This document shows, piece by piece, positions 1 to 64,000 of a stretch of 64,000 nt of DNA. Source of the DNA: Bacillus sp. ISL-51 (lineage in GTDB: Bacteria; Bacillota; Bacilli; Bacillales; Bacillaceae); contig NZ_JAGGQB010000002.1 of NCBI RefSeq assembly GCF_018613535.1, positions 1 through 64,000 of the forward strand, in the 5' to 3' direction. The stretch's first letter is position 1. Every line of letters begins with the position of its first letter. Both the position numbers and the translations under genes were made by a program. Under the pieces are notes generated by a model. It searched no databases. It was given only the letters and a program-made list of their open reading frames with translations, and had not been told where the DNA came from.

Positions 1-40
1 CGCCAGCGTTCGTCCTGAGCCAGGATCAAACTCTCCGAGG
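1..40 (-). rRNA. 16S ribosomal RNA, 5' end only
   Basis: The reverse complement of the first bases reads GGAGAGTTTGATCCTGGCTC and continues into ACGAACGCTGGCG, the universal 5' end of bacterial 16S rRNA. The gene runs off the left edge. In B. subtilis the mature end normally begins TTTATCGGAGAG. Here the bases before CGGAGAG read ACCCT, so the first few nucleotides of the mature RNA differ, or the processing site is slightly shifted. This should be the rrn operon that follows ygxA (rrnD in B. subtilis). Confidence 0.95.
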
Positions 41-238
41 GTGTGCAGGATGCGGATCATGCATGTGTCGTCACATGACGTGATGAACTTAACATGCGTT
101 CCTTTCCTGCTTTTCTCGTCAGTTTGACTGACTACGCACATCGCTGTGCGATTTATTTAAAACTTTGAATTAACAGGTACGTTTTGTCTTGTTTAGTTTT
201 CAAAGATCATTTCCGTCTCATCTTGAGGCGACTTTCTC
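41..238 (-). other. rRNA operon leader with boxA-like element
   Basis: This transcribed spacer lies between the rrn promoter and 16S. On the minus strand it contains TTTGAAAACTAAACAAGAC (about 188-206), the segment typical of Bacillus rrn leaders and spacers and associated with antitermination and 16S processing. No coding potential is seen. Confidence 0.65.
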
Positions 239-267
239 ATTATAACATTTTGACAAACTAGTGTCAA
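239..267 (-). promoter_or_regulatory. rRNA operon promoter (sigma-A)
   Basis: On the minus strand TTGACA (262-267) is followed after exactly 17 bases by TATAAT (239-244), a perfect consensus promoter as expected for an rrn operon. It lies about 200 bp upstream of the 16S start. Confidence 0.9.
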
Positions 268-346
268 ACGTTTTTTTCTTTTTATTTCTCCGCCGCCGTG
301 TGCTTTTTGTTAAAGCGCATCAGCGACGTTTAATAATATAACATGG

Positions 347-1231
347 TTATGATTCAGCGTCAACATCTTTTTTAAAAGAATATCCACGATGATAAACCTC
401 TTGCCCTTTGGTATCTATTTGACAAACTTCAATCAAGCCCTTTTCTGTCAGGTAATCGAGCATGACACCGAGGTCTTGGGTGAAATGAAGAAGATCGGGA
501 TGCTGAAGCAGTTCTCCAAACTGCCACATTTCTTTTTCTTTCATTACTTGATAGAGGTGGGCCGAACCGATCTCTGCTTTCGAATGAATCAGAAAATCAT
601 TTGCCAAGAATAATAATTCGAGTCTTTTCTCCAAACTTTCACGGCTCTCTACAAGTTCGGAATATAACTTGTATACTTGCGGCTCGATATGACGGACCTG
701 ATTCCACACTGTGGTTTCAGGATAAAAACCTCTGTCAATCACTTCTATGCGGGCCAAATGGTGCAGCGCGTGAACAACCGCATAGTATGCATCAAGAAAG
801 TGATTGGCTTCAAAGAAAGCTTTTCCTTCCACATATCTTCTGATCAGCTTGCCGTATTCCATTCCGATTTTTAATTTACGTTCGGCAAATGGAAATGTAT
901 TAAGCCGGTCAATAAGCTCCGCAATATATTCGTTACGGTCAAACAGCACCTTTCCGTTTATGATCCAATCTATGATTCTTCTATTCGTGCCGAGCAAAAT
1001 CCATTCCTGCAGCAAGGCTTCCGTTACAATATGTAAAGAGGCTGTTTTGTGTTCCAATTCATAATGTTTTATAAAAAGCGGCTCTTCAGCCTGTTTGACA
1101 ATGACGAGCATGACCGCATCAAAGTTATCAGTGATGGATGATGCTTTGCTCCTTCTTTCAATCATAAGGACGGCCAGCGTATCGGGATGACTTGCTCTTT
1201 CTTGGTAAATTGGACGGAGAAGATTGTCCAT
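347..1231 (-). CDS. ygxA: YgxA, nucleotidyltransferase-like protein
   Basis: This 294-residue protein is recognised from its position next to the rrn operon and ygzB and from its sequence. The family (YgxA) is described as an N-terminal nucleotidyltransferase-like domain followed by a helical substrate-binding-like region and a C-terminal winged-helix-like segment. The last 60 residues (LHFTQDLGVMLDYLTEKGLIEV) fit a winged helix. No complete GS-x9-DxD nucleotidyltransferase motif is obvious, so enzymatic activity is doubtful. The biological role is unknown. It lies upstream of the rRNA operon on the same strand but has its own coding unit. Confidence 0.85.
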   Translation of the reverse strand: MDNLLRPIYQERASHPDTLAVLMIERRSKASSITDNFDAVMLVIVKQAEEPLFIKHYELEHKTASLHIVTEALLQEWILLGTNRRIIDWIINGKVLFDRNEYIAELIDRLNTFPFAERKLKIGMEYGKLIRRYVEGKAFFEANHFLDAYYAVVHALHHLARIEVIDRGFYPETTVWNQVRHIEPQVYKLYSELVESRESLEKRLELLFLANDFLIHSKAEIGSAHLYQVMKEKEMWQFGELLQHPDLLHFTQDLGVMLDYLTEKGLIEVCQIDTKGQEVYHRGYSFKKDVDAES

Positions 1232-1434
1232 TACGATTCCTCCAATGCGATTGTTTCACTAGCTTTTGCTTCTACATTTCTATGATAAAACATGAAAGTC
1301 CTTTTTTCTAAACACATTGCACTATTATAAACAATTTTCCTTCCGGCTTCCATATATATTCTTCCCTTTTCTTACGAAAACATGAAGAATATGCCATTCA
1401 CTTTATGCTATAGTTAAACCAGAGGGGGATGGAC

Positions 1435-1788
1435 ATGGCGAAATACTCCAGCAAAATTAATAGAATCAGAACGTTTGCGTTAAGTTTGGTTTTCGTTGGG
1501 TTTATCATTATGTACATCGGATTGTTCTTTAAGCAGTCTGTTTTACTTGCCAGCTTGTTTATGATTCTTGGCCTGTTATCCATCGGCCTCAGCACCGCCG
1601 TTTATTTTTGGATCGGCATGCTGTCGACGAAAGCGGTCCGGGTGGTATGCCCCGCTTGTGAAAAAGAAACAAAAATTCTGGGCAGGGTCGATATGTGTAT
1701 GCATTGCAGAGAGCCTCTCACATTGGATAAAGGATTGGAAGGCAAAGCATTCGATGAGGCATATAACAGAAAAAACAGCGTGAAATAA
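1435..1788 (+). CDS. ygzB: YgzB, small membrane protein with zinc-ribbon-like tail
   Basis: This protein of about 117 residues starts [12 protein letters not shown]. An ATG at 1429 is in frame, but it abuts the GAGGGGG ribosome-binding site, so the ATG at 1435 with 6-base spacing is preferred. Two hydrophobic segments (about residues 13-35 and 42-63) predict two membrane helices. A CPAC-x12-CMHC motif in the C-terminal part could bind zinc. It is a conserved Bacillaceae protein of unknown function, next to and convergent with perR. Confidence 0.88.
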
Positions 1789-1822
1789 ACAAAGCTGACC
1801 GTATCAAAGCGGTCAGCTTCGT

Positions 1823-2260
1823 TTAATGGTTTTCTTTTTTGGAACACTCTTGGCAGACACCGTAAATCTCCAATCGGTGGTGGCTTACCTTAAAGCCTGT
1901 TACGTGAGCCGCAAGCTGTTCCACTTCGTCAAGCCCCGGATAATGAAAGTCCACGATTTTACCGCAATTTTCACAAATGGCGTGATAATGGTCTGAAGTG
2001 ACAAAGTCAAATCTGCTGGACGCATCACCGTACGTCAGCTCCTTTACAAGTCCCGCTTCCCGGAATACACGCAAATTGTTATAAACTGTCGCAACACTCA
2101 TATTAGGGAATTTCCCTTCCAAAGCTTTATATATATCGTCTGCTGTCGGATGAGCCATAGAATCCACGAGATATTCCAGAATCGCATGACGTTGAGGAGT
2201 AATTCGGACTCCCGTATCCTTCAACGTGTCTAAGGCTTCTTTTAATTCATGTGCAGCCAT
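1823..2260 (-). CDS. perR: PerR, peroxide-responsive Fur-family repressor
   Basis: This 145-residue metalloregulator senses H2O2 by iron-catalysed histidine oxidation. All regulatory metal ligands of PerR are in place: H37, D85, H91, H93 and D104. The structural zinc site is C96/C99 and C136/C139. The N-terminal winged helix spans residues 1-85 with recognition region [10 protein letters not shown]104, which separates PerR from Fur, is present. The gene faces ygzB and has a Per box at its own promoter, so autoregulation is expected. A downstream peroxidase-type gene (bcp) fits a peroxide-defence neighbourhood. Confidence 0.97.
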
Positions 2261-2296
2261 CCGTCATGCACCTCTCTTCTAAAAAAGATTCTTACT

Positions 2297-2311
2297 TTAT
2301 AATGTTTATAA
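2297..2311 (-). promoter_or_regulatory. Per box upstream of perR
   Basis: TTATAATGTTTATAA matches the 7-1-7 PerR operator (TTATAAT-N-ATTATAA) with one mismatch. It lies 36-50 bp upstream of the perR start and just downstream of the predicted -10, so bound PerR would block transcription of its own gene. Confidence 0.8.
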
Positions 2312-2313
2312 TT

Positions 2314-2343
2314 AGTGTACATCTTTTACCGGTTCCCTGTCAA
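2314..2343 (-). promoter_or_regulatory. Candidate perR promoter
   Basis: On the minus strand TTGACA (2338-2343), an 18-base spacer and TACACT (2314-2319) form a sigma-A promoter immediately upstream of the Per box. Confidence 0.6.
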
Positions 2344-2385
2344 ATGTAATCTGAAGGAAAGCCCGGGATTTCAAACGTTTGTCCA

Positions 2386-2859
2386 TTATTTTGCCGCAAT
2401 TTGCTCCAATTCGCGAAGAGCCTCTGCGACATGGTCTTTTACTTTTACCTTTCTCCATTCCTTCACAAGACGGCCTTCTTTATCTAATAAGAAAGTGGAC
2501 CGTTCAATTCCCATGTATTCTTTCCCGAAATTCTTCTTCAGTTTCCACACATCGAAAGCTTCTGCCAGTTTGTGCTCATCATCTACAAGAAGCTGAAAAG
2601 GAAGATCATGCTTCTCTTTGAATTTTTCATGCTTGTCCCGGCTGTCAGGACTTACCCCGATTATAACTGCGTCAAGCCCCGCGAAGCTTTCGTGCTGATC
2701 GCGGAAATCGCACGCTTCAGTCGTGCATCCCGGCGTCATGTCTTTCGGGTAAAAATATAGAACAACGTACTTTCCTTTAAAGTCAGTCAATGAGACCTCT
2801 TCTCCGCTGTCGTTTTGCAATTTCATATCCGGTGCCGTTTGTCCGATTTCAATAGCCAT
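2386..2859 (-). CDS. bcp: Bcp/PrxQ-type thiol peroxidase (YgaF)
   Basis: This 157-residue AhpC/TSA-fold peroxiredoxin reduces peroxides through a peroxidatic cysteine. The active-site motif is TPGCTTEACDFRD, with peroxidatic C45 and resolving C50 five residues apart, the atypical two-cysteine arrangement of the PrxQ subfamily. Length is normal. It is divergent from gsaB and upstream of perR on the same strand. Confidence 0.93.
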   Translation of the reverse strand: MAIEIGQTAPDMKLQNDSGEEVSLTDFKGKYVVLYFYPKDMTPGCTTEACDFRDQHESFAGLDAVIIGVSPDSRDKHEKFKEKHDLPFQLLVDDEHKLAEAFDVWKLKKNFGKEYMGIERSTFLLDKEGRLVKEWRKVKVKDHVAEALRELEQIAAK

Positions 2860-2963
2860 TTCTTGTACCTCCGGGTTTTTTTATTAAGCGTATCCAATTC
2901 ACGGCAAGATTACAACCGTTATCCCCTCGGATTTAGATTGGCCTTTTTTACGGATTTGAACCG

Positions 2964-2991
2964 TTGTGCTCGTATTGAAGCATGCTACAAT
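2964..2991 (+). promoter_or_regulatory. Candidate gsaB promoter
   Basis: TTGTGC (2964-2969), a 16-base spacer and TACAAT (2986-2991) lie 37 bp upstream of the gsaB start. The -35 is imperfect. Confidence 0.45.
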
Positions 2992-3027
2992 AGGAAATGA
3001 CGTAAGGAGATATTAGGAGGGTCATTT

Positions 3028-4317
<1,290 letters not shown>

Positions 4318-4329
4318 CTGCTGAAACAA

Positions 4330-4360
4330 GCGGGAGCCCGGGGCTTCCGCTTTTTCTTTT
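4330..4360 (+). terminator. gsaB terminator
   Basis: GCGGGAGCCC (4330-4339) pairs with GGGCTTCCGC (4341-4350), followed by a T-rich run, 13 bp after the gsaB stop. Confidence 0.85.
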
Positions 4361-4400
4361 TGTCCGATTTGTGAGATAATGGTTTTTTCAAAAAAAGACC

Positions 4401-4429
4401 TTGAATAATTGGTTTGATCCCTGTATATT
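4401..4429 (+). promoter_or_regulatory. Candidate ygaE promoter
   Basis: TTGAAT (4401-4406), a 17-base spacer and TATATT (4424-4429) lie about 100 bp upstream of ygaE. Confidence 0.55.
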
Positions 4430-4526
4430 ACTTTATTGTTTAGCAAATTAACTGACAGGGAAATGTAAGTGTCAGCCGTTCGTTCGGCACATAATTTATT
4501 AGAGAAAGGAATGCACGCACAAACCA

Positions 4527-5591
4527 ATGAAACTTGGTGCCCGCATTTTTAAAACAGGGATTGCGATTACGCTTGCTCTCTATTTAGCATCATGGATCGG
4601 ATTGCCTTCGCCGATCTTTGCAGGGATTGCAGCCATATTTGCCATACAGCCCTCTATTTACAGGTCTTTTCTTATCATTATTGATCAAGTACAGGCAAAT
4701 ATCATCGGCGCTATTATCGCTACGGTGTTCGGGCTGATTTTCGGCCCCAGCCCGATTATGATCGGATTGACCGCGGTGATTGTCATTACGATTATGTTAA
4801 AACTGAAAATCGAACATACCATTTCGATCGCACTCGTTACAGTCATCGCGATTTTGGAAACACCCGGAAACAGCTTTCTGACCTTCGCTTTAATACGAAC
4901 AAGCACCGTTATTTTAGGGGTGCTCTCTTCCTTTATCGTGAATCTTGTGTTTCTTCCGCCGAAATATGAAACGAAGCTCACTCATCATACCGTAGAAAAT
5001 ACGGACGAGATCATGAAGTGGATCAGGCTGACCATGCGGCAGTCGACAGAGCATTCGATCTTGAAAGAGGATATCGAAAAGCTGAAGGAAAAAATGATTA
5101 AGCTTGATCAGACGTACCTTCTTTACAAAGAAGAAAGAAGCTACTTTAAAAAAACGACCTATGTGAAGTCACGAAAGCTTGTTTTATTCAGGCAGGCGAT
5201 TATTACGGCGAATCGGGCGCTTGATATGCTGAAAAAACTGCATCGCTACGAGAATGAAATTTATCATATGCCTGAGGAATTTCAGACGACGCTTACAGAG
5301 GAACTCGATTATCTGCTTCACTGGCACGAACGGATTTTGATGCGGACGGTCGGCAAGATCAAACCGCATGATGATTCAGAAGAAGAAGGCATACGATATA
5401 AACAGCTGCTGACGAAATCTTTCTTAAAAAACCAGCAGAACTGTGAGGATGAACTGCTCGATTACAATATGCTCAGCATTATGGCGGCTGCGGCGGAATA
5501 CCGCGAACAGCTGGAGCATTTGGATACATTGATCACTAGTTTTCAAACGTACCATCCGAAAGACAGTGAATTAGAAACAGAAGATGAGTAA
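4527..5591 (+). CDS. ygaE: YgaE, aromatic-acid-exporter-family membrane protein
   Basis: This 354-residue protein has about six hydrophobic helices in residues 1-150, the aromatic acid exporter N-terminal fold (ArAE_1 type). The soluble helical C-terminal domain of about 200 residues is rich in charged and aromatic residues. No substrate is known for the Bacillus protein. The only in-frame start is ATG 4527, but the nearest Shine-Dalgarno sequence (AGAAAGGA, 4503-4510) is 16 bases away, longer than usual. It is flanked by terminators on both sides. Confidence 0.85.
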   Translation: MKLGARIFKTGIAITLALYLASWIGLPSPIFAGIAAIFAIQPSIYRSFLIIIDQVQANIIGAIIATVFGLIFGPSPIMIGLTAVIVITIMLKLKIEHTISIALVTVIAILETPGNSFLTFALIRTSTVILGVLSSFIVNLVFLPPKYETKLTHHTVENTDEIMKWIRLTMRQSTEHSILKEDIEKLKEKMIKLDQTYLLYKEERSYFKKTTYVKSRKLVLFRQAIITANRALDMLKKLHRYENEIYHMPEEFQTTLTEELDYLLHWHERILMRTVGKIKPHDDSEEEGIRYKQLLTKSFLKNQQNCEDELLDYNMLSIMAAAAEYREQLEHLDTLITSFQTYHPKDSELETEDE

Positions 5592-5620
5592 CCCGGTGTC
5601 AGAAAAACCGGGTTTTTTTG
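5590..5620 (+). terminator. ygaE terminator
   Basis: AACCCGGT and ACCGGGTT form a stem followed by seven T, overlapping the ygaE stop codon. Confidence 0.85.
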
Positions 5621-5666
5621 TATAAAAAAATCTTATACCGCCGAGCGGCGATATAAGATTTGGGGG

Positions 5667-7409
5667 TCAATTTAAGTTTTGAATGGTAAATAAATGTCTG
5701 TATTGGCTGTCCTGCCCCATCAATTCCCCGTGTGTGCCGGTTTCAATGATGGCGCCGTTTTCCATGACCACAATTTTATCTGCATGTGTAATGGTGGACA
5801 GCCTGTGGGCAACGATAAATGTCGTCCGGTTTTTCGCAAGCTTGTCCATCGCTTCCTGAATGTAGCGTTCACTTTCAAGGTCAAGCGCCGATGTAGCTTC
5901 ATCAAGAATCAACAGCGGCGGATTTTTCAAGAATACCCGTGCGATGGAGATGCGCTGTTTCTGTCCGCCTGACAATTTAACGCCCCGTTCGCCGACCCGC
6001 GTCTCATAGCCTTCCGGAAACCCCATGATAAATTCGTGGGCATTTGCCGCTTTCGCCGCCGCAATCACTTCATCCAGAGATGCTTCCGGCTGGCCGATCG
6101 CTATATTTTCCCGAATAGTTTCGCTGAACAGGAATGTGTCTTGAAGCACCATCCCCACTTGATTGCGGAGGCTTCTCGCTTCATAGTCGCGAATATCAAT
6201 GCCGTCAATCAGCAAGCTGCCGCTTGAAACGTCGTAAAACCGCGGAATGAGGCTTACGAGCGTCGATTTCCCGCCGCCGCTCATGCCGACGAGCGCTATT
6301 GTTTCTCCTTTTTTCACTTGCAAGGATACGTCCCGCAATATGTTTTCTTTTCCTTTTTCATAGCTGAACGAAACGTGCTGAAATTCGACTTCGCCCTTGA
6401 TTCCGTCCGCTTTTACCGCATCTGGTTTATCGGTTAGCTCATACGGTTCATCGATAAATTCAAACACGCGGTCCATGGAAGCGATCGACTGGGTCAAGGT
6501 AGTTGAAGAGTTAATCAATCTTCTGACCGGATTGTACATTCTGTCGATATACCCGACGAAGGCAACCATTGTTCCGACTGTCAGCGGCCCGTTGATGACA
6601 AAATAGCCGGCAAATGCGATGACAATAAGGGGAGCCAAATCCGTAATGGTATTCACAACCGCAAACGTTTTTGCATTCCAATTCGTATGACGGATCGCTT
6701 TGTTCAGAAAATGCCCATTCTTTTCATCAAAGTTTGCTTGTTCATAATCTTCGATCGCAAAGCTTCGTATGACCGGCATCCCCTGCACCCGCTCGTGCAG
6801 GTGGCCCTGAACTTGAGCAAGAGCCTGCGACCGCTCTCTTGTGAGCTTTCGCAAACGGCCGTAAAAATACTTAACTGAAATGCCGTATAAAGGGAATAAA
6901 ATAACGGATATCAGCGTCAGCTTTATATCGAGAGTCAGCATGATACAGATGACAATCAAAACGGTCATCATATCGAGCCAAATGTTCATCAGCCCCGTAA
7001 TGACAAAATCTTTAGTCTGCTCGACATCGTTTATCACCCGGGAAATGATTTCACCCGTTCTTGTATTGGCGTAAAACCGCAGGCTCAGCTTTTGAATATG
7101 GTCAAACAATGCCGCTCTGATGTCATAGAGCACCCGGCTGCCCGTCCATTGCGCAAAATATTGCCGATAATACTCTACCGGAGGACGCAGGACTAAAAAC
7201 AGCACGAGCATAATGCCCATAATGGTGAACAAGGTCGATGTTTTAGCGCTTGCCGTGCCGCCGCCTTGAATAATGTCATCGACCACATACTTTAACAGCA
7301 GCGGAAGCGCAAGCGGGATGGAGAATTTTATGATTCCGATCAATACTGTGATAAAGATTTGTTTTTTATAAGGTTTTACAAATTGCATATAGCGTCTGAT
7401 TACGCCCAC
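5667..7409 (-). CDS. ygaD: YgaD, ABC exporter half-transporter
   Basis: This 580-residue protein is a fused type I ABC exporter with six membrane helices in residues 1-300 and a C-terminal ATPase. The nucleotide-binding domain has Walker [10 protein letters not shown], signature LSGGQKQR, Walker [13 protein letters not shown] and the switch His in IVAHRLS, all canonical, so a homodimer with two active sites is plausible. It resembles MsbA/BmrA-type lipid or multidrug exporters. The substrate is unknown. No partner gene is adjacent. Confidence 0.9.
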
Positions 7410-7450
7410 ACTTTATCCCCCTCTCTCTTTAAGGCGTGTGAGCCCATGTG

Positions 7451-7480
7451 AAAAACCTGTTGACCCGCCAACAGGTTTTT
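7451..7480. terminator. Terminator after ygaC
   Basis: AAAAACCTGTTG (7451-7462) and CAACAGGTTTTT (7469-7480) form a perfect 12-bp stem with T-runs on both strands. It ends ygaC on the minus strand and separates it from ygaD. Confidence 0.85.
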
Positions 7481-7490
7481 TTCGTATTCT

Positions 7491-8021
7491 TTATTTTGTA
7501 TAGCGCAGATACCGTTCATACCACATATCAACAAATTCCGGAGCAAACGGCCCTTTCCGCTGATGAATCCAATGAAGCAGCGTATTTAAATATTCTTTCA
7601 AAATGCTGTCGATTTCCTTAGGATAATTCATTGTTTTGCGGTGATCGTCATACTCATCTTCGTCAAGAATGTTATACGTCATATCCGGAAACACTTTGAC
7701 ATCCAGATCGTAATCAATATATTTAATGGCCTCTTCGTCGCAGGCGAACGGTGAACTGATGTTGCAATAATAGTGAACCCCGTCATCTCTCAGCATCCCG
7801 ATGACGTTAAACCACTGCCTCGCATGAAAGTAGCAAATCGCAGGCTCTCTCGTCACCCATGTCCGGCCGTCGGATTCCGTTACCATTGTCCGGTCGTTTG
7901 CTCCGATAATGCACATTTCCGTACTTTTTAAAATCGTCGTTTCGTTCCAAATTCGATGAAGCAGCCCGTTATGCTTATAGCTGTGAATTTGAATGGTTTC
8001 TCCTTCCTTGGGATATCCCAT
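7491..8021 (-). CDS. ygaC: YgaC, DUF402 nucleoside tri/diphosphatase-like protein
   Basis: This 176-residue cytosolic protein belongs to the DUF402 (FomD-like beta-barrel) family. Family members from Staphylococcus and Streptomyces hydrolyse nucleoside di- and triphosphates with divalent metal. The characteristic acidic patch ([13 protein letters not shown] and LDEDEYDDH) lies at about residues 107-135 and would hold the metal. The start has AGGGGAGAAAT upstream. It is monocistronic between terminators. Confidence 0.88.
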
Positions 8022-8119
8022 ATTTCTCCCCTACTTTCTGTAAAGCCCTGCAGTCATTGCAGCCGCAATTGCTTTCCGACAAGTCTTTTCACTATTATAC
8101 CGTTACGAATTAAAAAATG

Positions 8120-8151
8120 AAAATAAAAGAACCATCCCGCTTCCGGAATGG
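8120..8151 (-). terminator. ygaB terminator
   Basis: On the minus strand CCATTCCG pairs with CGGGATGG (8132-8151, one G-U pair), followed by TTCTTTTATTTTC, just after ygaB. Confidence 0.65.
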
Positions 8152-8156
8152 CACAT

Positions 8157-8423
8157 TCATCTTTGCACAAAGGAAGACGTCTTTTCTGTGCTGCGATAGG
8201 ATCGGATGACCTGCTCTGTCTGCCTCTGGAATAACTCCTGTATGCCAGCCAGATCTTTTCGCTTGGTTGCGATTTCGTCCTGAACATTGTCCAGTTTTGC
8301 ATCTCTTTCCAAACTGATGAGTTCCGCTTCGACTTGCCTGCATCGGTCAAGTTCTGACTGCAGCTCGAGAAGCTGATCCATGATCTTCATCTGTTCACTT
8401 ACAAGCTTTTCAAACTCTGACAT
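8157..8423 (-). CDS. ygaB: YgaB, small coiled-coil protein
   Basis: This 88-residue protein starts MSEFEKLVSEQMK and has heptad-like leucine spacing through residues 5-65, predicting a long coiled coil with no membrane segment or signal. It corresponds by position and sequence to B. subtilis YgaB. The function is unknown. AAGGAGG precedes the start. Confidence 0.82.
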   Translation of the reverse strand: MSEFEKLVSEQMKIMDQLLELQSELDRCRQVEAELISLERDAKLDNVQDEIATKRKDLAGIQELFQRQTEQVIRSYRSTEKTSSFVQR

Positions 8424-8535
8424 CGGGTTCCTCCTTGAGCTTTTGAGTTGATACTACATACCATTTCGATTTTCAGGAAGAAATCCCTTTGACTCATTCT
8501 GTAGAGGATTCACAAGTTTTGTCGTTTTCACACAA

Positions 8536-8571
8536 GAAAAAAGCACTTCCACCCGAAGATGAAGTGCTTTT
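8536..8571 (-). terminator. sspE terminator
   Basis: AAAAGCACTTC and GAAGTGCTTTT (8539-8571) form an 11-bp stem with A/T runs on both sides, 13 bp after the sspE stop. Confidence 0.85.
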
Positions 8572-8583
8572 CTGTTTCAGTGA

Positions 8584-8754
8584 TTAGCTGTTTTGTTGTT
8601 TGTTTTGTTCAGCTGATTGGTTTTGCTTTTTAACCTGCTGTACATCAGTTTCACTGCCGAATTCAGTGCCGAATTGACCCTGACTGGAAGCTGATTGTTG
8701 GTTTTGTTTTTTCACTTGCTGAACGTCTGTTTTGCTGTTGTTTAAGTTTGCCAT
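8584..8754 (-). CDS. sspE: SspE, gamma-type small acid-soluble spore protein (short form)
   Basis: This 56-residue Gln/Asn-rich protein is the amino-acid storage SASP of the spore core, degraded by the GPR protease at germination. The start is ATG 8754 (MANLNNSK) behind GGAGGTGAT. An in-frame ATG seven codons upstream lacks such a site and falls in the promoter region. Two copies of TDVQQVKKQNQ (residues 9-19 and 36-46) flank TEFGSE, the GPR cleavage-type sequence. B. subtilis SspE has 84 residues and three repeat units, so one unit is missing here. Confidence 0.93.
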   Translation of the reverse strand: MANLNNSKTDVQQVKKQNQQSASSQGQFGTEFGSETDVQQVKKQNQSAEQNKQQNS

Positions 8755-8775
8755 TGTTATCACCTCCACGCCCAT

Positions 8776-8806
8776 TAGAATGCGCAGGAGGCAATACGGC
8801 TATTCA
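8776..8806 (-). promoter_or_regulatory. sigma-G promoter of sspE
   Basis: On the minus strand TGAATA (8801-8806), an 18-base spacer and CATTCTA (8776-8782) match the forespore sigma-G consensus (TGAATA / CATACTA). It lies 22 bp upstream of the sspE start and overlaps the end of fabL's downstream region. Confidence 0.8.
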
Positions 8807-8820
8807 TCTTTTTTAAAAAA

Positions 8821-9654
<834 letters not shown>

Positions 9655-9656
9655 TT

Positions 9657-9881
9657 ATGTATGTCGGACGTGATATAGGCGAATTGGCCATGATGTCAAA
9701 AAAAGATTGGAAGGACTCGGAACTTGCCTATTTCCATCAGGCCTTCCAGCAAATTATGCCGTATTTAAACGAGGAAGGCCAGTCCAAATATCGGGAACTG
9801 GTACAGGAAATCGAAGCGCGCGGCGGGCTGAAACGGAATGAAGCAGATTACGCCCACGGCACGCGCGTCACCTATGATTGA
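9657..9881 (+). CDS. yfhS: YfhS, small conserved protein
   Basis: This 74-residue soluble protein ([12 protein letters not shown]) is highly similar to B. subtilis YfhS as I remember it. No known domain is seen. AAAGGGG precedes the start. Its last 10 bases overlap the 3' end of mutY on the other strand, so the two genes are convergent. The function is unknown. Confidence 0.85.
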
Positions 9882-10966
9882 ACGCTGTCCGCCATTTTCC
9901 AAATCTTTTGATGGGAAACGGGGAACGCGTATTCCTCGAGTTCTTCTTTTGTGACTTGTTTTAATTCTGTTGGATCCGACACTTGTTTTACTTTACCGAA
10001 AAAGACAGAAATATTCCATACAAGATGAGTGAAAACATGTTCAACGATGCCTTCCAGTTCACCGATTTCCGCTTTTACGCCCATCTCTTTTTCCAGAAAG
10101 GCTGCAAGCTGCTCCCTTTCCGTTTTTATTCCTTTTTGGGTTTCTGTGTTCGGGAATTCCCACAGGTTGGCGAGCAGTCCTTTTGACGGCCGTTTATGGA
10201 TAAAGATCTTATCTTGTTCGTCTGTCAGGACAACGGCTGCCATCGTTTTGATTCCCGGCTTTTTCTTTTTGCTTTTGACTGGCAGCTCCCGCTCTGTCCC
10301 TTCTGAAAATGCCGAGCAATGATGCTGCACGGGACACAAAAGGCAGGACGGCGATTTCGGTGTGCAAATGATGGCTCCAAGCTCCATCAGGCCCTGATTA
10401 AATTCAGATGGTTTTTCATGTGAAATAAATGCCTTCACAGCCTGCTCAAAAATCGTTCTTGTTTTAGGTTTGGCGATATCGTCCCAAATGGAAAGGATTC
10501 TTGACATGACACGCATCACATTGCCGTCTACGGCGGGGATTGGCTTGTTGTATGCGATGCTGAGCACGGCTCCTTTTGTATAAGGGCCGACTCCCTTCAG
10601 GCCGCCAAATTCCTTTTCCTCAGCGGGAACAACTCCCCCGTATTGCTCGTTGACTTCTTTTACAGCGGTTTGCAGATTTCTGACACGGGAATAATAGCCT
10701 AACCCTTCCCACGCTTTGAGCACTTTTTCTTCATCGGCTTCGGCGAGAGCCCGAACGGTCGGAAATTGCTCAACAAACCGCTGAAAATAAGGAATAACCG
10801 TTTCTACGCGCGTTTGCTGCAGCATGACCTCTGACACCCATACCCGATACGGATCCTGATTTTCTCTCCACGGCAGAATTCTCTGTTCTCTTTCGAACCA
10901 TGTAATTAAGTCCTCACGAAATTTGTCTATGTCTTTTTGTTTCATTTTTTCTTCAAGTGCGTTCAT
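9872..10966 (-). CDS. mutY: MutY, A/G-specific adenine glycosylase
   Basis: This 364-residue base-excision enzyme removes adenine mispaired with 8-oxoguanine. The HhH-GPD fold spans residues 20-220, with catalytic E46 ([10 protein letters not shown]) and D147 (VDGNV). The [4Fe-4S] ligands are C201, C208, C211 and C217 (C-x6-C-x2-C-x5-C). The C-terminal Nudix-like domain (about 230-360) reads the opposite 8-oxoG. It is complete. Confidence 0.96.
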
Positions 10967-11192
10967 ATCTTCTCCTCAGATGTTCGCGTCCCGCTTTTCT
11001 TAAAACCGTTTTTTGGTGTACACTAAGGGCACATCACGATAATATGTTACATTAAATAGAGATAAAGAAAAAGCGGAAACATATGAGAACGGCTGATACA
11101 CACGCTATGATTGGGCAAACAGAAAATGGGGAATATCTTATAATGCGAAATATGCAGGCTCACTGATTTTTCCACCTGCAAGGAGGTCACCA

Positions 11193-12176
11193 ATGGATAC
11201 TGGCACTCACGTTGTCATGGGCATCGCGCTTGGCGGACTCGCTACTCTTGATCCTGCCGTCGGCATGCATACCCCCATGTCTCAGGCAGTCATGATCGCC
11301 GCGCTTGCGGGCTCTCAGGCACCTGATATTGATACTGTGTTAAAGCTGAAAAATAATGCCGTTTATATACGAAATCACCGAGGCTTCACGCACTCTATTC
11401 CCGCTGTTTTGGTTTGGTCGCTTCTGATTCCGGGCATTTTGTTCTTATTTTACCCGGAGGCAAACTTATTGCATTTGTGGCTGTGGACGCTCCTGGCTGT
11501 CGTATTGCATGTGTTTGTCGATATTTTCAACGCTTACGGAACGCAGGCCCTCCGTCCTTTTTCGAAAAAATGGGTGGCGCTCGGTTTAATTAATACCTTT
11601 GATCCGTTTATTTTTATCAGCCATTTGGCCGCGATTGCCGTGTGGTATATAGGCGGATATCCGGGCATTACGTTTTTGATTCTGTATATCATTCTTGCCG
11701 GATATTACGTCATCAGGCTTTTGATGCAGCTGCGGATTAAACGAAGGCTGCGCGAGATGATTGAAGAAGATATTGAAACCATCATTATTTCGCCGACGAT
11801 GAAGTTCAGGCAGTGGCGGATTGCGGTGACGACGGCGCACGCCTTTTATGTCGGCAGAAGCCTTGATGGCCATGTGGTGATATTAGATACATTCAACCGT
11901 GTCCCCGTTCCGGAAACGGATGTGATGAAAGCCGCGAAACAGGATGAAAACATCGCAGCCTTTCTTTCTTTTTCTCCTGTGTACAGGTGGGAGATTGATA
12001 CATTTAAAGATCATTATGAGGTGCGTTTCATCGATTTGCGCTACCGCAGCAAAGGCCACTATCCTTTTGTCGCCATCGTGCATCTCAGCCATGATTTAGA
12101 ACTTCTCTCCTCTTACACGGGCTGGATCTTCAGCGAGGAAAAACTCCAGAAAAAATTAAAGCTCGGCTCTGTTTAA
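11193..12176 (+). CDS. yfhP: YfhP, membrane-bound metal-dependent hydrolase family
   Basis: This 327-residue protein of the DUF457/YdjM family has about four membrane helices in residues 20-190 and a cytosolic C-terminal domain. The N-terminal MDTGTHVVMG and HRGFTHSIPA supply the conserved histidines typical of these putative metal-dependent hydrolases. B. subtilis YfhP has been reported to affect neighbouring yfhQRS genes, but the mechanism is unclear. GGAGGTCACC precedes the start. It is tail-to-tail with yfhO, with a 4-base overlap. Confidence 0.88.
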   Translation: MDTGTHVVMGIALGGLATLDPAVGMHTPMSQAVMIAALAGSQAPDIDTVLKLKNNAVYIRNHRGFTHSIPAVLVWSLLIPGILFLFYPEANLLHLWLWTLLAVVLHVFVDIFNAYGTQALRPFSKKWVALGLINTFDPFIFISHLAAIAVWYIGGYPGITFLILYIILAGYYVIRLLMQLRIKRRLREMIEEDIETIIISPTMKFRQWRIAVTTAHAFYVGRSLDGHVVILDTFNRVPVPETDVMKAAKQDENIAAFLSFSPVYRWEIDTFKDHYEVRFIDLRYRSKGHYPFVAIVHLSHDLELLSSYTGWIFSEEKLQKKLKLGSV

Positions 12177-12192
12177 GAGCCGGGCTTTTTTT
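12158..12192. terminator. Shared terminator of yfhP and yfhO
   Basis: AAAGCTCGGCTC (12158-12169) pairs with GAGCCGGGCTTT (12177-12188). Both stop codons (12173-12176) sit in the loop, and T-runs occur on both strands, so one hairpin ends two convergent genes. Confidence 0.85.
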
Positions 12193-14758
12193 GCCGTCTT
12201 GCATATATGACAGCAAGAACGAGGCTGATGACAGAAACGGCTGAAGCCGGTTTGAAATAAGGCGGATAATAGGTTAGTTCAATGTCGTTTTTCCCTTTTT
12301 GCGCCTTAAATCCGATAAAGGCATAATCCGCTTTTTCAACCTGCCCTTGTTTGCCGTTAATCGTTAGCTCCCAGCCTTTTTCATACGGAACAGGAAGCAT
12401 GATATACGGCGCGCCTGCCGTATTTTGATACGAAATATGCAGTTTATTTCCGCGCCAGCTGATGTCAGCCTGTTTTTCTTTTCCCGCTTTTTTGTAAGCG
12501 CTTTTGAGCGTCTGGTAATTTTCTTCGTACAGCGCAAGGCTGTCAAGCTGATAGGTTCCTTTCGGCAGCCGGATATTAATTGTTTTTGTTTTCGGCACTC
12601 TGATGGTGAGGTCATTGACACCTGTTTTGTAAATGGATTTATTCGATTTTCTCGTTGTGGTATAGTCGTTCACCTTTAATGTGAAGCCTTGGTCTTTCGC
12701 CTTGTTTTTCAAATAAAAGCTGACATAGTAATCTCCGGCGGATTTTGATGGTACGTGCGGGTTGATCTTCAGACCGCCGCCTTCCCCGTTTACCGTCAGT
12801 ATGCCGTTATGATAATCCGCATCCTCGGCTGTCACGCTTGAATTGTGAATCAAATTCTTTACCGTCGGGGCTTGTTTCATTTTTTCTCCTCCGGATTCGG
12901 TTATAATTCCGTCAAGCATCGCCCGTTCCCGTACAAGCGGAGGCGCTTTCTCCAGATCACGCTCCTTATACACATGATCGGCTGTCCGGACAAACGGAAG
13001 CGTATATTGGTTTTGATAAACCGCGTAGCGGGAGGACTCCATGACTTTTGTAAAGCCGTACGGGACGTTGGCTTCGTTTGTTTTTTCCGTCATATAATAT
13101 TTCCCGTAAAGCAGGCTGTATAAATTCGACCTGTTCCCTAAAGTCGCATAGCGGCTGACGCTTTCTCTGCCCATGTCGATTTGGAGGTCATTCCAATAAA
13201 AAGACAGCAGATTGCGGTTTAAAATGCTGGAGTATACACTGAACCCGTTGAATCCGTATATGATCGGCGTGTTATTGAAAACGCCGTTCATCCAATCCAC
13301 GCGCGCGTAAGGGTCAGGGTCTTTTTTTTGCAGGCGCTGAATGAGCCCGGATTGCTCACTGCCTTTATAGTCAGCACCTGTCAGAAATGCGTTTGACACC
13401 GTATACAGTTTTCCGCCTTCTGACAAAGCGTACTTTTCATATGTATTTGCCGTAAGCACAGCCGTCAGGATAACGATGGCGTAAACGGCCGGGATCGCCC
13501 GTTTCAGCGCAGTCTTTGCGGCCAAAAGCGCCGCAATGGTCAGCGCCAGAAGCAGAATAATAGATAAATTGGCCGGCTCGGTAATATCCAGGCTGTGCCG
13601 CCTCACATTATTCCAATAAAGCATAATGACAACCACGGCCGAAACCAGTATATCCTTCAATCTTACTTCAGAAAGCTTGGAAAGCCCGGCCGCAGCCGTT
13701 CCAGCGACCGTAAAGCACAGGACGTATTCAAACCTGTTTTGCGGAGCTGAAAATCCATTAAAGGCGCTTGCTGCAAACGGGCTGAAATGAAACAGAATAT
13801 AAAGCAGGCTGATCCCTGCAAACAGGCGGAACAAACGATACTTGTATAAAGAGATTGTAAATAAGAAAAGCAAAAAAATGGCCGGCAGTATGATAATCCG
13901 GCTTGAGAATAAAATATTATCGGAAAAATCGACCCAATCGATATGCTGTGCATACTTAGGGCGCAGATTATTCAGATAACCGTACACGACAGGAATAAAG
14001 GACACCGCGCTTATGCCGAAGCCGAGCAAGCCGGACAAAATAAATATTCTGCATTGGGCAAGCTTGCCCGTCTCCGCTTCCTCAAAGCGGATCATCCATC
14101 TGAATAAAATGTAGATACCGATAAAAATCAGGTTAATATACGCAAAGTAAAAATTGTTGATTAAGGTCAGCGCGCAGGCAAATATAAACCACGCGGGCTT
14201 TCGCTCCCTGATAATTTTTTCTGCTCCGTAAACGAGCATCGGAAGCCACAGCATGCTGTCTGTGAAAAAGTCCCAATAAACTTCGTGCCGGAAGAAGATA
14301 ATCGAAACGCCGTACAAAACGGCGCCGATAAACGCGGGCACCTGCTTTTTGACGAGATAACGGAAGACACATGCCGCTGTGAAGATAATAAAACTGAGCT
14401 TGGCTATGCTGATATAGACAGATGCCTGAGCCCAAAACAGCACGTCAGCCTGCCCCGTCAAATGAATAAGCTGTAACATGCGGACAACGGAAGAGATACA
14501 AAGAAAAAGAAAAGAAGTAGAAAAATAATAGCCGAGCTGGCTGTACACTCCCCCGCCCAGTCCGAACGAATAGCTGTAAAACAGCCGGCCATGCATGTAT
14601 TGTTCAAACAGCAGTTTTTTGAACACGGCCATTTGGGCAATTCCGTCTCCCGAGCCCGTCATATAGCGCCCGTCCGTCCACTCTTTCAAAAAGAAAACAT
14701 GGGCAAGCACCGCGATGAGCACACTGGCCGCAAACATGATCATATTCGCTTTTTTCAT
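12173..14758 (-). CDS. yfhO: YfhO, GT-C-type membrane glycosyltransferase for lipoteichoic acid
   Basis: This 861-residue polytopic protein has about 12 membrane helices, two large extracytoplasmic segments (about 430-600 and 640-830) and a final C-terminal helix. YfhO works with CsbB: CsbB makes undecaprenyl-phosphate-GlcNAc and YfhO transfers GlcNAc to lipoteichoic acid outside the cell. The csbB gene lies 36 bp upstream on the same strand, consistent with an operon. Confidence 0.9.
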   Translation of the reverse strand: MKKANMIMFAASVLIAVLAHVFFLKEWTDGRYMTGSGDGIAQMAVFKKLLFEQYMHGRLFYSYSFGLGGGVYSQLGYYFSTSFLFLCISSVVRMLQLIHLTGQADVLFWAQASVYISIAKLSFIIFTAACVFRYLVKKQVPAFIGAVLYGVSIIFFRHEVYWDFFTDSMLWLPMLVYGAEKIIRERKPAWFIFACALTLINNFYFAYINLIFIGIYILFRWMIRFEEAETGKLAQCRIFILSGLLGFGISAVSFIPVVYGYLNNLRPKYAQHIDWVDFSDNILFSSRIIILPAIFLLFLFTISLYKYRLFRLFAGISLLYILFHFSPFAASAFNGFSAPQNRFEYVLCFTVAGTAAAGLSKLSEVRLKDILVSAVVVIMLYWNNVRRHSLDITEPANLSIILLLALTIAALLAAKTALKRAIPAVYAIVILTAVLTANTYEKYALSEGGKLYTVSNAFLTGADYKGSEQSGLIQRLQKKDPDPYARVDWMNGVFNNTPIIYGFNGFSVYSSILNRNLLSFYWNDLQIDMGRESVSRYATLGNRSNLYSLLYGKYYMTEKTNEANVPYGFTKVMESSRYAVYQNQYTLPFVRTADHVYKERDLEKAPPLVRERAMLDGIITESGGEKMKQAPTVKNLIHNSSVTAEDADYHNGILTVNGEGGGLKINPHVPSKSAGDYYVSFYLKNKAKDQGFTLKVNDYTTTRKSNKSIYKTGVNDLTIRVPKTKTINIRLPKGTYQLDSLALYEENYQTLKSAYKKAGKEKQADISWRGNKLHISYQNTAGAPYIMLPVPYEKGWELTINGKQGQVEKADYAFIGFKAQKGKNDIELTYYPPYFKPASAVSVISLVLAVIYARRQKKPGS

Positions 14759-14794
14759 AAAACCTCTCCAGCCTTGGCACAGAGCGGAGCTGCA

Positions 14795-15775
14795 TCAATG
14801 GTTCCACTTGCGCTTTTTTGTATAATTCGTTTCATTTTGATCTCCGTATGTGATATTCGCTTCTTTAATTAAATAGTGGGGGCGTTTTTTTGTTTCATAA
14901 TAAATCCGTCCGATATATTCCCCGATAATGCCAAGGCTCAAAAGCTGGATGCCTCCCAAAAACAGCACGGCGGAAATAATCGTAAAATACCCCGGAACAG
15001 ACACACCATTTGTAAGAATGTGAATAAAGGTGGCCACAATGTACACAATCGACAATAGCAAAATCAGAATGCCGGTAAAAAAACAAATTCTCAACGGTTT
15101 GTTATTAAAGGAGACGACGCCGTCCATCCCGTAGTTGAACAGATTGCTGAACGACCATTTGGACGTGCCGTTTTGCCTCTCGACATTTTCATAAAAAACG
15201 ATTTTCTGATCAAATCCGATCCAGCAAAACAGCCCTTTTGAAAAACGGTTCCCTTCACTCAGTTTCAGGAGAGCGTCTACAGCCTGCCGGCTCAGGAGGC
15301 GGAAATCTCCGACCCCGTCACGCAAATCAACTTCAACCGCTTTGTTGATAAATTTATAATAAAGTGAGGAAAGCACAGAACGGACGGGGCTGTCCCCTTT
15401 TCGGTTGCGCTGGGCGATAACTTGGTCGTATCCTTCTTCATAGCCTTGAATGAAGTCTTTCAGCAGATACGTCGGATGCTGCAGGTCCGCATCCATCACG
15501 ATAACCGCTTCGCCCTGCACGTGCTCGAAGCCTGCCAAAATAGCAGCTTCTTTCCCGAAGTTGCGGGAAAAGGATATGTATTTGACTCGATGAGACCTCG
15601 CGGCCAGTTCTTTTATTTGCTGAAGTGTATCATCCGCGCTACCGTCGTTGATGTAGAAAATTTCATAGTCATAATGAATCGTTTGAAACTCTTTCTTTAA
15701 TGATTCATGAATGAGTTTGACATTGTTTCCTTCATTGTAAGACGGAATAATAATTGAGATTAACCCTTGTTTCAT
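14795..15775 (-). CDS. csbB: CsbB, polyprenyl-phosphate GlcNAc transferase
   Basis: This 326-residue GT2 enzyme loads GlcNAc on undecaprenyl phosphate for lipoteichoic acid glycosylation. The GT-A domain spans residues 5-225 with SIIIPSYNEG and the metal-binding DADLQHP. Two C-terminal membrane helices lie at about 233-257 and 268-290. It is a sigma-B general stress gene in B. subtilis, and a sigma-B-like promoter is present here. It precedes yfhO in an operon. Confidence 0.93.
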   Translation of the reverse strand: MKQGLISIIIPSYNEGNNVKLIHESLKKEFQTIHYDYEIFYINDGSADDTLQQIKELAARSHRVKYISFSRNFGKEAAILAGFEHVQGEAVIVMDADLQHPTYLLKDFIQGYEEGYDQVIAQRNRKGDSPVRSVLSSLYYKFINKAVEVDLRDGVGDFRLLSRQAVDALLKLSEGNRFSKGLFCWIGFDQKIVFYENVERQNGTSKWSFSNLFNYGMDGVVSFNNKPLRICFFTGILILLLSIVYIVATFIHILTNGVSVPGYFTIISAVLFLGGIQLLSLGIIGEYIGRIYYETKKRPHYLIKEANITYGDQNETNYTKKRKWNH

Positions 15776-15847
15776 GAAGGCACCTTCTTTGTATTATTCT
15801 TTTTAATATGGCCTTAAAGGAATTGTCCACAAAACTTCAGTAAGGCT

Positions 15848-15873
15848 ATTCCTTTTTTAAAAGTCGTTTAAAC
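15848..15873 (-). promoter_or_regulatory. Candidate sigma-B promoter of csbB
   Basis: On the minus strand GTTTAA (15868-15873), a 14-base spacer and AGGAAT (15848-15853) match the sigma-B consensus (GTTTAA, N13-15, GGGWAW) with one -10 mismatch, about 73 bp upstream of csbB. Confidence 0.6.
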
Positions 15874-15960
15874 CTTTATTTTGTTACAGGGCATGATAAA
15901 TTTTTCACTTCATGGTTATATATTTTTATTTTGTCATCTTTTCCTGTATATATGAGAAAA

Positions 15961-15990
15961 AAAAGAAAAAGTCTGTACGGCATACAGACT
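15961..15990 (-). terminator. yfhM terminator
   Basis: On the minus strand AGTCTGTA pairs with TACAGACT (15970-15990), followed by TTTTCTTTTTTTT immediately after the yfhM stop. Confidence 0.8.
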
Positions 15991-16851
15991 CTATCCTTGC
16001 AGGTATTCATGAATCAGGCGGTTGACGATGTCAGGTTTTTCATGATTTACCCAATGAGAGGCATCATCGATAAAAATTAATTCACCGTTTGGAATCTGTC
16101 TTCTTGTTTCTTTGGCGAGTTTTTTGCTTAAGGCGCGGTCATTCACGCCCCAGATTAACCGGTACGGGATGGGCATTGCAATCGGCACGGCCGGGCCAAG
16201 GCCGCCGATCCTGATCGCTCTGTACCAGTTAAGCATAGCCGTGAGTGCGCCTTTTCTGGCCCAGGCTTCTTTGTAGTTATGAACATCCTCACAAGAAAAG
16301 AGCGACGGACGCTCGGATAAGCCGATGGCGTGATCCAATACGCGGTAGTTGTCTTCTGATAATCTTCGTTCGGGTTTTTCAGGAAACTGGAAGAAAGCAA
16401 TGTAGGAGCTTTTTTTCCATTGCGGCGGATAAAAAGGAGTGACCTTCCTCATGACCGCCGGATGCGGAATATTGACTGTAATCAGTTTTTCAACGTATTG
16501 CGGCCGGGTGGATGCCAAATGCCAAGCGACGGCTCCTCCCCAATCATGTCCGATGACAATGGCTTTTTCATTAGTAAAATGCGTGATCAGACCGATGATG
16601 TCATCTCTTAACGTATCAATCACATAGTGTCCGATGCCCGCCGGCTTGTCACTGAGATTGTAGCCGCGCTGATCGGGCACAACCACATGATATCCGGCAT
16701 CCGCAAGCGGTTTGATTTGGTTCTTCCAGCCGTACCAAAATTCCGGAAACCCGTGCAAAAGCACAGCCAAAGGGCCGTCTTTCGGGCCGGAAGAAGCAAC
16801 GTGAAGCGTAATGCCGTTCGTTTCTATAAATTGAAAAGTGATGTCATTCAT
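15991..16851 (-). CDS. yfhM: YfhM, epoxide-hydrolase-like alpha/beta hydrolase
   Basis: This 286-residue protein has the alpha/beta-hydrolase fold. The oxyanion motif HGFP lies at 33-36, the nucleophile elbow GHDWGG puts Asp at 103, and a catalytic His lies in DASHWVNHE near the C-terminus. An Asp nucleophile points to epoxide hydrolases or haloalkane dehalogenases rather than esterases. The natural substrate is unknown. The start overlaps the yfhL stop by 8 bases, so the two are translationally coupled. It is a general stress gene in B. subtilis. Confidence 0.9.
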   Translation of the reverse strand: MNDITFQFIETNGITLHVASSGPKDGPLAVLLHGFPEFWYGWKNQIKPLADAGYHVVVPDQRGYNLSDKPAGIGHYVIDTLRDDIIGLITHFTNEKAIVIGHDWGGAVAWHLASTRPQYVEKLITVNIPHPAVMRKVTPFYPPQWKKSSYIAFFQFPEKPERRLSEDNYRVLDHAIGLSERPSLFSCEDVHNYKEAWARKGALTAMLNWYRAIRIGGLGPAVPIAMPIPYRLIWGVNDRALSKKLAKETRRQIPNGELIFIDDASHWVNHEKPDIVNRLIHEYLQG

Positions 16852-17179
16852 TCCGCTCTCCTCCCATGCTTTTCAGGCTTCTTTCTGTCATTACAATGGT
16901 CAATGCACAAGCTGCGGCCAAATAAGTGATCTGAAGGATCAGACTGAAGGGCTGATTGATTGAAATGAATCTATCACTTGCAACCCCCGCCGCGGCCGCA
17001 AAAAGACCGAGTATGATCATCAGGCTCGCGCTGAAGCGATTCCCTTCTTGCCATTGTCTTCCGTTGGACATGGAGCGCCTCGTCCGATAGCCGTACACGC
17101 TGTTTATCGACCTCGGAGGAAAGCATTTGGCCAAGATACCCGCGACCGCCATCAGCATGCCTCCGATAAAACCGACCAT
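16844..17179 (-). CDS. yfhL: YfhL, SdpI-family immunity-like membrane protein
   Basis: This 111-residue protein has three predicted membrane helices. It contains the SdpI-family signature PRSINSVYGYRTRRSM (about residues 22-37), shared with the immunity protein against the SDP cannibalism toxin. No toxin gene is nearby, so it may give general envelope protection. It overlaps yfhM, and a co-regulated stress operon is likely. Confidence 0.88.
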   Translation of the reverse strand: MVGFIGGMLMAVAGILAKCFPPRSINSVYGYRTRRSMSNGRQWQEGNRFSASLMIILGLFAAAAGVASDRFISINQPFSLILQITYLAAACALTIVMTERSLKSMGGERNE

Positions 17180-17229
17180 AAGACCACTCTCCTTTTTAAG
17201 TCTTACGTAAGGAAAGGGAAAATGTTTCA

Positions 17230-17256
17230 GAAAAAAAGCAGGCAGATGCGCCTGCC
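17230..17256 (-). terminator. yfhK terminator
   Basis: GCAGGC (17238-17243) and GCCTGC (17250-17255) form a hairpin followed on the minus strand by seven T, directly after the yfhK stop. Confidence 0.75.
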
Positions 17257-17789
17257 TACTTACTTATTTGGCTTACATCCGCTGTTTTTACGTAGCCTGC
17301 TTTTCCTCCGTATGTTACGTACGCCCATTTCCGGTCAAATCCGCCGTTCTTACTGAATCCCCAGCCGAGCAGCGTCACCGTTTCACCGGCTTTAATCGAA
17401 TCCGTTTTTCCGTTTTCGAGAGTCGGTGAATAAAAAGCGGTTTGTTTCGCCGTTACTGCCTTCGCCGGCTGCTTCATCAGAAAATGAGTTGAGATATAGG
17501 CTTCCTGCCCTTTGTATTCAATCTTTGCCCAGTCTGCGCCTTTAAACTGTTTAATCTTTACGGCATCCTCTGAGCGGAGCGTTCCTAAAATCTTCCCCTG
17601 TGTATTTGGTTCTGCACGGACGTTGAGTTCTCCTGCTTTGATGATATATGTATCTGCCGTGCTGTCTATTTTTGTTTGCTGATTCTCTAATGCATTTGCT
17701 GCCGGATCAAAAAAGACGGTGCCCGCCGCTAAAAATAAGCAAAGTCCGGCGGCTGGAATAAATGCGGTTAACCCTTTTTTCATGTTCAT
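17256..17789 (-). CDS. yfhK: YfhK, secreted protein with two SH3-like domains
   Basis: This 177-residue protein has an N-terminal signal or anchor helix (KK then about 18 hydrophobic residues). The first bacterial SH3 domain is at 48-105 (LNVRAEPNTQGKILGTL). A second SH3-like module is at 115-172 (FYSPTLENGKTDSIKAGETV). Such domains bind peptidoglycan or cell-wall components. It matches YfhK of B. subtilis, a sigma-B stress gene, by position. The start has GGAGG seven bases upstream. Confidence 0.82.
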   Translation of the reverse strand: MNMKKGLTAFIPAAGLCLFLAAGTVFFDPAANALENQQTKIDSTADTYIIKAGELNVRAEPNTQGKILGTLRSEDAVKIKQFKGADWAKIEYKGQEAYISTHFLMKQPAKAVTAKQTAFYSPTLENGKTDSIKAGETVTLLGWGFSKNGGFDRKWAYVTYGGKAGYVKTADVSQISK

Positions 17790-17882
17790 TTCGGTTCCTC
17801 CCCGCTATTTAACAAGTTATTAAACGTTTCCACATTCAGCGAATGATCAAACATGATTTTCCCGATTCTTTTGTAAAAAATG

Positions 17883-17910
17883 AAAAAAGCCCGCCGGATG
17901 TATCCGGCGG
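17883..17910 (-). terminator. yfhJ terminator
   Basis: CCGCCGGAT (17891-17899) and ATCCGGCGG (17902-17910) form a strong hairpin followed on the minus strand by GGGCTTTTTTC. Confidence 0.85.
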
Positions 17911-17919
17911 ACCGATATA

Positions 17920-18189
17920 TTAATGCAGGAGCCCCCTGCTTTGGTCCAAATAATGAGAAACGTCTTCCCGCATGCTTTGGAACATGTGAAGCTTGCTGCC
18001 GTAAGATTCAATCCATTCCTTGACGACGCGTTCTGTCATTTGCTCTCCTTGATAAGGGCGTCCCGCTTTTGCATAAGTCGCTTCGAAATCTCCCCATAAA
18101 AGCTCAACCCAAGTCCGCGCTTGTAAATAGCTGAGCGTTTCATTTTTCTCAAGCAGCAAATTCGTCAGTTTATCGATATATGTATTCAT
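17920..18189 (-). CDS. yfhJ: YfhJ, WVELL-family small protein
   Basis: This 89-residue soluble protein carries the family signature RTWVELLWGDFE (about residues 26-37). It matches B. subtilis YfhJ by sequence and position beside sspK. The function is unknown. AAGGAG precedes the start. It is divergent from sspK. Confidence 0.85.
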   Translation of the reverse strand: MNTYIDKLTNLLLEKNETLSYLQARTWVELLWGDFEATYAKAGRPYQGEQMTERVVKEWIESYGSKLHMFQSMREDVSHYLDQSRGLLH

Positions 18190-18312
18190 GTCTCTGTCTC
18201 CTTTCCTTGGGAAAACCTGCTGCTTTTACACAGCATGTCATAGGCATATACTAACTTTACGTCTTCAGTTCAGAAGGCGCAACCTTTTGATATTGGCCGA
18301 GGGGGAAAACAA

Positions 18313-18465
18313 ATGGTCCGGAACAAAGCAAAAGGATTTCCTAATCAAAACAATAATAAGTTTGAAGGCGAACCGCGGGCAAAGGATGACTTCGCTTCGA
18401 AGCGCGCGGACGGATCGACGAATACGCACCCGCAAGAGCGGATGAGGGCATCCGGCAGACGATAA
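18313..18465 (+). CDS. sspK: SspK, small acid-soluble spore protein K
   Basis: This 50-residue basic spore-core protein begins [12 protein letters not shown] and ends [10 protein letters not shown], the SspK family pattern. GAGGGGG (18299-18305) is the ribosome-binding site, seven bases from the ATG. Expression in the forespore is expected. A terminator follows 13 bp after the stop. Confidence 0.93.
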
Positions 18466-18478
18466 GAAAAACAGTGTA

Positions 18479-18509
18479 GAGACTGGGATTGTATCCCGGT
18501 CTCTTTTTG
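18479..18509 (+). terminator. sspK terminator
   Basis: GAGACTGGGAT (18479-18489) pairs with ATCCCGGTCTC (18493-18503), followed by TTTTTGT. Confidence 0.85.
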
Positions 18510-18611
18510 TGATAAAAAAATGCTCTTCAAGTCATAACGCCGCAATAATTCCATAATATGTTAAATGTTGAGCCGAAAGTTGGTAGACAAATAAAGGGGG
18601 CGTTTTATAAA

Positions 18612-19523
18612 ATGAAGGCAGTTTTTAAACAATTATTGAGCTTTTCCGTTATACTTCTGTCGGTCTTATTATTTACAGCTGCAGCTGAAGCTAAAAGCAA
18701 TCCGCAAACATCTGTATCCAGCAGCGGTGAGGAGTTTGAAGTTAACCATAACGGACCGTCAAAAACACAGCAGATTTCTCCAGCGTTTGAAGGAACCGGC
18801 CGGACAAAAGGACAGTTTACAGAAAACAGCCAAGTAAGCCTGAAATCATTGAAGCCTTCCAGTATTATAGGAACCGACGAGCGAATCAGAATTTCTCCTA
18901 CGACATCATTTCCTTACAGCGCCACCGTTCAGCTGACAGTCAAATACAGCGGCAGCTCCAGCACCTTCGGATGTACGGGATTCTTCGTCAATCCAAATAC
19001 GATTGTGACGGCCGGACACTGCGTCTATGATCAGGATAACGGCTGGGCCTCAACGATCACAGCGGCTCCGGGGCGCAACGGGTCGTCATACCCTTACGGC
19101 TCATATTCCGGCACGAAGTTTTACAGTGTCAAAGGGTGGACAGAAAGCGGAGATACCAACTATGATTACGGCGCGATTAAAGTAAACGGCTCACCGGGAA
19201 ACAATAGCGGCTGGTACGGATACCGGACGACCAACAGCTCCAGTCCCGCAGGGCTTTCCTCATCTGTAACGGGATACCCTTGCGACAAAGTGTCCGGATC
19301 GATGTGGTCAGACAGCAAGCCGATTCGTTCCGCTGAGACCTATAAGCTCACCTATACAACAGATACGTTCGGCTGCCAGAGCGGGTCGCCCGTTTATCAC
19401 AATTACAGCGATACAGGCCAGACTGCAATCGCCATTCATACGAACGGCGGGTCGTCATACAATTTGGGAACAAGGGTGACAAATAATGTATTCGACAACA
19501 TTAAATATTGGTCAAATCAATAA
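18612..19523 (+). CDS. mpr: Secreted glutamyl endopeptidase (V8-like serine protease)
   Basis: This 303-residue preproprotease closely resembles B. subtilis Mpr. The ATG 18612 start gives a signal peptide (1-27, ending AAAEAKS), a pro-region to about 84, and a mature enzyme from SIIGTDER. The chymotrypsin-fold triad is H136 (TAGHC), D185 (TNYDYGAI) and S257 (CQSGSP). C121/C137 and C224/C255 probably form disulphides. It cleaves after glutamate outside the cell. AAAGGGGG lies upstream. The 3' end overlaps the next gene by 38 bp. In B. subtilis 168 I recall mpr beside ybfJ at a distant locus, so this placement differs. Confidence 0.94.
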   Translation: MKAVFKQLLSFSVILLSVLLFTAAAEAKSNPQTSVSSSGEEFEVNHNGPSKTQQISPAFEGTGRTKGQFTENSQVSLKSLKPSSIIGTDERIRISPTTSFPYSATVQLTVKYSGSSSTFGCTGFFVNPNTIVTAGHCVYDQDNGWASTITAAPGRNGSSYPYGSYSGTKFYSVKGWTESGDTNYDYGAIKVNGSPGNNSGWYGYRTTNSSSPAGLSSSVTGYPCDKVSGSMWSDSKPIRSAETYKLTYTTDTFGCQSGSPVYHNYSDTGQTAIAIHTNGGSSYNLGTRVTNNVFDNIKYWSNQ

Positions 19524-19890
19524 AAAGGTAATCCTCTTCATCTTTGTGCTGGTTTTATTCGGCTGCAGCAAGGATGATGATTCCGCCTCCGATCAAAAGG
19601 CGCCGCCTGTCACTTTCCACCTGGAGGACGCAGACGGTTCACCGGCAGATGGAGTAACGGTCACCGTTGTGAAAGCGCCGAAGTCAGACCAAGAGCCGAA
19701 TATAGAGCGCGGAGAGATATTAGGCAAAACCGATCAAAACGGCGATATTCAGTGGAAAAGCGGCAGGAAAGGAACATATGCCGTCGCTTTTCAAACAGAT
19801 GAGATGTCAGAAACCCGTAACGTTACCTTATCAGACCACCATAAAAATACTGTGATTAACTACAAACTGAAAACATACAAACAAGGCTGA
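19486..19890 (+). CDS. ybfJ: YbfJ-like lipoprotein
   Basis: This 134-residue product has a lipoprotein signal. KK precedes a hydrophobic stretch ending LVLFGC, with lipidated Cys at about residue 27. A beta-rich domain follows (about 42-130), resembling carboxypeptidase-regulatory or Ig-like repeats. The ATG 19486 lies inside mpr with AAGGGTG upstream, so translation is probably coupled to the protease. B. subtilis has a similar gene (ybfJ) after mpr. The function is unknown. A role in protease secretion or protection is conceivable but unproven. Confidence 0.72.
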   Translation: MYSTTLNIGQINKKVILFIFVLVLFGCSKDDDSASDQKAPPVTFHLEDADGSPADGVTVTVVKAPKSDQEPNIERGEILGKTDQNGDIQWKSGRKGTYAVAFQTDEMSETRNVTLSDHHKNTVINYKLKTYKQG

Positions 19891-19932
19891 AAAAAAAGCT
19901 TGCCGGACAGACATCACCGGCAAGCTTTTTTC
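19890..19932. terminator. Bidirectional terminator, ybfJ / yfhI
   Basis: AAAAAAAGCTTGCCGG and CCGGCAAGCTTTTTT form a 15-bp perfect stem between convergent genes with T-runs on both strands. Confidence 0.9.
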
Positions 19933-21130
19933 ACCCTTTATGAACTTGGTATTCATATACGTCTTTTTTCTCTGACTGGCGGGCAAAGGCTGAGAGCACG
20001 AGTCCGAGCGCCGTCATCAGGGCGCCGCCTGCAAACAGCCATGAGTAAGATCCTGTTCCGCTCAGAATCAATCCCCCGATCCACGCGCCGAGAGCGTTGG
20101 CAAGGTTGAATGCGGAAACGCTCACCGCTGCTGCAATGGTTGTGCCGCTTTCAGATGAAGAAATGACCTTTGTCTGTAAAAGCGGCGGCGTGCCGAATGC
20201 GCATGCGCCGAATAAAAATGTCGCTGACACGGCTGCGGCAGGAAAGACGGCGACATACGGGAAGATCGCCAATACGCCGATTAAGCCGATCATGACGCCG
20301 ATCATCGTGCGCGTAAGCAGGTGGAGCGGCACTTTTCCCGCAAAGAAATTACCTGCCACGCCGCCCAGACCGTAAGCAAAGAGAGCGCCCGTGATGCCGA
20401 CTGTGCCGAATCCGGCTGAGTTTCTGAGAATCGGTTCAATGAACGTGTAAGCAATAAACACGCCGGAATACCCCAAAATGGTGATGGCAAAGGAATAGAT
20501 CACTTGCTTATGCTTAAAAACACTCCATTCATTCATCAGCACCGGAATCACTTTCGGTTTTCGATTCGGAACGGTCATCATCAGGCCGATAAATCCGATG
20601 ATACCCAGAACAGTAATAATGGAAAAGACAGCTCTCCAGTTAAGCGCATCCCCTAAGTAGGAGCCGAACGGAACGCCGAGCATCAGCGCTACGGTTAAAC
20701 CGCCGTTCATGGAAGCCGCTGCCGCCGCGCGTTTTTCAGGCGGCACCATCTCGCTTGCAAATACCATGGCAATCGCAAAAAATGCCCCGTGAATTGAAGC
20801 GGATAAAACTCTGGAAATCGCTAAAACAGCAAAGTTAGGCGCGAAAACACTCATCAGATTCGCAAGGACGAAGATGCCCATCAATCCGAGGAGCACCGGT
20901 TTTCTAGGCAGTTTGACTGCAAAAATCGTTACGATCGGGCCTGTCAGGCAGACGCTTGCCGCATAGGCTGTGACAAGCATGCCCGCTGAAGATACATGTA
21001 TATGAAAGTCATCGGCAATCGACGTCAGAATACCCATGACAGCATATTCCGTATACCCGATGGAAAAGGTGCAAATCATTAACACAAAGATGATCAATTT
21101 AACAGATGGCTGCTTCTTTTTGATATTCAA
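19931..21130 (-). CDS. yfhI: YfhI, MFS efflux transporter
   Basis: This 399-residue major facilitator has 12 predicted helices and the drug:H+ antiporter-1 pattern (GPIVTIFAVKLPRKPVLLG in loop 2-3). It is similar to AraJ/YdhP-type sugar or drug exporters. The substrate is unknown. It is monocistronic, with the upstream region shared with nothing. Confidence 0.88.
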   Translation of the reverse strand: MNIKKKQPSVKLIIFVLMICTFSIGYTEYAVMGILTSIADDFHIHVSSAGMLVTAYAASVCLTGPIVTIFAVKLPRKPVLLGLMGIFVLANLMSVFAPNFAVLAISRVLSASIHGAFFAIAMVFASEMVPPEKRAAAAASMNGGLTVALMLGVPFGSYLGDALNWRAVFSIITVLGIIGFIGLMMTVPNRKPKVIPVLMNEWSVFKHKQVIYSFAITILGYSGVFIAYTFIEPILRNSAGFGTVGITGALFAYGLGGVAGNFFAGKVPLHLLTRTMIGVMIGLIGVLAIFPYVAVFPAAAVSATFLFGACAFGTPPLLQTKVISSSESGTTIAAAVSVSAFNLANALGAWIGGLILSGTGSYSWLFAGGALMTALGLVLSAFARQSEKKDVYEYQVHKG

Positions 21131-21263
21131 CGCAAATCGCCTCCTTTTTGATAAAAAACAACGAATTCCATCTTAAAAGATATTTAAAGTGAATTCAATT
21201 ATTTTTTACTAAAAACTGAAACGAATGTGCTGAATAGAAAAAGAGGCCGAGCGGCCCCTTATG

Positions 21264-21578
21264 TTATCTTTTTTCTTGTAAAACGGAAATCGGCAGCGCC
21301 TCTTCTTGTTCCGGCGAAGAAGTTCTGTATCCCCAAGCAAAAACACCGTTTAGATATTCGATATGGAATGCGGCATCCGAGCCGTCTATATGATAAACCG
21401 TGCCGGGAATGAAATCTTCCGGGTTCAGCATGTAGGCTTTTGCCATCGTGATTTTCCGTTCAAGCACCGCCAGCTCGTTTACAATGCCCATCTGTTCTGC
21501 TTTTCTTGCTTGTTCAGTCAGTCCTGCGATTTCTGTTTGTAATTCATGAGGCGTCATATGGCTGTATCGTTTTTCCAT
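21264..21578 (-). CDS. yfhH: YfhH, DUF1811 protein
   Basis: This 104-residue soluble protein has a helical N-terminal half (RYSHMTPHELQTEIAGLTEQ) and a small SH3-like beta C-terminal half with IDGSDAAFHIEYLNGVFAWGY. It lies 6 bp downstream of recX on the same strand, so it is in an operon with it. The function is unknown. Confidence 0.87.
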   Translation of the reverse strand: MEKRYSHMTPHELQTEIAGLTEQARKAEQMGIVNELAVLERKITMAKAYMLNPEDFIPGTVYHIDGSDAAFHIEYLNGVFAWGYRTSSPEQEEALPISVLQEKR

Positions 21579-21584
21579 GTAGGC

Positions 21585-22376
21585 TTACTCCTCTTCCTGC
21601 AAAAATTGGTCAATGTTATCAAGCGAAAATCCTTTTCTGAATAAGTATTGCTTTACCTTCATTCGGCTTTCATAAGAACCGTCGTAACGATATTTACGAA
21701 TCGCTTTTTCGGCATGCGCCTTTAAGGCTTCCATTTCGGCTTCGTCATCATTTTCGTATTCGGTCTGCTCCAGAGCTGCATTGATGACGTCGAAGGAAAA
21801 GCCCTTTCGCTGCAGCTGCATTTGCGCCCGCTGTTTTATCTCTTTCGTTGACAGCTTTTTATCTTTTTTCAGTACTTTCCCAATATGTTTGAGCGCTTCT
21901 TGAATCTGTTCATCGACTGTGAATTCTCCGAGCGTCTCCTTAATGGTATCGTCGTCTATCCCCTTCGTTTTCAGCTCGCGGAACAGAACGTCAGGCCCTT
22001 TGCCGTTTGTTTTTTTGTGGGTGCTCGCATAAGCCGCAGCGAACTCTTTGTCATTTAAATAGCTGTAATCGTACAGCTTGCGGATGACTTCGGTAATCAC
22101 CGTGTCCGGTGTTTCTTTTTTCTTTAAATGGTCTCTCACTTCTTTTTCTGAGCGCATCCTGTACGATAAAAATTCAACGGCTCGGTTAAAGGCTTTTTTC
22201 ATATCATCGCCGTGCTGGATTTCAAGGATGTCTAGCTCGTCCACTTCTTTTCCTTTTTTCAGATCAAAGCGGACGAGCACATCCGCGTCAACGCTGAATG
22301 CATATTTCTCATCGAGAAAGATGTTAAAGCGTTCGGTATTTTTCTTTTGCGTCGATATTTTCGTAATAAACGGCAT
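21585..22376 (-). CDS. recX: RecX, RecA modulator
   Basis: This 263-residue protein is a tandem three-helix repeat regulator that binds RecA filaments. The preferred start ATG 22376 (MPFITKIST) has GGAAAGGAG upstream and gives the B. subtilis length. An in-frame extension of 56 codons upstream is unlikely. RecX repeats are visible from about residue 70 to the end (FLSYRMRSEKEVRDHLKKK and YDYSYLNDKEFAAAY). It is divergent from yfhF. Confidence 0.92.
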   Translation of the reverse strand: MPFITKISTQKKNTERFNIFLDEKYAFSVDADVLVRFDLKKGKEVDELDILEIQHGDDMKKAFNRAVEFLSYRMRSEKEVRDHLKKKETPDTVITEVIRKLYDYSYLNDKEFAAAYASTHKKTNGKGPDVLFRELKTKGIDDDTIKETLGEFTVDEQIQEALKHIGKVLKKDKKLSTKEIKQRAQMQLQRKGFSFDVINAALEQTEYENDDEAEMEALKAHAEKAIRKYRYDGSYESRMKVKQYLFRKGFSLDNIDQFLQEEE

Positions 22377-22466
22377 CCCGGTCTCCTTTCCCGCCAAGTG
22401 TTCTGGCGTTTTTCTTTTATTGAAATGAGGTAAAGTATATCTATACATGTGTAAGGAGAGATGGAT

Positions 22467-23366
22467 ATGAATATCGCGATGACAGGCGGCACCGGTTTTC
22501 TCGGCCGGCATCTGACAGATGTGTTTATCCGGCAGGGACATCATGTCTTTATTTTATCAAGAAAACAGAAAGAAACCGAACAAAAAAATGTGACATATGT
22601 TCAATGGCTGGCTGTGGGTGCCGCACCTGAGCGAGAGCTTCCCCCTATTGATGTATGGGTGAACCTTGCCGGAAAATCCATCTTTGACCGTTGGACGGAC
22701 AATACGAAAGAACAAATTATCTCGAGCCGTGTTGAAGCGACAAGGGAAGTCAGACGGCTCATTCAGCATCAGCCGGAAAAACTGCAGGCGCTGATTCAGG
22801 CGAGCGCGGTCGGCATCTACGGCACCAGCAGGGACAAAACGTTCACTGAGCAATCTCCAACGTCTGATGAAGACTTTCTCAGCCATACGGCTCATATGTG
22901 GGAGCGGGAAGGCCAGAAAATAGAGGCGCTCGGCATCAGGACGGTGTATGCCAGATTCGGCGTGATGCTCGGTGAAAAAGGGGCTCTTCCGCTGATGGTT
23001 CTTCCTTATAAGCTTTTTGCAGGAGGCACGATCGGCTCAGGACGCCAATGGCTATCATGGATTCATGTGAAGGATGCGGCTCAACTCATCTCCTATGCGG
23101 CGGAGCATGGCGAGATCTCCGGACCGATGAATGTTACGTCACCCAATCCCGTTGAAATGAAACAGTTCGGGCAAATGATTGCAAGCATTTTGCACCGCCC
23201 TCACTGGATTCTCGTTCCTGAATTCTTTTTGACCAAGGCATTGGGTGACATGAGCCTGCTGATCGTAAAAGGACAGCGTGCGCTTCCTGAACAGGCGATG
23301 ACGGCCGGTTTTCGATTTACGTATGCAGAGCTTGATTTCGCCTTAAAGGAGCTCTTATCTGCATAA
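22467..23366 (+). CDS. yfhF: YfhF, SDR-family epimerase (SDR39U1)
   Basis: This protein of about 299 residues is an extended short-chain dehydrogenase. It starts MNIAMTGGTGFLGRH, carrying the GGxGFLG dinucleotide motif at 7-13. The C-terminal DUF1731-type segment (ALPEQAMTAGFRFTYAELDFAL) is typical of the family. ATG 22467 is preferred over ATG 22461, which touches AAGGAGAG. Homologues act in cell division or plastid biology (SulA/GC1-like). The biochemical role is unknown. Confidence 0.9.
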   Translation: MNIAMTGGTGFLGRHLTDVFIRQGHHVFILSRKQKETEQKNVTYVQWLAVGAAPERELPPIDVWVNLAGKSIFDRWTDNTKEQIISSRVEATREVRRLIQHQPEKLQALIQASAVGIYGTSRDKTFTEQSPTSDEDFLSHTAHMWEREGQKIEALGIRTVYARFGVMLGEKGALPLMVLPYKLFAGGTIGSGRQWLSWIHVKDAAQLISYAAEHGEISGPMNVTSPNPVEMKQFGQMIASILHRPHWILVPEFFLTKALGDMSLLIVKGQRALPEQAMTAGFRFTYAELDFALKELLSA

Positions 23367-23421
23367 AAACGGTAATAAAAGCCAATCCTAATGGTATTCT
23401 GTTTGAAGGAGGTCTTCTTTT

Positions 23422-23532
23422 ATGGAAAAGAAGCGCGAAAAACATCAGCAGGGAGCCAATCTGAAAAAAATGCAGGAAGTTCTTTATTCGGGTGAATTCA
23501 AAAAGGCGGAAAGAGCAGCCAAGCGGAAGTAA
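23422..23532 (+). CDS. yfhE: YfhE, very small basic protein
   Basis: This 36-residue lysine-rich peptide (MEKKREKHQQGANLKKMQEV, ending AAKRK) matches the YfhE family by pattern and position. AAGGAGG (23406-23412) precedes the ATG. It is short but has a strong ribosome-binding site. The function is unknown. It lies between yfhF and yfhD on the same strand. Confidence 0.75.
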   Translation: MEKKREKHQQGANLKKMQEVLYSGEFKKAERAAKRK

Positions 23533-23554
23533 GCTGCATAAACATCCGGATATG

Positions 23555-23571
23555 ACAAATACTATATTTGT
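23555..23571 (+). promoter_or_regulatory. Perfect palindrome upstream of yfhD
   Basis: ACAAATA-CTA-TATTTGT is a perfect 7-3-7 inverted repeat located 30 bp before yfhD. It has no T-run typical of a terminator, so it may be an operator or a hairpin in the leader. The binding protein is unknown. Confidence 0.4.
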
Positions 23572-23600
23572 TTGATATCACTTTTTAGGGGGCATTTGAT

Positions 23601-23792
23601 ATGGGCAGAAATCATACTCACAAAAACCGTGATAAAAACAAACAAAAGCTTCCTCAAGTTCCTGACGCTCTGAAACGCGAGACTGACGGCACGTATGAGG
23701 AATATTCAAGCGAGCTTGCTGATTCCGCCGACCGCGAAGCGCAGGCGAGAATGAAAGCCGCTGACAACAGAGCCAAAAGCAAAACACGCTAA
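23601..23792 (+). CDS. yfhD: YfhD, small hydrophilic protein
   Basis: This 63-residue protein is rich in Lys, Arg, Asp and Ala (MGRNHTHKNRDKNKQKLPQ), matching the YfhD family of Bacillus. It is probably disordered. The function is unknown. TAGGGGGC precedes the start. It ends 5 bp before a bidirectional terminator. Confidence 0.83.
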   Translation: MGRNHTHKNRDKNKQKLPQVPDALKRETDGTYEEYSSELADSADREAQARMKAADNRAKSKTR

Positions 23793-23796
23793 TGAC

Positions 23797-23830
23797 AAAA
23801 TCCCCGCCTCAACAAGAGCGGGGATTTTTT
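23797..23830. terminator. Bidirectional terminator, yfhD / yfhC
   Basis: AAAATCCCCGC (23797-23807) and GCGGGGATTTTTT (23818-23830) form a strong stem between convergent genes. Confidence 0.9.
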
Positions 23831-24414
23831 TACATCTCTGTGAACAGACGGCTTGCAGGTGTCCGTTCTTTTGCCTTAGGCTGTTCGTCGGGATAGCCGG
23901 TTTGGATGACGGCGGCAAAGCGTTCATTGTCCGCAAGGCCGAAGTCTTGATGGACTTGTTTGTCATAAAGAATCCTGCCGCTTTTCCATACCATTCCGAT
24001 GCCGTTTTCGCAGGCGAGCAGCTGAAGGTTTTGAATCATGCCGCTTACTGCCGCGAAATCATCGTTTCTTGTAAATTCGTTTTCATCTTCCTTTAAAACG
24101 ACCAGCAAAAATCCCGGAACGGAGGCGAGCGTTTTTCTCATGTTCTGTTCTTTTTCCTCGTTGAAATCATCCTTTATCTTTCTGAAAAATGAGACGTAGC
24201 TGTTTGCGAGCTTCGCTTTTCCCGCTTCACTTGCCACATAGATAAAACGCCACGGTTCAGTCAGTCTGTGGTTTGGCGCGTAGACTGCGGTTTCCAGCAT
24301 ATCTAATATGACATCAGAAGATACGGTTTCCGGTTTAAATGACCGGATGGATCTTCTGTTTCTGATGGTGTTTTTAAGACTTGAGTTTTGATGTAGCTGT
24401 TCGGTTTTCGGCAT
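23830..24414 (-). CDS. yfhC: YfhC, nitroreductase-family FMN oxidoreductase
   Basis: This 194-residue nitroreductase-fold protein has an N-terminal RRSIRSFKPETV phosphate-binding loop (FMN) and YAPNHRLTEPWRFIYV. It is probably a dimer reducing nitro or quinone compounds with NAD(P)H. A Fur box upstream predicts induction under iron limitation, so a ferric-chelate or flavin-reductase-like role is possible. Confidence 0.9.
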   Translation of the reverse strand: MPKTEQLHQNSSLKNTIRNRRSIRSFKPETVSSDVILDMLETAVYAPNHRLTEPWRFIYVASEAGKAKLANSYVSFFRKIKDDFNEEKEQNMRKTLASVPGFLLVVLKEDENEFTRNDDFAAVSGMIQNLQLLACENGIGMVWKSGRILYDKQVHQDFGLADNERFAAVIQTGYPDEQPKAKERTPASRLFTEM

Positions 24415-24437
24415 GCCGATTCACCTTCCTATTCAAT

Positions 24438-24452
24438 TGAAAATGATTATCA
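24438..24452 (-). promoter_or_regulatory. Fur box upstream of yfhC
   Basis: TGAAAATGATTATCA matches the 7-1-7 Fur operator (TGATAATNATTATCA) at 14 of 15 positions, 24 bp upstream of the yfhC start. yfhC belongs to the Fur regulon in B. subtilis. Confidence 0.8.
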
Positions 24453-24490
24453 TTTATAATATAACGGAAAGCACGGCTTTTTGTAAACCT

Positions 24491-25375
24491 TTACGGCAGC
24501 TGAAGATCGATTGATTCGGCATAAACCGCCGTTCCCGTCATCCTAATTTTGATCTTTCCGTTTTCTTCGCCTATATTAATCTCCACTTTTCCGTCTTTGC
24601 CAATTTCTTGGCCCTGTTCGATCGTCAGCGTCCCGGCATCCGAACCTCCGTATTTTCTCATATATGCCCCCATGACACCCGATGCCGTTCCCGTAACCGG
24701 GTCTTCCGTCGTACCGGAAAAAGGGGAAGAAAAATGGCGCCCGTGCAGATCACTCTCCGGATGAACCGTTTCAATTGAAAACGGATGAACGCTTGCTTTC
24801 GGAAGGTCTTGCAGAATATCCGGAAATTGCTTGTTGTCCGGCACCATGTTTTGTGAGGCTTCAAGTGTTTTTATCGGAACGATCAGCGTCCAAATACCCG
24901 TTGAGCCATAGACAATCGGAAGCTGATCATGAAAGTCCGCAGCCGTGATACCGAGTGAAGCCGCCAGTTTTTCTTTGTCCCCTGTAAACGGAAGAAATTG
25001 CGGAGAAGCCTGTTCGAGTGTGATATACACCCGCCCGTCACGTTCAGAAGCTTCCACGGGAAGAATGCCCGCTTTCGTTTCGATAGTGTACCTTTGATTA
25101 GCCTGAAGCCCTCCCTTTTCAATTAATGCATAGAGAGAAGCTACGGTAGCATGGCCGCATAAATTCATTTCGTGGCCGGGCGTAAAGTAGCGGATTTTCA
25201 AATCGGCTGCCGCGCTTTTGCAGAGAAACGAGGTTTCATTGTATCCGGCCTTATGGGCAATCCGCTGCATGTCCTCTTCTGAATAACCGTCTCCGTCTAA
25301 GACAACTCCCGCCGGATTTCCCATCTTAGGTACATCGGTAAACGCTTCATATTGTAATACGGTTGCTTGCTTCAT
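24491..25375 (-). CDS. yfhB: YfhB, PhzF-family isomerase-like protein
   Basis: This 294-residue protein has the two-domain PhzF/diaminopimelate-epimerase-like fold. The catalytic acid equivalent to PhzF E45 is E47 in AGYNETSF. Conserved GHATVASLYAL and DPVTGTASGVMGAY segments are present. No phenazine genes are nearby. The substrate is unknown. Confidence 0.9.
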   Translation of the reverse strand: MKQATVLQYEAFTDVPKMGNPAGVVLDGDGYSEEDMQRIAHKAGYNETSFLCKSAAADLKIRYFTPGHEMNLCGHATVASLYALIEKGGLQANQRYTIETKAGILPVEASERDGRVYITLEQASPQFLPFTGDKEKLAASLGITAADFHDQLPIVYGSTGIWTLIVPIKTLEASQNMVPDNKQFPDILQDLPKASVHPFSIETVHPESDLHGRHFSSPFSGTTEDPVTGTASGVMGAYMRKYGGSDAGTLTIEQGQEIGKDGKVEINIGEENGKIKIRMTGTAVYAESIDLQLP

Positions 25376-25455
25376 ACATCAGCCTTCCTTTCTCCTTATC
25401 GTCACTTTATTCAGTATAACAAAACGAAATTAGAATTTTTAGCTAACTCAATAAC

Positions 25456-25487
25456 AAAAAAGACGCCTTTTTAACGGCGTCTTTTTG
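25456..25487 (-). terminator. mprF terminator
   Basis: AGACGCC (25461-25467) pairs with GGCGTCT (25476-25482) within flanking A and T runs. The mprF stop codon (25471-25473) lies in the loop. Confidence 0.8.
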
Positions 25488-28056
25488 CTTTATTTTTTCC
25501 GATGAGACGGGTGACGAGAATCATTGTGATGGATAGTGATCTGTTTTTGCGGTACGCCAAGTATTTTCCCCGCCACTCCGGTTTATATTTTTCTTTAAAT
25601 GCCCTCAGCCCGCTGAAGCTGTACATGTACCGGACATTGTTAAATATCACCGCTGCAATTCTTTCTGACCAGAAGGACGTAAAGGCCGTTCCTACGTTTG
25701 ATAAGGGCGCCATGCCCATATTGAAGATGGTATAGCCTTTTTCCTGCGCCCAAAGGAACAGGCGGATAAAAAGCGCGTCCATGATGCCGCCAGGGGCGTG
25801 TTTCCGATAGCGCATAAGGTCGACTGATATCTCGCCTTCCTGATACATCGGCATAAGATTGGCGAATGCGATGATCTCCCCTTCAGCATCTTTCATATAT
25901 GCAATCGGGGCCTGTTCCAAATAGTCCCGGTCAAAAAAGCCGAGTGAGAAGCCCTTCTCGTTTTTCCGCCCGAGCCATTCATCTGAAATGTCTTTCAGCT
26001 TGGCGATAAACTCGGAGGAAAACGGCGGATCGTCCACATGGAACGTATAGCCTTCTCGATCATATTTGTTGTTAATCGCCCTCAGCCCCGCCTTTTTCTT
26101 TCCTGACAGGGTAAAGGCATCCATATCGACAAGGGCCTCTTCTCCAAGCTTGAAGAAGTTATAGCCGAAATCGTGGTACAGCCCCATATCTTCCCGCTCG
26201 ATCTGATAAAACATGACAGTCAGGCCTTGCTTATGGGCCTCGTTCAAAAATTCTTCGATGACAAGCGGAAAGGATTCTTTTTGTCCTGACGGATCACCGA
26301 GCACCACAAGCCTTCTGGAAATTTGCCCGAACTGTAAAAGCGCTTTGCCGTCGCTTGAGAAATAAAACCGCTTATCTCCTAAGAAACCAAGATGGCTGAG
26401 CGCATTTCCGCCTTCCTCCGCCAGAAATGACTTCAACCGCTCGGGATTCGCTTCTTCGCCGATCGGCTTCGATCTTTTATGATAAACCATCGTAAATATG
26501 AAGAAAAACAGCGGCACAATGACAACGGCCGTAATGGTCGCATATGTAATGTGCGAATTGTTATGGACGAAGTAATCATGGCGCAGCAGCCGGTTCATTC
26601 TATCCCAGATAAAACTCGCGATGATGTTGTAGTTAAACAGCGCGACGATAAACAGAGCGGCCGCAAATACCATCTGGCCGAGCGTATAGGATGCCTGCTC
26701 CCTGATAAACTGCTTTTTCAGCAGTACAAGCAAGACGATGACGACCGGCAAAATAAAGATGGCGCTGATATTCATTCCTTTTAAGAAACTGAAAACAAAT
26801 CCGCCGACAAGCGCAGTAACCGCCATTGAATAAGAGCGTTTCGTCCGTTTGTACAATTCAATCGGCAGGATCAAAAGGATCAATGCCGCGCTTAAGGACA
26901 AGCCGTTAAATGCAAGCAGAGCCGGACGCGGAATGTGGGGAATGACTGTCTCCCTGTCGATCGGCAATGCGACAGAAGCAAGCACCACAAGCCCTGATAC
27001 GAACACGATCAGCGATAACGAGCCGTAAAGCACTCTGATTAAAATCGCGCGCTGAAACACTAACAGCACGTTTGTCGTTTCAACAGCCGGAGCCATGCGC
27101 GGATTCGTTTCAAGCCGCTTCAGCGTATTTTCCGTCAAGTCACCGGCCGCGAAGAACAGCCCGAACACAAACGGAATAAACGAATACACGATACGGTAAA
27201 TGACGATGGATGTCACCACCGCCTCCTGCGGGTAGCCCATGTTTTGCATTCCGAGCAGAAACAGCAAATCAAACGAGCCCAATCCCCCCGGCACAAGGCT
27301 GATGATTCCGCCGATGGCGGCGATAGCAAATACACCGAACACATGGCGGACATCAGCCTGGATACCCATAACAAGCAGCGAGTAATACATCACGACAGCG
27401 GCCGCAAGCCATTCGGCAAACGAAGCGCCGATGTAAGAAAAAACCGGATGCTTCGGCTTTGCTTCAGCATCTTCTCCCGCCGCTTTTTTATTGTTGATAA
27501 TTGCGGCAATCAAGGCGGCCGGCACAATAAGCGCCACCCCGGCTACGACGATCCACATCCACGGCTTTTCTCCGGTGATTTCTTCTACCGGCAGCACTCT
27601 TGCGAGGGTCAGGATGCTGAAGACGGACAGGCCGAGGAGCGCTGATGACGTGAGCCAAGCGATGCCTGCAACCAAACCTTTTACATCCTTCGTGTGCTCC
27701 TTATAAAGCATCGTCCGTAATCCGACACCCGCCAGACCGCCGAACCCAAGCACATTGTTAAAGGAATTGGCGATAAAAGAAACCCTGAACACTTTCCAGT
27801 TCGGTATGTCGAGGCGCAGCGTTCGTTTCAGCACAAAATCATAAAAGGACATCGCACTGACCGCAAGCAGGCCGAGCACAACGAGAATAAACAGATCATA
27901 CCGCTCGATGCCGTTAATGATGTAAAGCGTTCGCTTAAAGGAAAGGTCCGTCAATTCCTTCTTTGATTGATAAATGACTAAAAGCAGAACTGCAATAGGA
28001 AATAATACTTTTAATATCGATAAGGCATTTTTTTTAGTCAGCAATGTTCTCTCCAA
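25471..28056 (-). CDS. mprF: MprF, phosphatidylglycerol lysyltransferase and flippase
   Basis: This 861-residue bifunctional protein adds lysine from Lys-tRNA to phosphatidylglycerol and flips the product, reducing binding of cationic peptides and daptomycin. The N-terminal flippase region has about 14 membrane helices (residues 10-510). The C-terminal GNAT-like DUF2156 synthase domain (about 530-850) carries VLGDPSGQKESFPLVIEEF and SVDLMRYRKHAPGGIMDALF. Length is normal. It is divergent from the MarR gene. Confidence 0.95.
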   Translation of the reverse strand: MERTLLTKKNALSILKVLFPIAVLLLVIYQSKKELTDLSFKRTLYIINGIERYDLFILVVLGLLAVSAMSFYDFVLKRTLRLDIPNWKVFRVSFIANSFNNVLGFGGLAGVGLRTMLYKEHTKDVKGLVAGIAWLTSSALLGLSVFSILTLARVLPVEEITGEKPWMWIVVAGVALIVPAALIAAIINNKKAAGEDAEAKPKHPVFSYIGASFAEWLAAAVVMYYSLLVMGIQADVRHVFGVFAIAAIGGIISLVPGGLGSFDLLFLLGMQNMGYPQEAVVTSIVIYRIVYSFIPFVFGLFFAAGDLTENTLKRLETNPRMAPAVETTNVLLVFQRAILIRVLYGSLSLIVFVSGLVVLASVALPIDRETVIPHIPRPALLAFNGLSLSAALILLILPIELYKRTKRSYSMAVTALVGGFVFSFLKGMNISAIFILPVVIVLLVLLKKQFIREQASYTLGQMVFAAALFIVALFNYNIIASFIWDRMNRLLRHDYFVHNNSHITYATITAVVIVPLFFFIFTMVYHKRSKPIGEEANPERLKSFLAEEGGNALSHLGFLGDKRFYFSSDGKALLQFGQISRRLVVLGDPSGQKESFPLVIEEFLNEAHKQGLTVMFYQIEREDMGLYHDFGYNFFKLGEEALVDMDAFTLSGKKKAGLRAINNKYDREGYTFHVDDPPFSSEFIAKLKDISDEWLGRKNEKGFSLGFFDRDYLEQAPIAYMKDAEGEIIAFANLMPMYQEGEISVDLMRYRKHAPGGIMDALFIRLFLWAQEKGYTIFNMGMAPLSNVGTAFTSFWSERIAAVIFNNVRYMYSFSGLRAFKEKYKPEWRGKYLAYRKNRSLSITMILVTRLIGKNKAKRRR

Positions 28057-28213
28057 TCATCATAAAATAGCTTTTTTATTATAATTCCCCCAATAATCTC
28101 CAACATATTATACACTACCACCTCCTATTCAAACAAAACTCATCTGTAACTTTCTTTCTCAGCTTAAAATCAGTAATATGATAAGAAGGAGCAAGTGATG
28201 AGGAAGTGAGACG

Positions 28214-28696
28214 ATGGAATATAATCTGCATGACACAACGGTTTTAGGCGGCGATATCTTTTCACCTGAGGAACGGGATATTTGGGTGCTTTATATGAAA
28301 GTGATGACATCCGCCGGACTCGGCGATGTTTCGGAATGGATGAAGCTTGATATGAGCATGCCGCAGATGAAGGTGCTGATGCTTTTGAACAATCACGGGA
28401 CGCTGAAGGTAAGTGAAATCGCAGAAAAAATGGGGGCTTCTCTTTCAAATACGACCGGGCTGCTAGACCGTTTGGAAAAGTCCGGGTTTATCAAACGCGC
28501 CCCCTCAGAGAAGGACCGCCGTTCAGTCGTCATTCAATTAACGGAAAATGCGAAAAATATTTTTCGCAGCCTTTATCAAAAAGGACATTTGAAATTAAAG
28601 CGTTCACTGGAAACACTGACTGCTGAAGAGAAACAAACGGTTAATCAGGGGCTTGCCATTTTGGCAAAAGCGCTTGAATCCTCCCAGCCAAAATAA
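28214..28696 (+). CDS. yfiV: MarR-family regulator (YfiV)
   Basis: This 160-residue winged-helix regulator has recognition helix SLSNTTGLLDRLEKSGFI and wing RAPSEKDRRSVVIQLTE (about 75-115). It lies 102 bp upstream of an MFS exporter on the same strand. Twin palindromes at that gene's promoter are probable operators, so it likely represses the exporter until a ligand binds. It matches the B. subtilis yfiV-yfiU pair. Confidence 0.87.
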   Translation: MEYNLHDTTVLGGDIFSPEERDIWVLYMKVMTSAGLGDVSEWMKLDMSMPQMKVLMLLNNHGTLKVSEIAEKMGASLSNTTGLLDRLEKSGFIKRAPSEKDRRSVVIQLTENAKNIFRSLYQKGHLKLKRSLETLTAEEKQTVNQGLAILAKALESSQPK

Positions 28697-28704
28697 ATAC
28701 TAAA

Positions 28705-28732
28705 GGTCTGCCGATGCCGGCAGGCTTTTTTT
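28705..28732 (+). terminator. yfiV terminator
   Basis: CTGCCG-ATGC-CGGCAG hairpin followed by GCTTTTTTTAT. It separates yfiV from the promoter of yfiU. Confidence 0.7.
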
Positions 28733-28734
28733 AT

Positions 28735-28779
28735 TTGACATTTAATTCATTCAAAATGAATAATATATTCAAAGTGAAT
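28735..28779 (+). promoter_or_regulatory. yfiU promoter with two MarR-type operators
   Basis: TTGACA (28735-28740), an 18-base spacer and AATAAT (28759-28764) form a promoter. Two 13-bp palindromes, ATTCA-AAA-TGAAT (28749-28761) and ATTCA-AAG-TGAAT (28767-28779), are centred 18 bp apart. The first covers the spacer and -10, the second the transcription start. YfiV is the likely ligand-responsive repressor. Confidence 0.7.
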
Positions 28780-28800
28780 TAAATAGAAAGGATGATCAAT

Positions 28801-30393
28801 ATGCCAGAGGCTTCACCAAGGCAAAAGAGCCAGAAATGGGCCATCAGCCTGTTTACAATCGGCGTGTTTATGGCGGCGCTGGATAATGGGATTATTTCCG
28901 CAGCGCTTACGACAATTAACAGCTCTTTTGACGTCTCCCCGTCATGGGGATCGTGGGGAGTCACCCTTTATACATTAGGGCTCAGCGTCAGCGTGCCGAT
29001 TGTCGGCAAGCTGTCGGATCGTTACGGGCGGAAAAAACTTTTTATGATTGAAGTCGGGCTGTTCGGCCTCGGCTCTTTGCTTGTCGCACTCAGCCAGAGC
29101 TTTCCGATGTTTTTAGCGGCAAGGCTGATTCAAGCTCTTGGCGGGGGCGGGATTTTCATTATCGGCAGTTCACATATTCTCGCGGTGCTGCCGAAAGAAA
29201 AACAGGGAAAAGCGCTCGGGCTTTTAGGGGCGATGAATGGAATGGCGGCTGTGCTCGGTCCTAATATCGGCAGTTTTTTGCTTGATTGGAGCGGGTCGTG
29301 GCATTGGCTGTTTTTGATTAATTTGCCGATTGCCGCTGCATTGGTTGTGTTCGGCGGATTGTTTATTGCTGAAACGAAAGAGCCTGAAACAAAAAGGCTT
29401 GATTTTATCGGGGCGATGATGCTGTCTCTTGCCATTTTGTCCTGTATGATCGGCATTACGAATCTTGACGGGGCTGCTCTTTTGGAAAGCTTGGAGAATG
29501 TGAAGGTATTCGGATTTATCGCGGCCGGCGCGCTTCTCTTTTTTGTTATGCTGCGGTACGAAAAGCGAGTCGAAAGCCGGGGAGGTGATCCGATTCTCGC
29601 TTACTCGCTTCTTCAGAACAAAGTATTTCAATGGACGCTTGTGATCGGATTTTTGTCGGGAGGACTGCTCGCTGCGGTCATTTTTATTCCGTCATATGCA
29701 GAGCAATATCTGCACGTTTCTGCGGAAAAAGCCGGTTATTGGATGACGCCGCTCGCATTGGCGTCAGGCATCGGCGCATGGCTGGGCGGGGCGCTGACCG
29801 ATAAAAAGGGACCGGTTTTTTCAGCCGTTTTATCAGGCTTGATCGCAAGCGCCGGATTCAGTTTATTTCCTTTGTGGGTAACGGAAAAATGGGAGTTTGT
29901 CATCGCAAGTGTCATTGCGGGGGTAGGATTCGGCTTTTTACTCGGGGCACCGCTGAATGTACTTGTATCTGAGACTGCCGGCGCGGCTAAAGGAACGGCG
30001 CTGGGTACGCTGTCACTGGTCAGGCAGGTCGGCTTGACGCTCGCTCCGACCCTATATGCCGGCTTCATTACAGCCGGCTTTGATCGGATCGGAGATGACA
30101 TCAGAAACCGTTTAGACAAAAGCGGCATTCCGGCAGATCAAGCGCACATGCCCGCTATTGGAGGGGGGCTTTCATCCGTACAGGAACAGATCAGCCGAAT
30201 CCCCCTCCCTGCCGTCAAAAAAGCAGTTGCTGATGCCGTTGAAGCAAGCGTCGCAAGCGGCTATCATCATCTCTATGCCGCAGCCGCCGTCATTTCGTTT
30301 TGCACAATTGTGTCAGCCTGTATTCTGGCGTTTTTTTGCAAATCGGCTTTATCTAAACCTAACGCCAGTCCATCCGCCGGGAAAGCTCCGTAA
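28801..30393 (+). CDS. yfiU: MFS multidrug exporter, 14-helix type (YfiU)
   Basis: This protein of about 530 residues belongs to the DHA2 (EmrB/QacA-like) drug:H+ antiporters. It has about 14 hydrophobic helices, motif A GKLSDRYGRKKLF after helix 2 and motif D1-like ALDNGIISAALTTINSSF in helix 1. AGAAAGGATGATCAAT places the ribosome-binding site, and ATG 28801 (MPEASPRQKS) is preferred over ATG 28792. It is convergent with yfiT, overlapping it by 35 bp. Confidence 0.86.
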   Translation: MPEASPRQKSQKWAISLFTIGVFMAALDNGIISAALTTINSSFDVSPSWGSWGVTLYTLGLSVSVPIVGKLSDRYGRKKLFMIEVGLFGLGSLLVALSQSFPMFLAARLIQALGGGGIFIIGSSHILAVLPKEKQGKALGLLGAMNGMAAVLGPNIGSFLLDWSGSWHWLFLINLPIAAALVVFGGLFIAETKEPETKRLDFIGAMMLSLAILSCMIGITNLDGAALLESLENVKVFGFIAAGALLFFVMLRYEKRVESRGGDPILAYSLLQNKVFQWTLVIGFLSGGLLAAVIFIPSYAEQYLHVSAEKAGYWMTPLALASGIGAWLGGALTDKKGPVFSAVLSGLIASAGFSLFPLWVTEKWEFVIASVIAGVGFGFLLGAPLNVLVSETAGAAKGTALGTLSLVRQVGLTLAPTLYAGFITAGFDRIGDDIRNRLDKSGIPADQAHMPAIGGGLSSVQEQISRIPLPAVKKAVADAVEASVASGYHHLYAAAAVISFCTIVSACILAFFCKSALSKPNASPSAGKAP

Positions 30394-30895
30394 TATGAGC
30401 GATGTGATGCTCAGAATGCCAGACATATAAACCGAGCGCATGCTCAAGTGTTGTCGTCTCCTTCGTTTCCGGATGAAAAAATGCGCGTTTAAATTGGGCA
30501 TCGGTCATGGAGCGCAGCAGATCGGCCCATCTTTTGTGTAAAATCGTCAACAGCTCGATGGAAGCTCCGCAAGCTGCCGTTTTGGAATCACGGAGATCAG
30601 CCCAGCCTTTTTCATCGTATGGGCGGATCGCCGGCTCTTCTTCAGTTAAGCTCAATTTAAAACGGATATAACCGTTCATGTGGCTGTCCGCCATATGATG
30701 AACCACTTGGCGGACAGTCCATCCCCCTTCACGATACGGCGTATCAAGCTGGCTGTCTGACATTGCGCTGACCGCTTGTTCAAGTTTTGCAGGCGCGTGC
30801 TCCAAAGCATAAATCCACCCCTGTCTCTGTTCAGCTGAAATGGATTCGGCAGGCTTGTATTCTCCTATCGGAAACTTCAGATTCTCTATTTGCAT
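30359..30895 (-). CDS. yfiT: YfiT, DinB-fold bacillithiol-transferase-like metalloprotein
   Basis: This 178-residue protein has a four-helix DinB/YfiT bundle that binds a divalent metal through three histidines, seen in VRQVVHHMADSH and WHSEHHIAH. Family members act as bacillithiol S-transferases for detoxification. The start ATG 30895 (MQIENLKFP) has AAGAAGGAG upstream and gives the B. subtilis length. In-frame codons upstream overlap the barstar gene and are rejected. The gene lies 34 bp downstream of the barstar gene on the same strand. Confidence 0.88.
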   Translation of the reverse strand: MQIENLKFPIGEYKPAESISAEQRQGWIYALEHAPAKLEQAVSAMSDSQLDTPYREGGWTVRQVVHHMADSHMNGYIRFKLSLTEEEPAIRPYDEKGWADLRDSKTAACGASIELLTILHKRWADLLRSMTDAQFKRAFFHPETKETTTLEHALGLYVWHSEHHIAHITELSRRMDWR

Positions 30896-30929
30896 ATTGT
30901 TTTCTCCTTCTTTAAGCGCTGATAGAGTA

Positions 30930-31202
30930 TTAAGAAAGCGAGATGGTAATGTCACAGCCTTCCGCTTTAGCGTCATGAAAAACCTGCAGCACCGCTTCGG
31001 CCCCGTCCCCTGCATTCCGTTTGCTTTGTTCGAACTCCCTCCATTCCAACACGAGCGGGTACTCAACCCATCCGGTCAGACAATCCCATAAGGCGTCAAG
31101 GTTCTCACCATAGTAGTCAGGAAGGCTGAGTTCTTGTTTTAACGCCTGGTGAAGGTCGCTCATACTTCTGATCTGTTCACCGTGAATGACTGCTTTGTTC
31201 AT
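30930..31202 (-). CDS. Barstar, intracellular ribonuclease inhibitor
   Basis: This 90-residue protein is nearly the classical B. amyloliquefaciens barstar. In mature barstar numbering the barnase-contact residues Y29, D35, W38, D39, T42, W44 and E80 are kept, as are C40 and C82. E76 is replaced by D. Barstar blocks the active site of the secreted RNase barnase. No barnase gene (about 110-157 residues) is in this window, so the inhibitor stands alone. AAAGGAGACAGCT is the ribosome-binding site. B. subtilis has a related yrdF. Confidence 0.93.
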
Positions 31203-31232
31203 AGCTGTCTCCTTTCTCTTTTTCTCACTCTA

Positions 31233-31430
31233 TCAGTTTACCATCCTTCCGTGGGGAATAGCGGATGTTTGCTGCTGTATCACCTGTGTGGCTTCTGTTT
31301 CTCCTTGTAAGCAGAAACAGAGCCAATATGCATTACCTAAAGCTGGCATCCCCGGCCATGGAATAGGATTCACCCTTACTGCTGAAAGCGGGAAAATATC
31401 TGTGTACTGTCCAATAGGGCGGCGGGTCAT
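31233..31430 (-). CDS. Possible 65-residue ORF, unrecognised
   Basis: The ORF starts MTRRPIGQYTDIFPLS and ends IPHGRMVN. AAAGGA lies seven bases before the ATG, but that ATG sits inside a GC-rich hairpin. No domain is recognised and there is no signal peptide. It fills the 240-bp gap between the acyltransferase and barstar genes on their strand. It may be chance coding. Confidence 0.2.
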   Translation of the reverse strand: MTRRPIGQYTDIFPLSAVRVNPIPWPGMPALGNAYWLCFCLQGETEATQVIQQQTSAIPHGRMVN

Positions 31431-31443
31431 CCCGCCGTCCTTT
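31418..31443. terminator. Hairpin after the acyltransferase gene
   Basis: GGCGGCGGG-TCAT-CCCGCCGTCC forms a strong hairpin. The T-run is on the plus strand (CCTTTTT), while the gene ending here is on the minus strand, so terminator function for that gene is uncertain. Confidence 0.4.
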
Positions 31444-31444
31444 T

Positions 31445-32536
31445 TCAGCCTGTGTGGCCTTGGTGCACCTCCGTGTTTTTCCGGGTCTGTTTCGGCTGAT
31501 AAATTTTTCCGACAAACAGATACCCGTATGTAAACTTGTTCAATGCCCATGACACTAAAATGGGGCCTCCCGTGCAGATCGCAAAAAGCAGGAGGACGGC
31601 CGCCGGTAAGGAAATGGATTGAAGATAGCCCTCCAGCAGGTAGCCGAGGATTAAAAAGTAAGTGTGAAGCAGATAGATAGAAAAAGAATAGTTGCTGATG
31701 AACATCACAATCGCAGGCACCTTTTTCAGTCTCGAAAAGAGGCGGAAGCACAGAAAGATGATACTGACCGCATAAACCATAATGTCCGGCCGTTTTGAGG
31801 AAATGGTTCCTTCTGTGTTGCCATATGAAACTGCAACGATTAATACGGCCGAGAGAACCGCACTTAGGTAAACGGCATAGCGGTATTGAGTGATCAGCGC
31901 CAAGAAGCGTTTATATTCCTTGCCGCAGTAAAACGCCAGACAAAAGTAGAAAAGCCAGCCCGGAAACGGCACCCAGAAGAACGGAAATATTGAATCCAGC
32001 CCGGAGGAAGACGGAGGATTGATGATTGAGAAATAGGTCAGATACACTGCATTGATTATAAAAGAAACCGATAGAACCCATGCAGGAGACGCCTTTTTCA
32101 GCCAGCCGTGCAGCAGCATATGAAGAATATAAAACTGAAAAATCACAAGTATGAAGTAACCGATAAATTGGCCGAGAAATACATTTTCTAAGAATTTTCC
32201 GACAATAGGGATAAAACCATTATCGTCCTCCGCCAATCCTTTCATCATGATGGCATCAAGCGCGGAGATAAACAGAAACGGCACAAAAATGACCTTTCCC
32301 CTTTTCTTTAAAAACCCCGCAGGAACGCCTTCCGGATAAGAGCGGGCAAGCAGAAATTCCGAGATAAAGATAAACGCGGGCGTGCTGAACATCAAAAGCG
32401 TCCGAAACGAATCTACAGTGTGAGCGATTTCTGAGACGGCTTCCGCTTGAATCATCAGCACCATTGTAACGACATGGAGCAGGACGACACTTAAACAAGA
32501 CAGACAGCGAATGACGAAGATTTCTTTTATTTGCAT
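31445..32536 (-). CDS. yfiQ: Acyltransferase-3 family membrane protein (YfiQ-like)
   Basis: This 363-residue protein has about ten membrane helices and the acyltransferase 3 (OafA/IcaC-type) fold. The N-terminal IRCLSCLSVVLLHVVTM carries the family's catalytic-type His in helix 1. Such enzymes O-acylate surface polysaccharides or exopolymers. Its start overlaps the end of the quinone reductase gene by 10 bp. The acceptor is unknown. B. subtilis YfiQ is the probable counterpart. Confidence 0.8.
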   Translation of the reverse strand: MQIKEIFVIRCLSCLSVVLLHVVTMVLMIQAEAVSEIAHTVDSFRTLLMFSTPAFIFISEFLLARSYPEGVPAGFLKKRGKVIFVPFLFISALDAIMMKGLAEDDNGFIPIVGKFLENVFLGQFIGYFILVIFQFYILHMLLHGWLKKASPAWVLSVSFIINAVYLTYFSIINPPSSSGLDSIFPFFWVPFPGWLFYFCLAFYCGKEYKRFLALITQYRYAVYLSAVLSAVLIVAVSYGNTEGTISSKRPDIMVYAVSIIFLCFRLFSRLKKVPAIVMFISNYSFSIYLLHTYFLILGYLLEGYLQSISLPAAVLLLFAICTGGPILVSWALNKFTYGYLFVGKIYQPKQTRKNTEVHQGHTG

Positions 32537-33129
32537 GCTGCGCCTCCTTTTTCACAAGCGCGGCGGACTTTGGCGTATGCTTGGCGCAGCCATTTTTCCC
32601 GAATCTCGGGTGTGCTGTCTTTTACGACTGAGAAGAGGTTCCGCTCTGCTTTTTGAATGCCGCAAAATTGCAAAATGCCTTTTTTTAACGTAATCCAGTC
32701 CGCGTTTTTCCGGAACCACTTTAAGTACCAGTTCGGTGAATCCGCCGTATAAAAGATCTGGGCTGTCTGTGCGGGGAGCAATCCTTTTACGCGGCCGTTT
32801 TCAAATGTGTAGGCTTCTCCGGCGACAAGCACCCTGTCAAAAAAGCCTTTTAATATCGCCGGCACGCCACCCCACCACAGCGGGTAAATGAGGATGAGAT
32901 GGTCCGTCTCTTTCATCAGTTTCCGGTATTCCTTTGTTTCAGCGTCCCGGCTCATGTCAGACCGCCTTTTCTCTCCGCCGTACCGCAGGACGGGATCAAA
33001 TTGATCGGCATATAAATCAATGACCGTATACTTTTGGCCGCTGTCCTTTAATGCCATTGCCACATATTTCAGAATAGCGGCATTGAAACTGTTCTGATCC
33101 GGATTTGCATAAACAATCACCGTGTTCAT
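32527..33129 (-). CDS. NAD(P)H:quinone reductase, flavodoxin-2 fold
   Basis: This 200-residue protein of the NQO1/YwrO/MdaB class starts MNTVIVYANPDQNSFNAA. FMN/FAD contacts are seen in YPLWWGGVPAILKGFFDRVL (about 85-105). It should reduce quinones by two electrons using NAD(P)H. The start has GGGAGGGACTT upstream, and earlier in-frame codons fall in the promoter. It is divergent from a PadR regulator, which probably controls it, and overlaps the acyltransferase gene. Confidence 0.85.
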   Translation of the reverse strand: MNTVIVYANPDQNSFNAAILKYVAMALKDSGQKYTVIDLYADQFDPVLRYGGEKRRSDMSRDAETKEYRKLMKETDHLILIYPLWWGGVPAILKGFFDRVLVAGEAYTFENGRVKGLLPAQTAQIFYTADSPNWYLKWFRKNADWITLKKGILQFCGIQKAERNLFSVVKDSTPEIREKWLRQAYAKVRRACEKGGAACK

Positions 33130-33163
33130 AAGTCCCTCCCAGTATTTTGATAATTTTACAGTG

Positions 33164-33185
33164 ATTATATCATTATGACATATAA
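33164..33185 (-). promoter_or_regulatory. Candidate -10 and operator between quinone reductase and PadR genes
   Basis: On the minus strand TATAAT (33164-33169) is a perfect -10 without a clear -35. It overlaps the inverted repeat TTATAT-N9-ATATAA (33165-33185), a plausible site for the divergently encoded PadR protein. Confidence 0.4.
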
Positions 33186-33319
33186 AAGAGGTAAGCACAC
33201 GGTCTTGAAGATCCCCTGTATCTTAACCTGCTGCTCATTACCGCTGTTTGCTGAGTCTTCTGCGTTTCCGAACTTCCTATGGTATACTAACTGTCAAATG
33301 AGTTGGCTTGGAGGACATC

Positions 33320-33871
33320 ATGAGAATTTTAAAATACGCGATTTTAGGGCTTTTGCGAAAAGGCGAAATGAGCGGATACGATATAACGAGTTATTTTAAA
33401 GAAGAGCTGGGCCAGTTTTGGAGCGCGAAGCACAGCCAGATTTACCCTGAATTAAAAAAGCTGACGGATGAAGGATTTATTACGTTTCGGACGGCGATTC
33501 AAGGGACGAAGATGGAGAAAAAAATGTACACGCTGACCGAAAGCGGAGAGCGTGAACTTGCTGCCTGGATGACGAAAAAGGAGCCGATTCCGGAAACGGT
33601 CAAGGATGAATTTATGCTGAAGGCTTATTTCATATCGGCTTTAACGAAAGAAGAAGCGGATGATTTATTCACGGACCAGCTGCAAAAGCGAAAGCTGAAA
33701 CTGGCTGATCTGGAAAACAGTTATGATGAGCTGATGGCATCCTCTAAGGAGGCCGAGTCATTTTCTTCACCAGATTTCGGCCATTATCTTGTGCTGACGA
33801 AAGCACTTGAACGCGAACGGAATTATATAACCTGGCTTGAGCACATTTTGGCTCTCATCAAAGAAGCATAA
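33320..33871 (+). CDS. PadR-family transcriptional regulator
   Basis: This protein of about 183 residues has a PadR winged helix (residues 1-85: ILKYAILGLLRKGEMSGYDI) and a C-terminal helical dimerisation domain of the vinyl/AphA type. The start is ATG 33320 five bases after GGAGG. It is divergent from the quinone reductase and acyltransferase genes, which it probably represses, by analogy with phenolic-acid or quinone-responsive PadR proteins. It has a strong terminator. Confidence 0.87.
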   Translation: MRILKYAILGLLRKGEMSGYDITSYFKEELGQFWSAKHSQIYPELKKLTDEGFITFRTAIQGTKMEKKMYTLTESGERELAAWMTKKEPIPETVKDEFMLKAYFISALTKEEADDLFTDQLQKRKLKLADLENSYDELMASSKEAESFSSPDFGHYLVLTKALERERNYITWLEHILALIKEA

Positions 33872-33881
33872 ACGAAACAGG

Positions 33882-33911
33882 CGGCTCTTTAAAAATGAGC
33901 CGTTTTTTTTA
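33882..33911 (+). terminator. Terminator after padR-like gene
   Basis: CGGCTC (33882-33887) pairs with GAGCCG (33897-33902), followed by eight T. Confidence 0.8.
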
Positions 33912-34856
33912 CGGAATGAAAAATGCCGTGACCAACGAATCAGCCATCATGATGATAAACAATAAACTGAAATAGACGATCGAATAGATAAACATCCCCT
34001 TGGCCCATTGAATATCATCGGCTGATGTAAAGCCGCGGATCCCCTTATACACCCAGATGGCCCCGAGTATCAAAGCAGAAACCGCGTAAAACGGGCTGAC
34101 ATGGACATAAAAAGGCACCAGGAGCGTAACGGCGGCCAGAATCAGAATATAGCGCATCATTTTTATTTTTGTCATGTGATTGCCTTTTATCACCGGCAGA
34201 AGCGGTATGCCGGCGGCCCGGTATTCTTCCTTCCGCCTGATTCCGATCGCCCAAAAATGCGGCGGCTGCCACAAAAACATGATGGCATACAAGATCACCG
34301 CCGGCATGTCGATATACCCCGTCAGCGCGCAATACCCGATCAAGGGCGGTGCTGCACCGGGGAAGCTGCCGATGAATGTGCTCCATACCGAGTGTCTCTT
34401 AAACCAAAGCGTATAGACGACTGCGTATAACAAAAAAGCGCTCAGCCCGAGGGTGGCGGCCAGTATGTTGAGTGAAGCGAGCATGCCCAATCCGGCGGCG
34501 CCCAGACAGGTTCCGAAAGTAATGATCGCCGACGGCGGAATTTTTCCGGTAACGGTTGCGCGATTTCGTGTTCGCGCCATTTTGGCATCCATGTTTCGGT
34601 CAAAGCAGTTGTTAAAGACGGTGCTTGACGCCATGACAAACGCCGTCCCGATCATCGCAATGGCCATGGTAACGAGAATATTGTGCCCTTCCCCTGTTTT
34701 TTCTGAATGTAACCACGCCATCCAAAATCCGCTAAATGCGGCGAGTGAATTGGATATGATAATTCCCGGCTTGGCAAGAATGATAAAGTCTTTGACGGTC
34801 ACCCTGGCCGGTTTGTTATTCATGTGCTGCTCTGTTCCGACTGCATTTGAATTCAT
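33909..34856 (-). CDS. Protoheme IX farnesyltransferase-like prenyltransferase
   Basis: This protein of about 315 residues belongs to the UbiA superfamily and resembles haem O synthase (CtaB/CtaO). It has about nine membrane helices. The prenyl-diphosphate motif NCFDRNMDAKMARTRNR (NxxxDxxxD) and second motif YRAAGIPLLPV are present. It should transfer farnesyl to haem B. B. subtilis has ctaB and ctaO elsewhere, and this locus carries neither oxidase genes nor ctaA, so it is an additional copy or has another acceptor. ATG 34856 is chosen with AAGGGAG about 11 bases upstream. Upstream in-frame ATGs lack such a site. Confidence 0.82.
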   Translation of the reverse strand: MNSNAVGTEQHMNNKPARVTVKDFIILAKPGIIISNSLAAFSGFWMAWLHSEKTGEGHNILVTMAIAMIGTAFVMASSTVFNNCFDRNMDAKMARTRNRATVTGKIPPSAIITFGTCLGAAGLGMLASLNILAATLGLSAFLLYAVVYTLWFKRHSVWSTFIGSFPGAAPPLIGYCALTGYIDMPAVILYAIMFLWQPPHFWAIGIRRKEEYRAAGIPLLPVIKGNHMTKIKMMRYILILAAVTLLVPFYVHVSPFYAVSALILGAIWVYKGIRGFTSADDIQWAKGMFIYSIVYFSLLFIIMMADSLVTAFFIP

Positions 34857-34947
34857 ATTTTTGGGTTCTCCCTTTTTTTCGCCCATCATAGCAGGAAGAA
34901 TCAGGAATAACAATTCTTTTTGGGCCCTTTTCACACAATTGTAAATA

Positions 34948-35598
34948 TTAAAGCTGCTCTTTTTGATAGACTTTGACGTTTGCCTTTTTATATAAAGAGC
35001 GAAACTGTCCGGGAGAGCTGCCCATCTGCCTTGAATACTCTCGTAAAATAGTGGATCGTCAAACCGACCTCTTCTGCAATTTGTTTAATGGATAAGTCGT
35101 TGATTTAAGCAGGGAAGCCGCTTGTTTCACCCGTTCACGCCGGACAAATTCGGAATAACTGACGCCCGTTTCTGAAACAAACAGCCTGGACAGATGACGG
35201 CCGAGATATGAAAGTGGCTTGAGACGCCGGCCAGCGGCAGGGGAGCTGCGGTTTGCAGCAGTGTCAAAATAAGCGAGCAGGCCATATTTGTCAGAATTTC
35301 TTTTACAAACATAAAGAAGGCTTAAGCCCGTTTCGCTTTTGATTTGGCGGATAACGCCGGGGCGGGTGACAAATATCGTATTTTCTTGGAGGGGATACGT
35401 TTTTTCTCCTTCTGCATACTGGCCTTGTCCGCTGAGGACAAAGGTGATTTCAAAGAAGGAGTGCTTATGGACAAGATTATTATAATGCGTCGGCATGGCT
35501 CCCCAATAATGAATATGAAAAGCCGCCCCATTTTCTTTTGTATGGTGTACAAATTGGTTCAACGCGATTTTACCTGAAATAAGCTGGGTCCAATTCAA
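34948..35598 (-). pseudogene. yfiF: Frameshifted AraC-family regulator (yfiF remnant)
   Basis: The first reading frame gives a cupin-like sensor domain (MNWTQLISGKIALNQFVHHT) and partial AraC helices before stopping at 35059. The sequence continues in other frames. Near 35190-35230 the frame encoding SSHFHISA must join the frame encoding HLSRLFVSETGVSYSEFV. Near 35090-35105 another shift restores LSIKQIAEEVGL-IHYFTRVFK. Near 35020-35040 a third restores QMGSSPGQFRSLYKK to a stop at 34948. At least three frameshifts, plus apparent loss between the domains, mean no functional regulator. B. subtilis YfiF lies at the same place, beside catE. Confidence 0.85.
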
Positions 35599-35679
35599 TG
35601 ATAATCCTCCTTAGGTCATGCATTTTTATCTCAGATTATCCCCTTTCCAGTTCCTTTTCAAGAAAATTTTCAGAAAAAT

Positions 35680-35714
35680 AAAACACCTTGCGCATGTAAG
35701 CGGCAAGGTGTTTT
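35680..35714 (-). terminator. catE terminator
   Basis: AAAACACCTTGC and GCAAGGTGTTTT (35680-35714) form a 12-bp stem just after the catE stop with T-runs on both strands. Confidence 0.85.
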
Positions 35715-35717
35715 CGT

Positions 35718-36575
35718 TTATAGTGTAAAAGCGATATGCACCCCGGAAACCGGATCTTTGACAAATATGCCTTCTTGTTTTTCTTCAACCGGATATCCGG
35801 CATCAGTCAAAGCAAGCGTCACCCGTGACAGCTCCTTTTGGTTCGGCAGCACGATGGTGTAATAGTCCAGTCCGCTGGCGTTCGCCGGTTTCGGCGGTGC
35901 GTTTTTTCCGGCCCAAATATTCAGGCCGATATGATGGTGATAGCCTCCTGCCGAGATAAACAGGGCGGACATGCCAGCGTAATTGCCGACAATGTCAAAG
36001 CCGAGTACATCGGTGTAAAAGGCTTTGGCTTCCTGTAAATCAGTGACATGCAAATGAATATGGCCGATGACGGTTCCTTCCGGCAGCCTGCTTTTACGCT
36101 CACCTCCGACCTCTTCCAGCAGTCCTTCGACATCGACAGGCGCTGTCGTCATGACATAGTTGCCCTCAGAATCGCGCCGCCACGTGCTGCGGGGGCGATC
36201 GGCGTATATTTCAATGCCGTTTCCGTCCGGGTCAGACAGATAAAGGGCCTCACTTACGGCATGATCACCCTGACCGAGCGCAATGCCGTTTTCGATCAGC
36301 CGTGCCAGCGCAATGCCGAGTTCTTTCCTGTCAGGGAGAAGAATCGCAAAATGGTAAAGGCCGGTGACTGTTCGTTCAGGCAGGACGACGGCACTCGGGT
36401 TTTCTTCAAGCACCAGCAGCACTTGTTTTCCGTCTGCCGATAATTCTGCGGTATGATCCGTTTGTGAGACGACCTGAAAGCCGATCACATTTTGGTAAAA
36501 GGCGAGCGATCGTTCCAGGCTTTTGATCGTCAGTTTGACATAACCGATTGCTGTATCTTTATGAATGCCGGTCAT
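35718..36575 (-). CDS. catE: CatE, catechol 2,3-dioxygenase
   Basis: This 285-residue extradiol dioxygenase has two vicinal-oxygen-chelate domains (about 9-125 and 160-285). Metal ligands are expected from HIHLHV and HHHIGLN in the second domain and a C-terminal acid or His. In B. subtilis CatDE detoxifies catechol and is induced by quinones through YodB and CatR. The start is ATG 36575, the same length as B. subtilis. It lies 16 bp after catD, in an operon. Confidence 0.93.
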   Translation of the reverse strand: MTGIHKDTAIGYVKLTIKSLERSLAFYQNVIGFQVVSQTDHTAELSADGKQVLLVLEENPSAVVLPERTVTGLYHFAILLPDRKELGIALARLIENGIALGQGDHAVSEALYLSDPDGNGIEIYADRPRSTWRRDSEGNYVMTTAPVDVEGLLEEVGGERKSRLPEGTVIGHIHLHVTDLQEAKAFYTDVLGFDIVGNYAGMSALFISAGGYHHHIGLNIWAGKNAPPKPANASGLDYYTIVLPNQKELSRVTLALTDAGYPVEEKQEGIFVKDPVSGVHIAFTL

Positions 36576-36591
36576 TTGAATGCCTTCTTTC

Positions 36592-36996
36592 TTATGCTGA
36601 GAAATTTTCTCCCTTTTTTGTTTTGAAAAGGAGCTGGTCAAGTGCAAGCAGACGGCTTCCTGAAAGGGCTAAGTGAATGGAAGCAACTAATAAAATGAAA
36701 TCAAATTCTGATCCGCCCATAAATGGAGCCGAAAGCTTCGCCGTGAAGATGGCTCCGATTAACGTAATGGCAAACAGAGCGCCGATGACGCGTGTCGCCA
36801 AACCGAAAAAGATCAGAACGCCGCCGACTAGTTCAATCGTTGCGATTACGTAAACCAGAAAGGCAGGAAGTCCGATGCTTTGGAAAAATTGCATAGCCCC
36901 TTCTAATCCTTGAAATTTTGATAAGCCGTGAACAAAAAAGATAATACCTGTAACAACCCTTAAAAGTAATGTACCTGCTTCGAATGATTTATTCAT
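36592..36996 (-). CDS. catD: CatD, DoxX-family membrane protein
   Basis: This 134-residue protein has four membrane helices and the DoxX pattern (LLLRVVTGIIFFVHGLSKFQG). It is the membrane partner of CatE in catechol resistance. The start is ATG 36996 behind AAGGAGGA. It is first in the operon, with its own promoter and palindromic operator. Confidence 0.92.
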   Translation of the reverse strand: MNKSFEAGTLLLRVVTGIIFFVHGLSKFQGLEGAMQFFQSIGLPAFLVYVIATIELVGGVLIFFGLATRVIGALFAITLIGAIFTAKLSAPFMGGSEFDFILLVASIHLALSGSRLLALDQLLFKTKKGENFSA

Positions 36997-37022
36997 AAAA
37001 TCCTCCTTGAAAATTATTATCA

Positions 37023-37068
37023 CTTACTTTATGTAAGCTAGTATATATACATAACTTGTTTACGTCAA
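37023..37068 (-). promoter_or_regulatory. catDE promoter and operator
   Basis: On the minus strand TTGACG (37063-37068), a 17-base spacer and TATACT (37040-37045) form a strong promoter. CTTAC-TTTAT-GTAAG (37023-37037) is a perfect inverted repeat just downstream of the -10. A wider TTATGTA-N12-TACATAA repeat (37029-37054) covers the -10. These suit the DUF24/MarR quinone sensors YodB and CatR known for catDE. Confidence 0.75.
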
Positions 37069-37120
37069 GTAATTTTGTTACATTTCTCGAAAATAACTTA
37101 AAAGTACTATAGATCGGCGC

Positions 37121-37156
37121 AAAAAAAGGCCTCCGCACATTGCCGGGGGCCTTTTT
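37121..37156 (-). terminator. yfiC terminator
   Basis: AAAAAAAGGCCTCCG (37121-37135) pairs with CGGGGGCCTTTTT (37144-37156), and T-runs occur on both strands. Confidence 0.85.
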
Positions 37157-37162
37157 CCCTAT

Positions 37163-38980
37163 TTACGATTGATGAAACTGGCTTTCGTATAACTCATTGT
37201 AAAAGCCTTTTTGCTTCAGAAGTTCGGCATGGCTTCCTTTTTCAGCCATTTCTCCGTCCTTCAACACAAGAATCTGATCGGCTCTTTGAATCGTGTTCAG
37301 CCTGTGGGCGATGATGACGCTTGTTCTGCCCTCCATTAAACGGCCGAGCGCTTCTTGTATTTTCACTTCTGTCACTGTATCAATGTTGCTTGTCGCTTCA
37401 TCCAATATCAAGAGAACCGGGTCTGCCAAAACAGCCCTCGCAATAGAAATGAGCTGCTTTTGTCCTTGGCTGATTCCGGCTCCGTTTTGGGTAAGAACCG
37501 TATCATAGCCTTTCGGCAGCCGTTCAATGAAGCTGTGGGCATTGGCTGCTTTTGCGGCTTCCTCTACCTCTTGGTCAGATGCGTCCAGACGTCCGTAGCG
37601 GATATTCTCCCTGATTGTGCCCTGGAACAGAAATGAATCTTGAAGAACAAACCCCATGTTTTTTCGCAGGCTCGATCTTGTCATCTTTTTTATATCCGTG
37701 CCGTCAATGAGAATTTTTCCTTCGTTCGGTTCATAAAAGCGGGCGAGAAGGTTGGTAACAGTCGTTTTTCCCGCGCCTGTCGGACCGACAAACGCGATGG
37801 ATTGTCCCGCTGGCACTGTAAAGCTGAGGTGTTTCAGCGTCTGACTCCCTTCCTCATATCCGAAAGAGACGTGGCGGAATTCAATGGCGCCTGTTTGAAT
37901 CGGCTGATACAAGGCGTTCTTTTCATCCTCCCGTTCTTCTATTTCATCGAGCACATCGAAGACACGTTCAGCTCCTGCAATGGCAGACAACATCGTATTA
38001 AATTGGTTGGCGAGATCGTTCAAAGGGCGGGTAAACTGTCTTGAATACTCGGCGAACACCACGATTGAGCCAATCGTAATCCAGCCCTTTAACGCAAACC
38101 AACCGCCGATGGCCGCAATAATTGTAAAGCTTAGATTGTTCAACGTGTTCATCACTTTCGGGATAAAGCCGGAAATCGTCTGCGCCCAAAAGCCAGATGC
38201 CTTCAGGCTGTCGTTTTTTTCTAAAAACTCAGCGGTCACCTGTTCTTCCCGCGAATAAGCTTTGATGACCTTGGCGCCTGAAATGGATTCTTCAATATAG
38301 CCATTAAGCTCGCCAAGGTTTTTTTGCTGCTCTTTAAAAAGCTTTCCCGTACGGTTGGTGATCCATTTGATGCTGACCGCCATAATCGGCACGATGATCA
38401 GCGTGATGAGCGTCAGCAGCGGGTTCATGTACAGCATCACTGAGATTGTTCCTGCAAAGGTGATGACGCTTGATAAAATTTGGATGACCGATGTGTTTAA
38501 AGTTGAACTGACATTTTCAATATCATTCGTCACCCGGCTCATCAGCTCGCCGTGCCGCTGTTTATCGAAAAACGGAATCGGCAGCTCGTGCAAGTGGGTG
38601 AACAGCTCACTCCGCATTCTGAATACAGTGCTTTGGGAAATATTAATCATCCAATAGTTTTGAAACCATAAAGACAGGGACTGGATGACGTAGATCCCTA
38701 ACAAGCCAAGCAATACCGGAAAAAGCCCGCTTGCCGTCCGGCCGACAATAAAATGGTCGATGGCGCGGCCGATCACAATAGGCCCAAGCAAGCCAAACAC
38801 GGCACTGACCACAACCATGATCATGACAAGTGTGAGCATCCCTTTTTTCTCAGCCAAGTAGGACCACATTCTGCCTAGCGTCCCTTTGGCATCCTTTGCT
38901 TTCGTTCTTTTTTTGGAGCGGTCTTTTTGATCAATCAGTATTTTTTTATATTGGAAAGGACTACGAATGTCTTTCAGCAT
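37163..38980 (-). CDS. yfiC: YfiC, ABC exporter subunit (heterodimer partner)
   Basis: This 605-residue type I ABC exporter half has six membrane helices (about 50-340) and an ATPase domain. Walker A is GPTGAGKTT, and Walker [13 protein letters not shown] has the catalytic Glu. The signature is ISQGQ instead of LSGGQ. With YfiB's Asp in Walker B this predicts one degenerate ATP site, as in LmrCD/BmrCD heterodimers. ATG 38980 lies 20 bp inside yfiB's 3' end, so translation is coupled. The substrate is unknown. Confidence 0.92.
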   Translation of the reverse strand: MLKDIRSPFQYKKILIDQKDRSKKRTKAKDAKGTLGRMWSYLAEKKGMLTLVMIMVVVSAVFGLLGPIVIGRAIDHFIVGRTASGLFPVLLGLLGIYVIQSLSLWFQNYWMINISQSTVFRMRSELFTHLHELPIPFFDKQRHGELMSRVTNDIENVSSTLNTSVIQILSSVITFAGTISVMLYMNPLLTLITLIIVPIMAVSIKWITNRTGKLFKEQQKNLGELNGYIEESISGAKVIKAYSREEQVTAEFLEKNDSLKASGFWAQTISGFIPKVMNTLNNLSFTIIAAIGGWFALKGWITIGSIVVFAEYSRQFTRPLNDLANQFNTMLSAIAGAERVFDVLDEIEEREDEKNALYQPIQTGAIEFRHVSFGYEEGSQTLKHLSFTVPAGQSIAFVGPTGAGKTTVTNLLARFYEPNEGKILIDGTDIKKMTRSSLRKNMGFVLQDSFLFQGTIRENIRYGRLDASDQEVEEAAKAANAHSFIERLPKGYDTVLTQNGAGISQGQKQLISIARAVLADPVLLILDEATSNIDTVTEVKIQEALGRLMEGRTSVIIAHRLNTIQRADQILVLKDGEMAEKGSHAELLKQKGFYNELYESQFHQS

Positions 38981-40694
38981 GACCAGCCCCCTCCTTTCCG
39001 AATTGGGACTCGTAAATAAGCTGATACAAATGAGACTGTGACAGCAGCTCCTGATGCGTGCCTTTTTCAATCAGTTCGCCGTCTTCAAGAAGCAATATGA
39101 CATCGGCTTTCATGGCAGTGCTGACTTTTTGGGTGATGATCAGTGTTGTGCATTCATAAGCGCTGATCGCCTCAAGCAGCTTTCCTTCTGTTTGCAGGTC
39201 GAGGGCGCTTGTACTGTCATCCAATAAAAGAATGGCGGGCTTTCTGATAAAGGCTCTGGCGATGGAAATTCTTTGTTTCTGACCTCCTGACAAATTGACG
39301 CCCTTTTGCCCAAGCACCGTATCATAGCCTTTCGGGAGCTTCATAATCGTGTCATGAATTTGCGCGCTTTTGGCCGCTTCCATTACTTCATCTAGTGAAG
39401 CATTTTCTTTGCCCCAGGCGATATTTTCCCTGATCGTTCCCGAGAAGAGCAGCACTTCCTGCGGAACGTAGCCGATCTGCCTCCGAAGCCCTTCAGCCGG
39501 AAATTCGCCAATCGGCTTCCGGTCAATCAAAACCCTGCCTGAATCCGGTTTGTATAGCCGCGGAATTAACTGAAAGAGCGTTGATTTTCCTGAGCCTGTC
39601 GCTCCTAATAGCGCAATCGTTTCCTTTGGTTTTGCTGTAAAGGTTATGTGCTGAAGCGCTTCTCTTTCCATATCGGGATAGCGGAATGACACATCTTCAA
39701 AATCAATACGGCCGCTCAGCAGCTCATCCGTTTTGCCGCGCTCCCGTTCATCGCCTTCTGTCTCAAGCACCTCTCCGATTCTTTCCCCGGAAGCTTTCGC
39801 CCGTGAAAAAATCATAATCAAGAACGGAAAAACGGACAAAGCGCCTGTAATGCGTGTGGCGTAGTTAATAATCGCCACAACATCGCCGACCTGCGTACCG
39901 TTTTGTGCCGCGCTATTGGCGCCGAGCCACAAAATAAACAGAATGCATATATTCATTAACAGCATCAAAACAGGCATCGTTGCTTCAACGAGACGAAAGG
40001 CCGAGACCGTCTTTTGCATCAGTATGGTGTTTGATTTCAGAAACCGTTTGATCTCGTGGCTTCCGCGAAGCAGCGCCTTAATCAATTTGATAGCCGCCAG
40101 GTTTTCCTGCATGATGGTGTTCACTTGGTCAAGCCGTCTCTGCACAGAGCGGAACAGCGAACCCCCTTTTTTTAATACCCAAAGTAAAAACAGAATCAAA
40201 ATCGGAATCGTCACAAGCAGAAAAAAACCGAGCTTCACATTGACGGCCACTGATAAAATAACACCGCCGACAATCATTAAAGGCGCCCGAAGCATAAACC
40301 TGAGGCTCATGAAAATCATATTTTGAACCTGTGTCACGTCATTGGTCAGCCTCGTAATAAATGATGAGGAGGAAAACTGCGCAAAAGAAGAAAAAGAGAA
40401 GGACTGGATTTTTTGAAATATCCCTTTTCTCGTATCGTAAGCATAGCTTTGGCTGACATGAGCCGCATAGAAGGAATTCAGCATTCCCGCCGCAAATGAC
40501 ACCAGTGTAAGCCCGACCATTACAGCTCCCCATACCCAGACTGTCCTAAGGTCTTGTTTCAAAATCCCCTCATCTATAATTTTTGCGATAAGAAGAGGCT
40601 GCACAAGCTCTACCGCAAGCTCAGTCAGCATCAGGACAAGAGCTATCCCCGCTATCAAATAGTATGGTTTTAAGTATGATAAAGCCTTTGACAT
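38961..40694 (-). CDS. yfiB: YfiB, ABC exporter subunit (heterodimer partner)
   Basis: This 577-residue ABC exporter half has six membrane helices (about 10-290) and an ATPase domain. Walker A GATGSGKST and signature LSGGQKQR are canonical, but Walker B reads ILLLDDSTSALD, with Asp replacing the catalytic Glu. This is the mark of the inactive site in heterodimeric multidrug exporters, complementing YfiC. ATG 40694 (MSKALSYLKPY) has GGGAGG upstream. It is first in a two-gene operon. Confidence 0.92.
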   Translation of the reverse strand: MSKALSYLKPYYLIAGIALVLMLTELAVELVQPLLIAKIIDEGILKQDLRTVWVWGAVMVGLTLVSFAAGMLNSFYAAHVSQSYAYDTRKGIFQKIQSFSFSSFAQFSSSSFITRLTNDVTQVQNMIFMSLRFMLRAPLMIVGGVILSVAVNVKLGFFLLVTIPILILFLLWVLKKGGSLFRSVQRRLDQVNTIMQENLAAIKLIKALLRGSHEIKRFLKSNTILMQKTVSAFRLVEATMPVLMLLMNICILFILWLGANSAAQNGTQVGDVVAIINYATRITGALSVFPFLIMIFSRAKASGERIGEVLETEGDERERGKTDELLSGRIDFEDVSFRYPDMEREALQHITFTAKPKETIALLGATGSGKSTLFQLIPRLYKPDSGRVLIDRKPIGEFPAEGLRRQIGYVPQEVLLFSGTIRENIAWGKENASLDEVMEAAKSAQIHDTIMKLPKGYDTVLGQKGVNLSGGQKQRISIARAFIRKPAILLLDDSTSALDLQTEGKLLEAISAYECTTLIITQKVSTAMKADVILLLEDGELIEKGTHQELLSQSHLYQLIYESQFGKEGAGHAERHS

Positions 40695-40984
40695 CTGAAA
40701 GCCTCCCAAACCTGTTTATCAATATGTATATTTATTTTATTTGTTTGTCTTAAATGAATAAAGGATTAACCCTTGAACCCGCACTTTTATTATGTACTTT
40801 GTGTAAAAAAACGGAAATCACTGAAGATAAAAATTGAAGGATTGAAGCGTGTAAATATATGGAGGCTGACTTGTCTTTTCTTTTTACCAGCGCCTGAACC
40901 GGAGCCTTTTATTTTAAAATGAACTAGCGGAGCCTTTAGAAGACGTCCGCTATTCAGATGATCATTCATGCCGTGTCATTTCAT
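40695..40984. other. Non-coding gap between yfiB and the tail-spike gene
   Basis: This 290-bp gap contains the yfiB upstream region (AT-rich, 40710-40860). Two CGGAGCCTTT repeats (about 40902-40911 and 40928-40937) and an imperfect AGCGGA/TCCGCT hairpin (about 40926-40952) follow the tail-spike gene stop. No convincing ORF was seen. Confidence 0.5.
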
Positions 40985-43312
40985 TTAACGAATAAAAACG
41001 AAAGCGACCCCAAATCCTTTATCAGCATCAAACTCTTTGATCACTTTCATGACCTGCCAGCGCTGGTTTGGAGAATCGGATTTTGTTGCAATCCCGTTAT
41101 GAGCGTGAATAAAATCTCCTGCTTTCACAGTCTCATCGCATCTGACATATACCTGGCCGATAAGCCCGACAATGTTCCACTCGTCTCTCTCTTCTCTTGA
41201 AGCATAGTCTTCTTCAGGTCGAAAGTCCGGATTTTCTTTTGGAGCCATGACCATATGGCCGTTTGCATCTTTCTGTTTTTCATAAACATAGCCGCCAAAC
41301 TCATTCTTTACGTATCGTCCCGACCAGTGAAAACTCGACTCACCAAGAATCACTCCGGCAGTCTCGGAAATTACCCCAAGCATGAGATCACCTTTTTCAG
41401 CCGGTCTGATCTTATCACCTTCAAGTGTGACAAGTGTTCCTGTCGGAATCTTCTCCCCGCTCAGACTCTCAAAATACTCGGCGTAGTCAGAGAATGTCGA
41501 GGAACCTGTTACGCCTCCCGCAGCCTTAATTGTTCCTTCTTTTGCGTGAAGCTCAATTTTTCTGTTTGCCGATGACGGAGTGCTGCCGGCAGCCCAGCCA
41601 AGTGCTACAGAATCTGAATTCGGGTTAATTGTATTGTACGAAGAAAGCACTGAAGATTGAGCCGCTCCGGTTGCTCTTCCCCGAACAGAACCAGCCACAA
41701 AATTATTGTTTCCTGTAGCGTGAGATTCACGGGAGCCAATGACTCCGCTTCCTTTATGTTTGAATAAGAAATAAGGAGTGACTGCTCCTCCAATGTTAAA
41801 GTCAGTTTCATAACCTGAAAAATCACAATTGGAAACATTAAGGTCTGGATCTGAGGAATAAATTCCAACTGTCCCGCTATTATTTTTTGGAGATCTCTGT
41901 CCCCAAACATTACTAACAACAGACTCGTACATTCCGCTGCCAAAAGCAACTCCATTTTTTCCGGAGTCAATCAAGGTGACGCCATCTACCATTACTTTAC
42001 CTACTGAGTTATCCCCGCCGACAATATATAAGTCATTGTCTGCAGTCTTAAATCCGCGAATGGTTATATTCTTTAAGCTGATTAAGCGTCCTTTATAAAA
42101 TACGCTGACTACAGAATTACCCTTATAATCAATTGAACTATCATCACAAATAGCATGGAAATTCATAACACTCACACCATCATATCCGGAGATTTGCAAC
42201 GCGTTTGGTCCCGCCCCTTTGTAAAGATCATTTGGTTTAGGGTTATATGCGATACAATTCGCGAGCTGCACATCATGGGCTGTCGCTGACTGAGGATCGC
42301 TTGCTGTGTGGTGACCGATATGGCGGATGCTATATCCAATGGCATTTTCGTATGCGCGGCAGTTAACAAGCTGTACTCTCTTCGCTGCCGGTGCATAACC
42401 ATGTGCTTTAATCTCAAAGCCTCGGACTCCTCCAATTGAGATACAACTATCAATCATTACGTCTTGTGAGCCGTCATCAATTTCAAAACAGTTCGTGTTA
42501 GAAGTTCCGTCATTTAACCCCATAGGATGGTAAGAGAGGCAATGACTGAAAGTAGTGTGTTTACCAAAATGGCAAGTAAAGTTATCATCGCCGGATCCTG
42601 TTGCTTCACAATGTGAAAATGTTACAAAGTTACAGCCATTGGGCTGATAATAAGTTGGGTCGTCCATTTCACCATGTCTGTTATAGTTCGGGCTCGTAGA
42701 ATCAAAGCCGTGCAGGCCGCCGTTCTTCGCAAACACATGCTCGACAAAAGAATAGTCAACATTCGCAAAAAGCAAACAGCTTGAAGTGGGACCTTTCGGA
42801 ATCTTCCAGCCGACAGGACGCGTATCCTTGTTCCAGTCCAGCGTGAGATGGCCGACGTATATATTTTCATTACCGTTCGTGTAATCACTGTTGGTAAGAA
42901 CAGAGTGCCCTACCGGTGTTTCGTCTAATAATTTAATGACCGTTCTTTTCTTGCCTGCTCCGATAAGCATTGTATTTGACGGAACAAACAATCCCGATGT
43001 TCTGAATACACCCGCGGGAACTGTTACTACATAACCTCCGTCAGCCATAGCATCATGAAACGCTTGCGTATCATCTGTTACTCCGTCACCTTTAGCCCCA
43101 AAATCCATAACGTTTCGCTCTGTAACATGTTCAAACCTGTTTTCATACATTTTAAGTCTTTCGTTTAAGTTTTCATAAGTTGACGTGCCATCGCTAAGGG
43201 CAGCACCGATTTTGCTGTCAATCGCTTCAAAGTTTTGAGCAATGCTTTCAACTTCAACACCCTCAGTTTTATTGGGTTTGTAAAGTCCTAAGAAAGTAGT
43301 ATAGTTTGTCAT
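40985..43312 (-). CDS. Phage tail-spike-like protein: beta-helix plus peptidase G2-type C-terminal domain
   Basis: This 775-residue protein has three parts. Residues 1-65 (MTNYTTFLGLYKPNKTEGVE) resemble a virion-attachment or trimerisation head with a coiled coil. Residues 66-520 begin VMDFGAKGDGVTDDTQAF, the pectate-lyase-superfamily signature, and continue as a right-handed beta-helix. Residues about 590-775 (STFSDYAEYFESLSGEKIPTGTLVTLEGDKIRPA) match the peptidase G2 autoprocessing domain of YobO/YomR and SPbeta-like phage proteins. It is probably a trimeric polysaccharide-binding or degrading spike. No signal peptide, holin or other phage gene is adjacent. GGAGGCAGGAC precedes the ATG. Confidence 0.85.
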   Translation of the reverse strand: MTNYTTFLGLYKPNKTEGVEVESIAQNFEAIDSKIGAALSDGTSTYENLNERLKMYENRFEHVTERNVMDFGAKGDGVTDDTQAFHDAMADGGYVVTVPAGVFRTSGLFVPSNTMLIGAGKKRTVIKLLDETPVGHSVLTNSDYTNGNENIYVGHLTLDWNKDTRPVGWKIPKGPTSSCLLFANVDYSFVEHVFAKNGGLHGFDSTSPNYNRHGEMDDPTYYQPNGCNFVTFSHCEATGSGDDNFTCHFGKHTTFSHCLSYHPMGLNDGTSNTNCFEIDDGSQDVMIDSCISIGGVRGFEIKAHGYAPAAKRVQLVNCRAYENAIGYSIRHIGHHTASDPQSATAHDVQLANCIAYNPKPNDLYKGAGPNALQISGYDGVSVMNFHAICDDSSIDYKGNSVVSVFYKGRLISLKNITIRGFKTADNDLYIVGGDNSVGKVMVDGVTLIDSGKNGVAFGSGMYESVVSNVWGQRSPKNNSGTVGIYSSDPDLNVSNCDFSGYETDFNIGGAVTPYFLFKHKGSGVIGSRESHATGNNNFVAGSVRGRATGAAQSSVLSSYNTINPNSDSVALGWAAGSTPSSANRKIELHAKEGTIKAAGGVTGSSTFSDYAEYFESLSGEKIPTGTLVTLEGDKIRPAEKGDLMLGVISETAGVILGESSFHWSGRYVKNEFGGYVYEKQKDANGHMVMAPKENPDFRPEEDYASREERDEWNIVGLIGQVYVRCDETVKAGDFIHAHNGIATKSDSPNQRWQVMKVIKEFDADKGFGVAFVFIR

Positions 43313-43456
43313 TGTCCTGCCTCCTGATTTTTAATTGCTATTTAAAACACCGAACACCATAGAAGTCATTCGTTTCTGCATCATCCCCTCACTTTCGCTC
43401 CTGCATGTACAGGTGGCAAAGGTATGACAAGTTCACACATTTTTTCAAAACATAAA

Positions 43457-43484
43457 AAGAGCGCTTGGATAAACAAGCGCTCTT
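43457..43484 (-). terminator. glvC terminator
   Basis: AAGAGCGCTTG (43457-43467) and CAAGCGCTCTT (43474-43484) form a perfect 11-bp stem, with TTTTTATG following on the minus strand. Confidence 0.88.
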
Positions 43485-43516
43485 CCCATTCTGCACATAG
43501 CCTTCTGCAGCAGTAT

Positions 43517-45103
43517 TTAACCGTTCAGTATTCTCTCCACACGCTCCCGCATCTGCGGAACACTCAGCCCGACAATGACCTGAAGCGCTTTGCCGTTTCT
43601 CACGACGCCGTGGGCGCCCAGCTCTCTGAAGGCGCTGTCGTTCTTGACCTTTGAATCGTCTGCGACACTGACACGGAGGCGGGTGGCGCAATTGGTGACC
43701 TCCATAATGTTGTCCTTTCCGCCCAGCGCTTCAATGTACAAAGCCGCCGTATCCCGTTCTTGTTCATCTGCCGCGGCTGTTTCTTTTGCAGCCTGCTTTC
43801 GTTCTTTGTACTCTTTTTTAGAATACAGCTTCGTTTCCTGCCCTTCTTCTTTTTCCCTGCCCGGTGTGGCGATATTAAATTTGAGGATGAGAAATCGGAA
43901 GACAAAAAAGTAGATGGCGGTAAAGGATAATCCGATTATAATCTGGTACACATACGTCAAGCCGTGGCTGCTTGCCAGCGGTATCCAGTTTAGCGTCACC
44001 GCTTCGATCAGGCCCCCGCCCATATTTCCGACGACACCGGCCATAAACATGACGGTTGCCATGCAAGCGGCGAGCAAAGCATGCACTGCGAATAAAAAAG
44101 GCGAAATAAACAGGAATGTAAATTCAATCGGCTCCGTAATGCCGGCGATAATCGATGTCAGCGTGACCGGAATCAACAGGCCGGCGACAATTTTTTTCTT
44201 CTCCCTTGAGGCGGTGGCGTAAAAGGCGAGCGCGATGCCCGGGATTCCGAAAATCTTTGAGTTGCCGTGAAGCGCGAAACCGCCTTGCGGGAATAATTCT
44301 TTCAGCGGTTTGGCAGATTGAGAGTATTCGCCGAGATGCTGCGCCCAATAGGTGACAATGCCGCCTTCAGCCACAGCCGGCCCGTAAACAAACGGGGCAT
44401 AAATAAAATGATGAAGCCCTGTCGGAATTAAGATCCTCTCTAAGAAAGTGTAGATCCATACACCAAGCGCCCCTGACGCAACGAGAAAGCCTTGCAGCGA
44501 GGCGATTCCTGACTGAACCATCGGCCAAACGTACGCCACCGCAAGTGAAATCGGTATCATAATGAAAAAAGAAATGATGACGATGTACGAAGATCCTTGG
44601 AAAATCCCCAGAAAATCCGGCAGATTCTTATCAAAAAAGCGATTGTGCAAATAGACGACAATGGAGGAAATAAAAATCGCTCCGATAATGTTCGTATCAA
44701 GTGTTTTAATGCCAGCAATCATCGTCAGCCCGCTCGTTCCGCCAACCTCCTGATTCATATCGACATGAAAAGCCCCGCCCCATACCGTCAGAATCGCGTT
44801 GATAAAGTAATTGAATGTCAGATAAACTGTAAGCGCTTCCAAACAAGCCCTCGCCTGTGCTTTTTTCGCTAAAGCCACAGGTATGCCGATCGCAAACAGC
44901 AGAGGCATTTGATTAAAGACGGTCCAGCCGCCCTGTTCAATGACGTACCAGCATTGATACCAAAGCCCGTCAGGATCAGCCAGCGGCCCCATCAGTGTTT
45001 TATTTTTAAAGAGCGTACTCAGACCGACAATAATACCGGAAAATGCAAATAACAAAACAGGCACAAACATCGCGCTGCCGAAGCGCTGGACTTTTTGCAT
45101 CAT
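43517..45103 (-). CDS. glvC: Maltose-specific PTS enzyme IICB
   Basis: This 528-residue permease (GlvC/MalP) takes up and phosphorylates maltose. The IIC domain has about ten membrane helices (residues 10-410, including GITEPIEFTFLF). A linker is followed by the IIB domain with phospho-acceptor C472 in TNCATRLRVSV. No IIA domain is encoded here, so phosphate must come from another EIIA such as PtsG's. It is last in the glvA-glvR-glvC operon, 14 bp after glvR. Confidence 0.94.
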   Translation of the reverse strand: MMQKVQRFGSAMFVPVLLFAFSGIIVGLSTLFKNKTLMGPLADPDGLWYQCWYVIEQGGWTVFNQMPLLFAIGIPVALAKKAQARACLEALTVYLTFNYFINAILTVWGGAFHVDMNQEVGGTSGLTMIAGIKTLDTNIIGAIFISSIVVYLHNRFFDKNLPDFLGIFQGSSYIVIISFFIMIPISLAVAYVWPMVQSGIASLQGFLVASGALGVWIYTFLERILIPTGLHHFIYAPFVYGPAVAEGGIVTYWAQHLGEYSQSAKPLKELFPQGGFALHGNSKIFGIPGIALAFYATASREKKKIVAGLLIPVTLTSIIAGITEPIEFTFLFISPFLFAVHALLAACMATVMFMAGVVGNMGGGLIEAVTLNWIPLASSHGLTYVYQIIIGLSFTAIYFFVFRFLILKFNIATPGREKEEGQETKLYSKKEYKERKQAAKETAAADEQERDTAALYIEALGGKDNIMEVTNCATRLRVSVADDSKVKNDSAFRELGAHGVVRNGKALQVIVGLSVPQMRERVERILNG

Positions 45104-45117
45104 ATCGTAACCTCCCG

Positions 45118-45879
45118 TTATTCATCAAAATTTTCAAGCTCTTTGTAATCAACATATGCGCGGAACAGCGCTTCGCCCACAAGAAAAAAAGGAACGAACG
45201 CTACAATTTCCGTTTTATCGCTTAACATCACCGGCTTGCTTGTCGCATAAAGATTATGCGGTGTCGTTTGGGCCAGTACGTTATTTTTCAGGTTGGTGAT
45301 TGAAATAAACGGAACCCCCTTTGCGGAAAGGGCCCTTGCCTGCGGTATCAGTTCAGGCGTTTCACCGGATAAGGAAATAATAATGAATAAGTCATCCACA
45401 TTAAAATCATCACACATAAGTTCAAATTCTGTTTTATCCTGGATTAAAATCAGATACTTCCGCCTGGATACAAACATCCTTTGCAGCTCGCGGGCGCATA
45501 CCCTTTGCGCCGTCCCCGATCCGTAAACGAAAATCCGCTTTGCATCATCTATCAGCCGGCACATTTCTGTCATGTCTTTTGACTTCACGTATTTCACATT
45601 AGCTTCAATATCGTCCAGCAGCTTTTCAAAACTCATACTCTCACCCTCTTCAGGCTGATCCTCCCATTTCAGAAATACGCGGAATTCACTGTAGCCGCTG
45701 AAGCCGAGTTTTTGGGCAAGCCGCAATATAGAAGAGCGCGAGACATTGCAGGCTTTCGCCATATCATTGATGCCAAGGCGGTAGCACGTATGCTTATGAT
45801 TCAATATATATTTTAAAATATAAAAATCGTTATCATTTAGTTTGCTGTAATACTGATTGATGAGTTCCTCCAGCCGCAT
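45118..45879 (-). CDS. glvR: GlvR (MalR), RpiR-family activator of the maltose operon
   Basis: This 253-residue protein has an N-terminal HTH_6 domain (DMAKACNVSRSSILRLAQKLG, about 38-60) and a C-terminal SIS sugar-phosphate-binding domain (about 105-235, VYGSGTAQRVCARELQRMF). In B. subtilis it activates the operon with maltose. The start is ATG 45879 (MRLEELINQ) after AATGGGGGGA, and 23 upstream in-frame codons are rejected. It sits between glvA and glvC. Confidence 0.92.
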   Translation of the reverse strand: MRLEELINQYYSKLNDNDFYILKYILNHKHTCYRLGINDMAKACNVSRSSILRLAQKLGFSGYSEFRVFLKWEDQPEEGESMSFEKLLDDIEANVKYVKSKDMTEMCRLIDDAKRIFVYGSGTAQRVCARELQRMFVSRRKYLILIQDKTEFELMCDDFNVDDLFIIISLSGETPELIPQARALSAKGVPFISITNLKNNVLAQTTPHNLYATSKPVMLSDKTEIVAFVPFFLVGEALFRAYVDYKELENFDE

Positions 45880-45947
45880 CCCAAAATCCCCCCATTTTCT
45901 TTCTATTATATAGAATAACAGATGGAGAAAACGGGGGAAGATTGTCA

Positions 45948-47327
<1,380 letters not shown>

Positions 47328-47409
47328 TTATTTATATCATGTGAAGAACCTCTTTGTACCGGAATTTGGAGAGTTAGATCATTTGATCAGTTTTAGTTAT
47401 TTTTCTCAA

Positions 47410-47435
47410 AGAGCGGGAAAGTTCCCGGGGCGCTC
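47410..47435. repeat. Inverted repeat in the glvA upstream region
   Basis: GAGCG-GGAA-AG-TTCC-CGGGG-CGCTC forms an imperfect long hairpin between the glvA promoter and the next terminator. No T-run follows. The role is unknown. Confidence 0.35.
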
Positions 47436-47440
47436 AAATC

Positions 47441-47472
47441 AAAAAGGCTGCCATGGTCAGCAGCCTTTTTTT
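47441..47472 (-). terminator. Terminator of the MDR dehydrogenase gene
   Basis: AAAAAGGCTGC (47441-47451) and GCAGCCTTTTTTT (47460-47472) form a strong stem with T-runs on both strands, at the stop of the gene. Confidence 0.85.
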
Positions 47473-48467
47473 CAACTGGATGAGCTGAAATCAAGCAAGA
47501 TTTTTCCCTTCGTCAGCTCATTGCAGCGTAATGCCTCTTTAAAATGTTCAAAGCGAAATACGGCGGCCGGAGCATTCATGGCCAGGTCTCCCCTGGCAAA
47601 CAGATCAATTACTTCTGAAAAGCGGCGGCGATATGCTTCGGCGGTGTGATGTTCATTCCAAAGCCGTAAAGCAAACAGCTTTGGAGACAAGCAATACGTT
47701 TCGTGCAATTTTTTCCAATCTGTCGGAATTCCTGAAAGCAAGCCATAGCTGACAAGCATGCCGTTTGGTTTTAATGCGGCAGCCAATATTTCGCTTTCTG
47801 CACCGCCCACAGCGTCAATCGCATAATCAGCTCCCTTGCCGCTGCAAGCATCAGCGATCATTTCTCTTACATGTCCTTTAGAAGCATTAATAACCTTCCA
47901 TGCCCCAAACGCCTGAAGCTGTCTTGCGCCGCCTTCATTTCGGGCAATGGCGATTAACCGAAAGCCGAGCACCTTCGAAAGCTGGGCAAAGATCAGGGCA
48001 ATGGAAGTGCCTCCTCCGTTCATCAGCAACAGATCATTCGGTTGTATGTCCAGCATTTCTTTACAAATCAGCCATGCCGTCAGCGGATTAATATACAGAC
48101 GGCTTGCATCATGATCGCTGATGACAGATGGCACCTCAATGGCATACTTGGCTTTTGCGATTGCATATTGCTGCCAAGTGCCTTCACCTCTCACAGGCAC
48201 AACCCGCTTGCCGATCAAATCTTGTGACACATCTGCGCCTGTATCGATAACAGTGCCGACTCCTTCATATCCGGCCGTCGCGGGGAGTTTGATCCGGTGT
48301 GAGTATGCGCCGCTGATCGGAATCAAATCAGACGGATTGATTGGGCTTGCAAGCATTTTAACGAGCACTTCATCAGCTTGAAGCGGCGCCTTGTCTTTTT
48401 GGCAAAGCTCCAATTGTTCCAATGGGTCTCCAAACGCTTTATATAGTAAAGCAGTATTCTTCAACAT
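47472..48467 (-). CDS. MDR-superfamily oxidoreductase (quinone or enoyl reductase-like)
   Basis: This 331-residue medium-chain dehydrogenase has a GroES-like N-terminal domain (INPSDLIPISGAYSHRIKLPAT), AGYEGVGTVID, and a Rossmann domain (NGGGTSIALIFAQLSKVLGF). The catalytic zinc GHE motif is absent, so it belongs with zinc-free quinone oxidoreductases or 2-enoyl-thioester reductases (MECR-like). The substrate is unknown. It is monocistronic. Confidence 0.82.
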   Translation of the reverse strand: MLKNTALLYKAFGDPLEQLELCQKDKAPLQADEVLVKMLASPINPSDLIPISGAYSHRIKLPATAGYEGVGTVIDTGADVSQDLIGKRVVPVRGEGTWQQYAIAKAKYAIEVPSVISDHDASRLYINPLTAWLICKEMLDIQPNDLLLMNGGGTSIALIFAQLSKVLGFRLIAIARNEGGARQLQAFGAWKVINASKGHVREMIADACSGKGADYAIDAVGGAESEILAAALKPNGMLVSYGLLSGIPTDWKKLHETYCLSPKLFALRLWNEHHTAEAYRRRFSEVIDLFARGDLAMNAPAAVFRFEHFKEALRCNELTKGKILLDFSSSS

Positions 48468-48590
48468 TCATCCCTTCCTTATCTGCCATTTTATTAAGAA
48501 TGCTCGTTTTTTAAAAGTAAGTCAATCTTTACAAAGTGCTCTCGGAATTCTTATGATAAAGGAAAAGGTTACGGAAGCGGGAATGCTGTC

Positions 48591-48917
48591 ATGCTGTTTA
48601 CGATTGTTTTGTTTATTGCTGCGGGGATTGCTGAAATCGGCGGCGGATATTTAATTTGGCTGTGGCTGAGGGAGATGAAGCCGGTTGGATACGGGATTGC
48701 GGGAGCGCTCATTCTAATCGCCTACGGCGTAATTCCGACATTTCAGTCATTTCCATCGTTTGGCCGTGTGTATGCCGCATACGGAGGAGTATTTATTGTG
48801 CTTGCCGTTCTTTGGGGATGGCTCGTTGACCGGAAAACGCCTGATGTGTACGACTGGGCCGGAGCGCTGATTTGTCTTCTCGGCGTCGGCATCATGCTGT
48901 TTGCACCGAGGGGATAA
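48591..48917 (+). CDS. yfjF: YfjF, UPF0060/YnfA-family membrane protein
   Basis: This 108-residue protein has four hydrophobic helices and the YnfA-family pattern (GIAEIGGGYLIWLWLRE, AYGGVFIVLAVLWGW), similar to small multidrug-resistance transporters. GGAAGCGGGA precedes the ATG. Transport activity is unproven. It is convergent with sspH. Confidence 0.88.
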   Translation: MLFTIVLFIAAGIAEIGGGYLIWLWLREMKPVGYGIAGALILIAYGVIPTFQSFPSFGRVYAAYGGVFIVLAVLWGWLVDRKTPDVYDWAGALICLLGVGIMLFAPRG

Positions 48918-48946
48918 AAGGCCCGCTGTTCTCAGCAGGCCTTTTT
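48916..48946. terminator. Bidirectional terminator, yfjF / sspH
   Basis: AAAAGGCCCGCTG and CAGCAGGCCTTTTT form a stem overlapping the end of both convergent genes. Confidence 0.82.
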
Positions 48947-49128
48947 CAAAAATGCTCTTGTAAATCTGAAAGAAGCACCTCTTGCTCAAACTGAGGGTTG
49001 CCGATAGGGAAAATCCGTGCTGTTTCCTTGTCTTCGTTGACATGCTGAATGTAAATAGGGACTCCTTCGTAGGTCACATACGCCATTGCAGCGGATTCAG
49101 CAATGTCTTTTGCGCGTTGTGTATTCAT
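48946..49128 (-). CDS. sspH: SspH, H-type small acid-soluble spore protein
   Basis: This 60-residue spore-core protein starts MNTQRAKDIAESAAMAYVTY and contains IQHVNEDKETARIF, the H-type SASP signature. A sigma-G-like promoter lies upstream. It precedes acoR's stop region on the same strand. Confidence 0.92.
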   Translation of the reverse strand: MNTQRAKDIAESAAMAYVTYEGVPIYIQHVNEDKETARIFPIGNPQFEQEVLLSDLQEHF

Positions 49129-49156
49129 GTCTCAAACCTCCTTTGCGTCTCACACA

Positions 49157-49186
49157 TAAAGTGTCCGGCCGGCAACGGAAGTATGC
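49157..49186 (-). promoter_or_regulatory. Candidate sigma-G promoter of sspH
   Basis: On the minus strand GCATAC (49181-49186), a 17-base spacer and CACTTTA (49157-49163) fit the sigma-G pattern (GHATR, CATnnTA-like) 28 bp before the sspH start. Confidence 0.6.
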
Positions 49187-49194
49187 TTTTTTTC

Positions 49195-51003
49195 TTAAAA
49201 TTGCCCGGCAGACAGCTTGAATCTTTTCAGGCGTTTGTAAAACGTGCTGCGCGGGATACCCGCCATTTTAGCGGCCAGCGTAACATTTCCCTTTGCGGAT
49301 TCGAGGGCGTTTATGATGATGTTTTTTTGTATTTGCTCCCGAATGGCTGACGGCGGCGCTTCGCTCGGACCAGAGGACTGCTGTGACGGCGCAAGCCCCG
49401 ATGCTTCGAGCAGCGATGAGAGGGGGCGGCTTGATAACCGGCCGTCCGGGAACATGACGGAAAGACGTTCAAACACATTAAACAATTCCCGGATATTGCC
49501 CCGCCATTCCCGGCTCTTTAATATAGCTAAAAACTCCTGCGGAAGCTCGCCCGCCCAGTTGTTGTTTTGCTTGAATTCGTAAAAGAGGCCGGGAATATCT
49601 TCTGTGCGTTCCCTTAATGGCGGGAGGTGAATCGGGCAGACGTGCAGCCGATAAAATAAATCTTCTCTCAGTTTTTTGCTCTTAACAAGCTGTTTCAGAT
49701 CAGCGTGGGTGGCGGTGATAATTCTGATGTCAACGGGAATCTCTTTTGTCCCGCCGATCGGGGTGATTTTCCGTTCCTGCAGCACCCTTAAAAGGGCAAC
49801 CTGCATGGCGTGCGTGATTTCTCCGATTTCATCGAGGAAAAGCGTGCCTTTATCTGCTTTCAGTAAAGCGCCTTTATGGCCTTTCCGTTTTGCTCCGGTG
49901 AACGCGCCTTCCGTGTAGCCGAACAGTTCGCTTTCAATCAATTTTTCAGGTATCGCTCCGCAATTGACGGCAACAAACGGGCCGTTTTTCCGGGGACTGT
50001 TGTCATGGATCGCCCTGGCGGCGACTTCCTTCCCCGTTCCGGTTTCTCCGGTCAGGCAAACCGTTGCGTCCGTTTGGGCGACAAGCTCCAGCTGCTTCAG
50101 CATGCTTCGGGATGAACGGCTTTTTCCCGCCGCTCCTTTGAAAATAAAGGCGGGCTTTTTTTCATTCTTGGATAAATAAAAACATGTGCAGCCGTTCTCT
50201 TCTTGTACGGCCTGTTTGATGTGAAAGCCTCGTTCCTCAAGCTCAGACAGCTGCTCTCCGATGAAGCTATGGACCGGCCGGCTTGCCCCGATAATTCTGC
50301 CGCGCTCATTACAAAGCACAAAAGGGTCGCGGGACTGGGCGAGTCCGGCAAATTGATTGATCATCTCAAGCTCTTTCATCTTGGTCTTGAGGGCGAGTTC
50401 CCGTTCCGCCGTATAAGCGATGGAGGAGGCGATTCCAAGCATAATAGGCTGAGCGCGGGCGGCGGGACAGGAAATGTCAATAACGCCGGCAAGCCTTCCG
50501 TCTTCATAACGGATCGGCGCGGCGGAACAGCTCCATTGGTGGGAAGCGAGCGAATAATGTTCAGAGCCGTGAATAACGACCGGCTCCTTTGTATAAAGGG
50601 CCGTGCCGATTGCGTTCGTGCCGACTGCGGTTTCTGTCCAGCGGGCGCCTTTTAAGAAATTAATGCGTTTCGCTTCATTGATTGTACGGAGATGGCCGTC
50701 GACTGAGTGGACAACGCCGTCGGCATCAATTAACAGAACCATCATTTCCATTTCCTGCATCGCCATTTTTATCTTTTCTGCATAAGGCATTGAGGCCGCT
50801 AAGAACAACGCGTGCTTTTCGGCCTGCCTTTCAAGATTTTCTGCCGGCAGCACGTTAGGCCCCTTTTCAAGATAAGGATTAACGTCCGCTTTTTTGCAGC
50901 GGTGCCACGAGGCCGCGACCCGCTTTTGAATGCGGGCTTCGTCAAGGACGCCCTCGCTCACAAATCGCTTCCAGGTTTGCAAATCATTACGGATGACATT
51001 CAT
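49195..51003 (-). CDS. acoR: AcoR, sigma-54-dependent activator of acetoin catabolism
   Basis: This 602-residue enhancer-binding protein has an N-terminal GAF-type sensor (about 60-290) and a central AAA+ domain. Walker A is GETGTGKE, the sigma-54 contact loop is EGAFTGAKR, and Walker B is [13 protein letters not shown]-terminal Fis-type helix-turn-helix ([22 protein letters not shown]) completes it. It activates acoABCL with acetoin. The start ATG 51003 has GGGGGGAGCG upstream. The acoA promoter here is of the matching sigma-54 type. It has its own promoter with a cre-like sequence. Confidence 0.95.
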
Positions 51004-51043
51004 TTTTATTCGCTCCCCCCTGTTCAATCATATCTTTTCATTT

Positions 51044-51072
51044 ATTGTAGGGGAAAAATAAAACGCTTTCAA
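51044..51072 (-). promoter_or_regulatory. acoR promoter with overlapping cre-like site
   Basis: On the minus strand TTGAAA (51067-51072), a 17-base spacer and TACAAT (51044-51049) form a sigma-A promoter. TGAAAGCGTTTTAT (51058-51071) overlaps the -35 and matches cre at 12 of 14 positions. CcpA repression of acoR is known in B. subtilis. Confidence 0.7.
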
Positions 51073-51076
51073 TAAA

Positions 51077-51107
51077 AATAAACCTTCTGAATCTCAGAAG
51101 GTTTATT
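51077..51107 (-). terminator. acoL terminator
   Basis: AAACCTTCTGA (51080-51090) and TCAGAAGGTTT (51094-51104) form a perfect stem with T-rich flank on the minus strand, between acoL and acoR. Confidence 0.8.
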
Positions 51108-51109
51108 CG

Positions 51110-52498
51110 CTATACTGAATGCACCGCAAGCCCGGTTACGTTTAAGAGCGCTTCTTGAAGAGTTTCCGAAAGGGTCGGATGTGCGGCGATAAAGTGTTCT
51201 GACATATCAGCCGTCATTTCGCCGTTCATCAGCATCGCCGCCTGCCCGATCAATTCAGTGACGTCAGGACCAATCATTGAAACGCCGACAATTTCTCCGA
51301 ATTCCGGTTCGGCAATGATTTTCATTTTGCCGCCATGCTGATTTTTAATTAAGGCCTTTCCGTTAGCGGAAAACGAACATTCTCCAATGTGCACGTCTCC
51401 GTATCGCTCTCTGGCCTGTTTTTCTGTCAGCCCGATGGCGGCCATTTCCGGCGAAGTGTAAATACAGCGGGGCACGGCCCGCGCATTCACTGCGGCATCG
51501 CGGCCGGAAGCATGTGAAGCGGCAGCCATTCCTTCATGTATGGCGGCGTGCGCGAGCTGAATTCCGCCTGCCGCATCACCGCAAGCGTAAATATGCGGAA
51601 GATTTGTCTGCATGTGCTCATTTACTTCAATTCCGCGCGGGGAAAAGCGGACGCCGGCCTGTTCCAGATGCAGCCCTTGTAAGCGCGGTTTTCTGCCGAT
51701 CGCGATAAGAATGTGATCGGCACTTGCCTCGATTTCTTTCCCGTCTTTCGTCCATACCGCGGTTTTGCTTGCCTGATCCACCCGCTGCAATGCGGCTCCC
51801 GTTTGAATATCAACTCCGCTTTCTCTTAATGTTTCCTCAAAAATTGCGGCGATTTCCCCGTCTTCGGCCGGAAGCAGCTGATCGGCCATTTCAATGACCG
51901 TCACTTTTGTTTTGAGCCTGCTGAATAAAGAAGCAAACTCACAGCCGATCACACCCCCTCCGACAATGAGAAGCGAGGAAGGGATTTGTTTAAGAGAGAG
52001 CGCACCTTGGCTGTCAATCACCCAGCCGCCGTCAAAAGGGGCACACGGCAGTGACATCGGTTCTGAGCCTGAGGCAATCAGGATTTTGTCGGCTTCAATG
52101 ATTTCTTTTGCGCCTCCGGCGTGTTCTATCAATAATGTTTTGTCAGAGAGAAAGGAAGCCGTTCCGCTGACGACTTTGATTTGATTTGCCTTCATTAAAT
52201 ATTGAATGCCCTGTACGAGCTGATTGACGATTTGCCGCTTGCGCCCCTGCATGCGGGCCCAATTGATGGTGATGTTCTGCGGGATTTCAATGCCGAATGT
52301 ATTCGCGTGTTTGATTTTATCAAGGATATTTGCGCTTTCCAGCAGCGACTTGGTCGGGATGCAGCCCTCATTGAGACACGTTCCCCCAAGCGGGCCTTTG
52401 TCTATGAGAACGACTTGCATCCCTCTCCTTGCAGCTGTCACGGCAGCTGCATACCCGGCCGGACCGCCGCCGATAATGGCTAGTGTCAATGTCTTCAC
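51110..52498 (-). CDS. acoL: AcoL, dihydrolipoamide dehydrogenase (E3) of the acetoin complex
   Basis: This 462-residue flavoprotein reoxidises dihydrolipoamide. The FAD motif GGGPAGYAAA lies near the N-terminus, the redox disulphide is C41/C46 (GGTCLNEGCIPTK), the NAD motif is VGGGVIGCEF, and the C-terminal catalytic His is in AAHPTLSETL. It is last of acoA-B-C-L, 6 bp after acoC. Confidence 0.95.
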   Translation of the reverse strand: MKTLTLAIIGGGPAGYAAAVTAARRGMQVVLIDKGPLGGTCLNEGCIPTKSLLESANILDKIKHANTFGIEIPQNITINWARMQGRKRQIVNQLVQGIQYLMKANQIKVVSGTASFLSDKTLLIEHAGGAKEIIEADKILIASGSEPMSLPCAPFDGGWVIDSQGALSLKQIPSSLLIVGGGVIGCEFASLFSRLKTKVTVIEMADQLLPAEDGEIAAIFEETLRESGVDIQTGAALQRVDQASKTAVWTKDGKEIEASADHILIAIGRKPRLQGLHLEQAGVRFSPRGIEVNEHMQTNLPHIYACGDAAGGIQLAHAAIHEGMAAASHASGRDAAVNARAVPRCIYTSPEMAAIGLTEKQARERYGDVHIGECSFSANGKALIKNQHGGKMKIIAEPEFGEIVGVSMIGPDVTELIGQAAMLMNGEMTADMSEHFIAAHPTLSETLQEALLNVTGLAVHSV

Positions 52499-52504
52499 CT
52501 CTCT

Positions 52505-53698
52505 TTATAAAATCAATCCTGCCGGTTCTTCAAGAAGCTCTTTCACCGTTTTCAAAAAAGCCGCAGCGGGTGCTCCGTCACATGCTCTATGATCGAAAGT
52601 GAGGCTCAGCGGCAGAATGGTGCTTTTTACAAGCTCTTCCCCGCGGTACACGGGTGCTTCATAACTCGCCCCGACTCCGAGAATGCCGGTTTCCGGCGGG
52701 TTTAAAATCGGGGTGAAATGTTCGATGCCGTAAGCGCCGAGATTCGTGATGGAGAAAGTCGAGCCTTGCAGGTCATCGCCTGAAGCATTGCCTTCCCGCG
52801 CCCTGCGTGCGTTTTTCGAGATATGGTCTGCAAGGTCAAGGAAAGAAAGCTGTTCCGCATCACGGATGACCGGCACGACGAGTCCGTTTTCAAGAGAAAC
52901 TGCCATTCCGAGATGAACATAGGGATAGGTGATGATCCGCTCCTCGTGATAGGAGCTGTTCAGCTCAGGATGCTGCCGTAATGCTAGCACCGCGGCCCGG
53001 GCTGCGAAATGCGTGACAGTCAGCTTGACGCCGGTGCGCTTTTTCGCTGTTTCGGCGAGCTGATGCTGCAATTTGATCAGCTCTGTAATGTCAGCTTTCA
53101 TGGTCAGCGTCAGCTGAGCGCTGTTTTGCAGACTTTTGTGCATTCGGTCTGCAATTACTTTTCTCATCGCTGAGGCTGGTTTCCCCTCAGGTGATACTGG
53201 CTGCGCCGGTGTTTGCGGCTTTGATTCCGTGTTTATCGCCTTTATGACGTCTTCTTTGACGATTCTGCCTCCCGGTCCGGTTCCTTTCAGCGTGTCAAGT
53301 CGTAATCCGGCCTTCTCCGCCATTTTCCGCGCAACAGGAGACACTTTGACTCGGTTTGCGGGCTTTTGTTTAACGGTGAAATCGTGACTCTTTTCAGGTG
53401 CCGTTTTCGGCTCTTCGCAACTTTCCGGCCGGCCTTCTCCTTTCTCCTGCACCTCTTCCCCGTTTTCCCCGATATAACAGATGGCGGTGCCCGGCGGAAC
53501 TCCTTCCCCCTCTTTTACTTTAATGTGAAGAAGCGTGCCGCTCTCCGGCGCTTCAATCTCCATCTCGATTTTTTCCGAATTGATGCTGGCGATGCTCTCT
53601 CCTTTCTCGACCGTATCGCCTACTTTTTTGTTCCAGACAGATACTTCCCCTTGCTTCATAGCCATTCCAAGCTTCGGCATCACTACTTTTACAGCCAT
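52505..53698 (-). CDS. acoC: AcoC, dihydrolipoyl acetyltransferase (E2) of the acetoin complex
   Basis: This 397-residue core enzyme has a lipoyl domain (1-78) with lipoylated K43 (INSEKIEMEIEA). The peripheral subunit-binding domain is at about 116-152 (KVSPVARKMAEKAGL). The acyltransferase domain (about 175-397) ends with the catalytic HRACDG. It transfers the acetyl group from E1 to CoA. It lies between acoB and acoL. Confidence 0.95.
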   Translation of the reverse strand: MAVKVVMPKLGMAMKQGEVSVWNKKVGDTVEKGESIASINSEKIEMEIEAPESGTLLHIKVKEGEGVPPGTAICYIGENGEEVQEKGEGRPESCEEPKTAPEKSHDFTVKQKPANRVKVSPVARKMAEKAGLRLDTLKGTGPGGRIVKEDVIKAINTESKPQTPAQPVSPEGKPASAMRKVIADRMHKSLQNSAQLTLTMKADITELIKLQHQLAETAKKRTGVKLTVTHFAARAAVLALRQHPELNSSYHEERIITYPYVHLGMAVSLENGLVVPVIRDAEQLSFLDLADHISKNARRAREGNASGDDLQGSTFSITNLGAYGIEHFTPILNPPETGILGVGASYEAPVYRGEELVKSTILPLSLTFDHRACDGAPAAAFLKTVKELLEEPAGLIL

Positions 53699-53713
53699 TC
53701 ATTTGTCCCTCCT

Positions 53714-54742
53714 TTAATTCATTGCCGGCTCGCCAAGCAATTCAAGCGTGACGCTGACAATTTGATCTGGTGTCGGCAAATATTGATCTTCAAGCACTGG
53801 TGAAAACGGAACCGGTGTATGCGGCGCTGTAATCCGTTTAATCGGCGCATCAAGCAAATCAAAGCCCTTGTCGGCGACAATCGCAGCAATATCCGTGGCA
53901 ATGCTGCAGCGCGGATTGGCTTCATCAATGATAATCAGCCTGTTTGTTTTTTCTAACGATGTGAAAATCGCTTCCTCATCCAAAGGAGACAGACTCCGGG
54001 GATCAAGCACCTCGGCCTCGATGCCCTTCTCAGAAAGCTGTGCAGCCGCTTCAAGCGCGGTATTGACCTGCTTGCCGATCGCCAACAGCGTGATGTCGCC
54101 GCCTTCACGTTTGATATCCGCTTTTCCGAGCGGGATTGTATAATAACCTTCCGGCACCTCGCCCTTCATGTTGTAGGACGTTTTGTCTTCAAAAAAGAAC
54201 ACCGGATCATTGTCTTCTATTGCCGCCAGCAGCAAACCTTTGGCGTCATACGGATTGGAGGGAACAACCGTCTTCAGACCCGGGATGCTGGTGAACAGGC
54301 CATACAGCGCCTGCGAATGCTGGGCAGCTGCCCGGAACCCTGCTCCGTATGTGGTGCGGACGGTAATCGGCACTTGCGCTTTTCCGCCGAACATATAGCG
54401 GAATTTCGCCCCTTGGTTGATCACCTGGTCAAAGCACGTGCCGATAAAATCATTAAACATCAGCTCCGCAATCGGTCTCAGCCCAGTTGATGCCGCAGCC
54501 ATAGCCGCACCCATATAGCCCGCCTCAGAAATCGGTGTGTCCAGCACTCGGCTGCGCCCAAATTCCTGTACGAGCCCCTTTGTAACCCCTAATACACCGC
54601 CCCATGCTTCATCATCCTGCAAATGATCGACAGCCGCTCCCCCGGCGACATCCTCACCGATTAAAAGCACATTTTCGTCTCTTCTCATCGCAAGCTTCAT
54701 TGCTTCATTGATCGCGTCTGACATGCTTATGACTCTCGCCAT
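53714..54742 (-). CDS. acoB: AcoB, acetoin dehydrogenase E1 beta subunit
   Basis: This 342-residue transketolase-like beta subunit starts MARVISMSDAINEAM and has IGEDVAGGAAVDHL and TPISEAGYMGAAMAAA. With AcoA and thiamine diphosphate it cleaves acetoin to acetaldehyde and a hydroxyethyl unit. ATG 54742 is one base after the acoA stop (54744-54746), so translation is tightly coupled. Confidence 0.95.
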   Translation of the reverse strand: MARVISMSDAINEAMKLAMRRDENVLLIGEDVAGGAAVDHLQDDEAWGGVLGVTKGLVQEFGRSRVLDTPISEAGYMGAAMAAASTGLRPIAELMFNDFIGTCFDQVINQGAKFRYMFGGKAQVPITVRTTYGAGFRAAAQHSQALYGLFTSIPGLKTVVPSNPYDAKGLLLAAIEDNDPVFFFEDKTSYNMKGEVPEGYYTIPLGKADIKREGGDITLLAIGKQVNTALEAAAQLSEKGIEAEVLDPRSLSPLDEEAIFTSLEKTNRLIIIDEANPRCSIATDIAAIVADKGFDLLDAPIKRITAPHTPVPFSPVLEDQYLPTPDQIVSVTLELLGEPAMN

Positions 54743-54743
54743 C

Positions 54744-55745
54744 TCACATTCCCCCTTTTTCATATGACACGTAGACGTCTGTCAATAATTCTGACTCTTT
54801 CGGATATGGACTCTCTTCACTGAACGAGACGGCTTTTTCAATCGATTCACTGACACGCTGTTCTATATCTGACAGTTTATTTGCATCTGTTTCTTTTAAA
54901 AGATAGTTTTTAAAGCCTTGGATGGCATCCTTTTCTTCAAGATGCTCAGTCCTTTCATCCTTTGTTTTATAGGTCTGGGCATCTCCTTCGAAATGGCCGT
55001 AGTTTCTGTAAGTCATACATTCAATCAAAGATGGGCCGCCGCCGTTTCTTGCTCTTTCTACCGCTTCCTCGGCTGCCTGATAAACTGCTAAAATATCTTT
55101 TCCGTCAACTGTGACCCCCGGCATGTTATAGGCAGCCGCCCGTTCGGCGATTGAATCACAGGCTGATGCGTACTCAAATGTCGTGGCTTCGCCGTAGCCG
55201 TTGTTTTCGGCGATGAACACGACAGGAAGGTTCCATACTGCCGCTAAGTTCAGCCCTTCATGGAAGGTGCCTTGGTTATTTGCGCCGTCCCCGAAAAAGC
55301 AAACGCTTACATTCCTAGTCTGTTTATATTTAGCGGTGAGCGCTGATCCGCATGCGAGCGTGAATCCGCCCCCCACGATTCCATTTGCCCCCAACATACC
55401 TTTATTGAGGTCGGCAATGTGCATAGAGCCGCCCTTGCCTTTACACAGTCCGGCCGCTTTCCCGAAAATTTCCGCCATCATGCCGTCCAGATCACAGCCT
55501 TTGGCGATACAATGGCCATGTCCCCTGTGCGTGCTTGTAATGCTGTCGCCATCATGTAAATGAGCGCACACCCCTACTGCAACCGCTTCCTCACCGGCAT
55601 ACAAATGGACGAATCCAGGAAGCACTCCCTGCGCGAACAGTTCATGCACTTTGTCTTCAAAGCCCCTGATTTCCAGCATCTTTTGGTATATCCACAGCGC
55701 TTTCTCCTCAGTTAATGACAAGCCTTCTCGTTTTAACAATTCCAT
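54744..55745 (-). CDS. acoA: AcoA, acetoin dehydrogenase E1 alpha subunit
   Basis: This 333-residue thiamine-diphosphate subunit has the TPP motif beginning GDGANNQGTFHEG and ending FIAENN (about 148-177). Phosphorylation-loop-like residues at HFEGDAQTYK match the branched-chain/acetoin E1 family. It is first in the operon, behind a sigma-54 promoter. AAGGAGGCGC precedes the ATG. Confidence 0.95.
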   Translation of the reverse strand: MELLKREGLSLTEEKALWIYQKMLEIRGFEDKVHELFAQGVLPGFVHLYAGEEAVAVGVCAHLHDGDSITSTHRGHGHCIAKGCDLDGMMAEIFGKAAGLCKGKGGSMHIADLNKGMLGANGIVGGGFTLACGSALTAKYKQTRNVSVCFFGDGANNQGTFHEGLNLAAVWNLPVVFIAENNGYGEATTFEYASACDSIAERAAAYNMPGVTVDGKDILAVYQAAEEAVERARNGGGPSLIECMTYRNYGHFEGDAQTYKTKDERTEHLEEKDAIQGFKNYLLKETDANKLSDIEQRVSESIEKAVSFSEESPYPKESELLTDVYVSYEKGGM

Positions 55746-55784
55746 TTTGTGCGCCTCCTTCTATTTAGGGTTCACGTTTATAAA

Positions 55785-55801
55785 TGCAAGAAGTGTGCCA
55801 G
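55785..55801 (-). promoter_or_regulatory. sigma-54 (SigL) promoter of acoABCL
   Basis: On the minus strand CTGGCACACTTCTTGCA holds the -24 GG and -12 GC elements separated by exactly ten bases, the strict sigma-54 arrangement. It is 40 bp upstream of acoA. AcoR is the matching activator. Confidence 0.92.
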
Positions 55802-55842
55802 CCTTTTGAGCCCGTAAAATCGATGTTGTTATTTTTACACTG

Positions 55843-55895
55843 GAGACAGTTTGAGACAGGTGTCTCATTTTGTCTCGATTTGATCCATTTGTCTC
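55843..55895 (-). promoter_or_regulatory. Probable AcoR enhancer (upstream activating sequence)
   Basis: Five copies of one hexamer lie upstream of the sigma-54 promoter: GAGACA at 55843 and 55853, and TGTCTC (its complement) at 55861, 55871 and 55890. The middle pair forms the palindrome GAGACA-GG-TGTCTC. Copies are 10, 8, 10 and 19 bp apart, that is, largely on one helix face, as expected for oligomeric enhancer-binding proteins. Confidence 0.75.
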
Positions 55896-55904
55896 GTTTT
55901 ATGA

Positions 55905-55937
55905 CATAAAAAAAAGACCGGGCATCACCCTGTCTTT
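55905..55937 (-). terminator. Terminator downstream of the degraded gene
   Basis: AAAGACCGGG (55913-55922) pairs with CCCTGTCTTT (55928-55937), followed by eight T on the minus strand. It once ended the gene now decayed at 55974-56506. Confidence 0.75.
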
Positions 55938-55973
55938 GACAATGATCGACGTATTTATTTCCTCGGAAATCTT

Positions 55974-56178
55974 TTAACTGCTTAATTTTTCTGCATCGCT
56001 TGTCTGAATGGCTGTTTTCGGAAGAAAATCAATTGAATATTTGACATAACCGAAACCGCCGTCCCCGTCCTTCTGGTGTATATCCCTTTTCATTAAGCGC
56101 TTTTTTGACCGATTCCGCCACTTTTGCGGCATCTGTTTTTGATAATCCGCTGGCGTCTAACTGAATCGTCATGCTCAT
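55974..56178 (-). pseudogene. Frameshifted remnant, C-terminal part of a small secreted-type protein
   Basis: On the minus strand MSMTIQLDASGLSKTDAAKV continues to ALNEKGYTP, then the reading frame must shift by one base near 56070-56080. It resumes as DGDGGFGYVKYSIDFLPKTA and ends at a stop at 55974. The unshifted frame stops early. The parts look like one protein broken by a single frameshift. The family is not firmly recognised. Confidence 0.65.
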
Positions 56179-56232
56179 AGGCGCTTTTTGACACCCAAAA
56201 CAAGCATCAGCTCTTATAACTTGCAGAACCGC

Positions 56233-56506
56233 TTATTTCAGATCTGCTTCTATTTCCTTCGATGCTTCTTCAATTCCATCGCAGGTGACCTTAGGATGAA
56301 GAAATCCCTTCGTCACATTGGGTAGCGAGAAATACATCTTCCGAGGTTTTAGCGTAATATACCCATTCGTGATCTTGATTTCTTTTTTGGATAGGTGTGC
56401 TTCACAAGCGGCATTTTTCGTAAATGGATCACCGAACCATATGTGGTAGATATATAGTCCTCATAATACCGCAACGGCAAGCAAGCCAACCACAAGTTTT
56501 TTTCAT
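56233..56506 (-). pseudogene. Degraded small exported-protein gene
   Basis: From ATG 56506 the frame goes MKKT, but after an extra base in the A-run the other frame reads LVVGLLAVAVL, a signal peptide, then an in-frame TGA. It continues GLYIYHIWFGDPFTKNAACE and ITLKPRKMYFSLPNVTKGF, ending DLK before a stop at 56233. One frameshift and one nonsense codon are therefore needed. It may be the front half of the same lost gene as 55974-56178. Confidence 0.65.
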
Positions 56507-56535
56507 GTTCACACTCTTTTTCCTGATATGCTGTG

Positions 56536-56988
56536 CTACAGTTCTTGCTTTTCTTCAACTGCCCGGTTCAGCGCTTGAAGCATGTAGCCAATGCCTTTGT
56601 ACGATGATAGAGGCCAGCTGAGGTGCTGATGTTCTCCGATAACGGCGTTTAGGACGCTTCGGTATTTTTTCCCGCCAAGCATGACAAGCTCTTTGGTATT
56701 AGAAAAGCCCTTTTCGTAAAATTGGCGGCACAGTTCCTCCGCTGTCATGATCTCCGGATGGCCTGTACCAAAAGTAACATCGTAATTTTCGGGAACGATA
56801 TCACCAGGGCGAAGGAATCCGTGCTTCGCCGACAAAATTACCCACTCATCGAAAAATGCTTTCGCATACCGCTCGCACGCCTGATGAAACGGGCTGAGAT
56901 AAGCGTCCTCCGCCCTTATCGGCCCTTTATCTGGATGGAGGTCCCATATTTTTTTCTTGCCGCAGGGGATGATGCACAGTCGTTTCAT
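56536..56988 (-). CDS. yfjM: YfjM-like CGKKK protein (DUF6884-type)
   Basis: This 150-residue cytosolic protein starts MKRLCIIPCGKKKIWD. The N-terminal CGKKK motif, DEWVILSAKHGFLRPGD (about 47-63) and VMLGGKKYRSVL are characteristic of the DUF6884 family, whose fold is nucleotide- or base-transferase-like. The biochemical function is unknown. GGGGAGAGA precedes the ATG. It matches B. subtilis yfjM by position, but the symbol is less certain than the family. Confidence 0.7.
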   Translation of the reverse strand: MKRLCIIPCGKKKIWDLHPDKGPIRAEDAYLSPFHQACERYAKAFFDEWVILSAKHGFLRPGDIVPENYDVTFGTGHPEIMTAEELCRQFYEKGFSNTKELVMLGGKKYRSVLNAVIGEHQHLSWPLSSYKGIGYMLQALNRAVEEKQEL

Positions 56989-57225
56989 TTTTCTCTCCCC
57001 TTATGTAGTTTCTCATATCAATGTACCATTGTTTCCTTATTTCTGCATGTCTAAACGATAAAAGAGAGAGTGACCGCTCCAGCGGCTGGATACTTCTCGG
57101 CAGACAGAAACCCTTGGCGAACGGGACATAGATCTGTGCTTTCTGTAATCAGGGTGTCATTTCACCTTTTTTGCTTCTCCGATTAGAGAAGGATTCGAGA
57201 AAAGGCAGGCTGGAAGGCTGAACAC
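56989..57225. other. Non-coding gap between yfjM and dus
   Basis: Apart from the yfjM upstream region, no convincing ORF, RNA or operator was found. A short minus-strand frame at 57149-57346 overlaps the dus 3' end and the terminator and lacks a good ribosome-binding site. Confidence 0.5.
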
Positions 57226-57259
57226 AAAAAGACCCGGAATTCGTACCGAAATCCAGGTC
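57226..57259 (-). terminator. dus terminator, copy 1 of a duplicated segment
   Basis: GACCCGGA (57231-57238) pairs with TCCAGGTC (57252-57259, one G-U), followed on the minus strand by TTTTTG. A closely similar segment lies at 58601-58647. Confidence 0.75.
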
Positions 57260-57278
57260 GGATGAGGAATTGTTTATG

Positions 57279-58265
57279 TCACTTCTGCTGCTCCATCCCA
57301 TCAAGATACTTTCTCTCAAAGTCATCGAGCAATGCACGCACTTCATCTGTTGACTTTGTATTCATGCATTGATTTCTTAATTCACTTGCTCCCCGGAATC
57401 CACGGAGATAAATCTTGAAAAAGCGGGGAAGAGGTTTGTATGGACGGGCTTCTAATTTTGAATATTTATCATGAAGATCCAGATGCAGCCTTAAGAGATC
57501 AAGCAATTCCTTACTGCTATGCTCTTTCGGCTCCTTTTCAAAGGCGAATGGATTTGTAAAAATACCTCGTCCAATCATAATTCCATCAACACCATATTGT
57601 TCGGCAAGTTTTAAGCCGGTTTCCCGGTCAGGGATATCCCCATTGATCGTCAAAAGGGTATCTGGTGCTATCTCGTCACGAAGTTTCTTGATTTCCGGAA
57701 TCAGTTCCCAATGCGCATCTACTTTACTCATTTCCGCTCTAGTACGCAGATGAATGGAGAGGTTAGCAATATCCTGCTTCAATACGTGTGTCAGCCAGCC
57801 GCGCCATTCGTCTATATCCGTGTAGCCAAGTCTGGTCTTCACACTTACTGGCAGTCCTCCTGCTTTCGCTGCTTGTATTAATTCGGCTGCAACTTCAGGA
57901 CGGCAAATAAGTCCGCTTCCCTTTCCATTCCCCGCCACATTAGGTACAGGACAGCCCATATTGATATCTAGACCCTCAAACCCTAATTCCGCCATCCCAA
58001 TACTCATTTGGCGAAAGTTTTCAGGCTTATCTCCCCATATGTGGGCAACCATCGGCTGTTCATCCTCCGTGAAAGTCAAACGGCCGCGCACACTATCCTT
58101 CCCATCCGGGTGACAATAGCTTTCCGAGTTTGTAAACTCCGTAAAGAACACATCGGGTCTGCCTGCTTCACTCACAACATGGCGGAAAACAACATCCGTC
58201 ACATCTTCCATTGGTGCCAGTACAAAAAATGGCCGTGGTAATTCACGCCAGAAATTATCTGTCAT
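57279..58265 (-). CDS. yfjN: tRNA-dihydrouridine synthase (YfjN)
   Basis: This 328-residue FMN enzyme reduces uridines in tRNA D-loops. It has a TIM barrel with N-terminal [13 protein letters not shown], catalytic Cys in [19 protein letters not shown], and the phosphate-binding [11 protein letters not shown] and [12 protein letters not shown] motifs. ATG 58265 (MTDNFWREL) is chosen with AAAGGA upstream. It is bracketed by two similar terminator segments and preceded by an AT-rich 340-bp region. Confidence 0.92.
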
Positions 58266-58600
58266 AACAAATCCAAATCCTTTCATGATGGGATACAGCC
58301 AAACCTTTATCCCAAAATTAAAAAACTGACCATGCTTCTTTTACACTTATAGCATGTGTCAGCACTTCTTATCAAACGATAGTAAATTTTGAACATTTAA
58401 ATCTTTACTAAATAACACACATAAATTGTATCAGTTGAAACAAATCATTCACGGTATTCTTATTGAAAAAAAATCGAGAAATTATTTGATACAAAAGCGA
58501 AAAATTAAGAGTTTACTTTTTACGTCAATTTTCATCTTTTAAAATAAAGATCTCTGAAAAGAAATTCTAGAAAAGACAGTCAGGACAAGGGCTGCGCATG
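58266..58600. other. AT-rich non-coding region upstream of dus
   Basis: This stretch of about 335 bp is clearly richer in A and T than its surroundings, especially 58380-58560. It must contain the dus promoter, but no single consensus stands out. No ORF, RNA gene or repeat was seen. Confidence 0.5.
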
Positions 58601-58647
58601 AAAAAGACCCGGAAAGCGGCAATGTTCATTCTGCCGAAATCCAGATC
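58601..58647 (-). terminator. yfjO terminator, copy 2 of a duplicated segment
   Basis: GACCCGGA (58606-58613) pairs with TCCAGATC (58640-58647) through weak pairs. An inner CGGCA/TGCCG stem (58617-58636) strengthens it, and TTTTT follows on the minus strand. It resembles 57226-57259. Confidence 0.7.
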
Positions 58648-58666
58648 TGATGAGGAATCGTTTATA

Positions 58667-60067
58667 TTAATGAGACGATTTCAATACAAGCTTCGCCACA
58701 GCTTCCACATGAGCCGTCTGCGGAAACATATCAACAGGCTGAATATATTCGACGCGATAGTCCTTCGACAGCGCCTGCAAGTTTTTCGCAAGTGTGGAAG
58801 GATTGCAGGATACGTAGACGAAGCGTTTCGGCTTTACCTTTTTGATGGTGTCTAGGAACGTTTTGTCACAGCCGGTTCTTGGCGGGTCAACGATGACAAC
58901 GTCAGGACGGAAGCCTTCTTTTGTCCATCTCGGTAGCCAGTGTTCGGCGGTTCCGGTAACGTAGGTTGCGTTTTTGATGCCGTGTTTTTTGGCGTTTTTC
59001 TTGGCGTCGTCGATTGATTCTTTGATGACATCCATGCCGCGGATTTCTTTCGCTCCGCTTGAGACCCACATGCCAATGGTTCCGACGCCGCAGTAGGCGT
59101 CAACAACTTTTTCTTTTCCAGAGAGGTGTGCGGATTTTTTGACTTCGTCATACAGCTTGACCGTCTGTTCAGGGTTGAGCTGGAAGAAAGCGCGTGCGCT
59201 CAGTTCGAATGACACGTCGCCAAGCACCTCTTGAATGGCGTGGCTTCCGGCAAGCGCTTTTGTTTTGTCTCCGAAGATGACGGATGTCCGCTCGCCGTTG
59301 ACGTTTTGAATAATGGATTTCACTTCAGGCAGACGCTTTTGGATAGCTTGTACGATTTCGTCTTTATTCGGCAGTGTCTCTTTCGCAGTGACAAGCACGA
59401 CTTGCACCTCACCTGTTTCGAAGCCGACTCTCGTCACGATTGTGCGTACATCGCCTTTTCGCGTCCGTTCGTTATAAACAGAAACATTATGCTTCTCTAA
59501 AATACGGCGGACGATGCCGGTTGTTTTGTTTGTTGCCGGATGCTGCACAATGCATTCTTTGATCGGGACGATTTTATGTGAATCCAGCCCGTATAATCCG
59601 GCGATGATGCTGCCGCTTTGGGAACGGCCGACTTGAAATTGGCTTTTGTTCCGGTAATTCCATGGGTTGTCCATGCCGATCGTTTCTTTAATGTCCATCT
59701 TACTGACGTCAAATCTCGTATGGCGTTCCAAAGATTGAATGACGATATCGCGTTTTTCCCGAAGCTGCTGGGCGTAGGCAAGATGCTGAAGCTGGCAGCC
59801 GCCGCATTGATCATATACCGGACATGGCGGTGTGACGCGATGCTCTGATGGTTTGCGGATTTTTTTGATGCGTCCTTCTGAAAACTTCGGCTGGACGTTT
59901 GTCGCTTCGACAACCACCTCTTCGCCCGGCAGCGCGCCGGGCACGAAGACCACTTTTTTCTTGAAATAGCCGACGCCCTCTCCATTGATGCCGAGGCGTT
60001 TGATCGTCAGCGGAAATGTCTGTCCGGCTTTCAGCTCAACGGGCGTCTTTTTATGTTGTTGGTTCAC
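58667..60067 (-). CDS. yfjO: 23S rRNA (uracil-5-)-methyltransferase-family protein (YfjO)
   Basis: This 466-residue RumA/TrmA-family enzyme has an N-terminal TRAM domain (about 12-72). The [4Fe-4S] cysteines are C82, C88 and C91, with a fourth in ECIVQHPA. The SAM-dependent methylase has [11 protein letters not shown] and catalytic Cys in [10 protein letters not shown]. subtilis has two paralogues: YefA is the characterised RlmCD and this is YfjO. Confidence 0.9.
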
Positions 60068-60174
60068 GTTATTTCTCTCCGTTTCTATATGAAGCTTTCC
60101 GTATTTGGAAAGTGATTGACTAAAACATCACATCTTTCTAGTATAACACGCAGCCGGCACTTCCATCATGTTTT

Positions 60175-61050
60175 TCAGGAAGATGATGATTCAATGCTCC
60201 TCCACAAATACAAGGACGCATAGCTTAAATACGGCTCCCATTCCCTGCTCACCTCAAGCATCTTTTCTTTTGACGGCTTTTCAGCGAGGCCGAATCGGCG
60301 TTTGACCGCTTTTTGCAGGCCGATGTCTGCTAAAGGAAACAGATTAGGACGGCCAAGGCCGAACATGAGCACGTTTTGCACAGTCCACGGTCCGATGCCT
60401 CTGAGTGTGATCAGTTTTTTCATGATGTCTTCATCCGATAAAAAGGAGAGTTCCGATAAATTGAGTGTTCCGTCTGCGATCATCCGTGAGGTGTCAATGG
60501 CATATTCCGCTTTTCTCATGCTGAACTGGAGCTCCCGCAAGTCCTGATAATCAAGCGCCGCTATGGTTTCCGGCTGCGGATAGCACCAGACGCCGTCTTT
60601 TTGTTCGCCAAAGGCATGAACGAACCGTTCCGTTAAAGTGAAGGCAAAAGACAGATTGAGCTGCTGGTGAATGATGCATTTCATAAGGCAGTTGTACACA
60701 CTGTACTCAAGCACGAGAGGCGTTCCCGCATGTTCTTCAAAAAGCGCTGACAGATTGGTTTTGGAGAAATGATCATGCACGGCTTGAAGCGATTTTCCCC
60801 ATTGAAAAATCTCCTTTATCCGTTCCATCATCTCCTGCTGATTTGTTTCGCCGCTGACGAGAAAGACTGGTTCTGACGCGGTTCCTTCGGCTCGTACGGT
60901 TACGATGCATAATTCCCCGGCACCGCTTCTGACCGGCACCTTTACTGATCTCTCCCTGAGATCCACGGCGTTCAGCGGATCGAGTGACAGCCTTTTCAGC
61001 ACACGGTCAAAATGATACGGAGGCGTAACGGAGACGGTTTCTTTCCACAT
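60175..61050 (-). CDS. yfjP: YfjP, AlkA-like DNA-3-methyladenine glycosylase
   Basis: This 291-residue HhH-GPD glycosylase removes alkylated bases. The hairpin-helix-hairpin is LITLRGIGPWTVQNVLMFGLG (about 213-233), and the catalytic Asp lies in PLADIGLQKA. An N-terminal TBP-like domain covers about 1-100. No iron-sulphur cysteines are present, as in AlkA. It is divergent from the CorA gene. Confidence 0.92.
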   Translation of the reverse strand: MWKETVSVTPPYHFDRVLKRLSLDPLNAVDLRERSVKVPVRSGAGELCIVTVRAEGTASEPVFLVSGETNQQEMMERIKEIFQWGKSLQAVHDHFSKTNLSALFEEHAGTPLVLEYSVYNCLMKCIIHQQLNLSFAFTLTERFVHAFGEQKDGVWCYPQPETIAALDYQDLRELQFSMRKAEYAIDTSRMIADGTLNLSELSFLSDEDIMKKLITLRGIGPWTVQNVLMFGLGRPNLFPLADIGLQKAVKRRFGLAEKPSKEKMLEVSREWEPYLSYASLYLWRSIESSSS

Positions 61051-61155
61051 GAAATCACCCCTTTTTGTCCCAGTATATCATGAAGCGGCAAAGAGGCCAT
61101 TCGTATACTTTTCTTCATAACGCCGCATGATATAATGACAGGCGGAGGGTTGTTT

Positions 61156-62115
61156 ATGATACACATTACCGCAATCACAACACACAATCAGATATTAGAA
61201 AATATCCCCTTATCACGCATAGAACAACCGGACATCGCATGGTACTGGATTGATTTTTTCGGTGCGGAGGTGCACGAAACCGCATTGTTACGAGATTATT
61301 TTCATTTCCATCCTCTCGCGATTGAGGATTGTTTTCAGCATATGCAGAGGCCGAAAATCGATCATTATGACGGCTATCGCTTTTACGTGCTCCATGCCCT
61401 GAACCCGGATACGCTGGAAACGGAAGAGGTGGACATCTTTCAATCGGATCGTTACGTCGTCAGTTTTCATTTACATGAATCGCTCGGCATCTCAAAGGTC
61501 AAAGAGCGGCTTCTCGCTTCCCCGGAGATTGTCAAAAAAGGGCCCGGACACATTACATATATGATTATGGATCAGCTTGTCGATGAATATTTTCCCGTGC
61601 TGTATAAAATTGAAGACCGGCTGAATGAAATTGAGGACAGCCGGACCCATAAGTCATACGGCACTTTAATGAGTGAAGTGTTTGAATTGCGGACTGATCT
61701 CTTGCACCTCAGACGGACCATAATCCCGATGCGCGATTTGATGTACCGGGTTTTGAGCCTTGACCATGTGAAAGAAAGCCGCGAAACAAAGGCGTATTTC
61801 AGCGATATTTATGATCATCTCTTAAAACTGGCGGAGCTGATTGAATCAAACCGTGATATGACGTCTGATTTGCGGGACAGCTATGTGACGCTGAACTCAA
61901 ACCGGATGAATTCCATTATGATGACGCTGACCATCGTCTCCACCATTTTTATCCCGCTGACATTTATTGCAGGTGTATACGGCATGAATTTTGACAACAT
62001 GCCGGAGCTCCATTGGAAATACGGGTATTTTATCGTGCTGGGCGTTATGGCCGCCCTTGTGGCCGCGATGCTGTTTTGGTTTGCCCGTAAAGGCTGGTTT
62101 AAAATTTTCAAGTAA
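61156..62115 (+). CDS. yfjQ: CorA-family magnesium/divalent cation transporter (YfjQ)
   Basis: This 319-residue protein has a large N-terminal cytosolic domain, a long coiled stalk (about 140-255) and two C-terminal membrane helices with the pore signature YGMNFDNMPELHWKYGY (GMN). It is a homopentamer in the family. ATG 61156 is six bases after GGAGGG. The earlier in-frame start is rejected. Confidence 0.92.
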   Translation: MIHITAITTHNQILENIPLSRIEQPDIAWYWIDFFGAEVHETALLRDYFHFHPLAIEDCFQHMQRPKIDHYDGYRFYVLHALNPDTLETEEVDIFQSDRYVVSFHLHESLGISKVKERLLASPEIVKKGPGHITYMIMDQLVDEYFPVLYKIEDRLNEIEDSRTHKSYGTLMSEVFELRTDLLHLRRTIIPMRDLMYRVLSLDHVKESRETKAYFSDIYDHLLKLAELIESNRDMTSDLRDSYVTLNSNRMNSIMMTLTIVSTIFIPLTFIAGVYGMNFDNMPELHWKYGYFIVLGVMAALVAAMLFWFARKGWFKIFK

Positions 62116-62141
62116 GAACGGCTGAGGCTGTTCTTTTTTTT
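62114..62141 (+). terminator. yfjQ terminator
   Basis: AAGAACGGC-TGA-GGCTGTTCTT hairpin followed by a run of T, overlapping the stop codon. Confidence 0.75.
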
Positions 62142-62176
62142 GATGACACATGATATGGTGGTAAAAAACGGAAGGG

Positions 62177-62818
62177 GTGTTCGCCATTACATTCTTTTCT
62201 CAAAAAACCGTTTCACTCTTTCTCCTTCTTAGCGGTCTCTTTTCCTCCGTCACATTATACAACGGTTACACGATATCTGATTACATCTTTCAGTTAATCG
62301 GTTTTTCCGCCTGGTCAAAAACGGGGACACATCTTTCCGTCATTCCCGGAATCACGCTTTATTTCGGGGCATTGATATGGTGTTCCATTCTGTTCAGACG
62401 GACTCTTCCCGCCGCCGCGTTTTCTCTTTTTCTCCTCAGTATGGGGACTGCTTCCTGTGTTCAGCCTGTAAGCGAAAAAATTGCTTTTATTGTGATGCAG
62501 GGCGCCTCAGAAAAACAAGCGGTCGAGTACATTAAACCCGACAGTGAATGCAGCCATTACGTGGCAGGAAGGACCGCTCGCATGTCGTGCACCATTCATG
62601 TCAATCATTATGGAAAAGAAGAACAAACCATTTCGGTTGTTCCTGCTTTATCAAAAGACATAAAGGGAGTAACATTCTATCCAAAAACATTTACCGTACA
62701 GCCCCGTTCGAAAGCGATTATTCATACACGGTTTACGGGTGTTAATAAAGGCAGGATTCAATCAGGTTCGGGTTACAGTTCCGGGCCGGAGGTAATCGTA
62801 AAGGCAGCACATCGGTAA
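62177..62818 (+). CDS. Unknown membrane protein with extracytoplasmic beta domain
   Basis: This product of about 210 residues has three hydrophobic helices (about 10-27, 57-72 and 78-97) followed by a soluble domain (about 105-210) with C124 and C137 that could form a disulphide outside. The domain SCTIHVNHYGKEEQTISVVP resembles Ig-like beta structure. The start is unclear: GTG 62177 directly abuts GGAAGGG, whereas ATT 62186 has ideal spacing. I do not recognise it from B. subtilis 168 at this place. Confidence 0.6.
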   Translation: MFAITFFSQKTVSLFLLLSGLFSSVTLYNGYTISDYIFQLIGFSAWSKTGTHLSVIPGITLYFGALIWCSILFRRTLPAAAFSLFLLSMGTASCVQPVSEKIAFIVMQGASEKQAVEYIKPDSECSHYVAGRTARMSCTIHVNHYGKEEQTISVVPALSKDIKGVTFYPKTFTVQPRSKAIIHTRFTGVNKGRIQSGSGYSSGPEVIVKAAHR

Positions 62819-62889
62819 TCATAGAGTAAGCATTTTCCAAGTCTTTTCTTTATAATGATGGAAAAGGGATCATAAGGAGGAACAAGCGC

Positions 62890-63750
62890 ATGAACATAGG
62901 AATGGTGGGACTCGGCAATATGGGACGCCCCATTGCTGAAAATGTGATGAAAGCAGGATATAAACTGACTGTGTATAACCGGACGAAAGAAAAAGCGGCA
63001 GAGCTGTTGGAAAAAGGGGCCGATTACGCGGAAACACCCAGAAAGGCAGCTGAACGTGCGGACATTGTGCTCTCAATGCTGGCGGATGACGATGCCGTAA
63101 CGGACGTTACCTTCGGGGCTGACGGCATTATCGCCGGATTATCTGAAAACGGCATTCATATTTCGATGAGCACCATCAGCGCGGCGCTGTCCGAACAGCT
63201 TTCCGCGGCACATTCGAGCAGAGGGCAGTCCTTTATTGCCGCTCCTGTGCTCGGCCGTCCCGACGCCGCTGAGAAAGCCGATCTCCGCATCATCACAGCA
63301 GGGCCGAAAGAAGCAAAGAAAACGGCCGAACCCCTTCTCAAAAGCTTGGGACAGCAAATATTTGATGCAGGCGAAGAATCAAAAACGGCAAATGCCGCTA
63401 AAATCAGCATCAACTTTTTACTCGTCTCAATGCTTGAAGCATTATCTGAATCATTCTTATTGGCGGAACAATACGGCTTGGAACAAAAGCACTTTTTAGA
63501 AATTGCCAACTCTCTGTTCCGCTCCCCGGTGTACGAAAATTACGGAACGATCATGGCCGAACAGACATTTGAGCCGGCGGGCTTTAAGATGAAGCTTGGA
63601 CTGAAAGATACAAACTTGGCGCTGGCTGCGGCTGATAAGGTGTCTCTTCATCTTCCTCTTGCGGAATTGGCAAAATCCCATTTCGAACACGGGATAGAGA
63701 ACGGGCTCGGTGAATTGGATTGGGCCGCTTTAATTAAATGCGTGAAATGA
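62890..63750 (+). CDS. yfjR: YfjR, beta-hydroxyacid dehydrogenase
   Basis: This 286-residue NAD(P)-dependent dehydrogenase belongs to the 3-hydroxyisobutyrate/GLYR1 family. The Rossmann motif is GLGNMG (7-12), followed by YNRTKEKAAEL. The catalytic Lys lies in AAKISINFLL. The substrate is unknown. AAGGAGG precedes the ATG. Confidence 0.9.
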   Translation: MNIGMVGLGNMGRPIAENVMKAGYKLTVYNRTKEKAAELLEKGADYAETPRKAAERADIVLSMLADDDAVTDVTFGADGIIAGLSENGIHISMSTISAALSEQLSAAHSSRGQSFIAAPVLGRPDAAEKADLRIITAGPKEAKKTAEPLLKSLGQQIFDAGEESKTANAAKISINFLLVSMLEALSESFLLAEQYGLEQKHFLEIANSLFRSPVYENYGTIMAEQTFEPAGFKMKLGLKDTNLALAAADKVSLHLPLAELAKSHFEHGIENGLGELDWAALIKCVK

Positions 63751-63751
63751 C

Positions 63752-63784
63752 AAAAACCTCTCCCTTTTATCGGAGAGGTTTTTT
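63752..63784. terminator. Bidirectional terminator, yfjR / pdaA
   Basis: CCTCTCC (63757-63763) and GGAGAGG (63772-63778) within A and T runs, between convergent genes. Confidence 0.85.
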
Positions 63785-63785
63785 A

Positions 63786-64000
63786 TTACAGCCGCGGCAG
63801 CTTCATTTCTTTCTCAAACATCAGGTCATCAATGCTTTTAAACGTGTATCCTTCTTTCTTTAAGTCCGTTATCGCATCATCAAGCGCCTCTGAATTGTCC
63901 TTTGAGACGGTATGAAGGAGGTAGATTGCACCGGGGTGCGCCTGCTTCATCATATGATCATAGGCGTATTTCTTCCCTTTTTGCTGGTCGACCTTCCAAT
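63786..64000 (-). CDS. pdaA: PdaA, N-acetylmuramic acid deacetylase, C-terminal part
   Basis: The minus strand encodes about 71 residues (WKVDQQKGKKYAYDHMMKQ, ending KEMKLPRL) up to a stop at 63786, and the rest lies beyond the right edge. HPGAIYLLHTVSKDNSEAL is the conserved C-terminal motif of polysaccharide deacetylases. PdaA makes muramic delta-lactam in the spore cortex, needed for germination. The position after yfjR agrees with B. subtilis. Confidence 0.88.
   Translation of the reverse strand, partial: WKVDQQKGKKYAYDHMMKQAHPGAIYLLHTVSKDNSEALDDAITDLKKEGYTFKSIDDLMFEKEMKLPRL

Follow-up and report, generated by a model that had tools for sequence, protein, structure and literature searches.

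A phage-type spike gene standing alone in a Bacillus chromosome has upstream of it the late promoter signature of the defective prophage PBSX, so the spike is probably made together with the PBSX killer particle. We consider it somewhat probable that the protein belongs to the PBSX regulon as an optional member encoded at a distance, whose distal helix is exchangeable and which is perhaps mounted on the particle. It is possible, and we hold this part more tentatively, that PBSX is a split-genome particle, in which a remote head or neck spike fired by the prophage sigma factor would act as a second specificity determinant exchanged between species. If this is true, the prophage does not by itself fix the adsorption target of PBSX, and a simple promoter box could serve to assign orphan 'phage' genes of Bacillus genomes. 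The question bears on the ways in which a defective prophage can retain or acquire parts encoded far from it. The sequence-only reading of this DNA, whose observation was confirmed and whose interpretation is partly supported, had noted neither the promoter box nor the tie to PBSX nor the swapping of alleles.

A solitary spike gene between malP and yfiB

The spike gene occupies positions 40985..43312 (minus strand) of the window, by which we mean the whole 64,000-nucleotide stretch analysed. The source genome is a 3.6-Mb Bacillus draft in 23 contigs from the B. amyloliquefaciens neighbourhood, and the genes flanking the spike locus point to B. siamensis as a near relative. The gene encodes 775 aa from an ATG start with no internal stop, and an AGGAGG ribosome-binding site was read by eye at 43320..43325 (minus strand). 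The earlier description of its product as a phage spike-like protein with a beta-helix and Peptidase_G2 was borne out by HMM, PHROG and PDB matches. In Pfam, Pect-lyase_RHGA_epim covers residues 66-150 (E 1.4e-15) and Peptidase_G2 covers residues 554-775 (E 1.1e-80); PHROG 4775, 'pre-neck appendage protein', matches with E 6.9e-206, and among PDB sequences phi29 gp12 is matched with E about 1e-125. The order of an RHGA/pectate-lyase-type beta-helix followed by a Peptidase_G2 domain places the spike in the phi29 gp12 / Peptidase_G2 family.

The protein divides into three parts, all encoded on the minus strand: an N-terminal module (residues 1-66; 43115..43312) common to Bacillus phage proteins encoded beside the major capsid gene, a beta-helix (residues 67-520; 41753..43114) whose distal portion is swapped in genome G002, and a C-terminal region with Peptidase_G2 (residues 521-775; 40988..41752) and a predicted self-cleavage site at S608/D609. 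The self-cleavage motif SD(F/Y)AEYFES, with the cut between S and D, is present together with its E; this residue, E612, aligns with the Q of the uncleaved 3suc chain. Fragment structures of phi29 end or begin at the bond equivalent to S608/D609, and cleavage there is predicted to give products of 65.1 and 18.8 kDa. Of the 35 other family members, at least 33 agree in 127 columns, and 111 of these columns are identical across all five spikes found. The AlphaFold model has a mean pLDDT of 67.4; the beta-helix (~64-512) is mostly confident, while confidence is low at residues 1-58, where the N-terminal module is modelled as two helices, and in much of the C-terminal region. The top fold matches of the model were the gp12 structures 3suc, 3gq7 and 3gq8, with TM-scores of 0.55-0.71. 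A simple hydropathy scan near the N-terminus found no signal-peptide-like hydrophobic segment.

The beta-helix, Peptidase_G2 domain, cleavage motif and overall fold are thus common to the spike and phi29 gp12 (PDB 3suc, 3gq7, 3gqh, 6qz9), whereas the spike has another N-terminus, is 36% identical and stands alone in a bacterial chromosome. The gp12 protein of phi29 binds and degrades teichoic acid. By the family mechanism and the conserved residues, the spike would trimerise and its Peptidase_G2 domain would then cut itself off at S608/D609; the mature beta-helix trimer would bind, and probably hydrolyse, a cell-wall polymer such as wall teichoic acid, like phi29 gp12.

The spike is flanked by malP on one side and by the ABC exporter gene yfiB on the other. 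Its solitary position between metabolic operons, as proposed earlier, holds: none of the 10 neighbouring ORFs scanned is phage-like, all having metabolic, transport or regulatory functions, there are no tRNA genes in the window, and repeats in the window are just short two-copy ones. An Rfam search gave no match, and sigma-70 and terminator scans near the spike gene scored at about shuffle level; a terminator-like hairpin after malP (43455..43485, minus strand) was read by eye and is absent from the terminator scan list. Comparison with G016 and G040, whose malP-yfiB sites are empty, gave an insert of ~2.75 kb (approximately 40767..43516) with no visible scar. Among 44 genus genomes surveyed, yfiB was found above threshold in 18, of which the 1.5 kb upstream was inspected; it held malP in 13/17 and the spike in 4/17, and neither in the eighteenth genome, G008. 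In all four genomes with the spike at this locus, malP lies upstream of the spike. The spike site is a single-gene insertion, found at an identical position between host genes in four species. The fifth intact spike, in G028, sits at another locus; there the PBSX late promoter follows after 10.7 kb, beyond MFS, TetR and other host-type genes (assigned by eye). Tail genes directly beside the spike in close relatives would have indicated prophage decay, but host genes flank it in the four species, and in G028 host-type genes separate it from the PBSX late promoter. Prophage decay was rejected because the spike is under selection, the empty site is clean and phage genes are lacking among its neighbours.

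The promoter box and the link to PBSX

The Xpf-type (PBSX late promoter) box TGTCATACCTTTGCCA lies at 43414..43429 (minus strand) and starts 117 bp before the spike ATG. We defined the box as a 16-mer with any base allowed at position 9. The genome has only three exact copies: one upstream of the spike, one between a sigma-like gene and a terminase gene, and one upstream of ybfG. At the second place the gene before the box matches PHROG 1190 (E 1.1e-51) and Sigma70 region 4, and the box is followed by a terminase small subunit gene, a tail sheath gene and other genes; we take the two flanking genes to be xpf and xtmA of PBSX. The two features by which we would recognise a member of the PBSX late (Xpf) regulon, an Xpf-type box upstream of the gene and xpf with PBSX structural genes in the same genome, were both found. 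The spike box is of the kind that marks the PBSX late promoter, and it favours one idea of the sequence-only reading, namely a tailocin that draws the spike and other parts from separate loci.

In PBSX biology, the early genes are released upon DNA damage, Xpf is then produced, and Xpf activates the late operon. A 1994 paper on PBSX regulation reportedly includes promoter mapping. The spike shares its box with this Xpf-controlled operon and lies outside the prophage. Upon DNA damage, release of the early genes would result in synthesis of the sigma-like factor Xpf, which would act on the PBSX structural operon and on the distant spike gene alike, through the box TGTCATACnTTTGCCA. In their accessible parts, PMC10141391, PMC9836290, PMC4670728 and PMC4243946 describe Xpf as a positive control or sigma-like factor of PBSX. 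The open literature that we searched, as far as accessible and with subscription papers and SubtiWiki outside its scope, gave no report of a remote PBSX spike or of any PBSX regulon gene encoded away from the prophage.

We detected TGTCATACnTTTGCCA upstream of all five intact spikes, with one mismatch in B. atrophaeus and with G028 included despite its other locus. Across 44 genomes the box with up to one mismatch gave 69 matches, versus 7 for a reversed control; a 20-mer consisting of the box and CCTA, which does not cover the B. atrophaeus spike site, gave 50 matches in 80 genomes, versus 0 for its control. The box starts 2-35 bp past the xpf stop in 24/24 loci, which were picked because they hold both xpf and the box; two of these loci are from another genus and have other genes downstream. 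A matrix built from 19 xtmA promoters only (8 distinct 32-mers) ranked the spike site as the top site in the window, with 24.7 bits against 2.5 for the next, and its maxima on 20 simulated megabases ranged from 2.4 to 15.6. The ybfG site (35.3 bits) and the G028 spike site (34.1) scored higher; the spike site of the source genome is weaker because bases past the 16-mer differ. Most sites whose surroundings were retrieved lie before xtmA or ybfG, and some lie before genes without assignment. In G030, six of the seven box matches are one variant that, where retrieved, lies inside a gp12-family gene, so these matches are not promoters. Many of the contigs among the exact box matches listed from IMG/VR have no evident relation, and by our own estimate chance alone could give ~100 matches there; this search was left out of the evidence.

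In G066, from another genus, the box follows xpf at two loci with differing downstream genes (L302:726 and L303:804). In two genomes (L118:1501 and L145:1501) a box with one mismatch lies 58 bp upstream of a gene for a 302-aa XlyA/XlyB-like amidase, identified by eye. Loci L153, L154, L156, L157 and L159 have the box before small unassigned genes, which may be further remote members or chance.

The presence of the PBSX sheath gene was compared with the state of the spike. The sheath gene was found in 38/44 genomes, including 5/5 genomes with an intact spike and 0/2 with a decayed one (G027 and G007), an association of sheath gene absence with spike decay (Fisher p 0.048) whose decayed class is n = 2 genomes. 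Since 33/38 sheath-positive genomes are without an intact spike of this clade, the spike is optional and PBSX does not need it. Both G027 and G007 have only spike pieces, in a neighbourhood similar to that of G028, with the box kept at one mismatch; in G027 lysis-type genes, judged by eye, come after the xpf-box pair in place of head and tail genes. This reduced PBSX region (L150, G027:C2:386000-405900) keeps regulatory genes, xpf and the box in a genome without the sheath gene, and the genes after the box are glycerophosphodiesterase-, holin- and amidase-like by eye. Co-regulation of the spike with PBSX is well supported by the sequence evidence.

The third exact copy of the box in the source genome makes ybfG a candidate for a second remote member of the PBSX regulon. 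YbfG of this genome has Ybfg_C, glycoside-hydrolase-like and peptidoglycan-binding domains. The ybfG-type genes with the box occur in at least eight genomes, mostly with the box 57 bp before the ATG (L117:7282-9546, that is G000:C22:65281, and L119, L123, L134, L144, L158, L166 and L304). The head spikes GhsA/GhsB of the Rhodobacter capsulatus gene transfer agent are encoded off the main cluster under a shared regulator. By analogy, the spike and ybfG may form a prophage regulon scattered across the chromosome of the host; the likeness to GhsA/GhsB lies in the remote layout of spikes of a domesticated particle, whereas organism, proteins and regulator are unrelated.

Possible mounting on the particle and other readings of the spike

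Residues 1-67 of the spike match 8 Bacillus phage records with E values of 5e-9 or better to 6e-9, versus E 0.7 for 4 unrelated Yersinia phage records. Among the 44 genus genomes this N-terminal module is limited to the five spikes, and in both phage records inspected a gene with the module lies directly after the major capsid gene. The peptidase G2 proteins of Bacillus phages 268TH004, 276BB001 and their kin match spike residues 1-775, N-terminus included, at 42.7% identity, and a gene of this type sits between the major capsid and head-to-tail adaptor genes in a phage structural operon. According to the accessible part of PMC10674732, the first ~50 residues are common to two alternative proteins of the Bacillus phages, as expected of an attachment module. 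A virion-attachment-type N-terminus, the putative attachment head of the earlier reading, is plausible from these phage matches, while likeness to PBSX proteins was not part of the picture: residues 1-68 showed no resemblance to 40 PBSX-region ORFs (best E 2.5), a result that is strong in neither direction, as tail appendages need not share an N-terminus. Since the N-terminus is of a capsid-adjacent type, the head or neck is preferred over the tail tip. We infer that the spike may mount on the PBSX head or neck, where it would add to, or alter, what the particle adsorbs to.

A rather unlikely alternative is that the spike is made with PBSX but never mounted on the particle: PBSX lysis would free it to act as a soluble hydrolase of wall polymers or as a phage or particle decoy. 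The identical promoter evidence applies to this reading; ybfG, with its peptidoglycan-binding and glycoside-hydrolase-like product, has the same box, and the spike N-terminus is unlike PBSX proteins. PBSX proteins, YbfG and the YobO paralogue all occur in the culture fluid of strain L-17: the accessible part of PMC12020853 names XkdK, XkdM, XkdG, XkdV, XlyA, YbfG and a YobO-type peptidase G2, and its authors invoke lysis for part of the extracellular proteins. This finding fits release through PBSX lysis, but its peptidase G2 is the paralogue YobO. What a free enzyme would hardly need is the phage capsid-adjacent N-terminus, which is conserved with a dN/dS of 0.04-0.17 among the four species sharing the locus.

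Earlier reports of peptidase G2 were considered as records of the spike. The extracellular 'peptidase G2' of L-17 was rejected, being 81% identical to B. subtilis 168 YobO in the accessible part of PMC12020853. The 'Peptidase G2' in the antimicrobial protein fraction of strain D39 (PMC12195296, Table 5, the source being accessible in part) was rejected as well: its 86,631 Da equal the mass of the G002 YobO (86.63 kDa) and not that of the spike (83.9 kDa). Having the mass of YobO, the D39 protein is likely to be a spike of phage type and not a free protease. A B. subtilis natto 'Peptidase G2', reported at 55-70 kDa in the part of the source available, was set aside as evidence. Going by its gene number alone, gene0840 of B. 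velezensis SW5 may be a spike orthologue.

Improbable, in our view, is that the box belongs to another regulator, or that the spike has been domesticated by the host as a surface protein or depolymerase with a role of its own, its PBSX promoter likeness being incidental. Binding of Xpf to the box is something we infer, some boxes stand before unassigned genes, and the paralogue YobO is without the box, yet kept in many genomes. However, the box follows xpf in all 24 loci picked for holding both, its exact matches in the genome are just three, and a signal-peptide-like hydrophobic segment was not found near the spike N-terminus. For the earlier suggestions of a domesticated depolymerase or adhesin, or a phage-receptor decoy, we found no positive evidence. 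YobO of B. subtilis is of the same family, chromosomal too and 40-43% identical to the spike, but has another N-terminus and no Xpf-type box upstream. Orthology with YobO was rejected, since a tree of 40 proteins groups the five spikes in a single clade (100/100), separate from 13 YobO proteins; the spike clade is joined to phage 268TH004 by long branches.

Selection, recombination and exchange of the distal helix

The intact reading frame had been taken earlier to suggest selection, and substitution rates agree: the spike gene is under selection, with a dN/dS of 0.05-0.16 across the four species that have it at the malP-yfiB site, synonymous sites being saturated in the comparison with G028. 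The spike DNA is 94% identical to that of B. siamensis and 96% to that of B. atrophaeus, and malP is 89% and 80% identical, respectively. A ~5.5 kb tract common with B. atrophaeus comprises the spike, yfiB and part of yfiC. At window positions 38000-43500 this tract is 93-98% identical, and its flanks are ~60-85% identical. As judged from these identities, the tract is the product of recombination that carried the exporter gene yfiB along. In G002, spike residues ~250-600 are 54-80% identical, with blocks of 92-100% on either side, a pattern indicating that the distal helix is exchanged there between a constant N-terminus and a constant C-terminus.

Phage records matching the spike numbered 126, all with less than 60% identity and the best-ranked at 42.7%. 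In IMG/VR, six exact peptide patterns retrieved 42 loci, the best of which were 43% identical over most of the protein and at most 46% over part. That the spike is a phage-derived passenger cassette, spreading among Bacillus chromosomes by recombination without a present role, is very improbable: it does belong to a phage family, is present or absent between close species and lies in the tract common with B. atrophaeus, but the low dN/dS, the single site across four species and viral matches too distant for a recent phage gift argue against it.

Other family members were observed as well. In G037, a fragment of this family (51% identity) contains a stop and was left out of the spike clade count. 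Contigs C5, C6 and C7 of G030, one assembly with a listed contamination of 6%, hold six near-identical gp12-family genes.
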